A DNA stretch of 64,000 nt from Sunxiuqinia elliptica (lineage in GTDB: Bacteria > Bacteroidota > Bacteroidia > Bacteroidales > Prolixibacteraceae), in the NCBI RefSeq assembly GCF_900113005.1, contig NZ_FONW01000003.1, positions 62,001 through 126,000 on the forward strand, written 5' to 3'. The translations under genes and the position numbers were made by a program. Shown piece by piece: positions 1-64,000 of this stretch (its first letter is position 1; each line of letters starts with the position of its first letter). A model generated the notes under the pieces. That model was given only the letters and a program-made list of their open reading frames with translations, searched no databases and was not told where the DNA came from.

Positions 1-220
1 CTTCCTCAAAAATCTTGATGTACGGTTTATTGTATCGAGCAGTCACATTCCAGTCGATGTTGCGAACATCATCGCCAAACTGGTATTCGCGAACCTCGCT
101 GAAAGCCATTCCGCGCCCTTTAAAAGCCGAGTGGTATTCACCCGCAAAGATGTTACGGCTCAACCCTCGGGTTTTAATTTCAATCTTCCGTACTTTTTTT
201 AGTAATTCCGTGTGTTCCAT
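1..220 (-). CDS. DUF58 domain protein, N-terminal part (runs off the window)
   Basis: The reading frame starts at an ATG at 218-220 on the minus strand and stays open to base 1, so only the first 73 codons are present. The protein begins MEHTELLKKVRKIEIKTRGL and contains FKGRGMAFSEVREY followed by GDDVRNIDWNVTAR. This is the conserved N-terminal signature of DUF58 proteins. In Bacteroidota these commonly follow a MoxR ATPase and precede VWA-domain (Bat-type) membrane proteins. It lies 141 bp downstream of the moxR gene on the same strand and is probably co-transcribed. Function is unknown beyond a role with MoxR in envelope or metal-insertion/chaperone processes (family knowledge). Confidence 0.85.
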   Translation of the reverse strand, partial: MEHTELLKKVRKIEIKTRGLSRNIFAGEYHSAFKGRGMAFSEVREYQFGDDVRNIDWNVTARYNKPYIKIFEE

Positions 221-361
221 CAAACAATTTTTTCAAAATTGAAATTCCGTGCTACAAAATAATTGGCTCCAAGTAAGCCGGATAAGCAATGAAATATTGA
301 TCACAAGCTGCTTTCAAGTTCACTCATCCGATTCCTTTTGGATGTTGGAATTTAGTTCCTG

Positions 362-1357
362 CTATGGAACTTCAATGGTATTCAGAATATCTGTAATAAT
401 CTCTTCGCTTGTAATGTTATTGGCCTCTGCCTCGTAGCTCAAGCCGATCCGGTGGCGCATAACATCATAGCAAACAGCACGAACATCTTCTGGAATGACG
501 TAGCCGCGACGTTTGATGAAGGCGTAAGCTTTGGCTGCCTGGGCTAAACTGATGCTGGCACGAGGAGAACCTCCGTATGCGATCATATCAGCATATTTTT
601 CCAGCTTGTATTCTTTTGGATCACGAGTGGCAAATACAATGTCGACAATGTATTTACTGATCTTCTCGTCCAAATAAACATCTTTAACCACATTGCGGGC
701 GTTTAAAATATCTTCGGGCTTAAGAATGGTTGTTGCCTTTGGAAATTGCTTCAGCAAGTTTTGCTGGATGATCAGTTTTTCCTCTTCTTTTTTAGGGTAG
801 TTGATAACCACCTTCAGCATAAAACGGTCAACCTGTGCTTCTGGTAGCGGGTAGGTTCCTTCCTGCTCAATGGGGTTTTGAGTGGCCATAACCAAGAATG
901 GCTCCTGCAGCTTAAAGGTTTCGTCGCCAATGGTAATCTGACGTTCCTGCATGGCCTCAAGCAAGGCAGACTGTACTTTGGCTGGGGCCCGGTTAATCTC
1001 ATCCGCCAAAACAAAGTTGGTGAAGATGGGACCTTTTTTTACCATAAATTCCTCGTTCTTCTGACTGTAAATCATTGTCCCCAGCAAGTCGGCAGGAAGT
1101 AGGTCGGGGGTGAACTGAATACGGGCAAAATCAGCGTTAATGGTTTGCGAAAGGGTATTAATGGCTAAGGTTTTTGCAAGCCCCGGAACACCTTCTAGTA
1201 AAATATGTCCTCCGGAAAGCAAGCCGATTAATAAACTTTCTACCAGGTGTTTTTGTCCAACGATGACTTTATTCATCTCAATACTGATCAAATCCACAAA
1301 AGAACTTTCCTTTTGGATTCGTTCGTTCAATTCACGAATATCAACTGTTTGATCCAT
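362..1357 (-). CDS. MoxR-family AAA+ ATPase
   Basis: A 331-residue AAA+ ATPase of the MoxR/RavA class. Visible motifs are Walker A GVPGLAKT (residues 56-63), Walker B FVLADEINR (115-123), the strongly conserved KVQSALLEAMQE that follows it, and the sensor-1 stretch ATQNPIEQEGTYPLPEAQ (from 158). The frame is open further upstream, to 1528, but that extension would overlap truA on the other strand and has no family similarity. The ATG at 1355-1357 (MDQTVDIRELNER) matches the usual MoxR length. It is the first gene of a minus-strand operon with the DUF58 gene and probably acts as a chaperone-like ATPase for VWA-domain partners outside the window. Confidence 0.93.
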   Translation of the reverse strand: MDQTVDIRELNERIQKESSFVDLISIEMNKVIVGQKHLVESLLIGLLSGGHILLEGVPGLAKTLAINTLSQTINADFARIQFTPDLLPADLLGTMIYSQKNEEFMVKKGPIFTNFVLADEINRAPAKVQSALLEAMQERQITIGDETFKLQEPFLVMATQNPIEQEGTYPLPEAQVDRFMLKVVINYPKKEEEKLIIQQNLLKQFPKATTILKPEDILNARNVVKDVYLDEKISKYIVDIVFATRDPKEYKLEKYADMIAYGGSPRASISLAQAAKAYAFIKRRGYVIPEDVRAVCYDVMRHRIGLSYEAEANNITSEEIITDILNTIEVP

Positions 1358-1516
1358 ATTTATTCTATTTATTTTTCGATTTCGGTTCACGAAAATACAG
1401 CAAACTAGTCCTAAAAAGGATGTAACTTTGTTAAAAAGTGTTAAGTTAACTTTTGCTGAAAGAGCTGTAAAATTAATAATTTCAGCTAGCTGTTCAGCCT
1501 TTTTAGATATCTTTTT

Positions 1517-1524
1517 TACATTTG
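1517..1524 (+). promoter_or_regulatory. Bacteroidota -7 box for truA
   Basis: The sequence TACATTTG matches the Bacteroidota housekeeping -7 consensus TAnnTTTG exactly. I see no clear -33 TTTG at the usual distance. Transcription would start near 1531, which argues against the TTG codon at 1522 (inside this box) as the truA start. Confidence 0.45.
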
Positions 1525-1539
1525 CCAAAAATCTTGATT

Positions 1540-2304
1540 TTGAAACAGCGATACTTCATCGAATTAGCTTATAACGGAACTCGTTTTCATGGGTGGCAAG
1601 TTCAGCCAAATGCTGTGAGTGTGCAGGAAACACTGGAAAAGGCCTTGAGTACAGTTTGTCGGGAAGAGATTGCCGTGATGGGAGCCGGACGTACGGATAC
1701 TGGGGTACATGCCAGTTATTTTGTGGCTCATTTTGAGTCGGAAAAGGACAGCTTGGATCATCCGGACTTTACGTATAAGTTGAATAGCTTTTTGTGTGCG
1801 GATCTGGTGCTGTTTCGAATTAGCAAGGTTGGGGAACAAGCGCATGCCCGTTTCGATGCGACCTCGCGTACCTATCATTATTTTATCAATCAACGAAAAG
1901 ATCCGTTTGCTCTTGAAACGTCGTGGTATATGAACCGCGAACTGGATGTTTACAAGATGAATGTGGCTTGTGCTGTTTTATTCGATTATGTTGACTTTAC
2001 AAGTTTCAGCCGACTGCATACCGATGTGAAGACCAACAATTGTAAAATTTACTTTGCCCGTTGGGTGCAGAAAGATCATGGGGTGGTTTTTACCATTAAA
2101 GCTGATCGTTTCTTGCGCAATATGGTTCGGGCAATTGTGGGCACCATGGTTCAGGTAGGGCTGGGAAAACTGTCGATTGCTGAGTTTCGCAAAGTTATTG
2201 AAGCAAAGGATCGTGGTTTAGCTGGAGCTTCGGCGCCTGCTCAAGGTCTTTTTCTAGCTAACATTACCTACCCCGAAGATGTGTTTCAACATATGGAAGA
2301 ATAA
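1540..2304 (+). CDS. truA: tRNA pseudouridine(38-40) synthase TruA
   Basis: TruA converts uridines 38-40 of the tRNA anticodon arm to pseudouridine. The frame has no ATG near its 5' end. TTG codons lie at 1522, 1534 and 1540. I chose 1540 because it gives MKQRYFIELAYNGTRFHGWQ, the usual TruA beginning, and because the 1522 codon lies inside a -7 promoter box. The catalytic motif GAGRTDTGVHA carries the nucleophilic Asp (about residue 53), and the C-terminal half has FLRNMVRAIVGTMVQVG. The 254-residue length is typical. It is divergent from moxR. Confidence 0.93.
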   Translation: MKQRYFIELAYNGTRFHGWQVQPNAVSVQETLEKALSTVCREEIAVMGAGRTDTGVHASYFVAHFESEKDSLDHPDFTYKLNSFLCADLVLFRISKVGEQAHARFDATSRTYHYFINQRKDPFALETSWYMNRELDVYKMNVACAVLFDYVDFTSFSRLHTDVKTNNCKIYFARWVQKDHGVVFTIKADRFLRNMVRAIVGTMVQVGLGKLSIAEFRKVIEAKDRGLAGASAPAQGLFLANITYPEDVFQHMEE

Positions 2305-2613
2305 GATTACATTGACAGTTCCCCAATTTATTTTTGAATTTCCTTCTAGTTATATTTAGCCAGAAAGGTTCCAGCCTTCATAGTCTCTTTCTTCTTATCG
2401 TTTCCTCCTGAACCCAAATTACATTTGAAGCATATTTTTTCTCCTTCTTTGATGAATGAAGGAGCATAGCCATTTAATTAGGCAAACAGCATCGTTTTTG
2501 TTTTAAGAAGTTTCAAAATTTAAGGAATTCCTTCCAAAACCTGACAATTTATATTGTTTCTAAGACTGGGGCTGCTAATTTTGAACTTCGAAACAAAACC
2601 AATAAACAAAATT
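2305..2613. other. Intergenic stretch between truA and iorA
   Basis: I find no gene here. The frame of iorA is open back to 2554 with an ATG there, but those 20 extra residues (MFLRLGLLILNFETKPINKI) do not belong to the family. No clear terminator or promoter is visible. Confidence 0.4.
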
Positions 2614-4224
2614 ATGCACAAACAATTATTGTTAGGGGTTGAAGCGATTGGCCAAGGAGCGATTGATGGAGGCATGTCGGGAGTATATGCTTATCCGGGA
2701 ACACCTTCAACTGAAATCACAGAATATATCCAGGAGAATAAATTAGCAATTGAACGTGGGCTGCATAGTAAGTGGTCGGCGAATGAGAAGACGGCTTACG
2801 AAACTGCATTGGGAATGAGTTATGCAGGCAAACGAACAATGGCTTGCATGAAACATGTTGGGCTTAATGTTGCTGCTGATGCTTTTATCAACTCGGCCAT
2901 TACCGGTGTTAATGGTGGTTTTATTGTAACTGTAGCTGACGATCCATCTATGCACTCTTCGCAAAACGAGCAAGATTCACGCTACTATGGTAAGTTCGCC
3001 ATGATTCCTGTCTTGGAGCCTTCAAATCAGCAGGAAGCCTACGATATGGCTCGTGAAGGTTTTGAGCTTTCAGAAAAAACCGGAGTTCCTGTGATGCTGC
3101 GGATAACCACTCGTTTGGCTCACTCCAGGGCTGGGGTCGATTGTAAAGCGGTTTTGGATGAAAATCAAACAGCTATGCCGCAAGATGCCCGTCAGTTTGT
3201 GCTTTTGCCTGGTATCGCACGACGTAGGTATAAGTCGTTGCTCGAAAAGCAGGCTGCTTTTGTGAAATTATCAGAAGGATCGAAATACAATAACTATTAC
3301 GAAGGCGAAGAAAAAAGCCTTGGTATCATTAGCTGTGGTATTGCTTACAATTATTTGATGGAGAATTACCCGGAAGGTGACTGTCCTTATCCGGTATTGA
3401 AAATCTCTCAGTATCCAATTCCAGAAGAACAGGTTCGAAAAATGGAGGCTGAATGTGATGAGATTTTGGTTCTGGAAGAAGGATATCCTTTGGTTGAAGA
3501 ACACTTGAAAGATTTCTTTGGAAAAGGAACACAGGTGAAGGGACGTTTGGATGGTAGCTTGCCTCGCGATGGGGAGCTGAATCCGGATTTGATTGCGAAA
3601 GCTTTGGGAAAAGACACTTCAACCGGACCAGACGTTCCCGGGTTGGTCGCCAACCGTCCTCCGGCGCTTTGCCAGGGCTGTGGGCATCAGGATGCTTATG
3701 AAGCAATGAATGAAGTGTTGGCTGACTATGGCAAAGGACACGTCTTTTCTGATATTGGCTGCTACACTTTAGGAGCTTTGCCACCATATGAAACAATCAA
3801 CTCGTGTGTTGATATGGGGGCTTCGATAACCATGGCGAAGGGCGCTTCTGACGCCGGATTGCTTCCAGCGGTTGCCGTTATCGGGGACTCTACTTTTGCG
3901 CATTCCGGCATCACCGGTTTGTTGGATGCAGTCAATGAAAATGCCAATATCACGGTGGTTATTTCAGACAATGAGTCTGTCTCAATGACGGGAGGTCAGG
4001 ATTCGTCGGCGCAAGGAAAAATTGAAAGCATTTGTCAAGGATTAGGAGTCGATCCTGAGCACATCCGGGTGATTGTACCGCTGAAAAAGAACCACGAAGA
4101 GTTGGTGAAGCTTTTCCGCGAAGAGCTGGCTTATGAAGGAGTATCTATTATTATTCCGCGTCGTGAGTGTATTCAACGGGCAAGTCGCAGAAAACGAAAC
4201 TTGAAAAGACACGCCAATCATTAA
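2614..4224 (+). CDS. iorA: indolepyruvate:ferredoxin oxidoreductase, alpha subunit
   Basis: The large subunit of the TPP-dependent enzyme that oxidatively decarboxylates arylpyruvates (from Trp, Phe, Tyr) to aryl-acetyl-CoA with ferredoxin as acceptor. The start MHKQLLLGVEAIGQGA is the family N-terminus. The N-terminal pyrimidine domain has GVYAYPGTPSTEI. The C-terminal TPP domain has CQGCGHQDAY, DIGCYTLG and GDSTFAHSG followed about 26 residues on by the Asn-containing ISDNESVSMTGGQ. At 536 residues it ends in PRRECIQRASRRKR and lacks the C-terminal two-cluster ferredoxin domain of archaeal IorA, as in other Bacteroidota versions. It is followed by iorB after 94 bp. Confidence 0.93.
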   Translation: MHKQLLLGVEAIGQGAIDGGMSGVYAYPGTPSTEITEYIQENKLAIERGLHSKWSANEKTAYETALGMSYAGKRTMACMKHVGLNVAADAFINSAITGVNGGFIVTVADDPSMHSSQNEQDSRYYGKFAMIPVLEPSNQQEAYDMAREGFELSEKTGVPVMLRITTRLAHSRAGVDCKAVLDENQTAMPQDARQFVLLPGIARRRYKSLLEKQAAFVKLSEGSKYNNYYEGEEKSLGIISCGIAYNYLMENYPEGDCPYPVLKISQYPIPEEQVRKMEAECDEILVLEEGYPLVEEHLKDFFGKGTQVKGRLDGSLPRDGELNPDLIAKALGKDTSTGPDVPGLVANRPPALCQGCGHQDAYEAMNEVLADYGKGHVFSDIGCYTLGALPPYETINSCVDMGASITMAKGASDAGLLPAVAVIGDSTFAHSGITGLLDAVNENANITVVISDNESVSMTGGQDSSAQGKIESICQGLGVDPEHIRVIVPLKKNHEELVKLFREELAYEGVSIIIPRRECIQRASRRKRNLKRHANH

Positions 4225-4318
4225 TTCGTAGTCAAAAAAACAAACAACCAGGGCTATCAACTTCTGATGAAACAAGATTTTAAATAGGAGCTTGATGCTG
4301 GTTCTAAATTCTTAAAAA

Positions 4319-4900
4319 ATGAAGTCAAACATTATATTAGCCGGAGTTGGCGGACAAGGTATTTTATCGATTGCTGCGGCTTTAGGAACGGCAGCACTTG
4401 AAGATAACCTGTACATCAAACAAGCAGAAACACATGGTATGAGTCAACGTGGAGGAGCTGTTGTTTCTCACATGCGTATCTCGGATAAACCCATTGCCTC
4501 GGACTTGATTAAGCAAGGAACTGCTGACCTTATTTTGTCCGTTGAGCCGATGGAGGCTCTGCGCTACCTGCCTTTCTTGTCAGAGACAGGTTACTTGGTA
4601 ACCAACACAACGCCATTTATTAATATTCCGAATTATCCGGATTACGAAGAGGTGATGGCTGCTGTGAAGGAGCAGCCTCGCTTTGTAGCTATTGATGCGG
4701 ATCAGATGGCTAAAGATGCAGGTAATGCACGTTCCTCAAACATGGTGATGCTGGGAGCTGCCAGCCCTTTTATTGATATCGATTTTAAAATGCTGGAGGA
4801 TGGTATCCGAAACGTATTTGGCCGTAAAGGCGAAGAAATCGTTGAGATTAACCTGAAAGCACTTCGCGCAGGCCGCGAATTTGCAGAGAATAATAAGTAG
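4319..4900 (+). CDS. iorB: indolepyruvate:ferredoxin oxidoreductase, beta subunit
   Basis: A 193-residue gamma-type catalytic subunit of the 2-oxoacid:acceptor oxidoreductase family, the partner of iorA just upstream. It opens with NIILAGVGGQGILSIA, the glycine-rich motif of this domain, and has the family stretch AETHGMSQRGGAVVSHMR. Together with IorA it forms the cytosolic complex for fermentation of aromatic amino acids. A hairpin terminator follows at 4992-5023, closing the iorAB transcript. Confidence 0.92.
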   Translation: MKSNIILAGVGGQGILSIAAALGTAALEDNLYIKQAETHGMSQRGGAVVSHMRISDKPIASDLIKQGTADLILSVEPMEALRYLPFLSETGYLVTNTTPFINIPNYPDYEEVMAAVKEQPRFVAIDADQMAKDAGNARSSNMVMLGAASPFIDIDFKMLEDGIRNVFGRKGEEIVEINLKALRAGREFAENNK

Positions 4901-4991
4901 GTCTGTTTACAGAGATGTTTTTATCGAGTATATCGATTTAAAATGATTAACTAAAGTAGGCTGCCAGAGCAGATAAAAAAATAGAGAGCAA

Positions 4992-5023
4992 GGTTCAATC
5001 CATTGGGTTGAGCCTTTGTTTTT
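4992..5023 (+). terminator. Rho-independent terminator after iorAB
   Basis: GGTTCAATCC and GGGTTGAGCC form a 10-bp stem with two G-U pairs around a 3-nt loop. It is followed by TTTGTTTTT. Confidence 0.85.
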
Positions 5024-5086
5024 ATAGTCATTATGCGTTACTTTGAGGCCTTCATTTTAATATTACTACGCTAAATTATTACTACT

Positions 5087-6523
5087 ATGAACCAATTTGT
5101 TTTAACCGGGCTGGCCTCATTATCGGTACTTTCTGCCTGTCAGTCCACAAAACAGAACAAGGAAGAAAGCCTGTCCCAAAAGCCGAATATCGTTTATATT
5201 CTGGCAGATGACCTCGGTTATGGCGATTTAAGTTGTTACGGACAGCAAAAGTTTAAAACTCCCAACATTGATCGGTTGGCGCAGAAAGGAATGCTTTTTA
5301 CGCAGCATTATGCGGGATGTACGGTTTGTGCTCCTTCCAGGTCTTCGTTAATGACCGGACAGGATACCGGACATACCCCAATTCGTGGTAATGTAGAGGT
5401 GGAGCCAGAAGGGCAGTTGCCAATTTCTTCTGATACCTACACGGTTGCGGAAATGTTGAAGGAGGCTGGTTATGCTACTGGTGCTTTCGGAAAGTGGGGG
5501 CTAGGTTCTCCGGGCTCTGAAGGCGACCCAAATAACCAGGGTTTCGATGTATTTTTCGGCTACAATTGCCAGCTGCTGGGACATAATTACTATCCGTATC
5601 ACTTATGGAGTAATCAAGACAAAGTGGTGTTGGATGAAAATGCCGGCCACGGGACTGGTGTTTATGCGCCGAATATGATTCATGAACAGGCTTTACGCTT
5701 TTTGGAAAAGAATAAGGATAAGCCTTTCTTCATGTACTACCCGACGATTATTCCACACGCTGAGTTGTTCGCTCCGGAAGAGTATATGGAAAAATTTAGA
5801 GGCAAGCTGGAACCCGAGCGAAACTATAAAGGAGTTGACGACGGTCCTCGATATAAAAAAGGAGGCTACGGCTCACAACCAGATTCGCATGCGGCTTTTG
5901 CTGCCATGGTGACCTTGCTGGATGATCATGTGGGAGAAGTGATGACCAAGTTGGAGGAACTCGGCATTGCAGATAATACGATCGTAATCTTTACTTCAGA
6001 TAATGGTCCTCATAAAGAAGGAGGAGCTGATCCTGACTTTTTCAATAGCAATGGACCACTTAAAGGGTATAAGCGCGACCTTTACGAAGGAGGTATCCGA
6101 GTGCCAATGATTGCTGTATGGCCTGGACATATTGAAGCTGGAAGCAAGAGCGATCACATCTCTGCTTTTTGGGACTTCATGCCAACCTGTGCCGAGCTAG
6201 TTGGTGCGAATACCCCAACAAACGGGCAGGGTGTTTCATTCTTGCCAACATTGCTTGGAGAACAAACGCAAGCTGAGCACGATTATTTGTATTGGGAGTT
6301 CCATGAGTGGAACGGACGTCAGGCTATCCGTAAAGGAGATTGGAAGTTGGTTCATTACAATGTGTTCAAACCTGAAAAGAAAACTACGGAGTTGTATAAG
6401 GTAACCGAAGATCCGGGAGAAGAAAATAACTTGGCAGAGCAATATCCTGAAAAGGTAAAAGAACTAAAAGCCTTATTGGATCAGGCTCGGGTAAGTTCCC
6501 CTGATTTCTCATTTAATGATTAA
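5087..6523 (+). CDS. Family S1 sulfatase, lipoprotein (orphan, outside the PUL)
   Basis: A 478-residue alkaline-phosphatase-fold sulfatase that hydrolyses sulfate esters, probably on carbohydrates. A lipobox LSAC (Cys18) suggests a lipid-anchored envelope protein. The metal site DDLGYGD is at residues 41-47. The formylglycine motif CAPSR begins at Cys81 and needs maturation by a sulfatase-maturing enzyme not seen here. FGKWGLG and TSDNGPH are the remaining metal and substrate signatures. HTPIRGN after the active site is common in one arylsulfatase subgroup. It is monocistronic between two terminators. The exact subfamily and substrate cannot be read from the sequence. Confidence 0.9.
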   Translation: MNQFVLTGLASLSVLSACQSTKQNKEESLSQKPNIVYILADDLGYGDLSCYGQQKFKTPNIDRLAQKGMLFTQHYAGCTVCAPSRSSLMTGQDTGHTPIRGNVEVEPEGQLPISSDTYTVAEMLKEAGYATGAFGKWGLGSPGSEGDPNNQGFDVFFGYNCQLLGHNYYPYHLWSNQDKVVLDENAGHGTGVYAPNMIHEQALRFLEKNKDKPFFMYYPTIIPHAELFAPEEYMEKFRGKLEPERNYKGVDDGPRYKKGGYGSQPDSHAAFAAMVTLLDDHVGEVMTKLEELGIADNTIVIFTSDNGPHKEGGADPDFFNSNGPLKGYKRDLYEGGIRVPMIAVWPGHIEAGSKSDHISAFWDFMPTCAELVGANTPTNGQGVSFLPTLLGEQTQAEHDYLYWEFHEWNGRQAIRKGDWKLVHYNVFKPEKKTTELYKVTEDPGEENNLAEQYPEKVKELKALLDQARVSSPDFSFND

Positions 6524-6554
6524 GGTTTTTAGCTGATATAAAAAATTGAAACAG

Positions 6555-6585
6555 AAAGGCCATCTCTAAAAATGAGATGGCCTTT
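6555..6585. terminator. Bidirectional terminator between convergent genes
   Basis: A perfect 12-bp inverted repeat, AAAGGCCATCTC and GAGATGGCCTTT, has A residues on one side and T residues on the other. It lies between the plus-strand sulfatase and the minus-strand DsrE-like gene, so it can serve both. Confidence 0.9.
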
Positions 6586-6617
6586 TGCTGTTTAATAGCG
6601 TCCTTCAGTTGTGTCTT

Positions 6618-7052
6618 TTAAAAGGTGATGACATGAGTTGATGGATCTTTCAAATAGTCGGTGAGTGGTTTTCCCATACCGTCTACCTCAAAGCCCAGTT
6701 TTTTCAAATCATCAGCAATGCCGTATGCATTGGCACAAGCAATACAGGCCCTGATTTCTACGCCATCCTTTTGCATGGTATGCAGTTTTTCCTGAATTTT
6801 CAGGTTCTCCGAAGTTAATTTTGCTGATGGCCCCCAAATGATGAGGGTAACCTCATTGAACCAATCGTTGTTTTTAGCAGCATGCGTGTACATGAGTGCC
6901 ACGCGATATGCAACGTAAGGATCATCGCTGGTCCAAACAACAACCAGTTTCTCTTGCTGCTTTTCGTTTGTAGTTGGTGTGTTTTGAGCCATACTTGGGA
7001 GCATGTTTAAAAGCAAAAATGCTAGGGTTAGGTAAATTTTTGGATGTTTCAT
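6618..7052 (-). CDS. Exported DsrE/DsrF-like protein
   Basis: A 144-residue protein with a signal peptide (MKHPKIYLTLAFLLLNMLPSMAQ) followed by a DsrE-like fold: KLVVVWTSDDPYVAYRVALMY, then VTLIIWGPSAKL, then the cysteine pair IRACIACANAYG (Cys103, Cys106). DsrE-family proteins take part in sulfur transfer or thiol redox chemistry. The export signal places this one in the periplasm, where its role is unknown. It lies downstream of a peroxiredoxin-like gene on the same strand with an 80-bp gap, so a shared redox function is plausible. Confidence 0.8.
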   Translation of the reverse strand: MKHPKIYLTLAFLLLNMLPSMAQNTPTTNEKQQEKLVVVWTSDDPYVAYRVALMYTHAAKNNDWFNEVTLIIWGPSAKLTSENLKIQEKLHTMQKDGVEIRACIACANAYGIADDLKKLGFEVDGMGKPLTDYLKDPSTHVITF

Positions 7053-7132
7053 CTGGATAAATTTTAATTTCCCGATAATTTAAAAATTCAAATTTGACAG
7101 ATGGAACCACTCCATCCGTCGCTTTCTCATAA

Positions 7133-7720
7133 TTAATGAAGATTTTCGATAATGGCCAGCAGTAACTTCCCACTGATTCGCGTTTTATAATCTGGATTCA
7201 CGTATTCAAATTCGATGTTTCCATTTGTGTCTATCACAAATACGGAAGGAACCGGCAAAATGCCTTGATTTTCCCCTTCGCTGCTTTTCTCAAGCAAGCC
7301 GAGGTAGTTTTCAGGAGCTTTAAAAGCAATTCCCATGGCTTCCATCAGCGTTCCGTCGGCATCAGAGTATAGTTGATAATGGATTTGCTTATCATCTTCA
7401 GTTGTTTGCAGGTTAGCTGGAGCATCCGGGCTGATAGCCAGAATTTGGTAACCTTGGTCAATAATTGCTTCCTCAGCCTCTTGAATTTCCGAAAGATGAG
7501 CATTGCAATAAGGACACCATCCGCCACGATAAAAAAGCAAAACGGTTGGCTTTTCGGCGACCAGGCTTCGAAGCTGCTGTTCTTGGTTGTCCGCAGATTT
7601 TAAACTAATATCAGGGACTTGTTGTCCGATAAGCAAGGGGCTTACTTCTTCCGGAGATTTGGCCACTTGGGCGAGTGTTGTGCTACTTATTAAAACGAGT
7701 AAAACGATTAGTGCTTTCAT
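7133..7720 (-). CDS. Exported AhpC/TSA-type peroxiredoxin-like protein
   Basis: A 195-residue thioredoxin-fold protein with a signal peptide (MKALIVLLVLISSTTLAQ). The active site FYRGGWCPYCNAHLSEIQ has Cys69 and Cys72, as in the PRX-like2/AhpC-TSA subgroup that uses a WCPYC motif. C-terminal elements PSVFVIDTNGNIEFEYVNPDYKT are also typical. It is probably a periplasmic thiol peroxidase or disulfide reductase. It is flanked by the DsrE-like gene and the AhpD-like gene on the same strand, forming a small oxidative-stress group. Confidence 0.85.
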   Translation of the reverse strand: MKALIVLLVLISSTTLAQVAKSPEEVSPLLIGQQVPDISLKSADNQEQQLRSLVAEKPTVLLFYRGGWCPYCNAHLSEIQEAEEAIIDQGYQILAISPDAPANLQTTEDDKQIHYQLYSDADGTLMEAMGIAFKAPENYLGLLEKSSEGENQGILPVPSVFVIDTNGNIEFEYVNPDYKTRISGKLLLAIIENLH

Positions 7721-7842
7721 CGGGTTGAAATGTTTTTTTGTTTCAAATCTGAAGCCAGCTGGCTGACTTTGTTGTTGAAATTGAGGGCTCCAACGTTTCG
7801 GCTGGAGCCTCTATTCTTATAAGAAATAAGGACCAAAATAGT

Positions 7843-8403
7843 TTAAGCTGCTTGGTGATTAATGGCAGGAACAGCAGGGAAATCTACCGGAATTTGGGTG
7901 GCATTATGCAAGAAATTGGTAAATCCGGTGAGGTTTACAAGGGCAACCAAGTCAACCAAAGCTTTTTCGTCGAAACCCTGCTCGAAGAAACGCTCTTTGG
8001 TTTCATCGCTAATCCGACCTCGGCTTTTGGTGATTTCATGAGCGGTATTTACCAATACGTTTAGGCGTTCGTCGGCAATTGTTCCTTTGCGGATATCAAT
8101 GGTATCTTGTTCGCTAAATCCATTCATTTTAGCCAAAGCAGTGTGTGCTGCAGTACAGTATTGACACTGATTGGTTTCAGAAACTGCGAGCTTAATGGCT
8201 TCTCCTTCCTTTTTGGTAAAGCTGGATTGTGCAACTGCTTGCGAGAAGCCTAAGAATCCCTCTAAAACGTTAGAAGAATAGCCAATGGTTGCATATAAGT
8301 TGGGTACCATACCCAGGCTTTGTTCCAACTGACCGAAAATTTGTTGTGCTTTTGCATCTACTTGTTCTTTGGTAGGGACTTGAATCTTTTTCATTGTTTT
8401 CAT
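7843..8403 (-). CDS. Carboxymuconolactone decarboxylase / AhpD-like protein
   Basis: A cytosolic helical protein of about 186 residues with the AhpD-type redox motif CQYCTAAH in the middle (SETNQCQYCTAAHTALAKMNGF). N-terminal PTKEQVDAKAQQIF and MVPNLYATIGYSS are common in peroxidase-related CMD proteins. I chose the ATG at 8401-8403 (MKTMKKIQVPTK). An ATG at 8392-8394 is equally possible, while the longer frame to 8430 looks unlikely. It probably has alkylhydroperoxidase-like activity. The divergent-family AraC regulator immediately upstream on the same strand is its likely controller. Confidence 0.85.
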   Translation of the reverse strand: MKTMKKIQVPTKEQVDAKAQQIFGQLEQSLGMVPNLYATIGYSSNVLEGFLGFSQAVAQSSFTKKEGEAIKLAVSETNQCQYCTAAHTALAKMNGFSEQDTIDIRKGTIADERLNVLVNTAHEITKSRGRISDETKERFFEQGFDEKALVDLVALVNLTGFTNFLHNATQIPVDFPAVPAINHQAA

Positions 8404-8568
8404 TTTTAAGTGAGTAATTGTACAATGCAAAGATGGCTACTGCAGGCTAGCTGCGGAATGATGGTTTTTCCCGTCTAGTTGTCAATATTTCCCAAAGTGC
8501 TTTAGAAGATTATTTCTTGCACCCGATATCCAACGCTTTGTGGTTGTAATTTCGAAAAATACTTCTGG

Positions 8569-9420
8569 TTAAAATGGTGGAATTGTGAGTTGTTCCTGGT
8601 ATTCCGAAGGACTTTGCCCGGCCACATTCTTAAACAGTCGACTAAATTGAGCTGCTTCCGAGAAACCTAGATCATAAGCAATTTCTTTAATCGGCTTGTC
8701 GGTGTAATACATTTCACGTTTCGCCTCTAAAATAATTCGTTCCTGAATGATTTGGAGGGGTGAGGCTCCATATAGCCGTTTGAAGGTGTTCGAGAGCGTT
8801 TTGGGCGATTTAAAAAGGAGGTCAGCATAATCTGCCACTTTGTGCATGGTGCGGAAATGCTTTTCAACCAGAGCTTGAAAATTGCGAATATCATCGGTTT
8901 CCTCCTGTGGCGGATCAATGTTGCGAAAAAGTTGTTGACGGCCCAGCCGAACGCTGATGATGATAAGCCGTTTGAGGAGTAGGCGCAACATGTCGCCTTG
9001 CGTGCTGTCGTTTTGCTGAAACTCTTCCTCTATTAATCGAATCAAATGTTGGTTGTCAGCAGTCTCTTTGGTGTTGGTATGTAGAATGGGCAAGCCTGGC
9101 ATTGCACCAAAAAGAAGTCCATCGCACGATAACTCTTTATCATGTAACTCAAGGCAGTAAAAAGCTTGGTTGAAATCAATCAGGTAATGTCGGTCATCCT
9201 TGGGTTCAATGGATGAAACATAACTCCCCGGAGTTACAAATACGATACTGTTGGGCTTTATCTGGTAACTTGAGAAATCAGACTGCACGATCATGGTTTC
9301 TCCAAAGTTTAGGAAAATACTGTAGAATGAGAGTGGGGTTTGGCTGTTTGCTTTAAGCCATTTGGGAGCTTGTGAAAGGGCAAAAAAGCCATCCAGCTGG
9401 TCGCTATATGTGTAATTCAT
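8569..9420 (-). CDS. AraC-family transcriptional regulator
   Basis: A 283-residue protein with an N-terminal cupin-like effector domain and a C-terminal double helix-turn-helix. The second HTH has KPIKEIAYDLGFSEAAQFSR and LFKNVAGQSPSEYQ, the AraC signature. The ATG at 9418-9420 (MNYTYSDQLDGFF) was preferred over an upstream ATG at 9480 that adds a non-conserved tail. It lies 165 bp upstream of the AhpD-like gene in the same direction, suggesting it controls the redox group. Six phased heptamers occupy the 5' intergenic region at 9569-9678. Confidence 0.88.
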   Translation of the reverse strand: MNYTYSDQLDGFFALSQAPKWLKANSQTPLSFYSIFLNFGETMIVQSDFSSYQIKPNSIVFVTPGSYVSSIEPKDDRHYLIDFNQAFYCLELHDKELSCDGLLFGAMPGLPILHTNTKETADNQHLIRLIEEEFQQNDSTQGDMLRLLLKRLIIISVRLGRQQLFRNIDPPQEETDDIRNFQALVEKHFRTMHKVADYADLLFKSPKTLSNTFKRLYGASPLQIIQERIILEAKREMYYTDKPIKEIAYDLGFSEAAQFSRLFKNVAGQSPSEYQEQLTIPPF

Positions 9421-9842
9421 CCGTCTTATTTTGAGCTTGAGTATTCCGATACTTATCAACTTTAAAGATAACCAAACCATTTTTTTGAATGTCGGTAGGC
9501 TTGTTAACGTTTGTTATGGCATGCAAAAGCTGATGCTCCTTTCATCTCGTTTAGCCTATGTTTACTGGCCCTGTTAAAGTTTTAGCCTCCCTGTTGGCTT
9601 TTTTCCTGTCCCTGTTACGATTTTGTTCGCCCAGTTATTAAATCTTAGCTTCCTGTAGGTGTTTTTATGATCTCTGTTATACAGGGGGTTAAAATTCTTT
9701 ATGTAGAGGGGCGTCTAACTGAAAGGACTATCGTTTGATTAACAGGATACTCAATAATACAGGCTATTTGAATGATTTTTTATTTTCGAGCCGGTAAAAT
9801 TCACGGGATATGGTTAAATTCGGAAGAATTTTGAATTGAGTT
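9421..9842. other. Intergenic region between divergent araC-like and mazG-like genes
   Basis: No gene is visible. Its main content is the phased heptamer array at 9569-9678. The presumed promoters of the two flanking genes must lie here, but I see no convincing -33/-7 pair. Confidence 0.5.
9569..9678. repeat. Phased heptamer array A (six copies, 20-21 bp period)
   Basis: Heptamers start at 9569 (CCCTGTT), 9589 (CCCTGTT), 9610 (CCCTGTT), 9630 (CCCAGTT), 9651 (TCCTGTA) and 9672 (CTCTGTT). Steps are 20, 21, 20, 21 and 21 bp. The 13-14-bp spacers differ from each other but are AT-rich with a central T run. The spacing equals two helical turns, so all copies face the same side of the DNA. The array lies between the AraC gene (minus) and the MazG-like gene (plus), more than 145 bp from either start. 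It is not CRISPR: the repeat is too short and so are the spacers. Confidence 0.75.
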
Positions 9843-10181
9843 ATGAGTAATTATAAGGACGTTATTGAAAAGCTAATTGAATTTAGAGATGAGCGAAATT
9901 GGGAACAGTTTCACGATTCGAAGAATTTGGCCCTGGCTTTATCCATTGAAGCGGCAGAGTTAAACGAGTTATTTCTTTGGAAGAAAGAGCATGAGTTGAG
10001 TGAGGTGAACTACGAAAAGCTGAAAGAAGAGCTTGCCGATGTTTTGGCTTATGCCTTTTTATTGGCCGAGAAACATGAGTTGGATGTTTTTGATATCGTA
10101 CTGGATAAAATCAAAAAGAATGCAGTCAAGTATCCTGTAGAAAAGGCCAAAGGAACGGCTAAAAAGTACACCGAACTGTAG
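9843..10181 (+). CDS. MazG-like nucleotide pyrophosphohydrolase
   Basis: A 112-residue all-alpha NTP pyrophosphohydrolase of the MazG/RS21-C6 type, which hydrolyses (often aberrant or dCTP-like) nucleoside triphosphates to monophosphate and pyrophosphate in the cytosol. The two metal-binding elements are visible: EAAELNE (Glu36, Glu39) and EELADVLAY (Glu63, Asp66). The N-terminus with FRDERNWEQFHDSKNLA is also typical. It is a single gene, closed by a hairpin at 10268-10289. Confidence 0.88.
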   Translation: MSNYKDVIEKLIEFRDERNWEQFHDSKNLALALSIEAAELNELFLWKKEHELSEVNYEKLKEELADVLAYAFLLAEKHELDVFDIVLDKIKKNAVKYPVEKAKGTAKKYTEL

Positions 10182-10267
10182 TTAGTTAGCGTTTCTAAAC
10201 TACGCTTGGCAAAAGCAGCTGAAAAGCATTGTAACATATTTCGCTTTTAAGATTGGGCCATAAAAAA

Positions 10268-10289
10268 GTCGAACACAATTGTGCTCGAC
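10268..10289. terminator. Terminator hairpin between mazG-like gene and focA
   Basis: GTCGAACACAA and TTGTGCTCGAC form an 11-bp stem with one mismatch. An A run lies on the left (a T run for the minus strand) and CATTTCTTATTT on the right. It lies between convergent genes and can serve both. Confidence 0.75.
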
Positions 10290-10318
10290 CATTTCTTATT
10301 TCGTGGTATTTTTTTTAT

Positions 10319-11101
10319 CTAATCCCGAGCGTAGGTGTACCAATAAAGGGTTCCGACAAAGAAAGCTCCACCCACAATATTTCCAAGGGTTGCTGGAATC
10401 AGGTTTTTCACGATAAAAGTCGTCCAGCTAATGTCAGCTCCTTCAAAGATCGCTAGTGGAATAAAAAACATATTAGCGATGGAGTGCTCAAAGCCCATTG
10501 TAACAAAGGCCATAACGGGCCACCAAATGCCCAGAATTTTCCCGGAAGTGTGTTGCGCTGACATTCCCATCCAGAGCGACAAACAAACCAGCCAGTTGGC
10601 GCCAATTCCTTTCAGAAAGGTTTTAAAAAATGAATTGCCTGTTTTTCCTAAGGCGATATTTTGTACAGTTTCGCTCCAGGGAGAAGCACTCACCAAATCG
10701 GTTAAATGAACCAAAAAATAAGCGACAAACAACGAGCCGATGAAGTTTCCAACATATACCAAGCCCCAGTTACGTAAAGGGGCTGTCCAGCTTTGCTTTT
10801 TGCCGAGTACGTTGGGCATAAAGTAGGCATTGTTACCAGTAAACAATTCTGCACCGGCCATGACTACCATCATCAGGCCAACGGGGAACATGGCGCCCAT
10901 TAAAAATTTGGAAATTCCGGGGTTTTCGGCTGCGATTCCAGGTACCCCGCCACCAACCAGAATGGCCAGTAAGCCGCCAAAGGCAATGTACGCCCCAGCC
11001 ATAAATGCAAGAACCAGGATTTTTTTTGCGGAGTAGGAATCTTTGTCGATTGCCAGTTTGCCGGCAACTTTGATGATTTCTTTCGGTGAATATAAACTCA
11101 T
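10319..11101 (-). CDS. focA: Formate/nitrite (FNT) family channel, probably formate channel FocA
   Basis: A 260-residue inner-membrane protein with about six membrane segments. FNT signatures are AELFTGNNAYF, the first-pore-helix region, and GFEHSIANMFFIP with the pore His. Its gene follows pflA by 7 bp on the same strand and so belongs to the pflB-pflA-focA operon, strongly supporting formate export (and re-import) during fermentation. The length agrees with the FocA family. Confidence 0.9.
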   Translation of the reverse strand: MSLYSPKEIIKVAGKLAIDKDSYSAKKILVLAFMAGAYIAFGGLLAILVGGGVPGIAAENPGISKFLMGAMFPVGLMMVVMAGAELFTGNNAYFMPNVLGKKQSWTAPLRNWGLVYVGNFIGSLFVAYFLVHLTDLVSASPWSETVQNIALGKTGNSFFKTFLKGIGANWLVCLSLWMGMSAQHTSGKILGIWWPVMAFVTMGFEHSIANMFFIPLAIFEGADISWTTFIVKNLIPATLGNIVGGAFFVGTLYWYTYARD

Positions 11102-11108
11102 CGGTTTT

Positions 11109-11858
11109 TTATTTTACAATTACTTTTTTGAAGTGAGGGTTTAGTTTTTTCTCGATGCGCTCCAGTTGCTCTGCCGTGTTTTCAGCAACATCTTTCAGTT
11201 GATATTGCATTTCCAGCGCTTCCCATTTGTACTCTCCCAGTTTGTGATAAGGTAAAATTTCAAATCGTTCGAGGTAGTTCATTTCAGAAAACTGCTCAAT
11301 CAGCCAGTCAAGTGAGCTCTCGTCATCAGTAAAACCAGGAACAAGCACGTAACGTAGCCAGAAGGGGCGCTGACTTTCTTCGCGTAGCCGGATGTTGCTG
11401 AGCATTGCTTGTAAGCGTGATACACCAGTTAGTGATTGAAAACCTTCGTCAGTAGTCGCTTTTACATCGAACATGACTAAATCGGATAATTCGGAGATTA
11501 ACTTCTGAGCTTCCGGCGTGCGAACGACACCGTTGGTGTCAATGTTGGTATGGATATTTTCGGCTTTTAAAGCCTCGAAAAATGGGATCAGTGCTTTGCT
11601 TTGTAGCATGGGTTCACCTCCGGAGACGGTTACGCCACCATCATCGCCAAAGTAGTTTTTCATGTTGCATGCCCGTTTTACGAGTGCTTCAATTTCCGTC
11701 GCGTTACCACCTTTTAGGTTAATGGTGTCGGGATTTTGGCAATACAGACATTTAAGGTTGCAGCCCTGCAAAAAGACCACCAACCTTATTCCCGGACCAT
11801 CATGCGTCCCAAATGATTCGATTGAATGAACAGAAAGTGTATTTTCAGTTTGGGTCAT
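11109..11858 (-). CDS. pflA: Pyruvate formate-lyase-activating enzyme
   Basis: A 249-residue radical SAM enzyme that installs the glycyl radical on PflB using a [4Fe-4S] cluster and S-adenosylmethionine. The cluster motif CNLKCLYC lies at Cys33, Cys37 and Cys40. The N-terminus IESFGTHDGPGIRLVVFLQG and VTVSGGEPMLQ are typical. It follows pflB by 80 bp, across a hairpin that may reduce its expression relative to pflB. Confidence 0.94.
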   Translation of the reverse strand: MTQTENTLSVHSIESFGTHDGPGIRLVVFLQGCNLKCLYCQNPDTINLKGGNATEIEALVKRACNMKNYFGDDGGVTVSGGEPMLQSKALIPFFEALKAENIHTNIDTNGVVRTPEAQKLISELSDLVMFDVKATTDEGFQSLTGVSRLQAMLSNIRLREESQRPFWLRYVLVPGFTDDESSLDWLIEQFSEMNYLERFEILPYHKLGEYKWEALEMQYQLKDVAENTAEQLERIEKKLNPHFKKVIVK

Positions 11859-11871
11859 AGTCTATAAAAAT

Positions 11872-11911
11872 AGAAGACATCCCATCTCTAAAAAGAGACA
11901 GCATGTCTTCT
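11872..11911 (-). terminator. Partial terminator/attenuator between pflB and pflA
   Basis: AGAAGACAT pairs with ATGTCTTCT, and an inner TCTCT/AGAGA stem strengthens the hairpin. Read on the minus strand it is followed by ATTTTTAT. It lies between pflB and pflA, so it probably lowers read-through into pflA-focA. Confidence 0.65.
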
Positions 11912-11938
11912 GGATAAGTTATATGGATAAAATCCTTT

Positions 11939-14155
11939 TTATAACGATTCGTGGAATGAGCGAGTCAATACTTCCTGCTGTTGCTCGCGGGTTAGACGAA
12001 CAAAGTTTACGGCGTATCCCGACACACGAATGGTCAGCTGAGGATGTTCCTCTGGGTGTTCCATTGCGTGGATCAGAGTTTCGCGATCCAAGACGTTCAC
12101 ATTTAAGTGCTGTGCGTTTGAGCCAAAGTAGCCATCCAAGGTCCGAACCAGGTTTGCAATCCGATCTTCAGGAGTTGATCCCAATGATTTTGGTACTACC
12201 GACAAGGTGTTTGAAATACCATCTTTCGAATCTTTGTAATCAATTTTAGCTACCGAGTTAAGTGAGGCAATTATACCGTGTGTGTCACGCCCGTGCATTG
12301 GGTTAGCTCCTGGTGCAAATGCTACACCTTTGGCACGCCCGTCAGGTGTAGCCCCGGTTTTCAGTCCATACACCACATTCGAAGTAATGGTTAAAACCGA
12401 AAGGGTAGGGTTGGCATCTTTGTACACTTTGTGCTGCGATAATTCAGTATTGAAGTGATTGACTACGTCGCGGGCAATCAAGTCAACACGATCGTCATCG
12501 TTTCCGTATTTTGGGAAATCACCTTCAATTTCGAAATCAACAGTCAAGCCGTTTTCATCACGAATAGGTTTTACTTTCGCATGTTTAATCGCAGACAATG
12601 AATCGGCTACAATTGAAAGGCCTGCAATACCATAAGCGATATTAATCTTTGGATTGGTATCAATTAAAGCCATTTGGGCCTTTTCGTAGTAATATTTATC
12701 GTGCATGAAGTGGATGATGTTCATGGCATCGTTATATACGCGAGCCACTTCTTTCATCGCTAGCTTAAAGTTCGCGATCACTTCATCGTAATCAAGGTAG
12801 TCGTTTTGAAGAGATGGGATACCGTCAACCATTTGAGTGCCGGTGTTTTCACACTGTCCACGGTTGATGGCCAATAACAGCGTTTTTGCCAGGTTGGTTC
12901 TTGCGCCAAAGAACTGAATGTGTTTTCCAAGCTCCTGCATTGACACACAGCAAGCAATACCGTAGTCGTCACAGTTCGCACTTGTCCGCATCAAGTCATC
13001 ATTCTCGTACTGAATGGATGAGGTTTCAATGGATACTTTTGCACAGTAATCTTTGAATCCCTGAGGCAGGTTTTTCGACCACAGAATGGTGATGTTTGGC
13101 TCTGGGGATGGCCCCAGGTTGTATAATGTATTCAGGAAGCGGAATGAGGTTTTTGTAACCTTGCTACGTCCATCAATCAACAAGCCACCGATTGACTCCG
13201 TTACCCAAGTTGGATCACCAGCAAAAATTTGATCATAAGCTTCCATGCGAAGGTGGCGAACCATGCGCAGTTTCATGACAAATTGGTCAATGTACTCCTG
13301 CGCTTCTTCCTCTGTGATAATACCTTCAGTTAAGTCTTTTTCAATAAAAATATCCAGGAATGAAGATACACTTCCCAATGACATGGCAGCTCCATCTTGC
13401 TCTTTTACGGCAGCAAGGTAAGCCATGTAGGTCCATTGAACAGCTTCGCGAGCATTTTCAGCAGGGCGGCTAAGGTCAAGATTGTAGATTTTACCCATCT
13501 CGATCATGTCGTAAAGCGCCTTAATTTGCTCTGAAACCTCTTCGCGCAAACGAATCGTTGCATCGGTCATTGGCCCGTGGATCTCACTTAAATCAGCTTT
13601 TTTAGATTCAATTAACCGGTTGATTCCGTACAAGGCAACGCGTCGGTAATCTCCAATGATTCGTCCACGTGCGTAGTTGTCAGGTAGACCAGTTAAAAAT
13701 CCTAAAGAGCGGAATTTGCGAATCTCGTCAGTGTAAGCGTCAAACACACCGTCGTTGTGCGTTTTTGTGTATTTGCTGAAACTCTCTGTAATAACTTCGT
13801 TTGGTGCGAGTCCATGCTCAGAAAGGGCTTTCTGAACAACTTTGAAGCCTCCATAAGGTTTCATCGCACGTTTCAATACTTGATCTGTTTGCAGGCCTAC
13901 GATTACTTCACTTTCCTGATCGATGTAGCCGGCTTTAAATGCAGTCATTGAAGATACGGTTTGCGTATCAACACTGCGCAGGCCATTTTTTTGGCGCTCT
14001 TCCTTTAGTGCGTCTTTACAGATGTCCCACAAGCGAGTTGTACGTGCCGTTGGGCCTACCAAAAAGTCATGATTACCAGTGTAGGGAGTGATATTCTGAG
14101 TAACAAAATCCTTTACCTCAATGGTGTTGGTCCAAATTCCTTCTTTAAACTTCAT
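11939..14155 (-). CDS. pflB: Formate C-acetyltransferase (pyruvate formate-lyase)
   Basis: A 738-residue glycyl-radical enzyme converting pyruvate and CoA to acetyl-CoA and formate under anoxia. The catalytic cysteine pair is in [21 protein letters not shown] (Cys402-Cys403). The radical glycine is Gly713 in [13 protein letters not shown] near the C-terminus. It is the first gene of a minus-strand operon with pflA and focA, identifying the host as a mixed-acid fermenter. The start [10 protein letters not shown] at 14155 matches the family. Confidence 0.97.
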
Positions 14156-14582
14156 AGCTGATTTTCTTTCTGATCGTTAATTATATCATTGATTGCAACT
14201 TAATACAATTCATATGTTTTATAACATGTAATTTTTCGGCAAATATAGGAAATATTCGGAACAGTCAAAATCCCCATTTTTAGTGATTCTTCCAACTGAA
14301 GAAAACTCAATAATAAATACCTGTTGCTCAGTTAAAAACAACAAGTATATTTTATGGATTGTTTTGTTTTTTTATTTAAAATGGATGGGATGGTTAGTCG
14401 CTCAGCAAAGAAATACTGCTTTGTATATCTGATTGCTCCCATTAGGAGGGTTAAAAGTAATAGAATTTTCAAGTAACTGATTATTTGTAATAACTATTTT
14501 TCGTGTTTTGTGTTGCTTTATAATTATTTTTCGTGATTTGTAATTGTTTTTCTGCTATATTTGGTGTAATTGTTTTTCGTAG
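14156..14582. other. Divergent intergenic region between pflB and the Fic gene
   Basis: No gene is visible. The half near the Fic start carries four of the six 12-bp repeats described at 14491-14630. The pflB promoter should lie near 14170-14300, where the DNA is AT-rich, but I see no certain box. Confidence 0.45.
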
Positions 14583-14630
14583 ATGAATATGAATCGTAAT
14601 TGTTTTTCACAAGAAATAACTGTTTTTCGG
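14491..14630 (+). repeat. Six direct repeats TAAYTRTTTTTC spanning the Fic gene start
   Basis: Perfect matches to TAAYTRTTTTTC begin at 14491, 14521, 14541, 14567, 14597 and 14617, with steps of 30, 20, 26, 30 and 20 bp. Most continue with G. Four copies are upstream of the ATG at 14583. The last two lie inside the coding sequence and encode NCF and TVF of the N-terminus. The direct orientation, and spacing mostly near multiples of a helical turn, suggest an operator array for cooperative binding, possibly autoregulatory. Confidence 0.7.
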
Positions 14631-16124
14631 GGCAGAGTTGCTCCGGAAAAAGGCTATTTGGTTGGATATGGAGCGATTATCCATAATTACAACTTACCTG
14701 TACCAATTCCCTTTGGTCTGTCATTAATTAGTCTGAAAGACAGGAAGTATCAAACAGAAAATTGGCAAATTTTTACTCCCAGATATAACCCGGATAGTAC
14801 GCTCTACAAACAACTAGTTTTTGCACTGAAATATGAAGGTGTAAACCTCCTGATATTAAAAAAGCTATTTGACGTATTAAGCCCCGATGAGATAAAAGAA
14901 CTTGTGCGGATTGAACCAACAAGCCAGTATAGTCGCAAGATCTGGTTTTTATATGAGTGGTTATTGCATTATCAATTAGATATTCCGGATTTGAACCGAG
15001 GAAATTTTGTGTCGCTAATCGATGATAAAAAACAATTTGCCATAGGAGGGAAACGATCATCTCGTCATCGGATTATTAATAATTTACCGGGGACACCAGA
15101 GTTTTGCCCGTTGATTTCCAAAACCGAAAAATTAAATCAATACATTGCTTCTGACTTTCAGAAGCAGAAGAATAACTACCTGAAAGGCATTCATAAAGAT
15201 GTGATGCAACGCGCAGCATCCTTTTTATTATTGAAAGACTCAAAAGCGTCGTTTACTATTGAAGGAGAAAACCCTGGAACAAACCGCGCTTTGCGATGGG
15301 GGAAGGCCATTGGAGAGGCTGGTAGAAATCCGTTATCAAAAGCAGAGTTGTTGCGGTTGCAGCAAATCATTATTGAGAACAAACGCTTTACTAACATGGG
15401 ATTTCGCACTGAAGGCGGTTTTGTGGGAGACCGTGACCGAGTGAATGGTGATCCAATTCCAGACCATATTTCGGCTAAGCCGGAAGATGTGGAAATGCTT
15501 CTGGACGGACTGATTGAAGCTTCGGAGCTCATGGAAAGTGAAACTTTTAATCCCATTCTAGCTGCTGCAAGCATTGCTTTTGGTTTTGTTTTTATCCATC
15601 CTTTTTCAGATGGAAATGGCCGACTTCATCGCTACCTGATTCATCATCTTTTAGCGAAACTGAATCTGGCACAGCAAGGTGTTATTTTTCCTATTTCAGC
15701 TTCGATCTTAGACCGGATAGATCAATATCGAAACGTTTTGGAATCGTATTCTCATCCAGTTTTAGACCAGATTGATTGGGAGATTACGCCGGATCACAAT
15801 GTCCGGGTGTTGAATGAGACCATTGATTATTACCGGTATTTTGATGCGACCAAGCAAGCTGAGTTTTTGTTTGAATGTGTTTTTGATACCATTAATCGGA
15901 TCATCCCCGAGGAAGTCAATTACATTCTCAACTATGATGAGTTCAAACGATTCATTGATGATCAGTTCGAGATGCCGGATAAATTAGTTGCAAGCTTGGT
16001 TCGTTTTCTCGAACAAAATAATGGAACACTTTCCAAACGGGCACTGAGCAGGGAATTCAAGGCACTTAAGGTAACGGAAGTGAAGGTGATTGAAAAGTTG
16101 TATCGTGAAATATTCAACGGATAA
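14583..16124 (+). CDS. Fic-domain protein with N-terminal inhibitory motif
   Basis: A 513-residue Fic-family enzyme, which typically transfers AMP (or another nucleotide moiety) to a target protein. The catalytic motif HPFSDGNGRLHR lies at residues 339-350. A canonical inhibitory helix motif S-FTI-EG (Ser223-Glu227-Gly228) precedes the Fic core, so this is a self-inhibited enzyme. The first 200 residues are an uncommon N-terminal region. The last about 60 (KLVASLVRFLEQNNGTLSKRALSREF) look like a small winged-helix or adaptor domain. No separate antitoxin gene is adjacent. Six 12-bp repeats surround its start codon. The target is unknown. Confidence 0.88.
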   Translation: MNMNRNCFSQEITVFRGRVAPEKGYLVGYGAIIHNYNLPVPIPFGLSLISLKDRKYQTENWQIFTPRYNPDSTLYKQLVFALKYEGVNLLILKKLFDVLSPDEIKELVRIEPTSQYSRKIWFLYEWLLHYQLDIPDLNRGNFVSLIDDKKQFAIGGKRSSRHRIINNLPGTPEFCPLISKTEKLNQYIASDFQKQKNNYLKGIHKDVMQRAASFLLLKDSKASFTIEGENPGTNRALRWGKAIGEAGRNPLSKAELLRLQQIIIENKRFTNMGFRTEGGFVGDRDRVNGDPIPDHISAKPEDVEMLLDGLIEASELMESETFNPILAAASIAFGFVFIHPFSDGNGRLHRYLIHHLLAKLNLAQQGVIFPISASILDRIDQYRNVLESYSHPVLDQIDWEITPDHNVRVLNETIDYYRYFDATKQAEFLFECVFDTINRIIPEEVNYILNYDEFKRFIDDQFEMPDKLVASLVRFLEQNNGTLSKRALSREFKALKVTEVKVIEKLYREIFNG

Positions 16125-16131
16125 AAGTAAA

Positions 16132-16169
16132 TCAAAAAAAAACTCACCAATGCTTGATGCATTGATGAG
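16132..16169 (-). terminator. Terminator of ssrA (also at the 3' end of the Fic gene)
   Basis: The stem CTCACCAATGC/GCATTGATGAG has one mismatch. On the minus strand it is followed by a run of T residues (A run at 16134-16142 on the plus strand). Confidence 0.8.
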
Positions 16170-16173
16170 CGTC

Positions 16174-16572
16174 AGTGGAGCTGCGGGGAATCGAACCCCG
16201 GTCCAAACGAGGAAGCCATATGCTTTCTACATGTTTAGCCCCGACTTAATTTTCGAGTAGTAGCTGGATCAAGGCCACCGACCACTACCTTATCTTCTAA
16301 AGTTTCGCTTAGTGCGCGAAGCGAGCACTTAACTAGCCTCGATTTTTTGCACCGCCGAACCGGATAGCCTCAAGGCAATAGCATCCGGGCGATGTCCTGT
16401 CCCAGCACCTTGTGCCGGGATTAAGCAGTTAACCTACTGTGATTCGGTTACGCAGCAAGAGCGTAATTGTTTTCGCCAATTAAAAGTTTGATCATTAAGA
16501 TTTTCGAGCCAACAACCAAAGCTCGACATGCTTACATACCTCTTCTACCCGCTGTCAAAACCAGTCAGCCCC
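16174..16572 (-). ncRNA. ssrA: tmRNA (SsrA)
   Basis: Transfer-messenger RNA that rescues stalled ribosomes and tags the nascent peptide. The 5' end GGGGCTGACTGGTTTTGACAGC (minus strand, from 16572) and the 3' TPsiC-arm/acceptor GGTTCGATTCCCCGCAGCTCC pair to form the tRNA-like acceptor. The tag frame reads GENNYALAA followed by TAA (around 16453-16482), typical of Bacteroidota. The 3' CCA does not appear to be encoded: CAGCTCCA is followed by CTG. The exact 3' end is therefore uncertain by a few bases. Confidence 0.93.
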
Positions 16573-16751
16573 GGTAATCGAGGGACGACAAAATTACAAT
16601 AAATTTTGGCAAAACCACAAACTTACGATAGTTTCTCTCGCTTTATTCTCGGTGGTTTTAACGAATAGCATTTGATGAACTAGAAAGCAAGCTGACTTCT
16701 GAATAAGAAGATAATTGTTATCTTTAGAATTCGTGAAATAGAAAGAGAATT

Positions 16752-17954
16752 ATGAAGATTGGCATTTTGAGAGAGACCCGGCGATGGAAAGATCGTAGAG
16801 TAGCTATCACCCCGGAAACAGCAGCGTGGATTAAGCAGAATTATCCTACCATTGATATTGTCGTTCAACCCAGTTCGTTACGAGTTCATAAAGATGAAGA
16901 ATATGCTCAATTAGGCATTCCTGTTGTAGAAGATATTTCAGATTGTGATCTGTTGATTGGTGTTAAAGAGGTCGCAAACGAGGCGCTTATTGAGGGGAAA
17001 ACCTACCTGATGTTTGCTCATGTTGCGAAAGAACAATCACACAATCAGGAGTTTTTTCGGTTGATGGCTCAAAAGAAAATTACCTTAATTGATTACGAAT
17101 ATTTAGTTGACAAACACAATGATCGTTTGGTAGCCTTTGGTTTTTGGGCGGGCGTGGTTGGTGCCTATTATGCACTACTAGGAGTGGCTAAACGTTTTTG
17201 TGATATGGAAATACCTGGGCCAGAGGAATGCACAGATTTGAATGATTTGCACCGTCAGTTAAAAGCAATTCCACTACCTCCGTTAAAATTTTTGATTACC
17301 GGGGGTGGGAGAGTGGCTTCAGGCGCTTTAGAGATTATTAAACATTTGGGTATTCCAGAAGTGCTTCCTCATGATTTCTTATTGAGGGATTATGATCATC
17401 CGGTATTTACCCGTTTGGATCCAGAGGACTACGTTGAGCGGACGGACGGACAAGCATACAGCAATCTCCATTTTTACGAGCATCCACAGTTGTATCATTC
17501 CAGCTTTTTGCCATATACTAAATCCGCAGACGTATTTATTCCTTGCCATTTTTGGAATCAACAATCGCCTGATTTTTTCACCAAGCAGGATTTACTTGCT
17601 TCAGACTTTTCTATTTCATTGATTTCAGATATTAGTTGCGATGTGCCAGGCCCAATTCCAACAACCCTTCGAACAACCGAAATTGAAGCTCCTTTTTATG
17701 ATGTTGAGCCTGAAAGTTGTTCTGAAAAAGAAGCCTTTTCATCCAAAGAACATGTTACGGTAGTTGCAGTAGATAACCTGCCGGCAGCTTTACCGTTCGA
17801 TGCCTCTCGCACTTTTGCCAGAGATTTATATTATGAGGTATTTCCCTCGCTTTTTGGTGTCGATCACCATCAAATAATTGAACGAGCAACCATTTTAGAC
17901 AAAGGAAAATTAACTTCATGCTACAGTTACCTGGAAAGCTTCTTGAATGATTAA
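16752..17954 (+). CDS. NAD(P)-dependent dehydrogenase of the alanine/saccharopine dehydrogenase family
   Basis: A 400-residue cytosolic oxidoreductase. The N-terminus MKIGILRETRRWKDRRVAITP is that of the AlaDH/PNT and lysine-forming saccharopine dehydrogenase fold. The dinucleotide-binding GGGRVASGALEII is at about residues 184-196. DISCDVPGPIPTTLRTT and AVDNLPAALPFDASRTF are typical of the saccharopine-dehydrogenase-like group of Bacteroidota. The substrate is not certain. Its stop codon abuts the stop codon of the next, convergent gene with no spacer. Confidence 0.75.
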   Translation: MKIGILRETRRWKDRRVAITPETAAWIKQNYPTIDIVVQPSSLRVHKDEEYAQLGIPVVEDISDCDLLIGVKEVANEALIEGKTYLMFAHVAKEQSHNQEFFRLMAQKKITLIDYEYLVDKHNDRLVAFGFWAGVVGAYYALLGVAKRFCDMEIPGPEECTDLNDLHRQLKAIPLPPLKFLITGGGRVASGALEIIKHLGIPEVLPHDFLLRDYDHPVFTRLDPEDYVERTDGQAYSNLHFYEHPQLYHSSFLPYTKSADVFIPCHFWNQQSPDFFTKQDLLASDFSISLISDISCDVPGPIPTTLRTTEIEAPFYDVEPESCSEKEAFSSKEHVTVVAVDNLPAALPFDASRTFARDLYYEVFPSLFGVDHHQIIERATILDKGKLTSCYSYLESFLND

Positions 17955-18386
17955 CTAAAGGGATACAATAACTGCTCCTGCAACGAGACCAGCAACCAAA
18001 TAGTACACGCGGGATTGTCGAATACGGTTCTTCTCATCAACCAACTTTAGGTTTTCTATCTGCTGGTTTTCCAGTTTTAGATCGTTTTGAAGGAGCTGAT
18101 CATGCCAATAATTAGCTTCCAGTTTTTTGATGGTAATGGCACTGTCAGCAAGTGCTGTTCGCTCTTCAAACAAGCTAATTTTTTGCTGGTAAAGCCCGAG
18201 TTTTTGCTCGTTTATTTCGTTGGCAACAGCACTCTTAAGAAGTGATTTAACCTTTTGGGAAGGAATCACATAAACTGTATCACTTGTATTGTTGGTATAC
18301 GTTTGTCCGGGATTGACTTTGCTACTTTGTGCCATAGCAGACCAGCCTGTTAAAAGGACAAAGCTTAGAATAAGAATTTGTTTCAT
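17955..18386 (-). CDS. Small exported coiled-coil protein with C-terminal membrane segment
   Basis: About 143 residues, of no family I recognise. A signal peptide or N-terminal anchor (MKQILILSFVLLTGWSAMAQ) is followed by a long charged helical region (about 60-120: EINEQKLGLYQQKISLFEERTAL) and a hydrophobic C-terminus YYLVAGLVAGAVIVSL. The start at 18386 avoids seven non-conserved residues from the ATG at 18407. It is the last gene of a four-gene minus-strand cassette headed by a peptidoglycan amidase. A role in the cell envelope, perhaps spanning it during lysis, is inference. Confidence 0.55.
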   Translation of the reverse strand: MKQILILSFVLLTGWSAMAQSSKVNPGQTYTNNTSDTVYVIPSQKVKSLLKSAVANEINEQKLGLYQQKISLFEERTALADSAITIKKLEANYWHDQLLQNDLKLENQQIENLKLVDEKNRIRQSRVYYLVAGLVAGAVIVSL

Positions 18387-18497
18387 CGTATTGGAAATTA
18401 AAATCAATAATAGAAAGTTTGTATAGAAGCTTATTTCTGCTTCAGCAGAGGGACAGCTAATTAGACGACTACTTTTGTCTTTAAATTGAAAGAAGAG

Positions 18498-18905
18498 TTA
18501 AGGCCTTTCATTTAGCATTTCCAGAAGTTGATCGCTATTCGCTTGGTCGATTTCTTCCAACTTTTGCTTTTGGTAGTCATCCAAATGGTTGATTTTTTCG
18601 GAGAGTAAAGCCGATTTATAGTCAATGTATTGCATTTTTGCTTGTAACAAGCGGAATTTGGCATCATATTCTTGCCGGGCTGTTTCCCATTCTTCGCGTT
18701 TTAGGTTATGGTCGGCTTTTATTTGCTCAATCTTTTCTTCGGTTGTTTTCTTTCCAAATATTTTAGATTTCATTCCTGCCCATAAAACTGCAAGGCCACC
18801 TATTAATGTCCCGGGGCCTTCAATTTTGAAGCTGACGAAAATCAGCGAGCCAATAACCGCTAAAATGACCACCCCAATAATGATAACTTTGATATTCTTT
18901 TCCAT
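18498..18905 (-). CDS. Membrane protein with two N-terminal helices and a coiled coil
   Basis: A 135-residue protein with an N-terminal hydrophobic helix (IKVIIIGVVILAVIGSLIFVSF), a second weaker one (GTLIGGLAVLWAGM), and then a long charged helix (about 50-130, EEKIEQIKADHNLKREEWETARQEYDAKF). I do not recognise the family. The topology resembles an inner-membrane spanin or a membrane-anchored coiled-coil partner. It is 8 bp downstream of the holin-like gene and clearly in the same operon. Confidence 0.55.
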   Translation of the reverse strand: MEKNIKVIIIGVVILAVIGSLIFVSFKIEGPGTLIGGLAVLWAGMKSKIFGKKTTEEKIEQIKADHNLKREEWETARQEYDAKFRLLQAKMQYIDYKSALLSEKINHLDDYQKQKLEEIDQANSDQLLEMLNERP

Positions 18906-18913
18906 AGTGCTGT

Positions 18914-19351
18914 TTAATTGGGTTCATCGCCTACAACTTCCTTACCTTCGGCGGTATAATTGGATTGAGTGGCATTTGATTGCATTGTGCTAGCTGTAAT
19001 TTTAGCCAGTTCCTCGCGTGTTTTATTATCTTCCTTGATGATTTTCTCATCGTTGCGGTCTTTCTGATCCATCACCCGGAAGATTTCTTTCATACCAAAT
19101 ATTAATCCCCAAATGGTTGTATTGAAGGTTACCCATTGTGCTCCATTGATTCCTAATTCGTAGGTTTGACCGCCAACTTCAACCATTTTATGACAGATTA
19201 ACAGGTAGGTGGAGACCCAGGTTCCTGCAATTAATCCCCATAACTTGACGGAAATGAGCGTAAACATGAGTTTGGAGAACCATTTCAACCAAAATTCCTT
19301 TTGAATGATGGTGTAGAATTCTTCTTGGTTGATATTGCTTTTTTTATTCAT
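18914..19351 (-). CDS. Holin-like membrane protein
   Basis: A 145-residue protein with about two membrane segments (FSKLMFTLISVKLWGLIAGTWVSTYLLI and VTFNTTIWGLIFGMKEIFRV) and a long hydrophilic C-terminal tail rich in K, E, D and T. Its start overlaps the stop of the amidase gene by 4 bp (ATGA), so the two are translationally coupled. A small two-helix membrane protein coupled to a leaderless amidase suggests a holin function. This rests on context and topology, not on a recognised family. Confidence 0.55.
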   Translation of the reverse strand: MNKKSNINQEEFYTIIQKEFWLKWFSKLMFTLISVKLWGLIAGTWVSTYLLICHKMVEVGGQTYELGINGAQWVTFNTTIWGLIFGMKEIFRVMDQKDRNDEKIIKEDNKTREELAKITASTMQSNATQSNYTAEGKEVVGDEPN

Positions 19352-20076
19352 GACTTTAGGGTTAATTTTAACAGTTTAGACCAGGTTTGAGGGCCAACAA
19401 TGCCGTCTGCGATAAGTTGATTGTCGGTTTGAAATCGACGAATTGCAGATTGGGTTCTTGTTCCGATAATGCCATCTGCTTTTCCACAGTTATAACCCAG
19501 TTCATTAAGACGAGACTGAATTTCAGGGATTGTCTTTTCAATGTTTTCAGGGTTTTCTTGTGCACTTAGATGCCCACGCTTGTTTTCAACCCACTCTTGC
19601 ATGACAAAGCCTGGGCAGGCCGGTTTCCCGAAATGATAGTGTCCGAAAATATCGCTAGAGTTTAGCTGGAGACTTTCAAGCAGAAAGTCTACGAGATCAT
19701 TGGTTGATTTTATTTGCTCTAAGGTTGGTTCACTGGTGCCCATATCATATCCCGGACCAGAGAAGTTTCCTTGTAGCATAATTCCAATTCCACTGGTATT
19801 TTGACCTTTGCAATGCCAAACAATATCGGATAGCTCGTTGGCTTGGATAATTTCACCATCTTTTCGAATAGCATAGTGATAACACAGGTGCGGGCATCCC
19901 TTAGGCGTGATGTGATTTTGGGGGCTAACCGAAATGTGATAAGTATTTACATTTTCGATTGAACTTTCACCCAGTTCCTGATGAATAATGATTTTATTGA
20001 TCTGGCGAAGGTCCCGCTTTTTCCATACTCGAGAAGAATGCCAGGGAAGTTCTTTAATGAGATTTTTAATTTGCAT
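19348..20076 (-). CDS. N-acetylmuramoyl-L-alanine amidase (Amidase_2) with peptidoglycan-binding domain
   Basis: A 242-residue cell-wall hydrolase. The zinc amidase domain (about 20-165) has KIIIHQEL with His32 and GHYHFGKPACPG with His146/His148 and Cys154. A C-terminal PG_binding_1 domain (about 183-238) has SRLNELGYNCGKADGIIGTRTQSAIRRFQ. There is no signal peptide, so the enzyme would need a holin-like exit route, as phage endolysins do. The next gene encodes a holin-like protein with overlapping start. It lies next to tRNA-Pro, which is compatible with a domesticated phage lysis cassette. Confidence 0.88.
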   Translation of the reverse strand: MQIKNLIKELPWHSSRVWKKRDLRQINKIIIHQELGESSIENVNTYHISVSPQNHITPKGCPHLCYHYAIRKDGEIIQANELSDIVWHCKGQNTSGIGIMLQGNFSGPGYDMGTSEPTLEQIKSTNDLVDFLLESLQLNSSDIFGHYHFGKPACPGFVMQEWVENKRGHLSAQENPENIEKTIPEIQSRLNELGYNCGKADGIIGTRTQSAIRRFQTDNQLIADGIVGPQTWSKLLKLTLKS

Positions 20077-20239
20077 AAGCTTGAGGGTTAAGTGAATTGC
20101 TATACAAATTACTAAATTGAACTAAAAAATTCAACTGTCTAATTTTTTTAGTAGGGAGTTTTTTCTTGTAAGCGACAAGAAATCCTTTGAATTTTTCGAA
20201 CATTTGTGACGAAAGTTGTACATTTGTTCCGCTCAAAAT

Positions 20240-20313
20240 CGGGATGTAGCGCAGTCTGGTAGCGTACTTCGTTCGGGACGAAGGGGTCGCTGGTTCGAAT
20301 CCAGTCATCCCGA
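20240..20313 (+). tRNA. tRNA-Pro(CGG)
   Basis: A 74-nt cloverleaf. The acceptor stem is CGGGATG/CATCCCG. The D arm contains AGCGCAGTCTGGTAGCGT. The anticodon stem CTTCG/CGAAG has loop TTCGGGA, giving anticodon CGG. The T arm is CTGGTTCGAATCCAG. The 3' CCA is not encoded. Confidence 0.95.
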
Positions 20314-20548
20314 CATTCTCTGATGACAATTTGCTTATTGAAAGCGGATTGTCATTTTTTTATCAATACAGACAGACTCTATTTTCTAATTTGGTTGTTT
20401 TGGGATGTGAATTTGAAACTGATCTGCGTTTGGATATCTAATTAAGGATATGTCAAAGAACATTTCTGTTGTAGTGGATATTTTATTGAGAATAAAACAT
20501 ATGTTTCATTTGAAACTTGTAGTTTTGAATTCAATTAAATATTTTTTA

Positions 20549-21559
20549 ATGGCACATACGTTAAAACTTCATATCTGGAAGGTTCTCCTAAAGCCTTCGA
20601 TGACAAAACAAAAAGATGTACCGAATGAAATGTTACTTAATAGAATTAAAGCAATAAATGGTACCGAAAGTGGTGATCCTTATATTGCTTTTGCCAAAGG
20701 GTATATCGAGTCTTTCAATGGCAGGTTTGCTAAGAATAGGAAAAGAACAAAATCATTTGCACCTATAGTAGAAAAGATTTACACTAAAAGCAATCAAAAC
20801 TTAATTTATGGTTTTCTTCAAGGAGGCCCGACTGGCATAGAACAGTACATTAAACCAAACTCTGACTATAAAAGAGATTCAACGGATGTTGGAGTGGATG
20901 ACGTAGTTAATTTAGATTACTATTTTCATTTTTGGATTCCTGCTGATACGAATTATGCTTATATCATGCTGCAAAGCTACAGTGAAGTTAACAGGGGGAT
21001 AGCTGGGCCTTTTTTTGAACATCTACATGAATTCTTAGGAAAGTACGGGTATATTATGAGGGGTAAGGAGCCGAAAGTCCCTAAACCAATCAAGGAGATG
21101 TTTATGGAAGAGAGCGTCATAATAGGGATGGATATAATAAAAGACAGAACAAGTCCAGCAGATAGAAAAAGATTCAATCAGGCTCTGCATGAATCAGAAA
21201 AAGCAAAGTTTAAGCTTAGTGTTTCTGGAATTTCAATGCCTTTTTCATGGTTTCAGAAGCATTTCAAAATGAGTAAAAGGGGGAATCCCTTTTTTATCGA
21301 TTTATCAGAGTTAGGAATAACGGATCCCAACGATTATATAGCAAATGTTAGATACAGAGATCCTATTACTAATACTTCTACTCAGGCAAAACTATCAGAT
21401 TTATTGAATATTCGGCCTACAATTGTACTTCCTGAAAGTGTAAAGAAAAAGGGCTCTGAATACCCTGATCTGGATAAAGTTTTTGTATTTTGTAATCAGC
21501 AACTTCAGATGCTTTTACTCGAAGAAAAATACGCGACGGTAGATGAATATCAAGGTTAA
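20549..21559 (+). CDS. Unknown protein, first gene of a two-gene cassette beside tRNA-Pro
   Basis: A 336-residue, mostly charged, soluble protein that I do not assign to a family. I start at the ATG at 20549 (MAHTLKLHIWKVLLKP). The frame is open to an ATG at 20450, but the extra 33 residues look random. Visible stretches are FLQGGPTGIEQYI, VVNLDYYFHFWIPADTNYAYIMLQSYSE and GPFFEHLHEFL. The gene is AT-rich compared with its neighbours. Its end overlaps the following membrane-protein gene by 17 bp in another frame. A cytosolic sensor or toxin-type protein coupled to a membrane protein resembles anti-phage modules (inference only). Confidence 0.6.
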   Translation: MAHTLKLHIWKVLLKPSMTKQKDVPNEMLLNRIKAINGTESGDPYIAFAKGYIESFNGRFAKNRKRTKSFAPIVEKIYTKSNQNLIYGFLQGGPTGIEQYIKPNSDYKRDSTDVGVDDVVNLDYYFHFWIPADTNYAYIMLQSYSEVNRGIAGPFFEHLHEFLGKYGYIMRGKEPKVPKPIKEMFMEESVIIGMDIIKDRTSPADRKRFNQALHESEKAKFKLSVSGISMPFSWFQKHFKMSKRGNPFFIDLSELGITDPNDYIANVRYRDPITNTSTQAKLSDLLNIRPTIVLPESVKKKGSEYPDLDKVFVFCNQQLQMLLLEEKYATVDEYQG

Positions 21560-22106
21560 ACAGATATTAAAAGAAGCCCATAAAGCACTCTATACTGAAG
21601 ATACTGGGGATGTTTCAACTATTAAAAAAATCGTAAAGATATTTGTATTTGATCTGTTTCCTGGATTAGTAGCTATTTTTTTGATTTTTACAGATAACAT
21701 ACTTGATTCAAGCTCATCTCTAATTGGAAGTATATTAACCACTTGTTCAATATTTGCAGGGCTATTGTTTAGCTTGATCATTGTAATTGTAGATAAAGCG
21801 AAAAAGATCAAGGAAACTAAGAACGAAGAAGTTTTAAGTGAATTCTATTACTTGAAAAAATATTTGCGTTTTTCAAAGCATTTGATCACCAAAATTTCAT
21901 ACACGATATTAATTTCTTTATTAGTTATTGTCTTTTCTGCTTTTTTGAATTTAAATTTTGGATTGGGAAAATACATTAGTTTTGTATCTACATACAAGCT
22001 GCATATTATCAGCTTCTTTATTTATTACTTTTCCATTCAGTTCATATTATTGATTATAGATATTGTTTCTGATATGTACGACGTCTTTTTAGAAGAAATC
22101 GATTGA
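21543..22106 (+). CDS. Unknown four-helix membrane protein, second gene of the cassette
   Basis: A 187-residue protein with four predicted membrane helices: FVFDLFPGLVAIFLIFTDN, LIGSILTTCSIFAGLLFSLII, ISYTILISLLVIVFSAF and IISFFIYYFSIQFILLIIDIV. There are charged loops between pairs, and the N-terminus of about 35 residues is cytosolic. It belongs to no family I recognise. The start MNIKVKQILKEAHKAL lies within the end of the preceding gene (17-bp overlap), implying coupled translation. The gene is AT-rich. It could be a pore-forming effector or a membrane anchor for the first protein. Confidence 0.6.
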   Translation: MNIKVKQILKEAHKALYTEDTGDVSTIKKIVKIFVFDLFPGLVAIFLIFTDNILDSSSSLIGSILTTCSIFAGLLFSLIIVIVDKAKKIKETKNEEVLSEFYYLKKYLRFSKHLITKISYTILISLLVIVFSAFLNLNFGLGKYISFVSTYKLHIISFFIYYFSIQFILLIIDIVSDMYDVFLEEID

Positions 22107-22148
22107 GTATTTTTGTTTCTTTTTAGCTGAAATAAATGAATCTCAAAA

Positions 22149-23234
22149 TTAAATCTCAGATTCTACATAATAGTGTAGGTTTTCTTTAGTGATAATATCC
22201 AGTGGGAGATACTTTATTGGCTGAACTTTCTTCTTAAAAAGTAAATGGTCAATCAGAAAGTGAATGCCAAAGTAACCTTGTCCTTTAGGGTTTTGGTTGA
22301 TCAAGAAATTGATAACTCCCTCATTTAGGAAAGTCAGGTTTTTCTGAAGTAAATCGTAGCCCACCAACCGAAGTTTCTTGTCTTTTCGTTTTTTGAGGTA
22401 TTCGGCAATGGTATAGGCTTTAGAGTTGGTTACAAAAAAGCCAATAATTGAAGGAACATCAATTAAAAGTTGATCCAGTTTTTTGTAGAAAGCAGCTTTG
22501 TCCGAGCTGTTTTGAAGTTCCAGCCGCATCAGGTTGAATTTATCTTCCTGCTCCTTAAAATAATCCATAAACCCTTGCTCTTTCCGGATCAGGTGGGAGG
22601 AGTTTGGAACATCTTCATCAATGTGTGCCACAACAAAGCTCACCGGCTCTGTTCCAGTAAATCCATAATGCAGCAACTTGGCTGCAACCACGCCACTTTG
22701 ATAAGAATCCTGCCCGATATATGATAGTGGATCGTAATTGGGAATGTGTGTGTTAAAAAGGTTAAAGGGAATATCCTGCCTTTTCCATTCATTTAAATAA
22801 GCAAGTGACTCCCGATAAAAAACAGGAGCCACCAGTATACCATCGTAATTTCCTTCCGTAACGACCTTAGCTTCTTTTTTAAATGACTCCACTTCGAACT
22901 GATTGAAAATATGATAGGTGACCGTTACCCCATATTGAGCCAGTTCTGATTCTGCTTTTGCAATACCACGGATTGGACCATCCCAGAATTCGTCCAAAGC
23001 TGCATCTGGAATTAAAGCTGCAATATTGAACTCTTTTTGGGAAACCAAAGCTCGCGCCAACATATTGGGTTCATAGTTGAGTTCTTTCGCAATGGTTTGG
23101 ACACGTTGTTTCACTTCATCCGAAACCCGTCCACGGTTGTGTAATACGCGGTCGACGGTTCCGGTTGATACATTGGCCTTTTTAGCAATATCTTTAATTC
23201 GAACAACGTTCCTTCTGGGTCTTTTTTGCTCCAT
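22149..23234 (-). CDS. LacI-family transcriptional regulator
   Basis: A 361-residue repressor or activator. The N-terminal HTH and hinge are clear: VRIKDIAKKANVSTGTVDRVLHNRGRVSDEVKQRV and then NYEPNMLARALVS. The sugar-binding domain follows with FNIAALIPDA, GILVAPVFYRES and YIGQDSYQSGVVAAKLL. It lies downstream of the CBM9-like gene on the same strand. Likely operators are the palindrome at 25721-25736 and related sites at 24179-24194 and 23986-24001, placing the MFS transporter and GH20 genes in its regulon (inference). Confidence 0.92.
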   Translation of the reverse strand: MEQKRPRRNVVRIKDIAKKANVSTGTVDRVLHNRGRVSDEVKQRVQTIAKELNYEPNMLARALVSQKEFNIAALIPDAALDEFWDGPIRGIAKAESELAQYGVTVTYHIFNQFEVESFKKEAKVVTEGNYDGILVAPVFYRESLAYLNEWKRQDIPFNLFNTHIPNYDPLSYIGQDSYQSGVVAAKLLHYGFTGTEPVSFVVAHIDEDVPNSSHLIRKEQGFMDYFKEQEDKFNLMRLELQNSSDKAAFYKKLDQLLIDVPSIIGFFVTNSKAYTIAEYLKKRKDKKLRLVGYDLLQKNLTFLNEGVINFLINQNPKGQGYFGIHFLIDHLLFKKKVQPIKYLPLDIITKENLHYYVESEI

Positions 23235-23238
23235 GATT

Positions 23239-23297
23239 TTTGAGTCAAATAAGGCTAGGGAAATTTATGAAACTTCTTTTTGTATTTGAGTCCAAAT
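23239..23297. promoter_or_regulatory. Pair of TTTGAGTCmAAA inverted repeats upstream of the LacI gene
   Basis: TTTGAGTCAAA at 23239-23249 and TTTGAGTCCAAA at 23285-23296 are near-identical partial palindromes 46 bp apart. They lie between the CBM9-like gene and the LacI-type gene. They may bind a regulator of the LacI gene, but they differ from the putative LacI operator. Confidence 0.35.
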
Positions 23298-23935
23298 TAT
23301 AAAAAGACTACTTCTCCAAAATAAGGTGGCTGATGAAAATCAGGCTGTGGTGTCTCAATGTTATTCCAGCTTAAGAAATGGGGTTTGCTTAGGTCGTCGC
23401 CACATTTGTAGAAGTTTGCCCGCGCATTTTTTCCCGACAATTTACTCAGCTGACTGTTTCCGAAAAGTTCAATTGGAAGCTGTATACTTAGCTGCCACTC
23501 AAAGCGAGGAGATTCTTGTCCATTGAGACGTTGAATTTTAGTTTGTGTTTTTATCTTGCTGAGTTGCTCTACGCTCTGAGATGCTCTTTTCTCACGATCT
23601 GGTCCATTAGCTGACAGGCAAGTTCCCAGGCTGTTAAACTCGAAGTTGTAATAGTTTTCTTCTCCATCAAAAATAATGAAGAATTCAACACAGCTATCCG
23701 TGTAAACCGGCTCATTGTGGCGGCTGTAACGCGCTAATATTTCATCTTCGCGGACGGTGTAATGAAGAAAAATATACGCATCGTTATGAGCGATCTTAAA
23801 ATTGACATCATGTATTGTATCTGGTTTTCCCCAAGGAGCAAAGGCTAGTGGGGTAGCTGCTTGTTCTTTTAAAACTTGAGCAATTGCTTCTGGGCCTGAT
23901 ATTGGTGCTTCCAGGCGTGGAATTTCTAATTTCAT
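23297..23935 (-). CDS. CBM9-like (DOMON-fold) carbohydrate-binding protein
   Basis: A 212-residue protein without an evident signal peptide. It fits the carbohydrate-binding family 9-like group of Bacteroidota: APWGKPDTIHDVNFKIAHNDAYIFLHYTVRE, then DSCVEFFIIFDGEENYYNFEFNSLGTCL, and a C-terminal PHFLSWNNIETPQPDFHQPPYFGEVVF. Such proteins often sit beside glycosidases and bind sugar ends. It is transcribed with the LacI regulator, 62 bp away, and divergently from the MFS transporter. Its ligand and location are unclear. Confidence 0.75.
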   Translation of the reverse strand: MKLEIPRLEAPISGPEAIAQVLKEQAATPLAFAPWGKPDTIHDVNFKIAHNDAYIFLHYTVREDEILARYSRHNEPVYTDSCVEFFIIFDGEENYYNFEFNSLGTCLSANGPDREKRASQSVEQLSKIKTQTKIQRLNGQESPRFEWQLSIQLPIELFGNSQLSKLSGKNARANFYKCGDDLSKPHFLSWNNIETPQPDFHQPPYFGEVVFL

Positions 23936-24178
23936 TGGTCTAAAATTAATTGTTCTTGTGTACTAAAATTTGTCTAAGATAGCTTTATTGTTCGAAGTAG
24001 AGAAATGTTACTTATTCTTTGGAAAAAGTGTGTTCCTTCTGTGAAAAAGAAGTACAAAGGTATCTTTTTGATAATAAGAGTTTTGGTTAGAATAGTTGTC
24101 ATTTGTTTAAAAAGGAGTCTCTCGTTAACCTTCTGATATGTATGGCATTGTCTCTATTTGTGACTTTTAGAGATAATT

Positions 24179-24194
24179 GCGTGTTCGTACAATA
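24179..24194. promoter_or_regulatory. Candidate LacI-type operator upstream of the sugar MFS gene
   Basis: GCGTGTTCGTACAATA matches 11 of 16 positions of the perfect palindrome found before GH20, including the central GTGTTCG. It lies about 40 bp upstream of the -7 box of the MFS gene. Confidence 0.45.
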
Positions 24195-24231
24195 TGTGTG
24201 GAAATAGAACGAAAAGTTCATTGTAAAAATA

Positions 24232-24239
24232 TATCTTTG
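24232..24239 (+). promoter_or_regulatory. -7 box of the sugar MFS gene
   Basis: TATCTTTG fits TAnnTTTG and lies 47 bp before the ATG. No good -33 TTTG is seen, which would fit a regulated promoter. Confidence 0.45.
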
Positions 24240-24285
24240 CGGTTTTGCAAAACTAGTAACCACATATAAATCTAAAATTTTGACT

Positions 24286-25500
24286 ATGACTAACAAATCA
24301 GGCAATGATGGGAAAAATTATCTAATCCCTATCATTATTATTGGAGTGATGTTCTTTGCCATCGGATTTGCTTTAGGAATCAATAGTTACCTGATTCCAT
24401 TGTTGAATTCTTCTTTAGGCATTTCTTCTACTGAATCTTACCTTGTATTAGCTGCAACTTTCTCTGCATTTTTACTATTTGGATATCCAGCTTCATTGGT
24501 AATTGGGAAAATTGGCTATAAAAAAACCATGGCGCTTTCGTTTTTGATGTTTGCTCTAGGTTTTTATTTGTTTATTCCATCGGCTAAAAATGAAAGTCTT
24601 GTTCTGTTTTTAATTGCTTCTTTCATTAGCGGTATGGGAAATACTTTCCTTCAAGCATCTGTTAACCCATATATCACGATTTTGGGACCGATTGAAAGTG
24701 CGGCTAAACGGATGAGTATTATGGGAATTGCCAATAAATTGGCGTGGCCTATTGCTCCTCTGTTCTTGGCTTTAGTTATTGGTAAAAACGTCGAAGATGT
24801 GCAGTTAGTTGATATCAACCTGCCATTTATGATTATTATTGGTGTGTTCTTATTGCTGGGAGTTATTGCGCTTTTAGCTCCTCTTCCTGAAGTTAAGGCA
24901 GCCGGTGAAGATGAAGATAGTGTCGATGATTGTCCTTATGCTGCAAACAAAACATCAATCTGGCAATTTCCTCACTTGCTACTAGGCGTGTTGGCTTTGT
25001 TCTTATACGTCGGTGTCGAAACAATTTCGTTGGGAACTTTGGTTGATTATGCAACCAGCTTAGGTTTGGCAAATGCGGAGTACTATGCTTGGATTGCTCC
25101 AATTGGAATGGTTATCGGTTACATCTGTGGAGTTCTGTTTATTCCCAAATTTATTACGCAAGATCAAGCCCTGCGTATCTGTGCTTACCTGGCTTTATTT
25201 GGCTCGGTAATGACGGTAGCGGTTCCTGAGCAATATTCAATTTACTTTATTGCCTTTATGGCTTTGGGATGTTCTTTGATGTGGCCAGCATTGTGGCCGC
25301 TTGCAATGACTGACTTGGGTAAGTTTACCAAAGCAGGTTCATCCTTAATGGTAATTGCAATTGTTGGTGGTGCTATAATTCCAACTGCTTTTGCATTGTT
25401 GAAAGACTCTTTTGGAGCACAAAACGCTTATATGATTTGTATTCCTTGTTTCGTGTACATCCTTTACTATGGAGTTTCAGGACACAAAATCAGAAGTTAA
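24286..25500 (+). CDS. Sugar MFS transporter (FucP/GlcP/NagP-like)
   Basis: About 404 residues with twelve predicted membrane helices. The first is LIPIIIIGVMFFAIGFALGINSYLIPLL, typical of the FHS/sugar MFS group. The loop motif GKIGYKKTMALSFLMFALG and the helix SGMGNTFLQASVNPYITILGP are also diagnostic. It imports a monosaccharide with protons. The neighbouring GH20 suggests N-acetylhexosamine as substrate (inference). The ATG at 24286 is preferred over the upstream TTG at 24280. Confidence 0.88.
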   Translation: MTNKSGNDGKNYLIPIIIIGVMFFAIGFALGINSYLIPLLNSSLGISSTESYLVLAATFSAFLLFGYPASLVIGKIGYKKTMALSFLMFALGFYLFIPSAKNESLVLFLIASFISGMGNTFLQASVNPYITILGPIESAAKRMSIMGIANKLAWPIAPLFLALVIGKNVEDVQLVDINLPFMIIIGVFLLLGVIALLAPLPEVKAAGEDEDSVDDCPYAANKTSIWQFPHLLLGVLALFLYVGVETISLGTLVDYATSLGLANAEYYAWIAPIGMVIGYICGVLFIPKFITQDQALRICAYLALFGSVMTVAVPEQYSIYFIAFMALGCSLMWPALWPLAMTDLGKFTKAGSSLMVIAIVGGAIIPTAFALLKDSFGAQNAYMICIPCFVYILYYGVSGHKIRS

Positions 25501-25523
25501 TTGATTACAAAAAATACTGAGAG

Positions 25524-25549
25524 AAGGTCGCTAACTAGCGGCCTTTTTT
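25524..25549 (+). terminator. Terminator of the sugar MFS gene
   Basis: AAGGTCGCT and AGCGGCCTT form a 9-bp stem with a 4-nt loop, followed by TTTT. Confidence 0.85.
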
Positions 25550-25720
25550 GTTTGGTAATTTTTTATAACGTTGAAGAAGATTCGGACAAGTCGAGCGCTA
25601 TGCGCTTTCCTTTTTGTTCCTAATAAAAGATAGAAAATGGTCCCGCTGCCTGATCCCTTTGCTAAATCACTTTTTATCTTGAATTAACCTACGATTTGAA
25701 CTACGCTTTTTGCGAAAATT

Positions 25721-25736
25721 ATGTGTTCGAACACAT
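25721..25736. promoter_or_regulatory. Perfect 16-bp palindrome, candidate LacI operator of GH20
   Basis: ATGTGTTCGAACACAT is its own reverse complement and has the central CG expected for LacI-family operators. It covers the expected -33 position of the promoter whose -7 box TATATTTG lies at 25746-25753. The LacI gene lies 2.5 kb away in the same locus. Confidence 0.7.
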
Positions 25737-25745
25737 GAGTTTTAA

Positions 25746-25753
25746 TATATTTG
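25746..25753 (+). promoter_or_regulatory. -7 box of the GH20 promoter
   Basis: TATATTTG matches TAnnTTTG exactly and lies 10 bp after the palindrome. Confidence 0.5.
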
Positions 25754-25887
25754 TCGTTGTATGATCCTGGGGACAGCTTAGCCAATAATAACCCCTGAAA
25801 TAGCATAATGGAAAAGTCTCAAGTAGCAGAGGCCTTTTTTGAATAGTATGATTAGATACACACTTAATAAATTAAATCAGTTTCGAA

Positions 25888-28173
25888 ATGAAAAAATTAA
25901 AAATCAACTTTTTTATACTGGTGTCTGCGATGGTCTTGGCGGCTTGTAGCACAGGAAAAAAGGAAGTTCCGCAAGTAGCTGTTGTTCCTCAGCCAAATAA
26001 GCTAGTTAAGGCAGAGGGGACATTCACAGTTAATGCTAAAACGACTTTTGTAATTCCTGAAAACAAGGCGTTAAATTCGACTGCCGGCCTGGTAAACATG
26101 CGCTTTAAGCAGGCTGCTGGTTTTGAATTGACAGTGGCTCAGCAAAAGCCTGCTAAAAACTTCATCGCAGTTGAGTTGGCTAAAGGAAGCATGGGCGATG
26201 AGGCTTATGAGCTTGAAGTTGCGAAAGAAGGGGTGACCATTAAAGCAGCAACTGAACGTGGGGCTTTTTATGGATTGATCACCATGTTACAATTGTTACC
26301 TGCTGAAATTGAAAGGACCACTCAGGTGAGTGATGTTGACTGGACAATGGCTTGTGTTACAATAAAAGATGCTCCTCGTTTTGTGTGGCGCGGAATGCAC
26401 TTAGATGTTTGTCGTCATTTTGTTCCTGTTGATTTTATTAAAAAACAACTGGATGTGATGGCCATGTTTAAAATGAACACTTTCCACTGGCACTTAACTG
26501 AAGACCAAGGATGGCGCATCGAAATCAAAAAGTATCCAAAACTAACCGAACTTGGTGGTGTTCGCACCGAAGGTGATGGTTCAGAGTACGGTGGTTACTA
26601 CACGCAGGAAGAAATCAAAGAAGTTGTGGCATACGCTTCTGAGCGTTTCATCAATGTTGTTCCTGAAATTGAATTGCCAGGACATGCTTTGGCTGCATTA
26701 GTTGGCTACCCAGAGCTTTCTTGTACTGGAGGCCCATTCAAAGTACGCAATGTTTGGGGTGTTGAGCCTGATGTATATTGTGCCGGAAAAGAAGAAACAT
26801 TCCACTTCCTGGAAGATGTGATTGATGAAGTTGTGCCTCTTTTCCCATACGAGTATTTCCACATCGGTGGTGACGAGTGCCCAAAAACACGTTGGGAAGA
26901 ATGCCCCGATTGTCAGCGTAGAATGCGCAAAGAAGGTTTAAAAGATGAGCACGAACTACAAAGCTATTTTGTACAACGTATCGAAAAAGTATTGTTGGCT
27001 CATGGCAGAAAAATGATTGGTTGGGATGAAATCCTGGAAGGTGGATTGGCTCCTTCGGCAACCGTTATGTCATGGCGTGGAGAAGCAGGTGGAATTGAAG
27101 CCGCCAAACAGGGACACGATGTAGTGATGACTCCAGGAAACTGGGTTTACCTTGACCACTATCAAGGCGACAGCCGCTTTGAACCGGTTGCTATTGGTGG
27201 CTACACTACTTTAGAAGAGTCATATGGTTACAATCCGGTTCCTGCGGACCTAAAAGGAGACATGGCTAAGCATGTTTTGGGAACCCAAGGAAACGTTTGG
27301 TCTGAGTATATGTACACTCCTGAGTTATTCGAGTACCGTATTTATCCACGGATTATCGCTTTAGCAGAAGTGGGCTGGACAGAGACAGCAAATAAAAACT
27401 ACGAAGACTTTTTGACTCGTATGAACCCTCAGTTTGAGCGTTTAGACTACCACAACATCAACTATCATATTCCACTTCCTGAAGGTCCTGTAAATGTTGT
27501 TGCCTTTACAGATCAGGCTACTTTAGATTTTTCAACGACTCGTCCAGTGAAAATGGTTTATACAACTGATGGAACTGAGCCGAATGCAAATTCAACTGTT
27601 TATGAGGCTCCTCTGACTTTTACAGAGAATACAACTGTAAAAATTCGCACCGTATTGAACCACGGCAAGATGAGTAAGGTGAGAACAATTCAGGTTGAAA
27701 AACAAACTCTAAAGCCGGCAGTTGACGCAAAGATTACTGGTACAGGCTTAAAAGGTAAATATGCAGAAGGAACCTTTATCGCTGTAGCTGATTTGGATAA
27801 TGTAAAAAGCTGGAAAGAGATTGTTGTTACTAGCAAGAGCCTTCCAACGATTAACAAAGAAGCTAATCCTACAGGAGCAATTTTGGAAGGTTACATTACC
27901 ATTCCAGAAGATGGAATTTATGAGATGCAAACCAACTTTGATCAATTCTTTATTGGTGATGAGCTATTGATTAACAACGATAAAGAAGTGAAGCGTTTCT
28001 CAAGAAATAATAAGACGATTGCGTTGGCAAAAGGCACTCACCCGGTAAAAATTGTTTACCTGAATAACAATATTGGTGGTTATCCTCAATCTTGGAACCA
28101 TTTTAGGATAAACTACCGTAAAGTAGGCGACGAGAAATTCACAGATATCAAAATTGATAATTACAGCTATTAA
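25888..28173 (+). CDS. GH20 beta-N-acetylhexosaminidase, lipoprotein
   Basis: A 761-residue exo-hexosaminidase that removes terminal beta-linked GlcNAc or GalNAc by substrate-assisted catalysis. The lipobox LAAC (Cys20) anchors it to a membrane. An N-terminal GH20b domain (about 25-155) precedes the catalytic barrel. The barrel has FHWHLTEDQGWRIEI, PEIELPGHALA and the catalytic pair HIGGDECP (Asp329-Glu330). C-terminal parts include a chitobiase-like sandwich (VYTTDGTEPNANSTVYEAPL) and a PA14-like domain (about 625-745, EGYITIPEDGIYEMQTNFDQFFIGDELLINN). Control by the neighbouring LacI regulator is likely. Confidence 0.94.
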   Translation: MKKLKINFFILVSAMVLAACSTGKKEVPQVAVVPQPNKLVKAEGTFTVNAKTTFVIPENKALNSTAGLVNMRFKQAAGFELTVAQQKPAKNFIAVELAKGSMGDEAYELEVAKEGVTIKAATERGAFYGLITMLQLLPAEIERTTQVSDVDWTMACVTIKDAPRFVWRGMHLDVCRHFVPVDFIKKQLDVMAMFKMNTFHWHLTEDQGWRIEIKKYPKLTELGGVRTEGDGSEYGGYYTQEEIKEVVAYASERFINVVPEIELPGHALAALVGYPELSCTGGPFKVRNVWGVEPDVYCAGKEETFHFLEDVIDEVVPLFPYEYFHIGGDECPKTRWEECPDCQRRMRKEGLKDEHELQSYFVQRIEKVLLAHGRKMIGWDEILEGGLAPSATVMSWRGEAGGIEAAKQGHDVVMTPGNWVYLDHYQGDSRFEPVAIGGYTTLEESYGYNPVPADLKGDMAKHVLGTQGNVWSEYMYTPELFEYRIYPRIIALAEVGWTETANKNYEDFLTRMNPQFERLDYHNINYHIPLPEGPVNVVAFTDQATLDFSTTRPVKMVYTTDGTEPNANSTVYEAPLTFTENTTVKIRTVLNHGKMSKVRTIQVEKQTLKPAVDAKITGTGLKGKYAEGTFIAVADLDNVKSWKEIVVTSKSLPTINKEANPTGAILEGYITIPEDGIYEMQTNFDQFFIGDELLINNDKEVKRFSRNNKTIALAKGTHPVKIVYLNNNIGGYPQSWNHFRINYRKVGDEKFTDIKIDNYSY

Positions 28174-28216
28174 TTTTCTGGTAGCCGAATAATCGGATAC
28201 CAAATTTTACTTATTA

Positions 28217-28256
28217 CCTTGGGCACTGTTTTTTGAAAATAGTGTCCAAGGTTTTT
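28217..28256 (+). terminator. Terminator after GH20
   Basis: CCTTGGGCACT and AGTGTCCAAGG form an 11-bp stem (one non-canonical pair) around a 13-nt loop, followed by TTTTT. Confidence 0.88.
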
Positions 28257-28353
28257 AGCATCGAACAATAAATATCATATTTGCAAATAATGTATCAATG
28301 GTTTTATCCTTAAAGCAAATAGAACTTTGCTTTATATTTTAATTATTTAACAC

Positions 28354-31300
28354 ATGAAATACTTACTACTACTGATTACTCTGGTTGGACTAAGCTCAAC
28401 CGGTTTCTCGCAAGAGAAACATCCTGTAAAAAACGTGTGGGGGTACGTTGAAAACATCAATGTTATTAGTGAAAACAAAGAACGAGCCCATGCCTCCTTT
28501 GTTTCATTCCCCAGTAAACAAGAAGCCTTAACACAAAAGGCAACAGATGCCAGTACTCGGCATTATCTCGATGGAGTTTGGAAATTCAACTGGGTACGAT
28601 CTCCTAAAGATCGTCCTTTAACCTTTATGGATCCTTCCCAAAATGTTGACAGCTGGGATAACATCAAAGTGCCTTCAAACTGGGAAGTTGAAGGATACGG
28701 TGTGCCAATCTATGTCAACCACCAATACGAATTTTCGGATTACAAAGCTCCTGTTTCAGCTGAAATGGAGTTTGTTGATGATATATATCCCAAGTATCCG
28801 GGAAAGGTGCCTCATGACTACAACCCTGTAGGCTCATACCGTCGCAACTTTACTGTCGCAAAAGATTGGAATGGAAAGGAAGTTTTCCTGCACATTGGAG
28901 CAATGAAGTCCGGAGGTTTTGTGTGGATAAACGGAGAGTATGTGGGCTATTCGCAGGGAAGTAAGTTACCTGCTGAGTTCAATGTAACTCCTTACTTAAA
29001 AAAAGGTGAAAACACCATCGCATTGCAGATTTTCCGCTGGACAGATGGTTCGTACCTGGAATGCCAGGACTTTTGGCGTATTAGCGGAATCGAACGCAGC
29101 GTTTACTTATACGCCCAGCCAACAGTACGCGTGCGCGATTTTGAAACAAATGCCGTGTTGGATGGCAGCTATGAAAATGGAATTTTAGACCTGAATATAG
29201 ACCTGCAGAACCACGGAAAGAAAGCAACGGCAGTTCGTGTAAACTATGAGTTGCAAGATGCGAATGGCTCGTCAATTCTGGAAGGAAGTCAAGAAATTGA
29301 AGTTGCCGGAAATGGTGAGCAATCCATTTCAATGGGCGAGAAAGAGATTGAACAGGTAGAAAAGTGGAGTAACGAACACCCTAATCTTTATACCTTATTG
29401 ATCTCTCTTCAAGATAAAAAAGGAAATACCCAGGAAGCAATCGCTTCAAAAATTGGTTTCCGCAAAGTTGAGATCAAAAATGGCTTGCTGTTGGTTAACG
29501 GGCAACGCGTAACTTTAAAAGGAGTAAATACGCAAGAGACCAATCCGGAAACCGGCCATGTTGTAAGCGAAGAACTAATTATGAAAGACATTCGCTTGTG
29601 GAAAGAAAACAACATTAATGCGGCACGCTTAAGCCACTATCCTCACAGCGAGCGCTTTTACGAATTGTGCGATGAGCATGGTATTTATGTGGTTGACGAA
29701 GGTAATATTGAATCACACGGAATGTACTATGGAAAACACTCGTTAGCTAAAAAGCCAGAGTGGGAAAATCCTCATGTTGATCGTTTGGTACGTTTGGTAG
29801 AGCGTGATAAAAACCATCCTTCGGTTATTATCTGGAGTATGGGAAATGAAGCCGGAAATGGTGTTAACTTCTACGCCGGATACGAAGCAATGAAAGCGGC
29901 TGATACACAAAAACGTCCGGTTCAGTATGAGCGTCCTTACAAAGACTACGATGGTAGCATTCTAGATATGGATTGGAATACCGATATTATCGTTCCTCAA
30001 TATCCTTCTCCTTCATTCTTTGAATACATTGGAAAGCACAAAACAGATCGTCCTTACATTCCAAGTGAGTATGCTCACGCGATGGGAAACAGTACGGGGA
30101 ACTTCCAGGACTACTGGGATGTTATTGAATTGTACGATAATCTGCAAGGTGGCTTTATTTGGGACTGGGTGGATCAATCTATCTGGAAGACCAATGAAAA
30201 AGGAGAGCGCTTTTATGCTTATGGAGGCGATTATGGCGAAAATATGCCAACCGATAATTCTTTCTTGAATAACGGGATTGTCTTCCCGGATCGTTCACCG
30301 CAACCTGGGCTTTACGAAGTGAAAAAAGCACACGAGTTTATCAATTTCAAATTTGAAGGTATTAACCGTCATCAGGAAGCTCGCGTTTATCTTGAAAACT
30401 TGTACGACTTTACCAATCTGAATAAGTTCGTAATTAAAGCCGAGATTAAAGCTGACGGGCAAGTGTTAAAAACGGTTGATTTTGATGACGTGGACGTTGA
30501 ACCTCATGTCGGTAAAATGATCCGTGTCTCGTTTGCTGATATAAATATTAAGCCAAATACACGCTATTTTGTGCATGTGTCAGCTCAGCTAAAAGAAGCT
30601 TGGGGCTTATTGCCAGCAGGTTTTGAAGTGGCACATGAGCAAATTGAGTTGGCAAAATTGTATAAAGCAGAGCCTGTTGCCAGAGAGTATGGTCCTGCAG
30701 TTACTGCTAAGAGCGAAAGAGGACAGGTTGTTGTTTCAAACGATAGTTTTAATTTGGTTTTTAGCCGCAAGGAAGGCCGTCTAATTTCTTACAAAGTGGA
30801 TGGCAACGAGCTGTTGTTGGACGGTAAAGGACCTAAGCCAAACTTCTGGCGTGCTCCAACTGACAATGACTTTGGAAACCGGATGCAATTCAAAAACCAG
30901 GAATGGAAAAAGGCATCGCTATTCTCGACTGTTAAAGAGCTGAAGCTTGATCAGCTAGCTGACAACCAAGTTAAAATGACTGTTGTTTATGAGCTTCCTG
31001 GAGTGAATACTACCTTTGAAAGTGTTTATGAAATTGCCGGAACAGGAGTCGTGAAAATTTCAAACACGCTAAATACAACCGATTATAAAGCTGATATTCC
31101 TCGTGTAGGAATGCGCATGCAACTACCAGCTGACTACAATCAGTTGACTTATTTTGGTCGTGGACCTTGGGAAAACTATGTTGACCGGAAAGCTTCTACT
31201 TTCATTGATTTGTACCAATCAACGGTTCGCGAGCAGTACGTACCTTACGTGCGTCCTCAGGAGAATGGCTACCGTACTGATGTTGCTTGGTGGGCACTTA

Positions 31301-31689
31301 GCAACGATCAGGGACGTGGCTTGTTGGTTGTTGCCGATGGACCTAAAAGTGGATTGGGTATGAGCGCGCTACATATGCTTAACGAAGATTTCGATACAAC
31401 TGCAGGGATCGATTATGAAGGAAACAGCGAAGTAGAGCCTGAGTTCCGGATTGACGGAATTCCGGAAGTAAACGGAAGTAAGCACATCAATGATATTAAA
31501 GAGCGCGACTTGGTTCAGTTGAATATTGATCTAGGACAACGTGGCCTTGGAGGTGATAACAGCTGGGGAGCTCGTCCACAAAAAGAGTATACTATAAGTG
31601 GGCAGAAGACTAATCACTATAGTTTCTTCCTGGTACCATTTAAAAATGGAACGGCTAAAAGCTTCGATGCTGAAAGCAAAAAGTTGTAA
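28354..31689 (+). CDS. GH2 beta-galactosidase (LacZ type), exported
   Basis: An 1111-residue glycoside hydrolase with a signal peptide (MKYLLLLITLVGLSSTGFSQ). The sugar-binding domain (about 60-250) has FVWINGEYVGYSQGSKLPAEFN. The catalytic TIM barrel has acid/base Glu499 in WSMGNEAGNG and nucleophile Glu572 in IPSEYAHAMGNS. The C-terminal Bgal small-chain domain (from about 790) has FWRAPTDNDFGNR and YFGRGPWENYVDRK. The full LacZ five-domain layout is present. It acts in the periplasm on beta-galactosides released from the glycan. It follows GH20 but has its own transcript limits. Confidence 0.93.
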   Translation: MKYLLLLITLVGLSSTGFSQEKHPVKNVWGYVENINVISENKERAHASFVSFPSKQEALTQKATDASTRHYLDGVWKFNWVRSPKDRPLTFMDPSQNVDSWDNIKVPSNWEVEGYGVPIYVNHQYEFSDYKAPVSAEMEFVDDIYPKYPGKVPHDYNPVGSYRRNFTVAKDWNGKEVFLHIGAMKSGGFVWINGEYVGYSQGSKLPAEFNVTPYLKKGENTIALQIFRWTDGSYLECQDFWRISGIERSVYLYAQPTVRVRDFETNAVLDGSYENGILDLNIDLQNHGKKATAVRVNYELQDANGSSILEGSQEIEVAGNGEQSISMGEKEIEQVEKWSNEHPNLYTLLISLQDKKGNTQEAIASKIGFRKVEIKNGLLLVNGQRVTLKGVNTQETNPETGHVVSEELIMKDIRLWKENNINAARLSHYPHSERFYELCDEHGIYVVDEGNIESHGMYYGKHSLAKKPEWENPHVDRLVRLVERDKNHPSVIIWSMGNEAGNGVNFYAGYEAMKAADTQKRPVQYERPYKDYDGSILDMDWNTDIIVPQYPSPSFFEYIGKHKTDRPYIPSEYAHAMGNSTGNFQDYWDVIELYDNLQGGFIWDWVDQSIWKTNEKGERFYAYGGDYGENMPTDNSFLNNGIVFPDRSPQPGLYEVKKAHEFINFKFEGINRHQEARVYLENLYDFTNLNKFVIKAEIKADGQVLKTVDFDDVDVEPHVGKMIRVSFADINIKPNTRYFVHVSAQLKEAWGLLPAGFEVAHEQIELAKLYKAEPVAREYGPAVTAKSERGQVVVSNDSFNLVFSRKEGRLISYKVDGNELLLDGKGPKPNFWRAPTDNDFGNRMQFKNQEWKKASLFSTVKELKLDQLADNQVKMTVVYELPGVNTTFESVYEIAGTGVVKISNTLNTTDYKADIPRVGMRMQLPADYNQLTYFGRGPWENYVDRKASTFIDLYQSTVREQYVPYVRPQENGYRTDVAWWALSNDQGRGLLVVADGPKSGLGMSALHMLNEDFDTTAGIDYEGNSEVEPEFRIDGIPEVNGSKHINDIKERDLVQLNIDLGQRGLGGDNSWGARPQKEYTISGQKTNHYSFFLVPFKNGTAKSFDAESKKL

Positions 31690-31716
31690 GCGAATAAAAT
31701 AACCTCATGATAGGAA

Positions 31717-31751
31717 GCTGGTCATACGAAAGGTATGATCAGCTTTTTTTT
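31717..31751 (+). terminator. Terminator after GH2
   Basis: GCTGGTCATAC and GTATGATCAGC form an 11-bp stem with a GAAAG loop, followed by eight T residues. Confidence 0.92.
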
Positions 31752-31791
31752 GTCAATTGTAGTTAGTCGAATGCTAATTTCAGAATATATT

Positions 31792-31799
31792 TATATTTG
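31792..31799 (+). promoter_or_regulatory. -7 box for the first ECF sigma factor gene
   Basis: TATATTTG matches TAnnTTTG. It makes the TTG at 31797 unlikely as a start and leaves a short leader carrying AGGGAG before the ATG at 31821. Confidence 0.45.
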
Positions 31800-31820
31800 T
31801 CTACAGCAAAAAGGGAGCAG

Positions 31821-32387
31821 ATGGGGCATTCAGATTCAGATTATTTGGGAGACATTTTCGAAAAGCAATTCCGTGATTTATATTTCTACGGAATGAAACT
31901 TGTGCCAATTTCTGAATTGGTAAAGGATACAATTCAAGACTTGTTTACCGAACTTTGTGATCAGAAGCAGAGGCCTAGAGAAATTCAGAATATTGAAGCT
32001 TACCTATTTGTTTCATTACGTCGAGAGCTTCTTCGGCGAGTAGAAAAACTCCGTAAAAACAATTCAATTGAAGAAACGCCAATTGAAAGTTTTGTCTTTT
32101 CAGAAGAAGACTTTCTTGTTGATAAGGAGAGTGGGGCTGCTGTTAGCCAGCAGCTGATTAAGTGTCTCGATGAATTAACCGATCGCCAACGAGAAGTAAT
32201 TCTGTTACGCTTTAAACATGAAATGGAATTCTCAGAAATTGGCAAGGTTTTAGAAATGAATGTTCAATCTGTCCGGAATCTACTGTTTCGAGCTCTCGAA
32301 AAAATTCGAAAAAAAATAACACTTTTTAGAGATGGTGAAGTGCATGATTTAGAGGTGTTTCTATTCGCTATTTTTAGAAAACGTTAA
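31821..32387 (+). CDS. ECF-family RNA polymerase sigma factor (PUL unit 1)
   Basis: A 188-residue sigma factor. The region-2 part (FRDLYFYGMKLVPISELVKDTIQDLFTELC) is somewhat divergent. Region 4 is clear: CLDELTDRQREVILLRFKHEMEFSEIGKVLEMNVQSVRNLLFRALEKIR. I chose the ATG at 31821, preceded by a good Shine-Dalgarno AGGGAG at 31812-31817. It is followed by a FecR anti-sigma gene and a SusC with an STN domain, the standard trans-envelope signalling arrangement that switches on the SusCD genes when substrate binds. Confidence 0.9.
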   Translation: MGHSDSDYLGDIFEKQFRDLYFYGMKLVPISELVKDTIQDLFTELCDQKQRPREIQNIEAYLFVSLRRELLRRVEKLRKNNSIEETPIESFVFSEEDFLVDKESGAAVSQQLIKCLDELTDRQREVILLRFKHEMEFSEIGKVLEMNVQSVRNLLFRALEKIRKKITLFRDGEVHDLEVFLFAIFRKR

Positions 32388-32451
32388 TTTTCCTTGAAAA
32401 AATTGAGTATAAAAACACGATTTCTACTCTTTATAACCAAAGAGTGAGAAA

Positions 32452-33522
32452 ATGAGCAAATTTGATGAGCAGATAGTTGAAGCGTTGATTTCGGATACCA
32501 GCTTTATTCGCTGGGCAAAAGGAAAGCAACCAGAGGACGAGGGAAAGTGGATGAGATGGAAAGCAGGTCATCTCAAAAATGAGGGTGAATTTAATGAGGC
32601 TGTCAAATTAGTTAAAACCTTATCTTTTAATTCATCGGCTATTTCTGACCTGGAAATAAGCTACCTCCGACAAAAAACATTTAATCAAACGAGCAAGGCT
32701 CAAAGTCAAAGAAAGGGCAGAAGTCTTTCTATTTTAATTCGGGCTGCAGCGGTCCTTTTTATTCCTTTGCTGTTAGCTGCCGGTTGGCTTTTTCTAAATC
32801 AAGAGCATTGGAAATCAGCTTATACCACATTGGCGTCCAACCAATCGGGACAGGATGTTACCGTGTATTCGCCAAAGGGAACCAGAACAGTCGTCCAATT
32901 GCCAGATGGTTCAAAAGCGTGGTTAAATGCCGATAGCTATTTAACGTACTCTCCGGTTTTTAATTCGAATTCAAGAACGGTACAATTAGAAGGCGAAGCC
33001 TTTTTTGAAGTGCAAAAAAGAAAACAACCTTTCATTGTTGAGAATTTTGGCCCTTCAGTAAAAGTTTATGGAACCCGTTTTAATGTGAACTCATATCGCG
33101 AAGAGCCCACTGTTACTGTTGCTTTAGAGACTGGAAGTGTGGCTCTGCAGGTGAATAACACCGAACAATATTTAACGCCAGGAGAAGTCTCCTCATTCAG
33201 CAGGGAACAGAAATCAATTCGGATTGAGAAAAAAGATTTAGCACCCTATCTGGCTTGGCGCGATGGTCAGTTTGTATTTCGAGCGAGTTCCTTGCAAGCA
33301 ATTTTTAATGTGTTCGAGCGACAGTACAACGTGGAATTCCAGCTGGAGGATCAGTATTTAGGTCAAGCTAAGTACGATGCCACCTTCACCAATGAGAACT
33401 TTGAAAAAATACTTCATTTATTGGAATTAACAGCTCCCATACAAATGGAATATACAGAAGGGTATTTCAATAAAGAGGGAGATTATATAAAAGGAATTGT
33501 AAAAGTAAATGCAATTAAGTAA
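32452..33522 (+). CDS. FecR-family anti-sigma factor (PUL unit 1)
   Basis: A 356-residue inner-membrane protein with an N-terminal cytosolic part that holds the sigma factor, one membrane helix (ILIRAAAVLFIPLLLAAGWLFL, about 95-115), and a periplasmic FecR domain. The FecR domain has YSPKGTRTVVQLPDGSKAWLNADSYLTYSP and VQLEGEAFFEVQKRKQPFIV. The C-terminal DUF4974 part (ASSLQAIFNVFERQYNVEFQ) is usual in Bacteroidota. It should contact the STN domain of the SusC just downstream. Confidence 0.92.
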   Translation: MSKFDEQIVEALISDTSFIRWAKGKQPEDEGKWMRWKAGHLKNEGEFNEAVKLVKTLSFNSSAISDLEISYLRQKTFNQTSKAQSQRKGRSLSILIRAAAVLFIPLLLAAGWLFLNQEHWKSAYTTLASNQSGQDVTVYSPKGTRTVVQLPDGSKAWLNADSYLTYSPVFNSNSRTVQLEGEAFFEVQKRKQPFIVENFGPSVKVYGTRFNVNSYREEPTVTVALETGSVALQVNNTEQYLTPGEVSSFSREQKSIRIEKKDLAPYLAWRDGQFVFRASSLQAIFNVFERQYNVEFQLEDQYLGQAKYDATFTNENFEKILHLLELTAPIQMEYTEGYFNKEGDYIKGIVKVNAIK

Positions 33523-33554
33523 TTATAAAAAAGAGCCTATGTAAAAAAAGAAAT

Positions 33555-33580
33555 GCAGATAATGCCCTAACATTATCCGC
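33555..33580 (+). promoter_or_regulatory. Hairpin in the FecR-SusC spacer of unit 1
   Basis: GATAATG and CATTATC (7 bp), extended by GC/GC across a mismatch, form a hairpin with loop CCCTAA. GATTTTTAATT follows 12 nt on. It may be a weak terminator of the sigma/FecR transcript or an attenuator of SusC. Confidence 0.45.
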
Positions 33581-33631
33581 ATCCCATCATTTGATTTTTA
33601 ATTAATTGTAAGAATTAATCACGACTAAATT

Positions 33632-36600
33632 ATGAAAAAAAACGAATTGAATGGTTTGTCCTTAAGGAAAAACCTCAGAAAAGCCTTACGCATTATGAAA
33701 CTGACTACAGTATTATTGCTGGTTTTCGTATTTCAAACATTTGCCGTTGTGGGATATGCCCAACGAACGCAACTTACTTTAAATATGAAAAATACATCCG
33801 TTGAAGACGCTCTTTATGAAATTGAGCAGCAGAGTGATTATGTTTTTTTATACAATAGAGATTTGATTGACGTTAGTCGCAAATCAAATCTAAAAGTAAA
33901 AAATGCCAAAATAGAAACCGTGTTAACGCAACTTTTTGAAGACACTAATGTTGGCTATCAAATTATTGATCGTCAGGTAGTATTGTCTGTTAAAAGTGTT
34001 CTACAGCAAAATAGAACGGTTACAGGGAAGGTGACTGACTCATCCGGGCAGTCGCTTCCTGGAGTAACAGTTGTTGTAAAAGGAACTACACGGGGCACAA
34101 TTTCAGATTTTGAAGGTAATTATGCCATTGATAATGTCCCTGCTGATGGAGTTTTGGTGTTTTCTTTTGTAGGAATGCGAACCCAGGAAATTGTAATCGG
34201 GAATCAAATGAGGTTTAATGTTACAATGGCAGAAGATGCTATTGGCATTGAAGAGGTTGTTGCTGTAGGTTATGGTACTCAGAAAAAGATAAACTTAACC
34301 GGGGCGGTTGCTCATATTTCTTCCGAAGATATTGAGAATAAACCGGTAACCAGTGTTGGTGAGGCCTTACAAGGAGTAATCCCAAATCTAAACGTTTCAG
34401 TTTCAGACGGAAGCCCGGGAACAACGCCTAAATTTAATATCAGGGGAGGTACTTCATTTGGAAAGAAACCAAATTCCAATGATTTGGAATTTAAATTGGG
34501 AGAACCTCTGGTATTGGTTGACGGGGTTGAAATGGATCTTAATCAGTTAAATCCGGAAGATATAGAAAGCGTATCGGTACTCAAAGATGCAGCTTCAGCA
34601 GCTATTTATGGTGCGCGTGCGGCTTATGGCGTTATGCTGGTTACCACTAAAAAAGGTGGTGACGGGGGTAAAACACGGTTTAATTATTCCAACTCTTTTC
34701 AATGGAAATCACCTACAGCAGTTCCCGATTTGCTGGATGCCTATACTATTGAATATGCAAGAATTAAAGCAGTTGAGTTGGAGAATAAAACACCAAGTTC
34801 AGATGCTTTGCTTAAACGCGATAAGGTTAGGGCCTACATGGATAATCCCGGTACCGAGCCAATCTATTATATGAATTCAGGAGGTCATATCGTTTGGGTA
34901 GGGAATACGGATGTTTACGGAGAAGCACTGCAGGATTTCTCTCCAACCCAGCAGCACAACCTTAGTGTTTCTGGAGGAACTGCAAAAACCGGATATTACG
35001 GTTCAATAGGGTATCAGCAACAAGATGGAATTTATAGAATAAATACCGATAAAAGTAAACGTTACAATGTGATGTTAAACCTGAATTCGGAAGTGAATTC
35101 ATGGCTAAGTATGGATCTGAAAACCTCGTATAGTAACTGGAGTTACCAGGAGCCTGTAAAACCAGCCGGAAAAGGAGGATGGTGGATTGCCATGTCGCAG
35201 AACCCGGAAAGGAATATTAACATGCCAATTAAAACTCCCGAGGATTCGCCCGTAGGAGAGATGTATACAGATAACATACTTTCGTTTATGGATTACGGCT
35301 CAAGTAACCAGACAAAAAAAGAAACGACAGTATTATCGTCATCTGTTACTATTAACCCGCTGAAAAACTGGAATATAAAAGGAGAAGCTTCCTATAAGTC
35401 GTATAATTATAACCGGAAACAAGCTATCCCGTTATTAACCCGAATTGAATTCAAATGGGATGCCCCTACCACTGTACATACCGATCCTAGCTCGATTACC
35501 AGGTATTACACGCACACCAATCAGTATACTTTAAATGCGTTTACCGACTACAGTTTTACAGTAGATAAGCACAATGCCTATATGTTGGTTGGTTTTAACC
35601 AGGAGTGGTATGAATACGACTACCTGATGGGTAAAGGGGAGGACATTCTTACGCCAAATATTCCTTTCATCAGCCAAACACTTGGGAATGAATATGCCTC
35701 TGATGCAGCATCGGAGTGGGCACTGAGAGGCGGATTTTATCGTATTAAATACGATTATGAAGGGAAATATTTGTTGGAATCAAACGGCCGTTATGACGGG
35801 ACTTCCCGTTTCCCAAAGGACAGCCGATTTAAATTCTTTGCTTCTTTTTCCGGGGCGTGGAGAGTTTCGAGTGAACCATTTGCAGAATTTATGAAGCCAG
35901 TTGTTAATGACTTAAAACTAAGAGCTTCCTACGGCAGTCTGGGGAATCAAAATGTGTCGAATTACCTTTATATCCCTTCTTATGGTTCTATAGCAGAGGT
36001 GAAACATATGTTTGGAGGAATGAGACCAATGGGGGTCACTCCTCCCGGATTGGTTGACCCGGATCTGACATGGGAAACAGCCACTACTGTCGACTTTGGA
36101 GCCGATATAACTGTATTTGATAAACTAGCTGTCAATTTCGACTGGTATCAACGAAAAACGAGAGATATCCTTGTTGCCGGCGATAAATTCCCTGCAGTAG
36201 TGGGCACAGGAGCTCCTACGAAAAACTCGGGAGAGCTTACCACAAAAGGTTGGGATATGACCATACAGTGGAACGATAAACTTAGTAATGGTTTAAGGTA
36301 TAATGTTTCACTGGTTTTGTCTGATTATCAAACTGAAATAACAAAGTTTGGAGGAAACCCCAACAAACTGCTAAGTGGCCTTTACGAAGGACAAATGATG
36401 GGGGAGATATGGGGATTTGAAACGGAAGGAATTTTCCAGTCGCAGGAAGAGATTGATGTCGCACCAGACCAAAGTGATATCAGTTCTGGAATTTGGTATC
36501 CGGGTGATGTTCGTTATAAAAACCTGGATGAAGATGATACTAAAATTGGTTACGGATCAAGCACGGTTGATGATCCGGGTGATAGGAAAATTATCGGAAA

Positions 36601-37069
36601 CAGTACACCACGGTACCGCTTTGGTATAAATTCAAACTTAGCTTTTAAGAATTTCGATTTGAATATTTTCCTACAAGGGGTTGCAAAGCGCGATTATTGG
36701 ATTAGCAACAAACTATTCTGGGGACAGATCGCATCCGGTACCGGTACCTGGGAAGTTTATAACAATTCATGGACTCCCGATAGAAGAGATGCCTTATATC
36801 CGGCCTATAAAGCGAAAGGTGCCAATATACAACCACAAACAAGATTTTTGCAAAATGCAGCGTATATGCGAATTAAAAATGTAACTATTGGTTATACATT
36901 GCCGGTATCGGTATTGCAAAAGCTGGAAATCAGTAAACTCAGAGTTTATGCTTCAGGAAATAATCTATTTAGTTTTTCAAAACTTCCTGATGTATATGAT
37001 CCCGAGCTATTATCGGCTGACTATCCTATATTAAGGACTTATGCCATTGGATTCCAACTAACCTTTTAA
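33632..37069 (+). CDS. SusC-like TonB-dependent outer-membrane transporter with STN domain (unit 1)
   Basis: An 1145-residue outer-membrane importer for glycan oligomers. After the signal peptide (cleaved near GYAQ) there is an STN signalling domain (about 45-115, LTLNMKNTSVEDALYEIEQQSDYVFLYN). A carboxypeptidase-regulatory-like domain follows (about 128-200, VTGKVTDSSGQSLPGVTVVVKGTT), then the TonB-box region EEVVAVGYGTQKK, the plug (LVLVDGVEMDLNQLNPEDIESVSVLKDAASAAIYG) and a 22-strand barrel ending TYAIGFQLTF. The STN domain fits the sigma/FecR pair immediately upstream. It forms a pair with the next gene, 7 bp away. Confidence 0.96.
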   Translation: MKKNELNGLSLRKNLRKALRIMKLTTVLLLVFVFQTFAVVGYAQRTQLTLNMKNTSVEDALYEIEQQSDYVFLYNRDLIDVSRKSNLKVKNAKIETVLTQLFEDTNVGYQIIDRQVVLSVKSVLQQNRTVTGKVTDSSGQSLPGVTVVVKGTTRGTISDFEGNYAIDNVPADGVLVFSFVGMRTQEIVIGNQMRFNVTMAEDAIGIEEVVAVGYGTQKKINLTGAVAHISSEDIENKPVTSVGEALQGVIPNLNVSVSDGSPGTTPKFNIRGGTSFGKKPNSNDLEFKLGEPLVLVDGVEMDLNQLNPEDIESVSVLKDAASAAIYGARAAYGVMLVTTKKGGDGGKTRFNYSNSFQWKSPTAVPDLLDAYTIEYARIKAVELENKTPSSDALLKRDKVRAYMDNPGTEPIYYMNSGGHIVWVGNTDVYGEALQDFSPTQQHNLSVSGGTAKTGYYGSIGYQQQDGIYRINTDKSKRYNVMLNLNSEVNSWLSMDLKTSYSNWSYQEPVKPAGKGGWWIAMSQNPERNINMPIKTPEDSPVGEMYTDNILSFMDYGSSNQTKKETTVLSSSVTINPLKNWNIKGEASYKSYNYNRKQAIPLLTRIEFKWDAPTTVHTDPSSITRYYTHTNQYTLNAFTDYSFTVDKHNAYMLVGFNQEWYEYDYLMGKGEDILTPNIPFISQTLGNEYASDAASEWALRGGFYRIKYDYEGKYLLESNGRYDGTSRFPKDSRFKFFASFSGAWRVSSEPFAEFMKPVVNDLKLRASYGSLGNQNVSNYLYIPSYGSIAEVKHMFGGMRPMGVTPPGLVDPDLTWETATTVDFGADITVFDKLAVNFDWYQRKTRDILVAGDKFPAVVGTGAPTKNSGELTTKGWDMTIQWNDKLSNGLRYNVSLVLSDYQTEITKFGGNPNKLLSGLYEGQMMGEIWGFETEGIFQSQEEIDVAPDQSDISSGIWYPGDVRYKNLDEDDTKIGYGSSTVDDPGDRKIIGNSTPRYRFGINSNLAFKNFDLNIFLQGVAKRDYWISNKLFWGQIASGTGTWEVYNNSWTPDRRDALYPAYKAKGANIQPQTRFLQNAAYMRIKNVTIGYTLPVSVLQKLEISKLRVYASGNNLFSFSKLPDVYDPELLSADYPILRTYAIGFQLTF

Positions 37070-37076
37070 TTAAAAC

Positions 37077-38882
37077 ATGATCATGAAGAACTATAGAATA
37101 AAAATAATTGCAATAAGTATTCTTGCGCTATTAATCTACAGCTGCAATGATGATTTCATGGAACGATATCCGCTTGATGATATTAATGATGAAAACTTCT
37201 GGGAAACCGAGACAGATCTGGAGCTCTACTGTAACAATCTTTATGCTACTTATATCAGGGGGTTTAGTTATGATTGGGCTTACCGATCCATGTCGCCCTG
37301 GGGGTATAATGAGGCCACTATTCCGTACGGCGATGCCATAACTGATAATGCGGCTCCACAAAATTATAAGAAAGTGGCCGCCAACGAGTATATCGGTTAT
37401 ATTACCGGCGCAAGTGGCAGCGGTGGTTGGAATTTTTCAGATATAAGAAGACTGAATTATTTTCTCGATAATTACAACAGAGGAGATATTGAGTTTGATA
37501 AGATTAAAGCATATCTCGGCGAAGTGTACTATTTTAAGGCTTATGACTATTTCGAGAAAGTAAAACTTTTTGGAGATGTGCCATGGCTGAGCCACGTGGT
37601 AGAAGTAAATTCAAGTGAAGTAATGGCAGCTCGAACTCCAAGAGCAGAGGTTATGGATTCTGTACTTCATTTAATGAACATGGCAATTGAATACCTGCCG
37701 GTAAAAGGCGATGAAAAACCGGGGCGTATTAATAGAGATGTAGCTTTACATTTGAAAACTCGAATTGGCTTATATGAAGGAACTTACAGGAAATATCATT
37801 CTGACTTGGGATTAGATGGAATCAGGTTCTTGAATGAGGCAGCATCAGCATGCGAAGCATTAATGACAGGAGAGTACAACCTGTACGAGTCTGCTAGTGT
37901 TGATGACGATTACAATAGCCTTTTTGCCCAATATTCTTATAGTGGCAATTCTGAGATTATTTTATGGAAGGACTATAGTGCTGATGATAATTTAGGAGCT
38001 GCATTTAGTAGGTATTACACGCAAAACCTTCGTGAAAAATGGGGAGCTACCCGTTCTTTAATTGACGAATATTTATGTGCCGATGGCAAACCTATTTCTG
38101 TAAGTCCATTGTTCCAAGGGAAAGATTCGATTCAGGCTGAAATGTTGAACAGAGATCCACGTTTAACACAAACTATCTGTCGTTTCGGAGAATATGCACT
38201 TGCTTCAGGTGTAATGGGGGCTAATAATACCCCCTTACCAAATTTGCCAGGACTCTCTGGAAATAAATGTCCTACGGGATACCGTATTGCAAAATGGTGG
38301 CTTAACGATCCTGCCGATTGGGATAGAGTTACAAGGGGCGAACAGGCATGTCCTATATTTCGTTACGCTGAGGTATTGCTAAACTATGCTGAAGCTAAAT
38401 ATGAATTAGGCGAGTGTTCTCAGAATGTTATTGATAACACCGTAAATGTTATCAGACAACGGGTGAATATGCCTGCATTATCGATCGATAATATTCCGGC
38501 CGATCCTGTAATGGATAGTAACTACAGCAGATATTGTGACTATGTACCATCTCCCTTGTTACGAGAAATACGTAGGGAGCGAAGGATTGAACTTGCTTTT
38601 GAAAACTTTAGATGGGATGATTTAATGCGATGGAAAGCAGGAAAATTTCTGGAAATTCCTGTTGAAGGAATGAAATTTGTTCAAAATCAATTTCCAACGG
38701 TTGTAGTGGATAAAGATATTTATTTAAGCAGCGAAGGTTACATTATGCCTTATGCACAAACTTTACCAAACGGTCGTGCATTTGACGAAAGCAAACAATA
38801 TCTATTTCCCATTCCTATGGAAGATTTGGTATTAAATCCAAATTTGGTGCAAAATCCAGGATGGAACTCTGTTACTCAGTAG
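37077..38882 (+). CDS. SusD-like glycan-binding lipoprotein (unit 1)
   Basis: A 601-residue surface lipoprotein that caps the SusC barrel and binds the glycan. The lipobox LLIYSC (Cys23) is followed by NDDFMERYPLDDINDENFW. SusD hallmarks are the TPR-rich N-terminal half (LGEVYYFKAYDYFEKVKLFGDVPWL), FRYAEVLLNYAEAKYELGE and EIRRERRIELAFENFRWDDLMRWK, and the C-terminus LFPIPMEDLVLNPNLVQNPGW. The start could also be the ATG at 37083. It is co-transcribed with SusC. Confidence 0.95.
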   Translation: MIMKNYRIKIIAISILALLIYSCNDDFMERYPLDDINDENFWETETDLELYCNNLYATYIRGFSYDWAYRSMSPWGYNEATIPYGDAITDNAAPQNYKKVAANEYIGYITGASGSGGWNFSDIRRLNYFLDNYNRGDIEFDKIKAYLGEVYYFKAYDYFEKVKLFGDVPWLSHVVEVNSSEVMAARTPRAEVMDSVLHLMNMAIEYLPVKGDEKPGRINRDVALHLKTRIGLYEGTYRKYHSDLGLDGIRFLNEAASACEALMTGEYNLYESASVDDDYNSLFAQYSYSGNSEIILWKDYSADDNLGAAFSRYYTQNLREKWGATRSLIDEYLCADGKPISVSPLFQGKDSIQAEMLNRDPRLTQTICRFGEYALASGVMGANNTPLPNLPGLSGNKCPTGYRIAKWWLNDPADWDRVTRGEQACPIFRYAEVLLNYAEAKYELGECSQNVIDNTVNVIRQRVNMPALSIDNIPADPVMDSNYSRYCDYVPSPLLREIRRERRIELAFENFRWDDLMRWKAGKFLEIPVEGMKFVQNQFPTVVVDKDIYLSSEGYIMPYAQTLPNGRAFDESKQYLFPIPMEDLVLNPNLVQNPGWNSVTQ

Positions 38883-39531
38883 CTTGTACGAATAGTTGCT
38901 AGGATGTTATCATCGTATAAGGCTATCCAAATATGTCTTTTGTGATCAAATTGGGATCAGTTTTTCGAATATTGATTTTGGTAAAAGCATAATTTGACTA
39001 TTGGATAGCCTTTATTTAATAAAGGATTATGTTGTATGAAGAATGAGTCAAATGTCTTTTTTTAAAAAAACAAGCTAGAAGTTAATGCTAATCAAATACG
39101 GTGTTGATGCCAATATTTATTATCAATCAGAATCTATTAGAGGTTCAATAAAATGGTAGAGCGAATTTATCTCAGAGACTAACCAACCCAAAATGCACGA
39201 AATTCTGTAGGTTGTTATCGAAAATCATTCGAATATAAGTGCTGTCAGGGGATACTTCAATGTAGGGCAACTGTTATTTTTGAAAGCGGGGCAATTTGTT
39301 GATTTTGGTAAAATGCGAAGTAGGCATGTGCTGTGTTTTTAAGAACGTTGAGTTTAAACTGGACGAAAACAAAATAAAAATCTTTGGTGAAGAAACTCGG
39401 TGAAATATTTGAAGTTGAGACTATATGGTATCATAATGGAGAAAAGAAATGAGAAGGAGAAGAGTCCTCGAATCACATTGTATATTTTGGACTTTAGGAA
39501 TGAAAATATCAATCGTAATAATTAATAAATA
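38883..39531. other. 650-bp non-coding stretch with terminator-like stem and possible decayed gene
   Basis: AAGGCTATCCAA (38919-38930) pairs with TTGGATAGCCTT (39001-39012) to form a 12-bp stem around 70 nt, followed by TATTTAATAAAG. From about 39084 to 39470 short reading frames follow one another, interrupted by stops and a frame change (for example FKLDENKIKIFGEETR and EIFEVETIWYHNGEKK). This looks like a worn-out coding region, but I cannot name the parent gene. A weak TATATTTT box lies at 39481. Confidence 0.4.
38919..39018 (+). terminator. Long-stem terminator-like structure after SusD (unit 1)
   Basis: A 12-bp perfect inverted repeat (AAGGCTATCCAA/TTGGATAGCCTT) closes a 70-nt loop that contains a smaller TGATC/GATCA pair. 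A T/A-rich tract follows. Confidence 0.5.
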
Positions 39532-40953
39532 ATGAAAAAGTATATTTTAATTGTTGTTCTAAGTATTTTAACCATTGCAGGGGCAATGGCTCAGGATATA
39601 AAAAAAGATGTAGAATATGGTCAGTATAATGGTCTGCCTCGTCAGGATCAAGCCATGCAAAAATGGCGTGAAAATCGTTTTGGACAGTTCATCCATTGGG
39701 GATTATATGCGATTCCCGGAGGAATATGGGAAGGAAAAACTTATCCGTATGCCTCAGAGTTCTTGAGAGGTTCAGCGAAAATAGCAACGTCAACATGGGA
39801 TTCTTTAATTTACCAGTTTGATATTCCTAAATACAATCCCAAAGAGTGGGCTGCAATAGCTAAGAATATGGGGGTAAAGTATGTAACCATTACTACTAAG
39901 CACCACGAGGGATTTTGTTTATGGCCCAGCGAGTATACTGATTTTGACATCGAGAATACGCCATATAAGAAGGATTTATTACGTGAGTTTGTTGATGCTT
40001 ATACCGCAGTTGGAATAGATGTAAATTTTTATTACTCGGTGTTAGACTGGCATCATCCGGATTGGCGTTACGATATTAAAAGTGATGAAGATAGAGCCGC
40101 ATTTGAACGGTTAAAACAGTTTACTAAAAACCAGTTAGTTGAACTCGTTACCCGCTATCCAGAAGTGAAAGGCTTGTGGTTCGATGGAACATGGGATAAT
40201 TCTTGGAAAAAGAGTGGGCAGTTTTCGTATGAGTTGGAAAAATTGTTGAAAAACAAACGTCCAGGTTTGATTGTAAACAGTCGAATGAGAGCTGATGAAC
40301 ACGGCAGTCGACATTTTGACAGTAATGGGATTTTAATGGGAGATTATGAATCTGGGTATGAACGTCGCTTGCCCAATCCGACAGACAAGGAAGTCTTAAC
40401 CCGTGACTGGGAGTGCTGCATGACCATTCCTGAAAACCAGTGGGGATATCATAAAGACTGGAGTATCAGTCATGTTAAGTCACCATTGGAATTGATCGAG
40501 ATGTTGGTGCAGTGTACCTCTCAAAACGGGAATTTTTTGCTCAACTTTGGACCTATGGGTAATGGTGATATTCGGCCAGAAGAACGTGAAGTTGCCAAAG
40601 AGATTGGAGAATGGATGAAGGTAAATAGCGAAGCTATATATGGTTGTGGCCCTGCTGACCTTGAAAAACAAGACTGGGGCTATTATACCTATAATGAAAA
40701 AAATGGAAAAGTTTACATGACAGTGTTTAATAACCCCGTATTAGGAAAATACAAAATAAGACTACCCAAAAGCCATACACTGAAGAAAGCTTCGTTAATT
40801 ACGAAGCAGGTAGAGTCACTTGAAATAAAGCAAATAAGCCCTACTGATTACTTTATTATTCCTGATAAGATAAATAACAAGAAGCCTTTTGTAATTATTC
40901 TGGAAATTGTGGACAGGGCATCAGGTAAGTTTCATCAGAAAGCACTAACTTAA
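39532..40953 (+). CDS. GH29 alpha-L-fucosidase (unit 1)
   Basis: A 473-residue exported exo-fucosidase with signal peptide MKKYILIVVLSILTIAGAMAQ. The catalytic barrel has NRFGQFIHWGLYAIPGG, KYVTITTKHHEGFCLWPS and the nucleophile Asp218 in GLWFDGTWDN. A short C-terminal beta domain follows (from about 390). It retains alpha-L-fucose by double displacement and shares most motifs with the second GH29 at 60902, so the two may be paralogues with different linkage preference. It lies 650 bp from SusD but in the same direction. Confidence 0.94.
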   Translation: MKKYILIVVLSILTIAGAMAQDIKKDVEYGQYNGLPRQDQAMQKWRENRFGQFIHWGLYAIPGGIWEGKTYPYASEFLRGSAKIATSTWDSLIYQFDIPKYNPKEWAAIAKNMGVKYVTITTKHHEGFCLWPSEYTDFDIENTPYKKDLLREFVDAYTAVGIDVNFYYSVLDWHHPDWRYDIKSDEDRAAFERLKQFTKNQLVELVTRYPEVKGLWFDGTWDNSWKKSGQFSYELEKLLKNKRPGLIVNSRMRADEHGSRHFDSNGILMGDYESGYERRLPNPTDKEVLTRDWECCMTIPENQWGYHKDWSISHVKSPLELIEMLVQCTSQNGNFLLNFGPMGNGDIRPEEREVAKEIGEWMKVNSEAIYGCGPADLEKQDWGYYTYNEKNGKVYMTVFNNPVLGKYKIRLPKSHTLKKASLITKQVESLEIKQISPTDYFIIPDKINNKKPFVIILEIVDRASGKFHQKALT

Positions 40954-40957
40954 TTCT

Positions 40958-40978
40958 GAGCTTTTTTATTAAAAGCTC
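40958..40978 (+). terminator. Terminator after the GH29 gene of unit 1
   Basis: GAGCTTTT and AAAAGCTC form an 8-bp perfect stem with a 5-nt loop. The phased heptamer array begins directly after it. Confidence 0.6.
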
Positions 40979-41177
40979 TCTTCCTAATCTTTTTCGCCTT
41001 CTTCCAGCTGTGTGAGGTGTTCTTCCAGGGGTGGGAGGGGGCTTTCCAAGACATTTTGTCAATTCTTCCAGCTAAAAAGCCAATCTTTCCAGCCAGGTGG
41101 GGTATCATTCCTGAAAAAAACGGAATCATTCCTCATCTTTTGACTGTTCGGATTGGCTTTTGTTGCTTTCTTCCAGT
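40978..41177. repeat. Phased heptamer array B (about ten 21-bp units)
   Basis: The core TTCC, usually within TTCTTCCAG, begins at 40981, 41002, 41023, 41044, 41066, 41087, 41108, 41129 and 41171. The step is 21 bp (once 22). The unit expected at 41150 is present but degenerate (TTCGGAT). Outside the heptamer the 14-bp spacers share no sequence. The array fills the space between the GH29 gene (plus) and a hypothetical gene (minus), which converge on it, so it is not an ordinary promoter. The period is exactly two helical turns, as in array A at 9569-9678, but the heptamer differs. Confidence 0.8.
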
Positions 41178-41214
41178 ATTTTAGACTATTTCAAAATAGA
41201 ATTGTAAACTAGTG

Positions 41215-41958
41215 TTATTCGCCTAGTGCCGGTTCTTCATCGGCTGTTGTTGAACGTCGGTTTTTTCGGTAATGGCTAATGTACCCTTTATAACGCTGGG
41301 GATTTCGCCAAAATAGATATTTCCCGGCATCACGGATTTCATCAACCAATTCTTTCAAATAAGTATAGGCTTTGTCTCGCAATAATTTCGATTGATTTTG
41401 ATCGGCTTTATCGCCGTTAGCCAAGCCCAATAGGTTCCCCATTTCGTCGGCTTTAGTTGCTGCAAGGTCTAATTTCGAGAGGTCGAAGCCAATTGCTTCC
41501 AGTGGAGTTTGGTTTTCACGGCCAAGCACAGCCAAGTCGTTTAAATCCTGGATCATATCAGCATGTCCATCACCTTCAGCAATAGCCGAAATACGCCCCA
41601 AAATTACCAGATCTTTACGATAAGCATAGCGGAAAGTATGGAGCAGTTCATTGCGAAGATCATAGGCTTGCGGAGAGAGTCGTGACCAATCACGTTGGGC
41701 TTCTTGTTGTGAATAACGGTCTTTAAACCAGATGGATTGAGTTTCTCGACAGGCACCTGTTCTGACCGGGAGATCCTCTATTTGCTCCGAAGTAATTCCG
41801 ATTGTTGCCAGTTGCTCCTGGTCGTCACGGCTCCAGTGGTAGAGGTTTTCGGCTTCCTGTAAGTAAACATCAACAGGAATTGTTGGGACTTGAGTTTCTT
41901 CATCTGGAATGGCCTGAATGGCTTCCAGTTTTTGGTTGTAATCATCAACATTTGCCAT
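41215..41958 (-). CDS. Hypothetical helical protein next to the phased array
   Basis: A 247-residue soluble protein without signal peptide or membrane segment. It looks largely alpha-helical and acidic in its first half. Visible stretches are LRNELLHTFRYAYRKDLVILGRISAIAEGDGHADMIQDLNDLAVLGREN, ATKADEMGNLLGLANGDK, and the basic C-terminus YLFWRNPQRYKGYISHYRKNRRS. I recognise no family. It is alone on the minus strand between two PUL units, and its 3' end lies 38 bp from the phased heptamer array, so its transcript probably carries the array as GGAAGAA repeats. The basic tail could bind nucleic acid (inference). Confidence 0.65.
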   Translation of the reverse strand: MANVDDYNQKLEAIQAIPDEETQVPTIPVDVYLQEAENLYHWSRDDQEQLATIGITSEQIEDLPVRTGACRETQSIWFKDRYSQQEAQRDWSRLSPQAYDLRNELLHTFRYAYRKDLVILGRISAIAEGDGHADMIQDLNDLAVLGRENQTPLEAIGFDLSKLDLAATKADEMGNLLGLANGDKADQNQSKLLRDKAYTYLKELVDEIRDAGKYLFWRNPQRYKGYISHYRKNRRSTTADEEPALGE

Positions 41959-42486
41959 AGTTTGTTATATTTGAATGGTTAATAATGGAGCCCTATTGGG
42001 CTTTATTGAACTTGACCGGTAAGCTTGTGCAGAGCTTGCCGGTTTTTTTGTTTAAAGAAGAAGTTTCCTTATTGAAAAAATAAGTATTATTTGTTTCGTA
42101 ATTCCTATGTTAGTTAACTTTTTTTATTTGTTCGTCTTGTAAGTTGTTCTTTTATAGATAAAAATAGGTCTTTAAAACAAAATATTCAACTTGGTTCTAT
42201 ATTTTGAAAAACATAAAAAATAATGTGGGTTGGAATAAATAGAGTTCATAGAATTTCTGTTTAAGTAAAAAAAGAGTAACTCAGATTATAGAGTCAAATC
42301 AAAAACAAGGAGCCCCTTAAAAACGATACTTGAAAGATAATCTGCTAAAGTCAGATTAAGGACTTCACGAGAACTATGGGAATGAATTAAAAAGCGCTTA
42401 AGCATTGACAACAAACTGGTCATGATACTTCGTTTTGTGTCTTCGCTAAAATAAACCTACTTTTAACGCCCTAAATTGCTTGTACG
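41959..42486. other. Intergenic region upstream of the second sigma factor gene
   Basis: No gene is visible. It contains two plus-strand terminator-like hairpins close to the start of the minus-strand hypothetical gene (41989-42002 and 42015-42049) and an AT-rich stretch to 42486 in which the sigma-factor promoter must lie. Confidence 0.45.
42015..42049 (+). terminator. Strong plus-strand terminator with no plus-strand gene before it
   Basis: ACCGGTAAGCT and AGCTTGCCGGT form an 11-bp stem with one G-U pair, followed by TTTTTTT. A smaller hairpin AGCCC/GGGCT with TTTA follows the same rule at 41989-42006. The nearest plus-strand gene ends more than 1 kb upstream. Confidence 0.7.
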
Positions 42487-43074
42487 ATGGAGATGAAAGA
42501 ACATACTCAAGAGCTATTTCTATTTGCAGAAATGAGCCAAGGCAAGGAGTATGCCTTTGATTTCTTTTTCAATTATTACTATCCAGGGCTTTGTGTATAT
42601 GCACAAAATATGTTTTCACTGCCCGAAGAAGAAGCTAAAAATGTTGTTCAGGATGTCTTTCTAAAGTTCTGGAACGATCGAAAGAAAATTAGCATAAACT
42701 CTTCGGTGCGGTCCTATTTGTTTGTCGCCGTAAAAAACAAGAGTCTGGATTATTTGAAGAAGAATAAATCTCAAGGGAAAAATATTGAATTGGAAGGAAA
42801 AGAGCTCCCCGAAGAGTCTATTGATGCGTACATCTATTCGGAACTGCAAACGCTTTTTGATGAAAGTTTAGGAAAATTGCCAGCCCGATGTCGTGAAGTT
42901 TTTGAGTTAAGCCGTTTCGAAGGGCTTAAAAACCGGGAGATTGCGCAGCGACTGGATATTTCTGAGAAAACGGTTGAAAATCAAATGACAAAAGCTTTGC
43001 GGATATTGAAGGTTGAGTTAAAAGATTATCTGCCATTATTCCTTTTGTTCGAAGCTTTTCATTTTTTTAAATAG
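42487..43074 (+). CDS. ECF-family RNA polymerase sigma factor (PUL unit 2)
   Basis: A 195-residue sigma factor of the Bacteroidota PUL type. Region 2 has AFDFFFNYYYPGLCVYAQNMFSLPEEEAKNVVQDVFLKFW. Region 4 has LGKLPARCREVFELSRFEGLKNREIAQRLDISEKTVENQMTKALRIL. It starts with ATG at 42487. It is followed after 256 bp by a FecR gene and then a SusC with STN domain, so it should drive unit 2 when its glycan is sensed. Confidence 0.94.
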   Translation: MEMKEHTQELFLFAEMSQGKEYAFDFFFNYYYPGLCVYAQNMFSLPEEEAKNVVQDVFLKFWNDRKKISINSSVRSYLFVAVKNKSLDYLKKNKSQGKNIELEGKELPEESIDAYIYSELQTLFDESLGKLPARCREVFELSRFEGLKNREIAQRLDISEKTVENQMTKALRILKVELKDYLPLFLLFEAFHFFK

Positions 43075-43330
43075 TCTTTGCAATAAATGAATTTACTTGC
43101 AGACTACTAACGATCGTCGTTCATTGACTTTGTATTCGTTTGATGATTAGGTGTTTTTACTTCATCGAGATGCTTAAGTAAACCGGTCTAAATATAGGTA
43201 TAACAAATATCTGATATTCTGACATCTAAAAATCAGACGATCGATTATAAATAAAAAAGAACAATTTTTCTTGTTTGGGCGTAGGGGGAAATCGAAGAGT
43301 TGTCGTCATTACAGATAAAAGCACGATTCG

Positions 43331-44368
43331 TTGAAAGAGAAAAACAAGATATACCGTTTAATGGAGTTGGAGTACTCTGGAAGCCAGAGTAAGGAGCAGC
43401 AAGAAGAACTGGATTGTTGGCGCAAAGAATCTACAGAGCACGAAACAGAATACCAGGAAGTACGCAAAGTCTACAGCTATTCGCAGCGCTTGCAGGCAAT
43501 GAAAAAGATTGACACATCCAAAGATTTAGCCTTGCTAAAGTCGCGAATGGGGAAAACGAGCGCTATCCGAAAGCTTTATAGCGGATTTCAGCGTGTAGCC
43601 GCAGTCTTGGTAGTCCCGCTTTTACTAGCGAGCATCTGGATCTTCATGGGACAGCCGAAATTTAATCAAGAAATTATAAAATCAACAGAGACGGCCTTTG
43701 GTGTACGTTCTCAAATTCAGCTGAGTGATGGCACCAAAGTTTGGCTTAATTCAGGAAGTCAGTTATTCTATCCTGAAGAATTTTCCGGCAAAAAACGGGA
43801 AGTAAGACTGGTAGGCGAAGCTTACTTTCAAGTTCAGTCCGATAAGAGTCATCCCTTTTATGTAGAAGTTGGAAATTATGCTGTTAAAGCAACGGGGACC
43901 AGTTTTAACATCAGTAATTATCCGGATGATCGTGAGATGACAACTTTTCTTGAGTCTGGAAAAGTGGATTTGATTGCCATAGAGGGGGGAAAAGAAATGA
44001 GTTATGGAAAGTTAAGCCAAGGGCAAAAAATAGTGGCAGATAAATCGGGTAATAAGGTAACTTTTTATACTGAAGCAAACAGTAAAAAACACTTGGGATG
44101 GATTGACGGAAAACTTCTATTCCATAAAGATAGTATTGGAGATGTTGCCCGTAGATTGGGACATTGGTTTAATGCTGAGATTATTATCGATGATGAGAGC
44201 TTAAACAAGTATTTCTTTACAGCGACATTTACCAATGAGTCGCTGGAAGAAGCACTCCGCTTGCTTAAATTTAGTTCACCAATCGAATATCAAATAATCA
44301 ATAATAAACAGCTTGACGATTCGTCGTTTGCCAAGCGAAAAGTAATTATAAGAAAGGGAAGAAAATAA
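43331..44368 (+). CDS. FecR-family anti-sigma factor (PUL unit 2)
   Basis: A 345-residue inner-membrane protein. The N-terminus KIYRLMELEYSGSQSKEQQEELDCW fits the FecR cytosolic part, which supports the TTG start at 43331 over the ATG at 43361. One membrane helix (FQRVAAVLVVPLLLASIWIFM) precedes the periplasmic FecR domain (SQIQLSDGTKVWLNSGSQLFYPEEF, VRLVGEAYFQVQSDKSHPFYVE) and a DUF4974-like end (DSIGDVARRLGHWFNAEIII). It partners the sigma factor upstream and the STN domain of the SusC downstream. Confidence 0.92.
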   Translation: MKEKNKIYRLMELEYSGSQSKEQQEELDCWRKESTEHETEYQEVRKVYSYSQRLQAMKKIDTSKDLALLKSRMGKTSAIRKLYSGFQRVAAVLVVPLLLASIWIFMGQPKFNQEIIKSTETAFGVRSQIQLSDGTKVWLNSGSQLFYPEEFSGKKREVRLVGEAYFQVQSDKSHPFYVEVGNYAVKATGTSFNISNYPDDREMTTFLESGKVDLIAIEGGKEMSYGKLSQGQKIVADKSGNKVTFYTEANSKKHLGWIDGKLLFHKDSIGDVARRLGHWFNAEIIIDDESLNKYFFTATFTNESLEEALRLLKFSSPIEYQIINNKQLDDSSFAKRKVIIRKGRK

Positions 44369-44380
44369 ACAAATAACGAA

Positions 44381-44434
44381 AAAAGGGAAAGCTGGACACT
44401 TTCCCTTTTGGAAAAATCCTGGTAGCACAGGATT
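44381..44434 (+). promoter_or_regulatory. Two tandem hairpins between FecR and SusC of unit 2
   Basis: AAAAGGGAAAG/CTTTCCCTTTT (44381-44391 with 44399-44409) is an 11-bp perfect stem that ends in T residues. It is followed at once by AATCCTG/CAGGATT (44415-44421 with 44428-44434), a 7-bp stem. The first looks like a terminator of the sigma/FecR transcript. The second lies in the leader of SusC. Confidence 0.65.
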
Positions 44435-44466
44435 AATCAATTTAATAATCTAATAGGTACAAATTT

Positions 44467-47400
44467 ATGAAAAAAAATCATTCCCATTATGGGGGAGGAG
44501 CGACCTTGGTTTCTCCTCAAAAAATTTTCCTAAAAATGAAAGTCACACTATTTGTTGTCTTGTTTTCAGCTATTCAGGTGCTTGCCACAGGAGCTTACTC
44601 GCAAACCAAAGGCTTCACTTTAGCGAAAGAAAATACGACACTTGAAAACGTACTGAAAGCGATTGAAGATCAGTCGAACTATTATTTTCTGTATAATGGA
44701 AGTTTGATTGATGTTTCGCAAAAGATCAACGTTAAACTGGAAAATCAAAGTCTGGAAGCAACGCTGCAAGCCTTGTTTAAAGATGCTGATGTAACTTACA
44801 AAATCTATAACAGGCAAATTGTTTTGTCTCCTGCAAAGACAGCCGCTGATGTTCAGCAAAGTATGGAAGTGAAGGGGAACGTTAGCGATGCATCAGGAGC
44901 GCCACTACCTGGCGTTACTGTTATCATTAAAGGAACGACAACCGGAACAATCACTGATTTCGATGGAAATTACGTCCTGTCAAATGTAGCTGAAGGAAGT
45001 ACTTTACTCTTCTCATTTGTTGGAATGAAACCACAAGAAGTAATTGTTGGTAACACTTCGACAATTGATGTAACGCTTGCTGAAGAGTCTATTGGAATTG
45101 AGGAAGTTGTTGCCATTGGTTATGGTACACAGAAAAAAGTCAACTTAACCGGTTCGGTGAGTACAATCGATTTCGCAAACGAAATTGAATCACGTCCTGT
45201 TACGACAACTTCCAGTGGACTTCAGGGAGCCATTCCAAACTTGCAAATTACCCCAGAAAGTGGAAAACCTGGTCATTCAGCTTCCATTAATGTTCGTGGT
45301 ACAACTTCAATAAACGGAGGAGGTCCTTTGGTTTTGGTTGATGGAGTTGAAATGAGCATGGACTTGGTAAATCCCAACGACATTGCCAATGTATCCGTTT
45401 TAAAGGATGCGGCAGCTTCTTCAATTTACGGTGTTCGTGCTGCTTATGGAGTCGTATTAATTACCACAAAAAGTGCAGGTAAAGAAGGAGAAACAACGGT
45501 TTCTTATTCAGGGAATGTGGCTTTTTCGAAACCAACGGTTTTACCAGACATGGTAGGAACAAGCTATGAGCATGCGGAGTTTATCAATAAGGCCTTGCTG
45601 AATGCTAACATCGGTGTCATGTTCGAAGATGATCATATTGAAGGGATGAAGGCTTGGGCACAAGACCCAACAAACAATCCTGAGTCCGAAATTATCCAAG
45701 GAACCTATCGCTTTTATGGTCATACCAACTGGGTTGATTTAATGATGAAGAATTCGGCACTTTCACATCGACACAACATCAATGTTTCGGGCGGAGGTGA
45801 GAAAACTCGTTTTTATTCTTCAATTGGGTTTGTTGAACAGCAAGGAATCATTCGTTATGCAGAAGATAAATATCAACGTTTAAATACACGGTTGAGTGTT
45901 GAGAACCAAACAAACGATTGGATGAAGCTTGGATTTAAATTGTTATATAATTATGTAGGAGAGGATGAACCTCATAAGTATAAAGACGATGTTTTCCGTC
46001 AAATGGTATTCTCTTCTCCTGTTCGTATAGCAACACCTTTCCTCGGCGATCCTAATTTCCCTGAGTATGATCCATTCATCGGTAAATATTTTGATGATCA
46101 AAATCCAATTTCCTTGTTGAAAGAGGGAGGACGTGATATGAGTAATACGCATGATATTTGGGCAAGCGTTAGTGCTGACTTGGATATTATGGAAGACTGG
46201 ACTGCTCGGATTGATTTTACCTATAACCGGAAAATGGACCGTTTTTCAGAGCATCGCAAACGGATTGACATGATCACAACAAGTTTCGTTGAAACAGAAG
46301 GAAATACGAACAACAACTCTTACAAGCAAATCAGTCGGGATAAAAGCTATTCTTCGTTTAATGCATGGACTCAATATGAAAAAACATTAGGAGAAAAGCA
46401 TTATGTGAAGGGAATGGTTGGATTCAATCAAGAGTTAACACAATATAGCTCTTTTTCTGCTTTGCGTCGGGAATTGCTATCTCAAAACTTGCCTTCTTTA
46501 AGCCTGGGAGTAGGCGATCAGCAGGTTGCCGAGTCTGGTTATGAGTGGGCTTTACGCGGAGGTTTCTTCCGTGCAAACTACATCTTCGATGATCGTTACT
46601 TAGTCGAGGTTAACGGACGTTACGATGGAACTTCTCGGTTCCCCAAAGATAATCGTTTTGTTTTTCTTCCTTCATTTTCACTGGCTTGGAGACTTTCCGA
46701 GGAAGCTTTTATGGAATCGACCAGAGGTTGGCTGGATAACCTGAAAGTCAGAGGATCGTATGGTTTGCTAGGAAACCAACTGTTAACAGCTAAAACATGG
46801 AGTGGCAATACCAAGTACTACCCTTATATCCCATTTATGGCATCAGGTTTTGCAGGTAATTATTTGTTCGGAACAGAGCAAGACTTGTTAATTAATCCTG
46901 CTGGTTTGGTATCCAATTCATTAACTTGGGAAAAAGCTTCTACTGTTAACTTTGGTTTCGATGTTACTATGCTTAATCAGCGTTTAGATGCCTCTTTTGA
47001 CTGGTACCGAAGAACCACTTCTGATATGTTGGTTAAGGTAGAATACCCTGAACTACTAGGAACAAGTGCTCCTCCTGCCAATAAGGCTGAACTTCAGACA
47101 ACTGGCTGGGAACTATCTGTAAGCTGGAAAGATCGTATTGGTAAGGATTTCTCATACGGACTAGGTGTAATTTTGTCTGACTCACAGGCTGAAATTACCA
47201 AGTACGATAATCCAACCAACAGTTTAGGCGATCATTATGTTGGGAAAAAGATTGGTGAAGTTTGGGGATATGAGACAGAAGGTTTTTTTGCTGTAGGAGA
47301 AGATATTGCTAGTCATGCCGACCAATCAAAGTTAGGAGCTAACTGGAAAGCCGGTGATATCAAATATGTTGATAGAAATGACGATGGCTTTGTGAATAAT

Positions 47401-47934
47401 GGTAAAAATACGCTTGAGGATCATGGCGACTTAAAAGTTGTTGGGAATACAACTCCTCGCTATCAGTATGGTATTACAGCCGATGTTACCTACAAAAATC
47501 TTTACATGAACCTCTTCTTGCAAGGAGTTGGGAAACGTGATTTCTGGCCAAGTTCTGAAGAGTTTTGGCCTGTTGCTACACAATACTACAATACGCAAAC
47601 TTGGTTTTTGACAGACACTTGGACTGAAGATAATCCAAATACCTATTTCCCTCGTCCAATTGCTCGGGAAACAAAAAACAGACAAAAGCAATCCAAATAC
47701 ATGCAAGATGCTTCTTACATCCGCTTAAAGAGTATTTCTGTGGGGTATAACATTCCTCGAAATTGGCTTGACGTAATTCGCGTCGCTAAAGCTTCAGTAT
47801 TTGTAAGTGGCGAAAATCTTTGGGAACACTCTAACATTAAAGGACCTTATGACCCTGAAGCAGCAAAAGGTAACGGAGCGATGCTTTATCCTTTTCAACG
47901 AACTTACTCTGTTGGTGTTAACGTAACATTTTAA
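44467..47934 (+). CDS. SusC-like TonB-dependent outer-membrane transporter with STN domain (unit 2)
   Basis: An 1155-residue importer. The signal peptide ends near TGAYSQ. The STN domain (about 55-120, FTLAKENTTLENVLKAIEDQSNYYFLYN), the CarboxypepD_reg-like domain (about 137-210, VKGNVSDASGAPLPGVTVIIKGTT), EEVVAIGYGTQKK, the plug with LVLVDGVEMSMDLVNPNDIANVSVLKDAAASSIYG and a barrel ending YSVGVNVTF are all present. It is clearly homologous to the unit 1 SusC yet divergent in the barrel, which suggests a different oligosaccharide. SusD follows after 23 bp. Confidence 0.96.
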   Translation: MKKNHSHYGGGATLVSPQKIFLKMKVTLFVVLFSAIQVLATGAYSQTKGFTLAKENTTLENVLKAIEDQSNYYFLYNGSLIDVSQKINVKLENQSLEATLQALFKDADVTYKIYNRQIVLSPAKTAADVQQSMEVKGNVSDASGAPLPGVTVIIKGTTTGTITDFDGNYVLSNVAEGSTLLFSFVGMKPQEVIVGNTSTIDVTLAEESIGIEEVVAIGYGTQKKVNLTGSVSTIDFANEIESRPVTTTSSGLQGAIPNLQITPESGKPGHSASINVRGTTSINGGGPLVLVDGVEMSMDLVNPNDIANVSVLKDAAASSIYGVRAAYGVVLITTKSAGKEGETTVSYSGNVAFSKPTVLPDMVGTSYEHAEFINKALLNANIGVMFEDDHIEGMKAWAQDPTNNPESEIIQGTYRFYGHTNWVDLMMKNSALSHRHNINVSGGGEKTRFYSSIGFVEQQGIIRYAEDKYQRLNTRLSVENQTNDWMKLGFKLLYNYVGEDEPHKYKDDVFRQMVFSSPVRIATPFLGDPNFPEYDPFIGKYFDDQNPISLLKEGGRDMSNTHDIWASVSADLDIMEDWTARIDFTYNRKMDRFSEHRKRIDMITTSFVETEGNTNNNSYKQISRDKSYSSFNAWTQYEKTLGEKHYVKGMVGFNQELTQYSSFSALRRELLSQNLPSLSLGVGDQQVAESGYEWALRGGFFRANYIFDDRYLVEVNGRYDGTSRFPKDNRFVFLPSFSLAWRLSEEAFMESTRGWLDNLKVRGSYGLLGNQLLTAKTWSGNTKYYPYIPFMASGFAGNYLFGTEQDLLINPAGLVSNSLTWEKASTVNFGFDVTMLNQRLDASFDWYRRTTSDMLVKVEYPELLGTSAPPANKAELQTTGWELSVSWKDRIGKDFSYGLGVILSDSQAEITKYDNPTNSLGDHYVGKKIGEVWGYETEGFFAVGEDIASHADQSKLGANWKAGDIKYVDRNDDGFVNNGKNTLEDHGDLKVVGNTTPRYQYGITADVTYKNLYMNLFLQGVGKRDFWPSSEEFWPVATQYYNTQTWFLTDTWTEDNPNTYFPRPIARETKNRQKQSKYMQDASYIRLKSISVGYNIPRNWLDVIRVAKASVFVSGENLWEHSNIKGPYDPEAAKGNGAMLYPFQRTYSVGVNVTF

Positions 47935-47957
47935 ATTACTCAAGCAATTCAAATAAG

Positions 47958-49739
47958 ATGAAGAAAATAATAAAAAATATAGGATTAGTATTGAGTGGCT
48001 TAGCAGTATTGAGCTCTTGCAACGATTCTTTTTTAGATCGCACGCCAACTCATGACCTGAATGACAATAGCTTTTGGACGACAGCAAATGACTTGAAGAC
48101 GTATAATAACGGGATTTACAACGAAGCCGGCAATAACAACGACTACATGTTTTTGCTGGGATTTACCAACGGAGCTTGGTCCAGTAATACCCACAGTGTT
48201 TTTGCTTTTGAAGCACAATCTGATAACATGGCTTCAATGTCATCGCGACATCAATGGGCAACAAAAATTGCAGCTGGGCAAGAAGTTGTTCCCAATGATG
48301 CAGGTCGTGGTGGTTGGAAATGGAGTGTATTAAGAAGAATCAATGTTTTCTTTCAGAATTATCAGAAGGTAAATGCTGATGAAACAATCATCAATGAATA
48401 TGCTGGAGAAGCTTATTTCTTTAGAGCTTGGTTTTATCTGGATAAAGTTCAGATGTATGGAGATGTACCCTACTTGACAGAACCTCTAAACACTGATTCT
48501 CCTGAGCTGTACGGTGAGCGGATGCCTCGGAAGATGGTAATGGATTCTGTGTTGAGAGATATCAATAAAGCTTGCGAATACTTGCCTTTGGATTGGGATA
48601 GTGATAGTCCTAGTCGTATTACCAAAGGAGCTGCTTTGGCCTTGAAATCACGTATCTGTTTATACGAAGGAACCTTCCGTAAATATCATAATTTAGGTGA
48701 TCATGAGAAATTCCTAAATGAAGCTATAAAAGCTTCTGAAGACTTAATGGCACTAAACAAGTACGCAATACACAACACCGGAAATCCAGCGACGGATTAT
48801 ACGACTTTGTTTACCAGCGAAGACTTAGCATCAAACGATGAAGTTATCCTCTATCGTAAGTATCAAACAGGAGTCTTAGGGCATCGTTTGTGCGGATATA
48901 TTATGGCTAATGTTGTTGGTGTTACCAAAGACTTAGTGGATGATTATTTGTGTCTTGAGGCAGATGGAACAGCTCTTCCTACTGGATTAAGCGCTGTATA
49001 TAACGACAACAGCATTGAGGATGTATTAACTAATCGCGATCCGCGTTTAACACAAACAGTTTTAGATCCTCGTCAGGCGCATGACATCTTCTTTAACAAG
49101 GATCAATATGAATACCCAATTCTTGATGGAATGAAAGGGAATAAGTCAACAACTGGTTATCATGCGATTAAGTATTACATTGCCGAGCAAGATAAAAAAG
49201 GCTATGGCAAAGAAGACCATGATGCTCCATTGTTCCGATATGCAGAAGTTTTATTAAACCTTGCTGAGGCTAAAGCTGAGTTAGGAACAATTACTCAAGC
49301 TGATTTGGATCGGACGATTAATGTTATTCGCGAACGGGCGGCTATGCCTGCTTTAACACTGAATCCTCCAATGGATCCAAAGTATGCTGATGAAGGCATC
49401 TCTTCGTTGCTTGTTGAAATTCGTCGTGAGAGACGTGTTGAGCTTTCTTTCGAACAACTACGTTACACCGATTTAATGCGCTGGAAATGGGGAAAACGAT
49501 TGGCCTTGCCAGTTCTTGGAATGCGTTTCGAAGAGTCAGATCGCAACGATCCTCATTTTGCAGATATTAGTGATCGGGTAAAAACAGTCAATGTTGATGG
49601 AAAAAACTACATTGATGTGTTTGCAGGAACCGACTTTGAGAACCGTGTTTTTGATGAAAACAAACACTATTATCACCCAATTCCTGTAAATGTTATTTCA
49701 AAGAATCCAGCAATTGAACAAAACTCTAATTGGGAATAG
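47958..49739 (+). CDS. SusD-like glycan-binding lipoprotein (unit 2)
   Basis: A 593-residue surface lipoprotein. The lipobox LSSC (Cys21) is followed by NDSFLDRTPTHDLNDNSFWTT. SusD motifs are EAYFFRAWFYLDKVQMYGDVPYL, FRYAEVLLNLAEAKAELG and EIRRERRVELSFEQLRYTDLMRWKWGK, and the C-terminus YYHPIPVNVISKNPAIEQNSNWE. It acts with the preceding SusC at the cell surface. A strong terminator lies 68 bp after the stop, so the enzyme genes downstream probably have a separate promoter or depend on read-through. Confidence 0.95.
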   Translation: MKKIIKNIGLVLSGLAVLSSCNDSFLDRTPTHDLNDNSFWTTANDLKTYNNGIYNEAGNNNDYMFLLGFTNGAWSSNTHSVFAFEAQSDNMASMSSRHQWATKIAAGQEVVPNDAGRGGWKWSVLRRINVFFQNYQKVNADETIINEYAGEAYFFRAWFYLDKVQMYGDVPYLTEPLNTDSPELYGERMPRKMVMDSVLRDINKACEYLPLDWDSDSPSRITKGAALALKSRICLYEGTFRKYHNLGDHEKFLNEAIKASEDLMALNKYAIHNTGNPATDYTTLFTSEDLASNDEVILYRKYQTGVLGHRLCGYIMANVVGVTKDLVDDYLCLEADGTALPTGLSAVYNDNSIEDVLTNRDPRLTQTVLDPRQAHDIFFNKDQYEYPILDGMKGNKSTTGYHAIKYYIAEQDKKGYGKEDHDAPLFRYAEVLLNLAEAKAELGTITQADLDRTINVIRERAAMPALTLNPPMDPKYADEGISSLLVEIRRERRVELSFEQLRYTDLMRWKWGKRLALPVLGMRFEESDRNDPHFADISDRVKTVNVDGKNYIDVFAGTDFENRVFDENKHYYHPIPVNVISKNPAIEQNSNWE

Positions 49740-50144
49740 CTGTTCGCAGGGGTTTGGTGCAATCGATTCAAATAACTTAAGCAATAGTTAGGTGTTGCTT
49801 TTTCAGAAACTGCAAGGTTTGATATTCAAAAGCCTTGCAGTTTTTTTGTCATTTTGGGAGTTCATATTCGTTCTTCGTTTAATTTTCCAAGCCCGTAAGT
49901 GCTGTTTCTTGCTACAAAAGAAGTATATAAGTCATTTTAAAATGGCTGAGGAATTTGTCGAATTTGGTTTGAAATTGGAGGATTAAGACCTTGGTAAATA
50001 AATTTTGACCAAAATCTATTTGATTAAAAATTTAATACTCAAAAAAAAGATTAATACTTTTAGCAGTTAAACACCGCCTGGTGTGAAGTATTTAACAGGT
50101 TTTAGCAATAAACCTCTAATCAATAAAACTAAATTATAAACTAA
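49740..50144. other. Intergenic region after SusD of unit 2
   Basis: It contains the SusD terminator at 49807-49847. The rest, to 50144, holds no convincing gene. It should carry the promoter of the enzyme genes. Confidence 0.45.
49807..49847 (+). terminator. Terminator after SusD of unit 2
   Basis: AAACTGCAAGG and CCTTGCAGTTT form an 11-bp perfect stem, followed by further T residues. Confidence 0.9.
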
Positions 50145-50846
50145 ATGAAGCAAAAAGTATTTTTAGTAGCAGTCCTGCTATCTGTAACATTCTTGAGCAA
50201 TGCGCAAGGATTAAACACATTAACAAAAGAAGAAAAGAAGGCAGGCTGGGAGTTACTCTTTAACGGAAAAAACCTTGACGGGTGGAAAATTTTTCAAGGA
50301 GGTGACGTTAAAGGATGGAAAGTCATTGATGGTATTTTAAATAACTCAGGAGTAGGAAGTGACCATGGTGGCGACATTATTTCCAAAAAGCAGTTTAAAG
50401 ACTTTGAATTATACTTGGAATGGAAAATTGCTCCGAAAAGCAACAGCGGTGTTTTTATTCGTGTGCAGGAAGGCGACACCAAAAAGATTTATGAAACAGG
50501 GCCAGAATACCAGTTACTTGACGATAAGGGATGGCCAACCAAATTGGACGATAGCCAATACTCCGGAGCCAACTATGCGATGCATACGCCTCAAGGGGCT
50601 GAAGTTAATCCCATTGATGAGTGGAACACAACGCGCATCGTTGTAAAAGGAAGCCAGGTACAGCATTTTTTGAATGGTAAGAAAGTGGTTGAATATGAGT
50701 TATGGACTGATGAGTGGAAAACTTTAAAAAGCGAGTGCAAATGGAAGGATAAACCGCTTTATGGAATGGCAAAAAAAGGCCATATTGGTTTACAAGACCA
50801 TGGTGGACTAACACAGTTCAGAAACATCAAAATCAGAAAACTATAA
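50145..50846 (+). CDS. DUF1080 (3-keto-disaccharide hydrolase type) exported protein
   Basis: A 233-residue exported protein with a concanavalin-like jelly roll. Signal peptide MKQKVFLVAVLLSVTFLSNAQ is followed by GWELLFNGKNLDGW, FELYLEWKIAPKSNSGVFIRV, ETGPEYQLLDDKGWP, EWNTTRIVVKGSQVQHFLNGKKVVEYE and GHIGLQDHGGLTQFRNIKIRKL. These are the DUF1080 hallmarks. Members characterised in Bacteroidota cleave 3-keto-glycosides formed by Gfo/Idh/MocA oxidoreductases. The next gene, 10 bp away, is exactly such an oxidoreductase, so the pair probably performs oxidation-assisted glycoside cleavage in the periplasm. Confidence 0.9.
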   Translation: MKQKVFLVAVLLSVTFLSNAQGLNTLTKEEKKAGWELLFNGKNLDGWKIFQGGDVKGWKVIDGILNNSGVGSDHGGDIISKKQFKDFELYLEWKIAPKSNSGVFIRVQEGDTKKIYETGPEYQLLDDKGWPTKLDDSQYSGANYAMHTPQGAEVNPIDEWNTTRIVVKGSQVQHFLNGKKVVEYELWTDEWKTLKSECKWKDKPLYGMAKKGHIGLQDHGGLTQFRNIKIRKL

Positions 50847-50856
50847 ATTAAACCAC

Positions 50857-52146
50857 ATGAAAAGAAGAGATTTTCTAAAAGGAGCGGCCGCATTCGGCTC
50901 AATTACCCTATTGCCTTCATCGGTTTGGGCACTGGCCAAAAATGGTAAACTAAGAACTGCCCACATTGGTGTTGGCGGAATGGGGAATTCCGATTTGGGT
51001 TCTATTGCTTCGCATTCGCAGGTTGAAGTTACGGCCCTTTGCGATGTTGACTCTGTTCGGTTGGCTGCTGCCAAAAAATTGCATCCCAATGCCAAAACAT
51101 TCAGCGACTATCGGGTGCTATTTGACAAGATGAGAGATGCTATTGATGCGGTTATTGTGTCAACACCGGACCACACACACGCACCGGCATCGATGCTGGC
51201 CATGCAGATGGGTAAGCCTGTTTATTGTCAGAAACCTTTGACACACCATGTTTCAGAGGCTCGGGCGATGCGTAAATATGCCGAAGACAATAAGCTGATC
51301 ACTCAAATGGGGATTCAATGCCATTCCAGTGACATGTATTTAAAAGCGGCTCTTTTAATTAAATCCGGAATTATTGGAAAGGTAAATACCGTACGAGCCT
51401 GGTCTCCTAAAAACTGGGGATACGACGGACCTGCTCCAACAGGAAGCGATCCAGTTCCATCCACATTGGACTGGAACTTGTGGTTAGGCACTTCGCCTGA
51501 ACGCCCGTATAAAGACAAAATTTACCATCCGGGGAATTGGCGTAAGTTATTGGATTATGGCTGTGGAACCTTAGGCGATATGGGAGTTCATATTTTTGAT
51601 ACGCCTTATACCGCACTGGAGTTGGATGTACCAAGAACCATTAAAACCAAATGTCGTAAGCCAACCGGATTTGGGCATCCCGAGCACAATGTGGTTGAAT
51701 ACGAATTTCCGGGAACGAAATACACCACTGAAAGTTTAAAGTGGGTGTGGTATGATGGTCCTGGAGCGCCTAAGAAACACAAAGATCTGGAGCTGCCCAA
51801 CAATGAAAAGCTCCCGGAACAGGGGGCCATGTTTATCGGTGAAAAAGGAAACTTGCTCTTGCCTCACTGGGATTACCCGAAATTGATTGTCAATGGAAAA
51901 TACGAACCCATCGACTTCCCGGACATCCCTAAAGCCGACCACTATCACCAGTTTGTTGATGCGTGCTTAGGAAAAGATGAGTGCAGTGCTCCGTTTACTT
52001 ATGCTGCACGGTTAACAGAGTCTATTTTGTTGGGAGTTATTGCCAACCGTTTCCCTAATCAGATTTTGCATTGGGATATTGCATCGGCAAAATTTGTTGA
52101 ACCCGAGGCTAATCAATTGTTAGACTTCAAATACAGGAAGTTTTAG
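50857..52146 (+). CDS. Tat-exported Gfo/Idh/MocA-family oxidoreductase
   Basis: A 429-residue NAD(P)-dependent sugar oxidoreductase. The N-terminus MKRRDFLKGAAAFGSITLLP is a twin-arginine signal, so the enzyme would fold with its cofactor before export. The Rossmann motif is AHIGVGGMGNSDLG. The catalytic-region motif is CQKPLTHHVSEARAM, with Gln where many relatives have Glu. GDMGVHIFDTPYTAL lies in the C-terminal domain. It is translated together with the DUF1080 gene (10-bp gap). It probably makes, or reduces back, a 3-keto group on sugars during glycan breakdown. A terminator follows. Confidence 0.9.
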   Translation: MKRRDFLKGAAAFGSITLLPSSVWALAKNGKLRTAHIGVGGMGNSDLGSIASHSQVEVTALCDVDSVRLAAAKKLHPNAKTFSDYRVLFDKMRDAIDAVIVSTPDHTHAPASMLAMQMGKPVYCQKPLTHHVSEARAMRKYAEDNKLITQMGIQCHSSDMYLKAALLIKSGIIGKVNTVRAWSPKNWGYDGPAPTGSDPVPSTLDWNLWLGTSPERPYKDKIYHPGNWRKLLDYGCGTLGDMGVHIFDTPYTALELDVPRTIKTKCRKPTGFGHPEHNVVEYEFPGTKYTTESLKWVWYDGPGAPKKHKDLELPNNEKLPEQGAMFIGEKGNLLLPHWDYPKLIVNGKYEPIDFPDIPKADHYHQFVDACLGKDECSAPFTYAARLTESILLGVIANRFPNQILHWDIASAKFVEPEANQLLDFKYRKF

Positions 52147-52534
52147 ATTTATAAGCCATTTATAATGAGTACTACTAGAGGGTGTCAAAAAAATAGAAGC
52201 CTCAAGTAGTACTCATTTTTTTTACCTTTTTCGTATTGGATAATTTTAGTAATCACCTTTCTATAAGTTGAATTCAACGCTACATGGAGGCATATTATTA
52301 ATCTGCCCAGATATTGAACTTTTATTAGCTTGAACAACTCAGATAATTCTGTAATTTTGAATTTTTCCTCCTGAATCTGCTTTTATCATTCAAGTAAGCA
52401 GGAGTTCATGAGGATGTTTCGGTGCAAAAAGAGTGTGTTTGAAGATTCAGTATTGGCCAGTTTCTATACAGTTGTCAAAGTGGAAATCATTCGAATAGCT
52501 AAAAATCTATTATAAACATATAACGTCATACAAA
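52147..52534. other. Intergenic region between oxidoreductase and sulfatase
   Basis: It contains the terminator at 52163-52223. The remaining 300 bp carry no gene that I can support and no clear promoter box. Confidence 0.45.
52163..52223 (+). terminator. Terminator after the DUF1080-oxidoreductase pair
   Basis: AATGAGTACTACT and AGTAGTACTCATT form a 13-bp perfect stem closing a 28-nt loop, followed by TTTTTT. Confidence 0.88.
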
Positions 52535-53962
52535 ATGAAAAGAGAGCTTGCTTTTGTTGGCCTTGCGCTATTGCTTGGCAGTTGCTCAAAAACGGAGAAG
52601 AAACCAAATGTCCTTTTTATTATCAGCGATGACCTGACGGCAACAGCTGCTTCGTCCTATGAAAATAAAGCATGCCAGACCCCAAATATTGATCAGCTGG
52701 CATCTGAAGGAGTACGCTTTACCAAGGCTTATTCACAATATCCTGTCTGCGGTCCGTCAAGGGCTTCCATGATGTTTGGCTATTACCCGAGTGCAACAGG
52801 GACCTATGGTTACGTTAGCGGAAGGGAGAATGTTGGACCGGACCGGAAAAGCTGGGCTCAGTTATTTCGCGATAACGGTTATTACACGGCAAGGGTGAGT
52901 AAAATCTATCATATGGGAGTGCCTATTGACATTGAAAAGGGGAGTGACGGAGAAGATGATCCAGCTTCATGGACTGAAAAATTCAATAGCAAAGGGCCAG
53001 AATGGAAAGCGCCAGGTGAAGGTGAGCTTGTCCAAGGAAATCCAGATGGAACGCTTCCCATCAAAGGAGGGAATGTGATGACCATTGTTAAAGCTGATGG
53101 TGATGACTTGGTGCATTCTGATGGACGAACTGCAGAGAAAGCTTGCCAATTAATACGAGAGCACAAGAATGATCCCTTTTTCCTGGCCGTTGGATTTGTA
53201 AGGCCTCATGTGCCTTTTGTTGCTCCGGCAAACTATTTTGATCCTTACCCACATGAAGAGGTCAATTTGCCCCGTAAAGTTGAAGGAGACTGGGACGATA
53301 TTCCAAAGCGAGGCATCAATTATGTTACCAGCGTGAATGGACAGATGAACGAAACACAGGAGAAGAAAGCTGTTGCTGCTTATTATGCTTCCGTGTCGTA
53401 CATGGACGCCCAGGTAGGAAAAGTCTTAAAAACGCTGGAAGAAGAAGGACTCGAGGATAACACAATTGTGGTATTTACGTCTGATCATGGTTTCCATTTA
53501 GGAGAACACAGCTTTTGGATGAAAGTGAGTTTGCACGAGGAGTCAGTTCGTGTTCCTATGATCATTAAAGTGCCAGGAAAAAAACCAGCAGTTTGTCACT
53601 CCTTTGCTGAATTGGTTGATTTATATCCAACCATTGCAGAATTAGCTGGCTTGGAATACTCCGAGCATTTGCAAGGAAAAAGCTTGGCCAAAACACTCGA
53701 CAATCCGGAGCATGCGGTTCGGGATATGGCCTTTTCGGTGACTCAAGGAGGAAAATCATTTCTTCTTAGAACCGATAAATGGGCATACATTCAATACGAT
53801 GAAGATGCCGGATCGGGCATTGAGTTGTTCGATATGGAAAAGGACCCGCAACAATTCACCAACTTAGCTGAAAATCCAGCTTACGCAACGGTTGTTGACG
53901 ACTTCAAAGAAAAGCTAAAACATAAACTTCAGGAGGTTAGAACAAACGATTTGAATTTATAA
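52535..53962 (+). CDS. Family S1 sulfatase, iduronate-2-sulfatase-like lipoprotein
   Basis: A 475-residue sulfatase. The lipobox GSC (Cys17) suggests a lipid anchor. The metal site is ISDDLTATAASSY. The formylglycine motif is CGPSR at Cys72 within YPVCGPSRASMMFG. Further signatures are GFVRPHVPFVAPANYFD and TSDHGFHLGEHSFWMK, which resemble iduronate-2-sulfatase-type enzymes acting on uronate or related 2-O-sulfates. The exact position of the sulfate it removes cannot be read from the sequence. It starts the downstream enzyme block of unit 2. Confidence 0.91.
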   Translation: MKRELAFVGLALLLGSCSKTEKKPNVLFIISDDLTATAASSYENKACQTPNIDQLASEGVRFTKAYSQYPVCGPSRASMMFGYYPSATGTYGYVSGRENVGPDRKSWAQLFRDNGYYTARVSKIYHMGVPIDIEKGSDGEDDPASWTEKFNSKGPEWKAPGEGELVQGNPDGTLPIKGGNVMTIVKADGDDLVHSDGRTAEKACQLIREHKNDPFFLAVGFVRPHVPFVAPANYFDPYPHEEVNLPRKVEGDWDDIPKRGINYVTSVNGQMNETQEKKAVAAYYASVSYMDAQVGKVLKTLEEEGLEDNTIVVFTSDHGFHLGEHSFWMKVSLHEESVRVPMIIKVPGKKPAVCHSFAELVDLYPTIAELAGLEYSEHLQGKSLAKTLDNPEHAVRDMAFSVTQGGKSFLLRTDKWAYIQYDEDAGSGIELFDMEKDPQQFTNLAENPAYATVVDDFKEKLKHKLQEVRTNDLNL

Positions 53963-54304
53963 AACTCGTTTTATTCCAGACTAATCTCTGCCTGCTTGAT
54001 TGCTCCCTGATTCTTAAATTATTTGAATCAGGGAGCAATTGTGTTTAAAGCCCCATCATCCACCCCAATTTTAGCCAAATAACATTCTAAGAAAGTTCCT
54101 TGAGTAGATTCATTTATTATGTTGACATCGAATGTCTTGAAAAGTGCTATTGAACGATTCTGGTTAAAAAATACAGTGATTGTGCAATCGATTTCACTTC
54201 TTTTAATTATCTTCGAACAGTCAAGAAAAAGTAAATAATTGATTTTGATTTTATGGGAGCGACCTAAGCTCTTTTGCCTATTAAAACGACTAAACATTTT
54301 ACCA
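53963..54304. other. Intergenic region between sulfatase and GH20
   Basis: It contains the hairpin at 53999-54039 and no gene that I can support. A 98-codon minus-strand frame here has no family features. Confidence 0.45.
53999..54039 (+). terminator. Terminator-like hairpin after the sulfatase
   Basis: ATTGCTCCCTGATTC and GAATCAGGGAGCAAT form a 15-bp perfect stem with an 11-nt loop. The following tract TGTGTTT is only moderately T-rich. Confidence 0.75.
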
Positions 54305-55870
54305 ATGAAAAAACTACTTCTCATTTTACTTCTATCAGTTATAATTCAGCCACTTTGGGCTCAAAAAACAGCCGATATAATTCCTGCACCTACTTCATCA
54401 ACGATGGGACAAGGCCAGTTTAAAATGCATGCAGGCTTACGTATTCTGAGTTCAACGTATTTTCCCGAGGAGATTTACTTCTTGCAAAAAGAATTACTCC
54501 GTTATCAGAAGCTTTCGAGCACCATCGTTGAAAATAACCGGGATGCCGAAATTGTACTGGAGAAAACGAAATTGAATAATGATCAGTTGTATACATTGGA
54601 TGTTACTCCGGAACAGATAAAGATTCAGGCAGAAACAAAAGAAGGTGCTTTTTACGGCATAATCTCATTGCTGCAGCTGGCTAACAACAGTCAAAGTAAA
54701 TCAATTGCTTGTGTAAGCGTTTCAGATAAGCCAGCTTTCGGTTGGCGTGGTGTTATGTTGGACGAATCCCGACACTTTTTTGGAACGGAGAAAGTCAAAT
54801 CACTAATCGACTGGATGGCTTACTACAAGCTAAACCGCTTTCACTGGCATTTGACAGATGAGCCCGGTTGGCGTTTGGAAATTCTCAACTATCCGAAACT
54901 AGGAGAAGTTGGTGGAATTGGCAATAAGTCTGATAAAAATGCTGCTTGCCAATACTATTCACAGGAAGAGATTAAAGAGATTGTTTCTTATGCCGCTGAA
55001 CGACACATTGTGATTATTCCGGAGATCGATATGCCGGGACATGCCACTGCAGCCAACAAGGCTTATCCAGAGTTCAGTGGTGGCGGCTCCGAAAGATACC
55101 CTGAGTTTACTTTTCACCCAGCCAAAGAGGGGACTTACCAATATTTAACCAACGTTTTACGCGAGGTAGATGCTCTTTTTCCATCGCAAATGATTCATGT
55201 TGGCGGAGACGAAGTAAGTTTCGGAAATCAACAGTGGAAAACTGACGCTGCCGTTCAACAATTGATGAAGACTGAAAAACTGGCTGATTTGAAAGCCGTT
55301 GAAGACTTATTCATGCGTCGGATGTCCGATTCTATTTTAAATATGAATAACCAGGTATTGGTTTGGGATGAGATGGCTAATGCAGGCTTACCAAAGGATA
55401 ACAGCATTATTTTCTGGTGGCGACACGACCAACCCAAACAATTGGAGTTGAGCTTGAAAAATGGACATAAAACAGTTATCTGTCCTCGTCTTCCGCTCTA
55501 TTTTGATTTTGTACAACACCCCGATCATAAAGTAGGACGACGCTGGGCTGGAGGCTTTAACCAGTTGGAAAGTGTTTATAGCTTTTCGATTGACCAGCTT
55601 CCGGTTGCAGCAAAAGATCAGGATTTAGTGCTTGGCTTTCAAGCTAACCTTTGGACCGAAACGGTGGATTCGGTTGAGCGGTTTGATTTCTTGCTGTTTC
55701 CACGTTTGGCTGCAATGGCCGAATCGGTATGGTCCGATAAAGGTCAAAAGGATTACACCGATTTTCTGGAACGTTTGAAGCCGCACCTCAAACAGTACAA
55801 AGAAGCTGGATTATATTATTTCAATCCGTTTGACATTAATGAGCATCCAGAACCTCTAATGAAAAAATAA
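54305..55870 (+). CDS. GH20 beta-N-acetylhexosaminidase (unit 2)
   Basis: A 521-residue exported enzyme, shorter than the GH20 at 25888 because it lacks C-terminal accessory domains. The ATG at 54305 gives a good signal peptide (MKKLLLILLLSVIIQPLWAQ); an ATG at 54239 would add a non-signal leader. The GH20b domain is followed by the barrel with FHWHLTDEPGWRLEI, PEIDMPGHATA and catalytic HVGGDEVSF (Asp302-Glu303). It removes beta-GlcNAc or beta-GalNAc from the non-reducing end after lyase, GH88 and sulfatase action (inference). Confidence 0.93.
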   Translation: MKKLLLILLLSVIIQPLWAQKTADIIPAPTSSTMGQGQFKMHAGLRILSSTYFPEEIYFLQKELLRYQKLSSTIVENNRDAEIVLEKTKLNNDQLYTLDVTPEQIKIQAETKEGAFYGIISLLQLANNSQSKSIACVSVSDKPAFGWRGVMLDESRHFFGTEKVKSLIDWMAYYKLNRFHWHLTDEPGWRLEILNYPKLGEVGGIGNKSDKNAACQYYSQEEIKEIVSYAAERHIVIIPEIDMPGHATAANKAYPEFSGGGSERYPEFTFHPAKEGTYQYLTNVLREVDALFPSQMIHVGGDEVSFGNQQWKTDAAVQQLMKTEKLADLKAVEDLFMRRMSDSILNMNNQVLVWDEMANAGLPKDNSIIFWWRHDQPKQLELSLKNGHKTVICPRLPLYFDFVQHPDHKVGRRWAGGFNQLESVYSFSIDQLPVAAKDQDLVLGFQANLWTETVDSVERFDFLLFPRLAAMAESVWSDKGQKDYTDFLERLKPHLKQYKEAGLYYFNPFDINEHPEPLMKK

Positions 55871-55955
55871 TAAACAATACTCTTAATATTTATGATGTGA
55901 GAATTATAAGTGATTTAACTTTGTTTCTTATATCTTGGTTTTAATTCATTAACTG

Positions 55956-57890
55956 ATGAGATATACTACAACTACCTTACTACTTTGCTTTCTTCTAACT
56001 GTCTTTTCAGCCAGCGCATGGGAGCAGAAAGATTTATTACAAAAAGAAGCTGGCGTGAGCCAACTAAAACAAAGCATACTCCCTGCTAAAAAGTGGGTCA
56101 CTTATCCTGATTATGCTGACCGTGCCGGATGGGACAAGCTAACCACCGGATTGAAAGAAGAGTTGATTCGCCAAGGTGAGACTTATCTGGATTATGAGTG
56201 GAACGTTGTTCCTGCTACGGCTTATCTCGAATTTGAGAGAAGTGGTAACCGCAATATTATGCAAAAACCATTTGGCGAAAATAACAACGCTTTGGCAGCT
56301 CTTTTTCTAGCTGAACTTGCTGAAGGAGAAGGGCGTTTTGTTGATCAGATTGTCAATGGAGTTTGGCTTTCTTGTGAAATGACATCGTGGGCACTTTCGG
56401 CGCACTTTTATGGAGCTCAGTCGATTAAAACATCGCTTCCTGCTTATAAAGAAGAGGTGATTGACCTAACTGCTGGCGATGTTGCCTCGATGTTGGCCTG
56501 GGTTCATTATTTCTTAAAAGATGAATTGGATAAAGTAAATCCGTTGGTTGATCAGCGTTTGGTTGACAACTTGCGTGAGCGCATTATGGTTCCTTATATG
56601 GAACGAGACAACTATTGGTGGCAAGCTTTTCATGCCACTCCAAAAACAATGGTAAATAATTGGAATCCATGGTGTAATTCAAATGTGCTGGCTACTTTTT
56701 TGCTGATTGAAGATGATCAACAAAAATTAGCTGAAGCCGTTCACCGAACCATGGTTTCTGTCGATAAATTCATCAACTATGTCAATGCCGATGGTGCTTG
56801 TGAAGAAGGTCCTTCCTACTGGGGACATGCTGCCGGCAAACTATTTGACTACCTTGACTTGCTGACTACAGCAACCGGAGGAGAGGTAACACTTTTTGAT
56901 GAGCCTGAAATCCGCAATATGGGCGAGTACATTGCAAAATCCTATATTGGCAACGGCTGGGTAGTCAACTTTGCGGATGCATCAGCCAAAGGTGGAGGTC
57001 CTATGGGAACCATCTTTCGCTATGGGCAGGCAGTTGACAGCGATTTGCTGAAGCAGTTTGCTGCTTACCTCTATCAAAGGGAAAACAATCCTTCCCGTCT
57101 ATCACATGGGCGAGATGTTTTTCGCACCTTGGAGAATTTAACCATCTTCCAAGACTTGAAAGCAACAACAGCCTCACTAGATACTGAAGCTTCAGTGTGG
57201 TATCCACAAACGGAGTTTTGCTACATGCGCCAAAGTAACGGATTCTTTTTTGCTGGAAAAGGCGGATTCAATAATGAAAGTCACAACCACAACGATGCGG
57301 GAACATTCATTTTGTACTACAACAACGAGCCGGTGCTGGTTGATGCAGGAGTTGGAACATACACCCGCCAAACGTTTAGTAGCGAGCGGTACTCCATTTG
57401 GACCATGCAAAGTAACTACCACAACTTGCCAGTGATCAATGGTGTTCCGCAAAAGTATGGAAGTAAGTATAAAGCAAGCTCGGTTAAGTTTAATGCAGGG
57501 AAACGACAATTCTCAGCCAATCTGGAACAAGCTTATCCGGACGAAGCTGCCGTAAAAAGCTGGAATCGGGCTTATTCTTTCAAAGGCAAAGAGCGCTTTT
57601 TAATAACTGATCGTTTTGAATTGAAAGAAGCTAAAGATTATAACCAAGTCAATTTTTTGACACGTGAAAGACCTCAGATTGATGAGTCGGGCCTTGTCTT
57701 GATTCATGCAAAAGGAGGAGACGTAAGTTTGAAATATGATGCAGCAGGCTTTAAGCCTACGATTGAACGGATCTCGTTGGACGATCCAAGATTGTCGAAA
57801 GTATGGGGTGATTGCCTTTATCGATTAACTTTTACGGCAACAAAACTTCGTTCAAAAGGAACTTACTCTTTTGTTGTTCAACCTGAATAA
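55956..57890 (+). CDS. Heparinase II/III-family polysaccharide lyase
   Basis: A 644-residue exported lyase with signal peptide MRYTTTTLLLCFLLTVFSASA. The N-terminal (alpha/alpha) toroid (about 40-380) includes NNWNPWCNSNVLATFLLIEDD and DGACEEGPSYWGHAAGKLFDYL. The C-terminal heparinase II/III sandwich has FAGKGGFNNESHNHNDAGTFILYYNNEPVLVDAG with His443, His445 and Asp447. It cleaves uronic-acid-containing chains by beta-elimination, leaving a 4,5-unsaturated uronate that the GH88 enzyme two genes on would remove. The exact PL family and whether heparin-, chondroitin- or alginate-like chains are cut cannot be decided here. Confidence 0.88.
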   Translation: MRYTTTTLLLCFLLTVFSASAWEQKDLLQKEAGVSQLKQSILPAKKWVTYPDYADRAGWDKLTTGLKEELIRQGETYLDYEWNVVPATAYLEFERSGNRNIMQKPFGENNNALAALFLAELAEGEGRFVDQIVNGVWLSCEMTSWALSAHFYGAQSIKTSLPAYKEEVIDLTAGDVASMLAWVHYFLKDELDKVNPLVDQRLVDNLRERIMVPYMERDNYWWQAFHATPKTMVNNWNPWCNSNVLATFLLIEDDQQKLAEAVHRTMVSVDKFINYVNADGACEEGPSYWGHAAGKLFDYLDLLTTATGGEVTLFDEPEIRNMGEYIAKSYIGNGWVVNFADASAKGGGPMGTIFRYGQAVDSDLLKQFAAYLYQRENNPSRLSHGRDVFRTLENLTIFQDLKATTASLDTEASVWYPQTEFCYMRQSNGFFFAGKGGFNNESHNHNDAGTFILYYNNEPVLVDAGVGTYTRQTFSSERYSIWTMQSNYHNLPVINGVPQKYGSKYKASSVKFNAGKRQFSANLEQAYPDEAAVKSWNRAYSFKGKERFLITDRFELKEAKDYNQVNFLTRERPQIDESGLVLIHAKGGDVSLKYDAAGFKPTIERISLDDPRLSKVWGDCLYRLTFTATKLRSKGTYSFVVQPE

Positions 57891-57948
57891 GCTTGTTGAT
57901 AAGATCAAAAATGTCTGAATATCTAAATATCATACAAAAAATAAACGA

Positions 57949-59370
57949 ATGAGAGCAGTTATTACTGGTTGCGTGGCCATTGCAGGCTTGGCTTCTTGTG
58001 CAACTACCGAAAAACCGAAAACCGATCGTCTTCCCAATATTGTCCTTATCAACATGGACGATATGGGGTATGGAGATGTCTCTTTGAATGGAGCTACAGG
58101 TTTTACGACTCCAAACATTGATAAAATGGCAGGCGAGGGGATTGTTTTTACACATTTCTATTCTCCGCAGGCTGTTTGTAGCGCATCGCGGGCTGGATTG
58201 TTGACCGGCTGTTATCCGAACCGTGTCGGGTTTCATGGAGCTCTGGACCACAGCGCTACGATCGGCATAAATCCAGATGAGCAAACCATTCCTGAGTTAC
58301 TAAAAGAAAAAGGCTATGCGACAGCTGCTTTTGGGAAATGGCACTTGGGACACCGCGAAAAGTTTTTGCCTCTTCAGCATGGATTTGACGAGTTTTTTGG
58401 AATTCCGTACTCCAACGATATGTGGCCAAATCATCCGGTTAATAAGAACTATTATCCGCCACTTCCTTTGTTTGAAGGAAATGAAGTGATTCAGGAAAAT
58501 CCGGATCAATCACAATTTACTCAGAACTTTACCAAAAGAACGATTGATTTCATTCAAAAGAATAAAGAAAATCCATTCTTTGTGTATCTGGCACATCCCA
58601 TGCCACACGTTCCGCTTTTTGTTTCAGACATGTTCAAAGGTAAATCAGAGCAAGGCTTGTTTGGCGATGTGATCATGGAAATTGACTGGAGTATTGGTCA
58701 AATTAATAAGACCTTGGAGCAGCTTAATTTAGCCGAAAATACGTTGGTCATTGTGATTTCGGACAATGGACCGTGGATGACCTATGGAAACCATGCCGGA
58801 AGCTCTGGTGGTTTGCGCGAAGGTAAAGGAACTACTTTTGAAGGAGGCCAGCGCGTACCTTGTGTAATGAAATGGAAAGGCGTAACTCCAGAAGGGGCGG
58901 TATGCAATTACCTGACTTCGGGAATTGATATTTTACCGACCATCGCAACATTGGCGGAAAGCCCAATGCCTGAGAAAAAGATTGATGGAGTTAATTTAAG
59001 CCAGTTAATTCAAGGTGATTTTAGCACTAACCCAAGAACAAGCTTCTTATACTATTACCGAAGAAATAACCTGGAAGCTGTTCGTAAAGGTGATTGGAAA
59101 CTGGTGTTTGAGCACCACGGACGTACTTATGAGAACAATATCCCAGGGCGTGACGGACAACCCGGGAAAACACCTGAAAATGCCTTGATCGAAAAAGGCT
59201 TGTATGACCTACGTTGTGATCCGGGTGAACGCTACAATGTCATGGAATTTTATCCGGAAAAGCTTGCTGAATTGGAAGCTTTAGCAGAAGAAGCCAGAAA
59301 AGATTTGGGCGATGATTTAACCAACTCAGAAGGAACTGGCAGACGTCAGCCTGGACGAGTAGAAGAATAA
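57949..59370 (+). CDS. Family S1 sulfatase with CSASR active site, lipoprotein
   Basis: A 473-residue sulfatase. The lipobox GLASC (Cys17) suggests a membrane anchor. The metal site is MDDMGYGD. The formylglycine motif is CSASR from Cys77 (AVCSASRAGLLTG), in which Ala replaces the usual Pro at the third position. Both versions are accepted by maturases. FGKWHLGH and ISDNGPWMTYGNHAGSSGGLREGKGTTFEGGQRVP resemble N-acetylgalactosamine- or galactose-sulfatases. It lies between lyase and GH88 and probably desulfates released oligosaccharides. Confidence 0.91.
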   Translation: MRAVITGCVAIAGLASCATTEKPKTDRLPNIVLINMDDMGYGDVSLNGATGFTTPNIDKMAGEGIVFTHFYSPQAVCSASRAGLLTGCYPNRVGFHGALDHSATIGINPDEQTIPELLKEKGYATAAFGKWHLGHREKFLPLQHGFDEFFGIPYSNDMWPNHPVNKNYYPPLPLFEGNEVIQENPDQSQFTQNFTKRTIDFIQKNKENPFFVYLAHPMPHVPLFVSDMFKGKSEQGLFGDVIMEIDWSIGQINKTLEQLNLAENTLVIVISDNGPWMTYGNHAGSSGGLREGKGTTFEGGQRVPCVMKWKGVTPEGAVCNYLTSGIDILPTIATLAESPMPEKKIDGVNLSQLIQGDFSTNPRTSFLYYYRRNNLEAVRKGDWKLVFEHHGRTYENNIPGRDGQPGKTPENALIEKGLYDLRCDPGERYNVMEFYPEKLAELEALAEEARKDLGDDLTNSEGTGRRQPGRVEE

Positions 59371-59469
59371 CAACAAAAATATTTTCCTGAGTTTTGATGC
59401 TTCGGAAGATCAACCGGAGCGATTAAAGCTCAGGATTTTTTTATTACTGAAATATATAAATACGAACAA

Positions 59470-60672
59470 ATGAAGAAATTGAAAAACAGTATTGCTGCCT
59501 TACTGCTTGGAGCTGCCATAGTTGCATGTCAACCGCAGAAAGGTGAAGAGTCGAACTTTATCAATGAAAATATTGAGTTTGCTACCGCTCAACAGAAATT
59601 ACAAGTTGAAAAAATTGAAGCTTCCGGCAAAGTACTGAATCCAAGGACCATTAAAGATGGCAAGATTCGTTACATCCGCCGGGAAGACTGGACCAGCGGC
59701 TTTTTCCCAGGCTCCATGTGGCAAACGTATGAGTTAACAGGTGATGATTATTGGTTGCCTTATGCCCAAAAATATACGGAAGCATTGGACTCAGTAAAAT
59801 ACTTGACTTGGCACCATGACGTTGGTTTTATGATTGAATGTAGCTTTGGAAATGGCTATCGTTTGACTAAAAACCCCAAATATGCTGATGTAATTGTTCA
59901 GGCTGCAAAATCATTGGCAACACGTTTCCGTCCAACAGCGGGAGTCATTCAATCGTGGAATGTTACTGGTGGCTGGCAGTCCCAAAGAGGATGGGAGTGC
60001 CCTGTAATTATTGATAACATGATGAACCTGGAACTGTTGTTTAATGCAACCAAGTTAAGTGGCGATTCAAGCTTCTACAATTTGGCTGTAGAGCATGCCG
60101 ACAACACGATCAAAAACCACTACCGCCCGGACTACAGCTGTTATCACGTTGTGGATTACAGTCTTGAAGATGGTTCGGTACGTGCCAGGGAAACTGCTCA
60201 AGGGTATGCCCACGAGTCAGCATGGGCACGTGGCCAAGCCTGGGGAATTTATGGTTTCACTGTTTGCTATCGCGAAACAAAAGATCCTAAATACCTGGAG
60301 CAAGCACAGAAAGCATTTAACTTCGTAATCAACCATAAGAATTTCCCAACAGACTTCGTTCCATATTGGGATTTTGATGTGCCAGAAATTCCAAATACGC
60401 CGCGTGATGCATCTGCCGCATCTATTATGGCGTCGGCTTTGTACGAAATGGCAAGCTATACCGACTATGACTTTTACAAAGGTTGGGCTGACAAAATTAT
60501 GCATAGCTTGGGAAGTGATGCTTATCGTGCACCACTAGGCGAAAACGGAAATTTTATTTTAATGCATTCAGTTGGAAGTATTCCTCATGGAGCTGAAATT
60601 GACGTTCCTCTGAACTATGCTGATTACTATTTTTTAGAAGCATTGAATCGTAAAATAAAATTAGAGAAGTAA
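59470..60672 (+). CDS. GH88 unsaturated glucuronyl hydrolase, lipoprotein
   Basis: A 400-residue (alpha/alpha)6 enzyme that hydrolyses the 4,5-unsaturated uronic acid left by polysaccharide lyases, through hydration of the double bond. The lipobox IVAC (Cys20) suggests anchoring. Motifs are REDWTSGFFPGSMWQTYELTGD, WHHDVGFMIECSFGNGYR with Asp117, CPVIIDNMMNLELL with Asp182, and ESAWARGQAWGIYGF. Its presence shows that the lyase in this unit acts on a uronate polymer. A terminator follows. Confidence 0.94.
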   Translation: MKKLKNSIAALLLGAAIVACQPQKGEESNFINENIEFATAQQKLQVEKIEASGKVLNPRTIKDGKIRYIRREDWTSGFFPGSMWQTYELTGDDYWLPYAQKYTEALDSVKYLTWHHDVGFMIECSFGNGYRLTKNPKYADVIVQAAKSLATRFRPTAGVIQSWNVTGGWQSQRGWECPVIIDNMMNLELLFNATKLSGDSSFYNLAVEHADNTIKNHYRPDYSCYHVVDYSLEDGSVRARETAQGYAHESAWARGQAWGIYGFTVCYRETKDPKYLEQAQKAFNFVINHKNFPTDFVPYWDFDVPEIPNTPRDASAASIMASALYEMASYTDYDFYKGWADKIMHSLGSDAYRAPLGENGNFILMHSVGSIPHGAEIDVPLNYADYYFLEALNRKIKLEK

Positions 60673-60703
60673 CCCAATTCCTTACTTTCATCATGAATAA
60701 ACA

Positions 60704-60759
60704 CAAACGAAGCAATGTTGAGCCTGTATTAACCACCTCGAAATTGCTTCGTTTGCTTT
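60704..60759 (+). terminator. Terminator after GH88
   Basis: CAAACGAAGCAAT and ATTGCTTCGTTTG form a 13-bp perfect stem closing a 26-nt loop, followed by CTTTT. Confidence 0.85.
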
Positions 60760-60901
60760 TAGTTTAGCAATTGATTCGGCTTGATATTTTGAAATGACAA
60801 ACTTGGCTAAATAACAGCCTGTGCAACATCAGGAAATAGTCGATAACCTAAAATAAATAATCAATTAATCAAATAGATAGATCGCTTGTAAAATTTTAGT
60901 T

Positions 60902-62347
60902 ATGAGAAAAAACGTTATTCTTTTTTTAGTAATCTTTTTAATTGGATTAAGTACTCCGAGCTACAGTCAATTTTATGAAAAGCCCAAAAGAGCTTCTGTT
61001 GCATTGGAGCATGGCGCACACCGATTGGGGCGACGCACAGATGCGATGATGGAAACCTGGCGCAATTATGGGCTGGGGCAGTTCATTCACTGGGGTGTTT
61101 ATGCCATTCCCGGAGGACAATGGAACGGAAAAGCTTATCCGGGCGCTGCAGAGTGGATTCGTGCGTGGAATGAGATGCCACGCGATGAGTACGATCAGTT
61201 GTACAAACAATTCAATCCCAAAGATTTTGATGCAAAAAAATGGGCCCGTCAAGCCAAAGAGATGGGAGCCAAATATATGCTTATTACCACAAAACATCAC
61301 GATGGATTTTGTTTGTGGCCAAGTAAATACACCGATTATACTATTGAAAATTCACCTTATAAAAAAGATATTGTAGGTGATTTAGTAAAAGCCTATACTG
61401 CCGAAGGAATTGATGTCTATTTGTACTTTTCAATTATCGACTGGAATCATCCGGGCTATCGCAGCAAAATTAAAAGCGATGATGAACGTCCGGCTTACGA
61501 AGAGTTCAAACAGTTTACACGCAACCAATTGGTGGAACTGCTCGACATGTATCCTGAAACAAAAGGTTTGTGGTTTGACGGTACTTGGGATAAAGCTTGG
61601 GTTGAACAAGCAGAATTTGCCGATGAGCTAGGAAAAGAACTGCGCTCAATGATTCCCGGTTTGATTATCGGCAGTCGCTTTCGGGCTGATGAAAAAGGCA
61701 ATCGCCACTTTGATGCCAATGGCGACATGATGGGAGATTATGAGCAAGGATGGGAGCGTAAGATCCCGGCAAATATTGATGTTTTGAACGGTAATGACTG
61801 GGATTGTGTCATGACCATCCCTGAAAACCAGTGGGGCTATAATTCAAATTGGAAAGGACATGTGAAAAGTAGCAATGAGTTGTTGGAAATGCTTATTCGC
61901 TGCGTATCAATGGATGGAAACTTCGTATTGAACTTTGGCCCCGATGGACTTGGCAACATTCGCCCGGAAGAAACTGAGCGGGCTGCCGATATTGGCAAAT
62001 GGATGAAGAAAAACGGGGAGGCAATTCACGATTGTGGTTATGCTGGCTTGGATGAACAGAATTGGGGATACTTTACTAAAAGCAGAACCAGTGGTAAAAC
62101 TTACCTGTTGGTTACCAATGTGCCGGTTACAGGTGGTTTAACGGTAAAGGTTCCTAAAGACAAGGAAATCGCGAAGGTTTACCCACTTGCTTCGCCCAAT
62201 CAATCACTGAAGTTGGAAAAAACAGGCAAGTATGATTATTTCGTCCGCCTGAATGAAAAGAATACGGATTCGATCGCAGTATTTGTTTTGGAATACAAAG
62301 GAGATGGCGAATCAGGTTCTTACGATTTCCAGGAACCAAAGATTTGA
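60902..62347 (+). CDS. GH29 alpha-L-fucosidase (unit 2)
   Basis: A 481-residue exported fucosidase with signal peptide MRKNVILFLVIFLIGLSTPSYSQ. The barrel has YGLGQFIHWGVYAIPGG, KYMLITTKHHDGFCLWPS and the nucleophile Asp226 in GLWFDGTWDK. RFRADEKGNRHFDANGDMMGDYEQGWERK closely parallels the unit 1 enzyme. Two GH29 paralogues in adjacent units indicate that fucose is a substantial part of the substrate. It lies between two terminators and is probably transcribed alone. Confidence 0.94.
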   Translation: MRKNVILFLVIFLIGLSTPSYSQFYEKPKRASVALEHGAHRLGRRTDAMMETWRNYGLGQFIHWGVYAIPGGQWNGKAYPGAAEWIRAWNEMPRDEYDQLYKQFNPKDFDAKKWARQAKEMGAKYMLITTKHHDGFCLWPSKYTDYTIENSPYKKDIVGDLVKAYTAEGIDVYLYFSIIDWNHPGYRSKIKSDDERPAYEEFKQFTRNQLVELLDMYPETKGLWFDGTWDKAWVEQAEFADELGKELRSMIPGLIIGSRFRADEKGNRHFDANGDMMGDYEQGWERKIPANIDVLNGNDWDCVMTIPENQWGYNSNWKGHVKSSNELLEMLIRCVSMDGNFVLNFGPDGLGNIRPEETERAADIGKWMKKNGEAIHDCGYAGLDEQNWGYFTKSRTSGKTYLLVTNVPVTGGLTVKVPKDKEIAKVYPLASPNQSLKLEKTGKYDYFVRLNEKNTDSIAVFVLEYKGDGESGSYDFQEPKI

Positions 62348-62704
62348 TGAGATTAAAAACGAAAGGTTAATTTTTCGAATCTAAATAAGATTTCTTTATA
62401 GAGTCCGGCTAACACGTTTACGGTTAGTCGGATTTTTTTGTCTTTGTTTTCTTGATTTCCACAGAGGATGAGTGTTTATGATTTTACTGAGAAGAGGAAA
62501 GCTCAATTGGTTCTGTCCAAAAAACTTTCAAAAGTTGATGTTAGTAAGTTGTTCCTGTTTTCGCAGCTTTTGGGCTGTGGGTAATGTTCCCTTTTATTAT
62601 ATTTACAGTTTAATTTGAAGAAATGCCTTTTTTCTGATTTTTTTAAAGCGGATCAGCGAATCGAGGCGAACAGATTTCTTTAGAATAAACTAGACTTGGA
62701 ACAG
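62348..62704. other. Intergenic region between GH29 and the LamG gene
   Basis: It contains the terminator at 62404-62439. The rest has no supported gene. A -7-like TAGACTTG lies at 62691-62698. Confidence 0.4.
62404..62439 (+). terminator. Terminator after the GH29 gene of unit 2
   Basis: TCCGGCTAAC and GTTAGTCGGA form a 10-bp stem with one G-U pair, followed by seven T residues. Confidence 0.88.
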
Positions 62705-64000
62705 TTGAACCATAGAATACCAGCATATAAAAACCTTCTCAGCCTATTGTTTTTAGTACTACCACTAGTTCTAAAAGCTGAAATTGTAAAATTCGATGCA
62801 TTATCGGACAGTTTACGCCGAGACCTCAGGCTGAATTCATTCTTATTAGTTGATCATCATGCTTTTGAAGAAAGCGACATGGATAAACTCTTTGCCGCCC
62901 AAATACCGTTGGCGTTTCAAATCGACAGTGCGAATAGCTCTTTTTTGGAGAACAAGCTTAGCCGTTCGCTCCCACAACAGAAGCTAATCCCGGTTATTGC
63001 GGATTTTGAACTTTCTTTTTCAACGTCGAACAAGCTTGTTGTGATCACTCCTGATCAGTTGGATCAAATGAGTTTAAAACAATGGGAAAAAGATACCTTA
63101 ACACATCAAAAGGCCTTTACAATACATGAACTGCTCCAATTAAGAATCGATCATCAAACAGAAGGGGCGTTGGCTAGTTTGATGAAACTGTGGCGTTTAT
63201 CCGGGAAAATGCCAAACTTCCTTTCAGCGAACTATGCTGATTGGGAACAAACGGCAGACTTGGTGACAGCATTAAATAAACACCCAAAGATTTTCGGTGT
63301 TGTTTTAGATGGTGAAAAGCCGCTGGAAAATGTCAACTGGAAAGGATATCCAGGACGGAATACCAATGGTTGTTTTAGTTTCCCAATTCCAGCAGGTGGA
63401 GTCAACAATCTGGTTCCGTACAAAGCGGGGTATCAGTTTTCTCCAGATATCATTATGGATTCTCCGGTCAATTTGCATTTTCCAAAGCTTTTTAAAGCTG
63501 TAAAATTAGCGGCCGATTACGGCTTAACGGATCATTTCATTTTCAAAAATGGGGAGATCTACAACACAAAGCGCCCAGATAATGAAGACATTCTGAATCA
63601 TGGTGTTCGGTTTGTTGAAGACCCGGAAAGGGGAGGAGTCGCCTGGTTTGAAGATCGGGCTTATCTTGATGCCGGTATTCAAAGTCGAACAATTCTGCAT
63701 CCAAACTTCACGATTACAGCTTGGATTAAACCAACGGAGCTGGATAATAACAACAGTATCTTAGGGAAGGGACGTGATTTTGTCATGAAACTCCATGATG
63801 GCGGTTTAACTTATACCATGCAAGGAGTAAAAGACTATTGGAATAAAAACGTGAAGATTCCTGTAGATCAATGGACTTTTATCGGCTTGGTTCATTCAGA
63901 ATACAACAATCAAATCAGTTTCTATGTCAATGGGGAATTGGTGGGGCAAGAACAATTGGTTCATCCATATAAAGAATCGGATTACACGTTACTGATTGGT
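62705..64000 (+). CDS. Exported LamG (concanavalin-like) domain protein, truncated by the window end
   Basis: The frame is open from 62684 to the last base without a stop. No ATG precedes the signal-like stretch, so a TTG start is likely. I chose 62705 (NHRIPAYKNLLSLLFLVLPLVLKAEIVKF) because the TTG at 62696 overlaps a -7-like box. The first about 300 residues belong to no domain I recognise. From about residue 305 there is a LamG/ConA-like fold: FEDRAYLDAGIQSR, FTITAWIKP, ILGKGRDFVMKL, WTFIGLVHSEYNNQISFYVNGELVG and YTLLIG. It could be a glycan-binding surface protein or the sensor part of a regulator. The missing C-terminus would decide. Confidence 0.7.
   Translation, partial: MNHRIPAYKNLLSLLFLVLPLVLKAEIVKFDALSDSLRRDLRLNSFLLVDHHAFEESDMDKLFAAQIPLAFQIDSANSSFLENKLSRSLPQQKLIPVIADFELSFSTSNKLVVITPDQLDQMSLKQWEKDTLTHQKAFTIHELLQLRIDHQTEGALASLMKLWRLSGKMPNFLSANYADWEQTADLVTALNKHPKIFGVVLDGEKPLENVNWKGYPGRNTNGCFSFPIPAGGVNNLVPYKAGYQFSPDIIMDSPVNLHFPKLFKAVKLAADYGLTDHFIFKNGEIYNTKRPDNEDILNHGVRFVEDPERGGVAWFEDRAYLDAGIQSRTILHPNFTITAWIKPTELDNNNSILGKGRDFVMKLHDGGLTYTMQGVKDYWNKNVKIPVDQWTFIGLVHSEYNNQISFYVNGELVGQEQLVHPYKESDYTLLIG

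Follow-up and report, generated by a model that had tools for sequence, protein, structure and literature searches.

What is a row of ten short, evenly spaced motifs doing in a gap into which both flanking genes point? The window (i.e., the entire 64-kb stretch of DNA that was analyzed) contains such an array. A sequence-only reading had placed it outside any standard feature class, an assessment that the present analysis supports, and had offered three ideas about its nature (i.e., a DNA-bending or nucleoid protein track, a partition-like site, and a protein-binding RNA). The features at the locus are as follows.

40978 to 41177, minus strand: phased array of TTCC units with one degenerate unit (positions, period, unit consensus, and shuffle control).
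41074 to 41085, plus strand: left arm of a terminator-like outer stem, AAAAAGCCAATC (sequence and predicted fold; also in gene-less copies).
41150 to 41161, plus strand: right-hand partner arm of that stem, GGATTGGCTTTT; it overlaps the tenth, degenerate unit (sequence and predicted fold; also in gene-less copies).
39532 to 40953, plus strand: alpha-L-fucosidase gene, a converging neighbor given for context only (Pfam PF01120; E value, 3.5e-79).
41215 to 41958, minus strand: array-associated family gene encoding a 247-aa, all-helical protein with an acidic body (no Pfam family; predicted model).

We searched positions 40954 to 41214 and found TTCC only at 40981, 41002, 41023, 41044, 41066, 41087, 41108, 41129, and 41171, exactly the nine positions reported before. 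On the strand of the 247-aa gene the motif reads GGAA, and the consensus of seven chained units is CTGGAAgaA. The tenth unit, at 41150, is degenerate as described and lies within the right arm of an inverted repeat. The period had been called a strict 21 bp; the phasing itself holds (best-fit period, 21.15 bp; Rayleigh R for the nine TTCC cores, 0.997), but one step measures 22 bp and the tenth unit is degenerate, so that "strict" is too strong a word. The chain score of the interval (9.5) was reached in none of 2,000 dinucleotide-preserving shuffles (maximum, 7.0) and was the highest among 1,063 sliding 261-nt segments across the 64 kb. The proposal that phase is selected here, rather than left behind by a simple tandem duplication, thus gains support. 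A coding repeat was considered and rejected, since steps of 20, 21, and 22 nt are mixed. The fucosidase gene (plus strand) ends at 40953 and the 247-aa gene (minus strand) ends at 41215; a promoter role is therefore unlikely, as had been argued, because both neighbors converge on the array. At Rfam thresholds, the known RNAs in the window are the tmRNA and one tRNA, and nothing else. The AAAAAGCCAATC and GGATTGGCTTTT arms are paired in the predicted fold, and 115 nt of the array fold at -36.5 kcal/mol (both values of the fold being without a shuffle control).

The 247-aa protein matched no Pfam family and scored 21.2 bits against the NCBIfam PQLLE model (NF052641; cutoff, 80 bits). Its predicted model (pLDDT, 91.2; pTM, 0.71) consists of short helices and long helices of approximately 55 residues, in an order that occurs twice. 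Across 53 family members, the mean net charge is +6.0 in columns 211 to 238 and -14.9 in the body; the family proteins are acidic helical rods that end in a basic C-terminal helix. In the window protein this helix is the candidate for reading DNA.

41236 to 41274, minus strand: basic C-terminal helix, residues 229 to 241, proposed recognition helix (predicted model, tail/core comparison, and charge).

A sequence search of the PDB at an E value of 0.001 returned no match, and neither did Foldseek searches of PDB and viral structures with the family models (E values up to 0.001); these structure searches thus revealed no resemblance to a known DNA-binding fold. The best match of the PQLLE model, the RipA coiled coil (E value, 0.022), was taken as a generic long-helix resemblance.

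Is the array a property of this locus or of the gene? We collected relatives of the gene (56 loci from a scan of species genomes; six relatives in the host genome). The family loci are labeled Bacteroidota, candidate division KSB1, Aminicenantes, Neomarinimicrobiota, Gamma- and Deltaproteobacteria, and others; many come from metagenome bins, and single taxon labels may be wrong. With a fixed score, an array was detected within 600 nt downstream of the gene at 64 of 79 loci, while 21 of 3,000 random 600-nt stretches of the host genome scored as arrays, a background that includes some family arrays. An upstream array was found at 2 of 76 loci (L040 and L055, both without a downstream array). Thirteen of the 79 relatives had no above-threshold array on the tested downstream side and none upstream, and no array was found for two of the six host genome copies (L004 and L006). 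The suspected link to the minus-strand hypothetical gene is hence supported, gene and periodicity being retained together among relatives. Within 450 nt downstream at 58 loci, 5-mer self-matches peaked at lags 20 to 22, 41 to 43, and 61 to 64 (29-fold at lag 21 and 22-fold at lag 42); three other flank stretches reached at most 2.4-fold at lags 20 to 22.

The surroundings of the pair are not conserved. In flanks of up to 4 kb, many of them shorter, no gene cluster occurred in more than 5 of 60 contexts, and the neighbors showed no strand bias (30 minus and 25 plus, downstream and upstream alike). PADLOC gave no match for five family members, and no description of a gene-plus-array system of this kind was found in the part of the open-access literature that was covered. 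That a small helical-protein gene and an array are paired at many unrelated bacterial loci points to a system so far undescribed, one whose protein would cover a private DNA address of its own.

The rhythm is the constant element of the arrays (mean, 20.8 bp), and the core sequence varies by locus. Single steps (n = 373) averaged 20.82 bp, with run means of 20.25 to 21.5 bp. Neighboring steps compensate for each other: the lag-1 correlation in 31 arrays with diverged spacers was -0.352, against -0.145 expected (P = 0.0014), and it was -0.334 in the 22 most diverged arrays (P = 0.0062). Compensation around approximately 10.4 bp per turn is expected if cumulative phase on the helix matters; old two-unit duplications could be a partial source of it. 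Circular alignment of 62 unit profiles yielded the unit model ..caGGAagg...AAa...c, whose mean similarity was 1.77 compared with 0.87 (standard deviation, 0.04) in 40 column-shuffled controls. In this family-average unit, the GG core and an A-rich patch are separated by roughly one turn. In 20 of the 62 arrays, the unit has the reverse orientation with respect to the gene.

Ten CAGG-type loci (L002, L008 to L010, L013 to L015, L022, L045, and L051) have one two-armed layout, in which the first unit begins approximately 5 to 32 nt after the stop codon and four or five reversed units are followed by about seven or eight forward ones, not all of them exact matches. The arms meet at a CCTG-to-CAGG junction, 9 bp from center to center, in all 10 loci and also in L126. 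Core columns in nine of these loci are 73% alike, versus 49% for the spacers. Sites on a helix behave in this way. We dropped a claim that the two arms present the same DNA face across this dyad, since the choice of reference base sets the phase and a center-to-center distance of 9 bp says little about faces; the loss of this claim slightly lowers the standing of a DNA role.

Unit similarity tracks protein identity (Mantel r = 0.351; maximum of 2,000 permutations, 0.172). Among same-genome pairs, 1 of 19 exceeded a similarity of 0.6 (L085/L076). Close proteins may carry different cores: L066 and L008 have 81% identical proteins and a core similarity of 0.29, and L016 and L017, which share one genome, have 79% identical proteins and a core similarity of 0.28. 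When four TGGAA-type proteins were compared with eight chosen CAGG-type proteins, residue overlap was at most 0.13 at columns 231, 234 to 237, 241, and 246 (some with gaps), all of which belong to the C-terminal tail. In a 24-member group, 39 pairs had a body identity of at least 0.70; the mean tail score was 45.8 in the 20 same-core pairs and 8.9 in the 17 different-core pairs (Mann-Whitney P = 1.7e-7, with pairs that are not independent), at equal body identities (0.80 and 0.81, respectively). L012 and L067, for example, have 93% identical bodies and differ in both tail and core.

Several results count against this reading. When all 62 loci were taken together and body identity was corrected for, the effect of the tail stayed inside the range given by permutation (partial r = 0.126; maximum, 0.203), and a recognition tail across the whole family was dropped as not significant. 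Within the 24-member group, the tail value was reached in 16 of 1,000 permutations; after scanning of all segments along the protein, the best one was reached in 212 of 1,000, so that the tail is not significant by that measure. In remoter clades with CAGG-type arrays, the place of residue 231 is taken by W, Y, F, or N, and similar cores accompany different tails. Furthermore, the 3' end of the gene, which encodes the tail, adjoins the array, so that one recombination can swap both without any recognition.

The module appears to be mobile. The gene family occurs in 18 of 60 genomes of the host's own taxonomic family, its own included (up to six matches per genome, some of them fragments), and in 3 of 395 genomes of the phylum, again including its own, the other two matches being weak. 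A search of plasmids, phages, and viral contigs returned no match to the gene family. Over 909 nt that span the gene and the start of the array, L075 and L076, which come from two genera, share 91% identity; their remaining fetched flanks contained no match longer than 60 nt except short, weaker ones nearby (e.g., 151 nt at 73%). By these alignments, gene and array are common to different genera without their wider flanks.

Parts of the window array also recur without the gene, 74 to 95% identical, at four places in genome G048 and at one place in the host genome. Four of these five copies sit shortly after an apparent stop codon; the fifth (L200) lies between two genes, separated from the first by approximately 350 nt and from the second by 40 nt. 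Copies in both genomes carry the GCCAATC/GATTGGC terminator-like stem with a T run. By eye, genes near these copies bear sulfatase and glycosidase labels. In G048 itself, the copy of the 247-aa gene is broken, and the position after the syntenic fucosidase gene (L197) has no array by chain score (4.5), with TTCC-like units visible by eye. A chain-score scan of the window located another gene-less array.

9569 to 9765, no strand assigned: second, gene-less two-armed array of CCTGTT units followed by opposed CAGG units (chain-score scan of the window; sequence).

This array is of the same type as those of L002 and L009 to L015 and is flanked by an AraC-like gene on the minus strand and another gene on the plus strand; no family gene was present among the nearby ORFs or the genome matches. 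A further two-armed CAGG array without the gene is located at C15:710 kb. Array copies were few per genome in the material searched.

The family may belong to a wider class. The PQLLE model matched 40 of 53 members at E values up to 0.01, none of those shown exceeding the cutoff, and three other genes of the host genome do pass it. A comparison of the window family with the PQLLE profile (E value, 1.4e-6; 199 columns) indicates that PQLLE is a remote homologue, and its predicted model (pLDDT, 92.7; pTM, 0.80) has the same helix layout as the window protein; in both models, the repeated helix order is read as an internal duplication. A search with the PQLLE model brought up remoter, often multicopy relatives in other genomes of the Bacteroidota phylum. 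The remoter relatives (PQLLE and beyond) had an upstream array in 14 of 23 cases, several from one genome, and a downstream array in none of the 23. Some of these arrays are long, nearly identical tandem repeats (19 units at L119 and 12 at L116). Pfam DUF6261 gave seven matches, from which five genes were recovered, three of them with 21- or 42-bp arrays upstream (L174, L175, and L172). We tentatively consider, at a likelihood slightly short of even, that the window family, PQLLE, the remoter relatives with fibronectin-like C termini, and perhaps DUF6261 form a widespread and so far undescribed class of self-addressed nucleoprotein modules. These would be internally duplicated helical-rod proteins, present as several paralogues per genome, each with a private two-turn DNA code adjoining its gene, whose address could be switched by swapping the C-terminal helix together with the array.

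Several side observations were made at these and other scanned loci. Units at L174, upstream of the DUF6261 gene, are inverted pairs that form perfect or near-perfect palindromes. Five loci (L104, L105, L119, L122, and L123) seem by eye to have fibronectin-like C-terminal domains after the helical part; Pfam called no such domain in L119 and L122. TTCG-type units at 21-bp steps lie at L146:16808-17020, upstream of a 215-aa ORF without a known family, and eight TTTCAA units at exact 21-bp steps lie at L144:11397-11570, with no evident family gene nearby. L155:14664-14900 is a coding coiled coil with a 21-nt period, a false-positive type in the background scan, and an ACAGG pattern match in L124 is, judged by eye, apparently inside a coding gene.

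The interpretation that we favor, and regard as moderately probable, is that the array presents the adjoining helical protein with a row of sites on DNA, in phase with the helix, and that gene and array form a mobile module. A unit spans approximately 21 bp (i.e., two helix turns) and contains a core that is particular to the locus (CTGGAAGAA in this array); averaged over the family, it also has an A-rich patch approximately one turn past the core. With each unit occupied by a single protein or dimer, the proteins would be aligned along one face of the DNA, and the basic C-terminal helix would read the core, tail and core changing together. The gene and the array would make up a compact module of approximately 1 kb that moves between genomes, with arrays also spreading without the gene. 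From these patterns, we infer binding of the array by the protein, to DNA rather than to RNA and with one protein per unit, as a filament or by wrapping. Mixed unit orientation and a side of the gene that depends on the subfamily suit DNA better than a single sense RNA. Among the three ideas of the sequence-only reading, the track for a DNA-binding protein fits best. The cellular role can be guessed at as partition-like, silencing, or self-spreading; our own guess is a self-addressed nucleoprotein element, working in the manner of an iteron or partition array and maintained and disseminated in part through its own mobility.

The array could instead act as RNA, its units being transcribed in a 3' or 5' untranslated region and bound by the protein, while array and built-in hairpin end or protect transcripts. 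The gene-less copies speak for such a role: most sit just past a stop codon, and an RNA function would also explain the terminator-like hairpin that they carry. The strong (if unshuffled) fold of the window array points the same way. A short basic helix is suitable for an RNA-binding peptide, and the C-terminal helix of the family would fit that description as well. However, reversed units at 20 of 62 arrays, the differing side of the array between subfamilies, and step compensation around the helical turn, which RNA does not need, all count against it. Terminator-like hairpins between the stop codon and the first unit, at which transcription would end before the array, occur at 13 of 68 loci; with 6 of 68 in the control, this excess is too weak to serve as proof of a DNA role. 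On this evidence, we judge an RNA function unlikely. The narrower suggestion that the 3' tail of the gene acts as an RNA bound by protein suffers from the reversed units and from the upstream arrays of the remoter relatives, and retains the hairpin-ended copies past stop codons in its favor.

An even less probable account holds that the array is a REP-like dispersed repeat that works as a terminator and that the gene is no more than its mobilizer or a passenger; the periodicity would reflect repeat growth instead of protein binding. The gene-less copies in G048 and the host genome, and the sharing of gene and array between genera without wider flanks, are what it would lead one to expect. Yet spacers diverge while core and phase persist, the core is locus specific and tracks the protein, none of 53 proteins has the HUH motif, and neither flanking repeats nor target duplications could be established. 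That the variable spacers are guides, in the manner of TIGR-Tas or CRISPR, seems very improbable to us. Short repeats, spacers of similar size, one small adjoining gene, and a core that varies by locus do recall the TIGR arrays as described (PMC12045711); but in the arrays as printed each unit has a single core instead of a pair of alternating repeats, box C reaches a quarter of the units in 0 of 62 arrays, neither Pfam (no Nop family in the matches of 53 members) nor Foldseek (no match at E values up to 0.001) gives an indication, and the units are reversed relative to the gene in nearly a third of arrays. Chance or coding periodicity retains next to no credibility. Coding coiled coils do yield 21-nt periods, as the background hit at L155 illustrates; for the family as a whole, the shuffles, the contrast between 64 of 79 loci and 21 of 3,000 random stretches, and the mixed 20-, 21-, and 22-nt steps refute it.

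Four points of the analysis go beyond the earlier reading: the association holds across the family, the core is specific to each locus, the C-terminal tail differs along with the core, and copies exist that lack the gene. If the row of DNA sites is real, hundreds of hypothetical genes would gain a common biochemistry, the binding of an adjoining array, and chromosomes would harbor a new kind of phased array, with partition, silencing, and self-spread as candidate roles. A natural set of protein-DNA pairs would also become available, across which a short helix covaries with a short core; such a set would help in working out a recognition code. With several private addresses mixed in a single genome, one may also ask why crosstalk is avoided.

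Among known systems, TIGR-Tas is closest in look. As described, it has a small gene and an adjacent array of short, locus-specific repeats and spacers, upstream or downstream, the array being processed into 36-nt RNAs (PMC12045711). The family differs in that Nop is absent from the 19 Pfam families matched by 53 members (E values up to 0.1), that box C occurs in at least a quarter of units in none of 62 arrays and CTGA in at least half of them in 2, and that each unit has one repeat type, found in both orientations. CRISPR arrays have identical repeats of 25 to 36 nt, against a conserved core of approximately 7 to 9 nt here, and cas genes would be expected; the five members searched had no PADLOC match, and the contexts had no neighbor shared by more than 5 of 60. 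REPIN/RAYT systems pair a gene with repeats of its own type and have gene-less copies dispersed between genes (PMC3116915). Gene-less dispersed copies exist here too, in small numbers; the differences are the H-hydrophobic-H motif of the HUH (Y1) transposase, present in 0 of 53 members, the lack of any Pfam transposase match, and a many-unit phased array with few copies per genome in our search in place of REP doublets. NCBIfam PQLLE (NF052641) is a remote homologue with the same helix layout and arrays of its own; its arrays lie upstream, and the window protein attains 21.2 of the required 80 bits.

Plasmid iterons with Rep, parC with ParR, and tubC with TubR have direct repeats at intervals of roughly one or two turns of the helix; these repeats differ between coexisting replicons, and those of iteron systems are phased and bound by Rep. 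The likeness consists in a protein gene that adjoins helically spaced direct repeats. The window system differs from all three in being chromosomal, without a plasmid match, and in having no Rep, RHH, or HTH family in Pfam. ParR/parC and TubR/tubC have a partner NTPase gene; in the window family, no gene cluster occurred in more than 5 of 60 contexts (flanks of up to 4 kb, many shorter). A replicon with a Rep initiator finds no backing in the searches of plasmids, phages, and viral contigs (no match), in the chromosomal location of the contigs, or in Pfam (no Rep). Without claiming membership in either group, we regard the iteron and partition arrays as the best analogies for how a protein and the phased row of sites beside its gene might work together.
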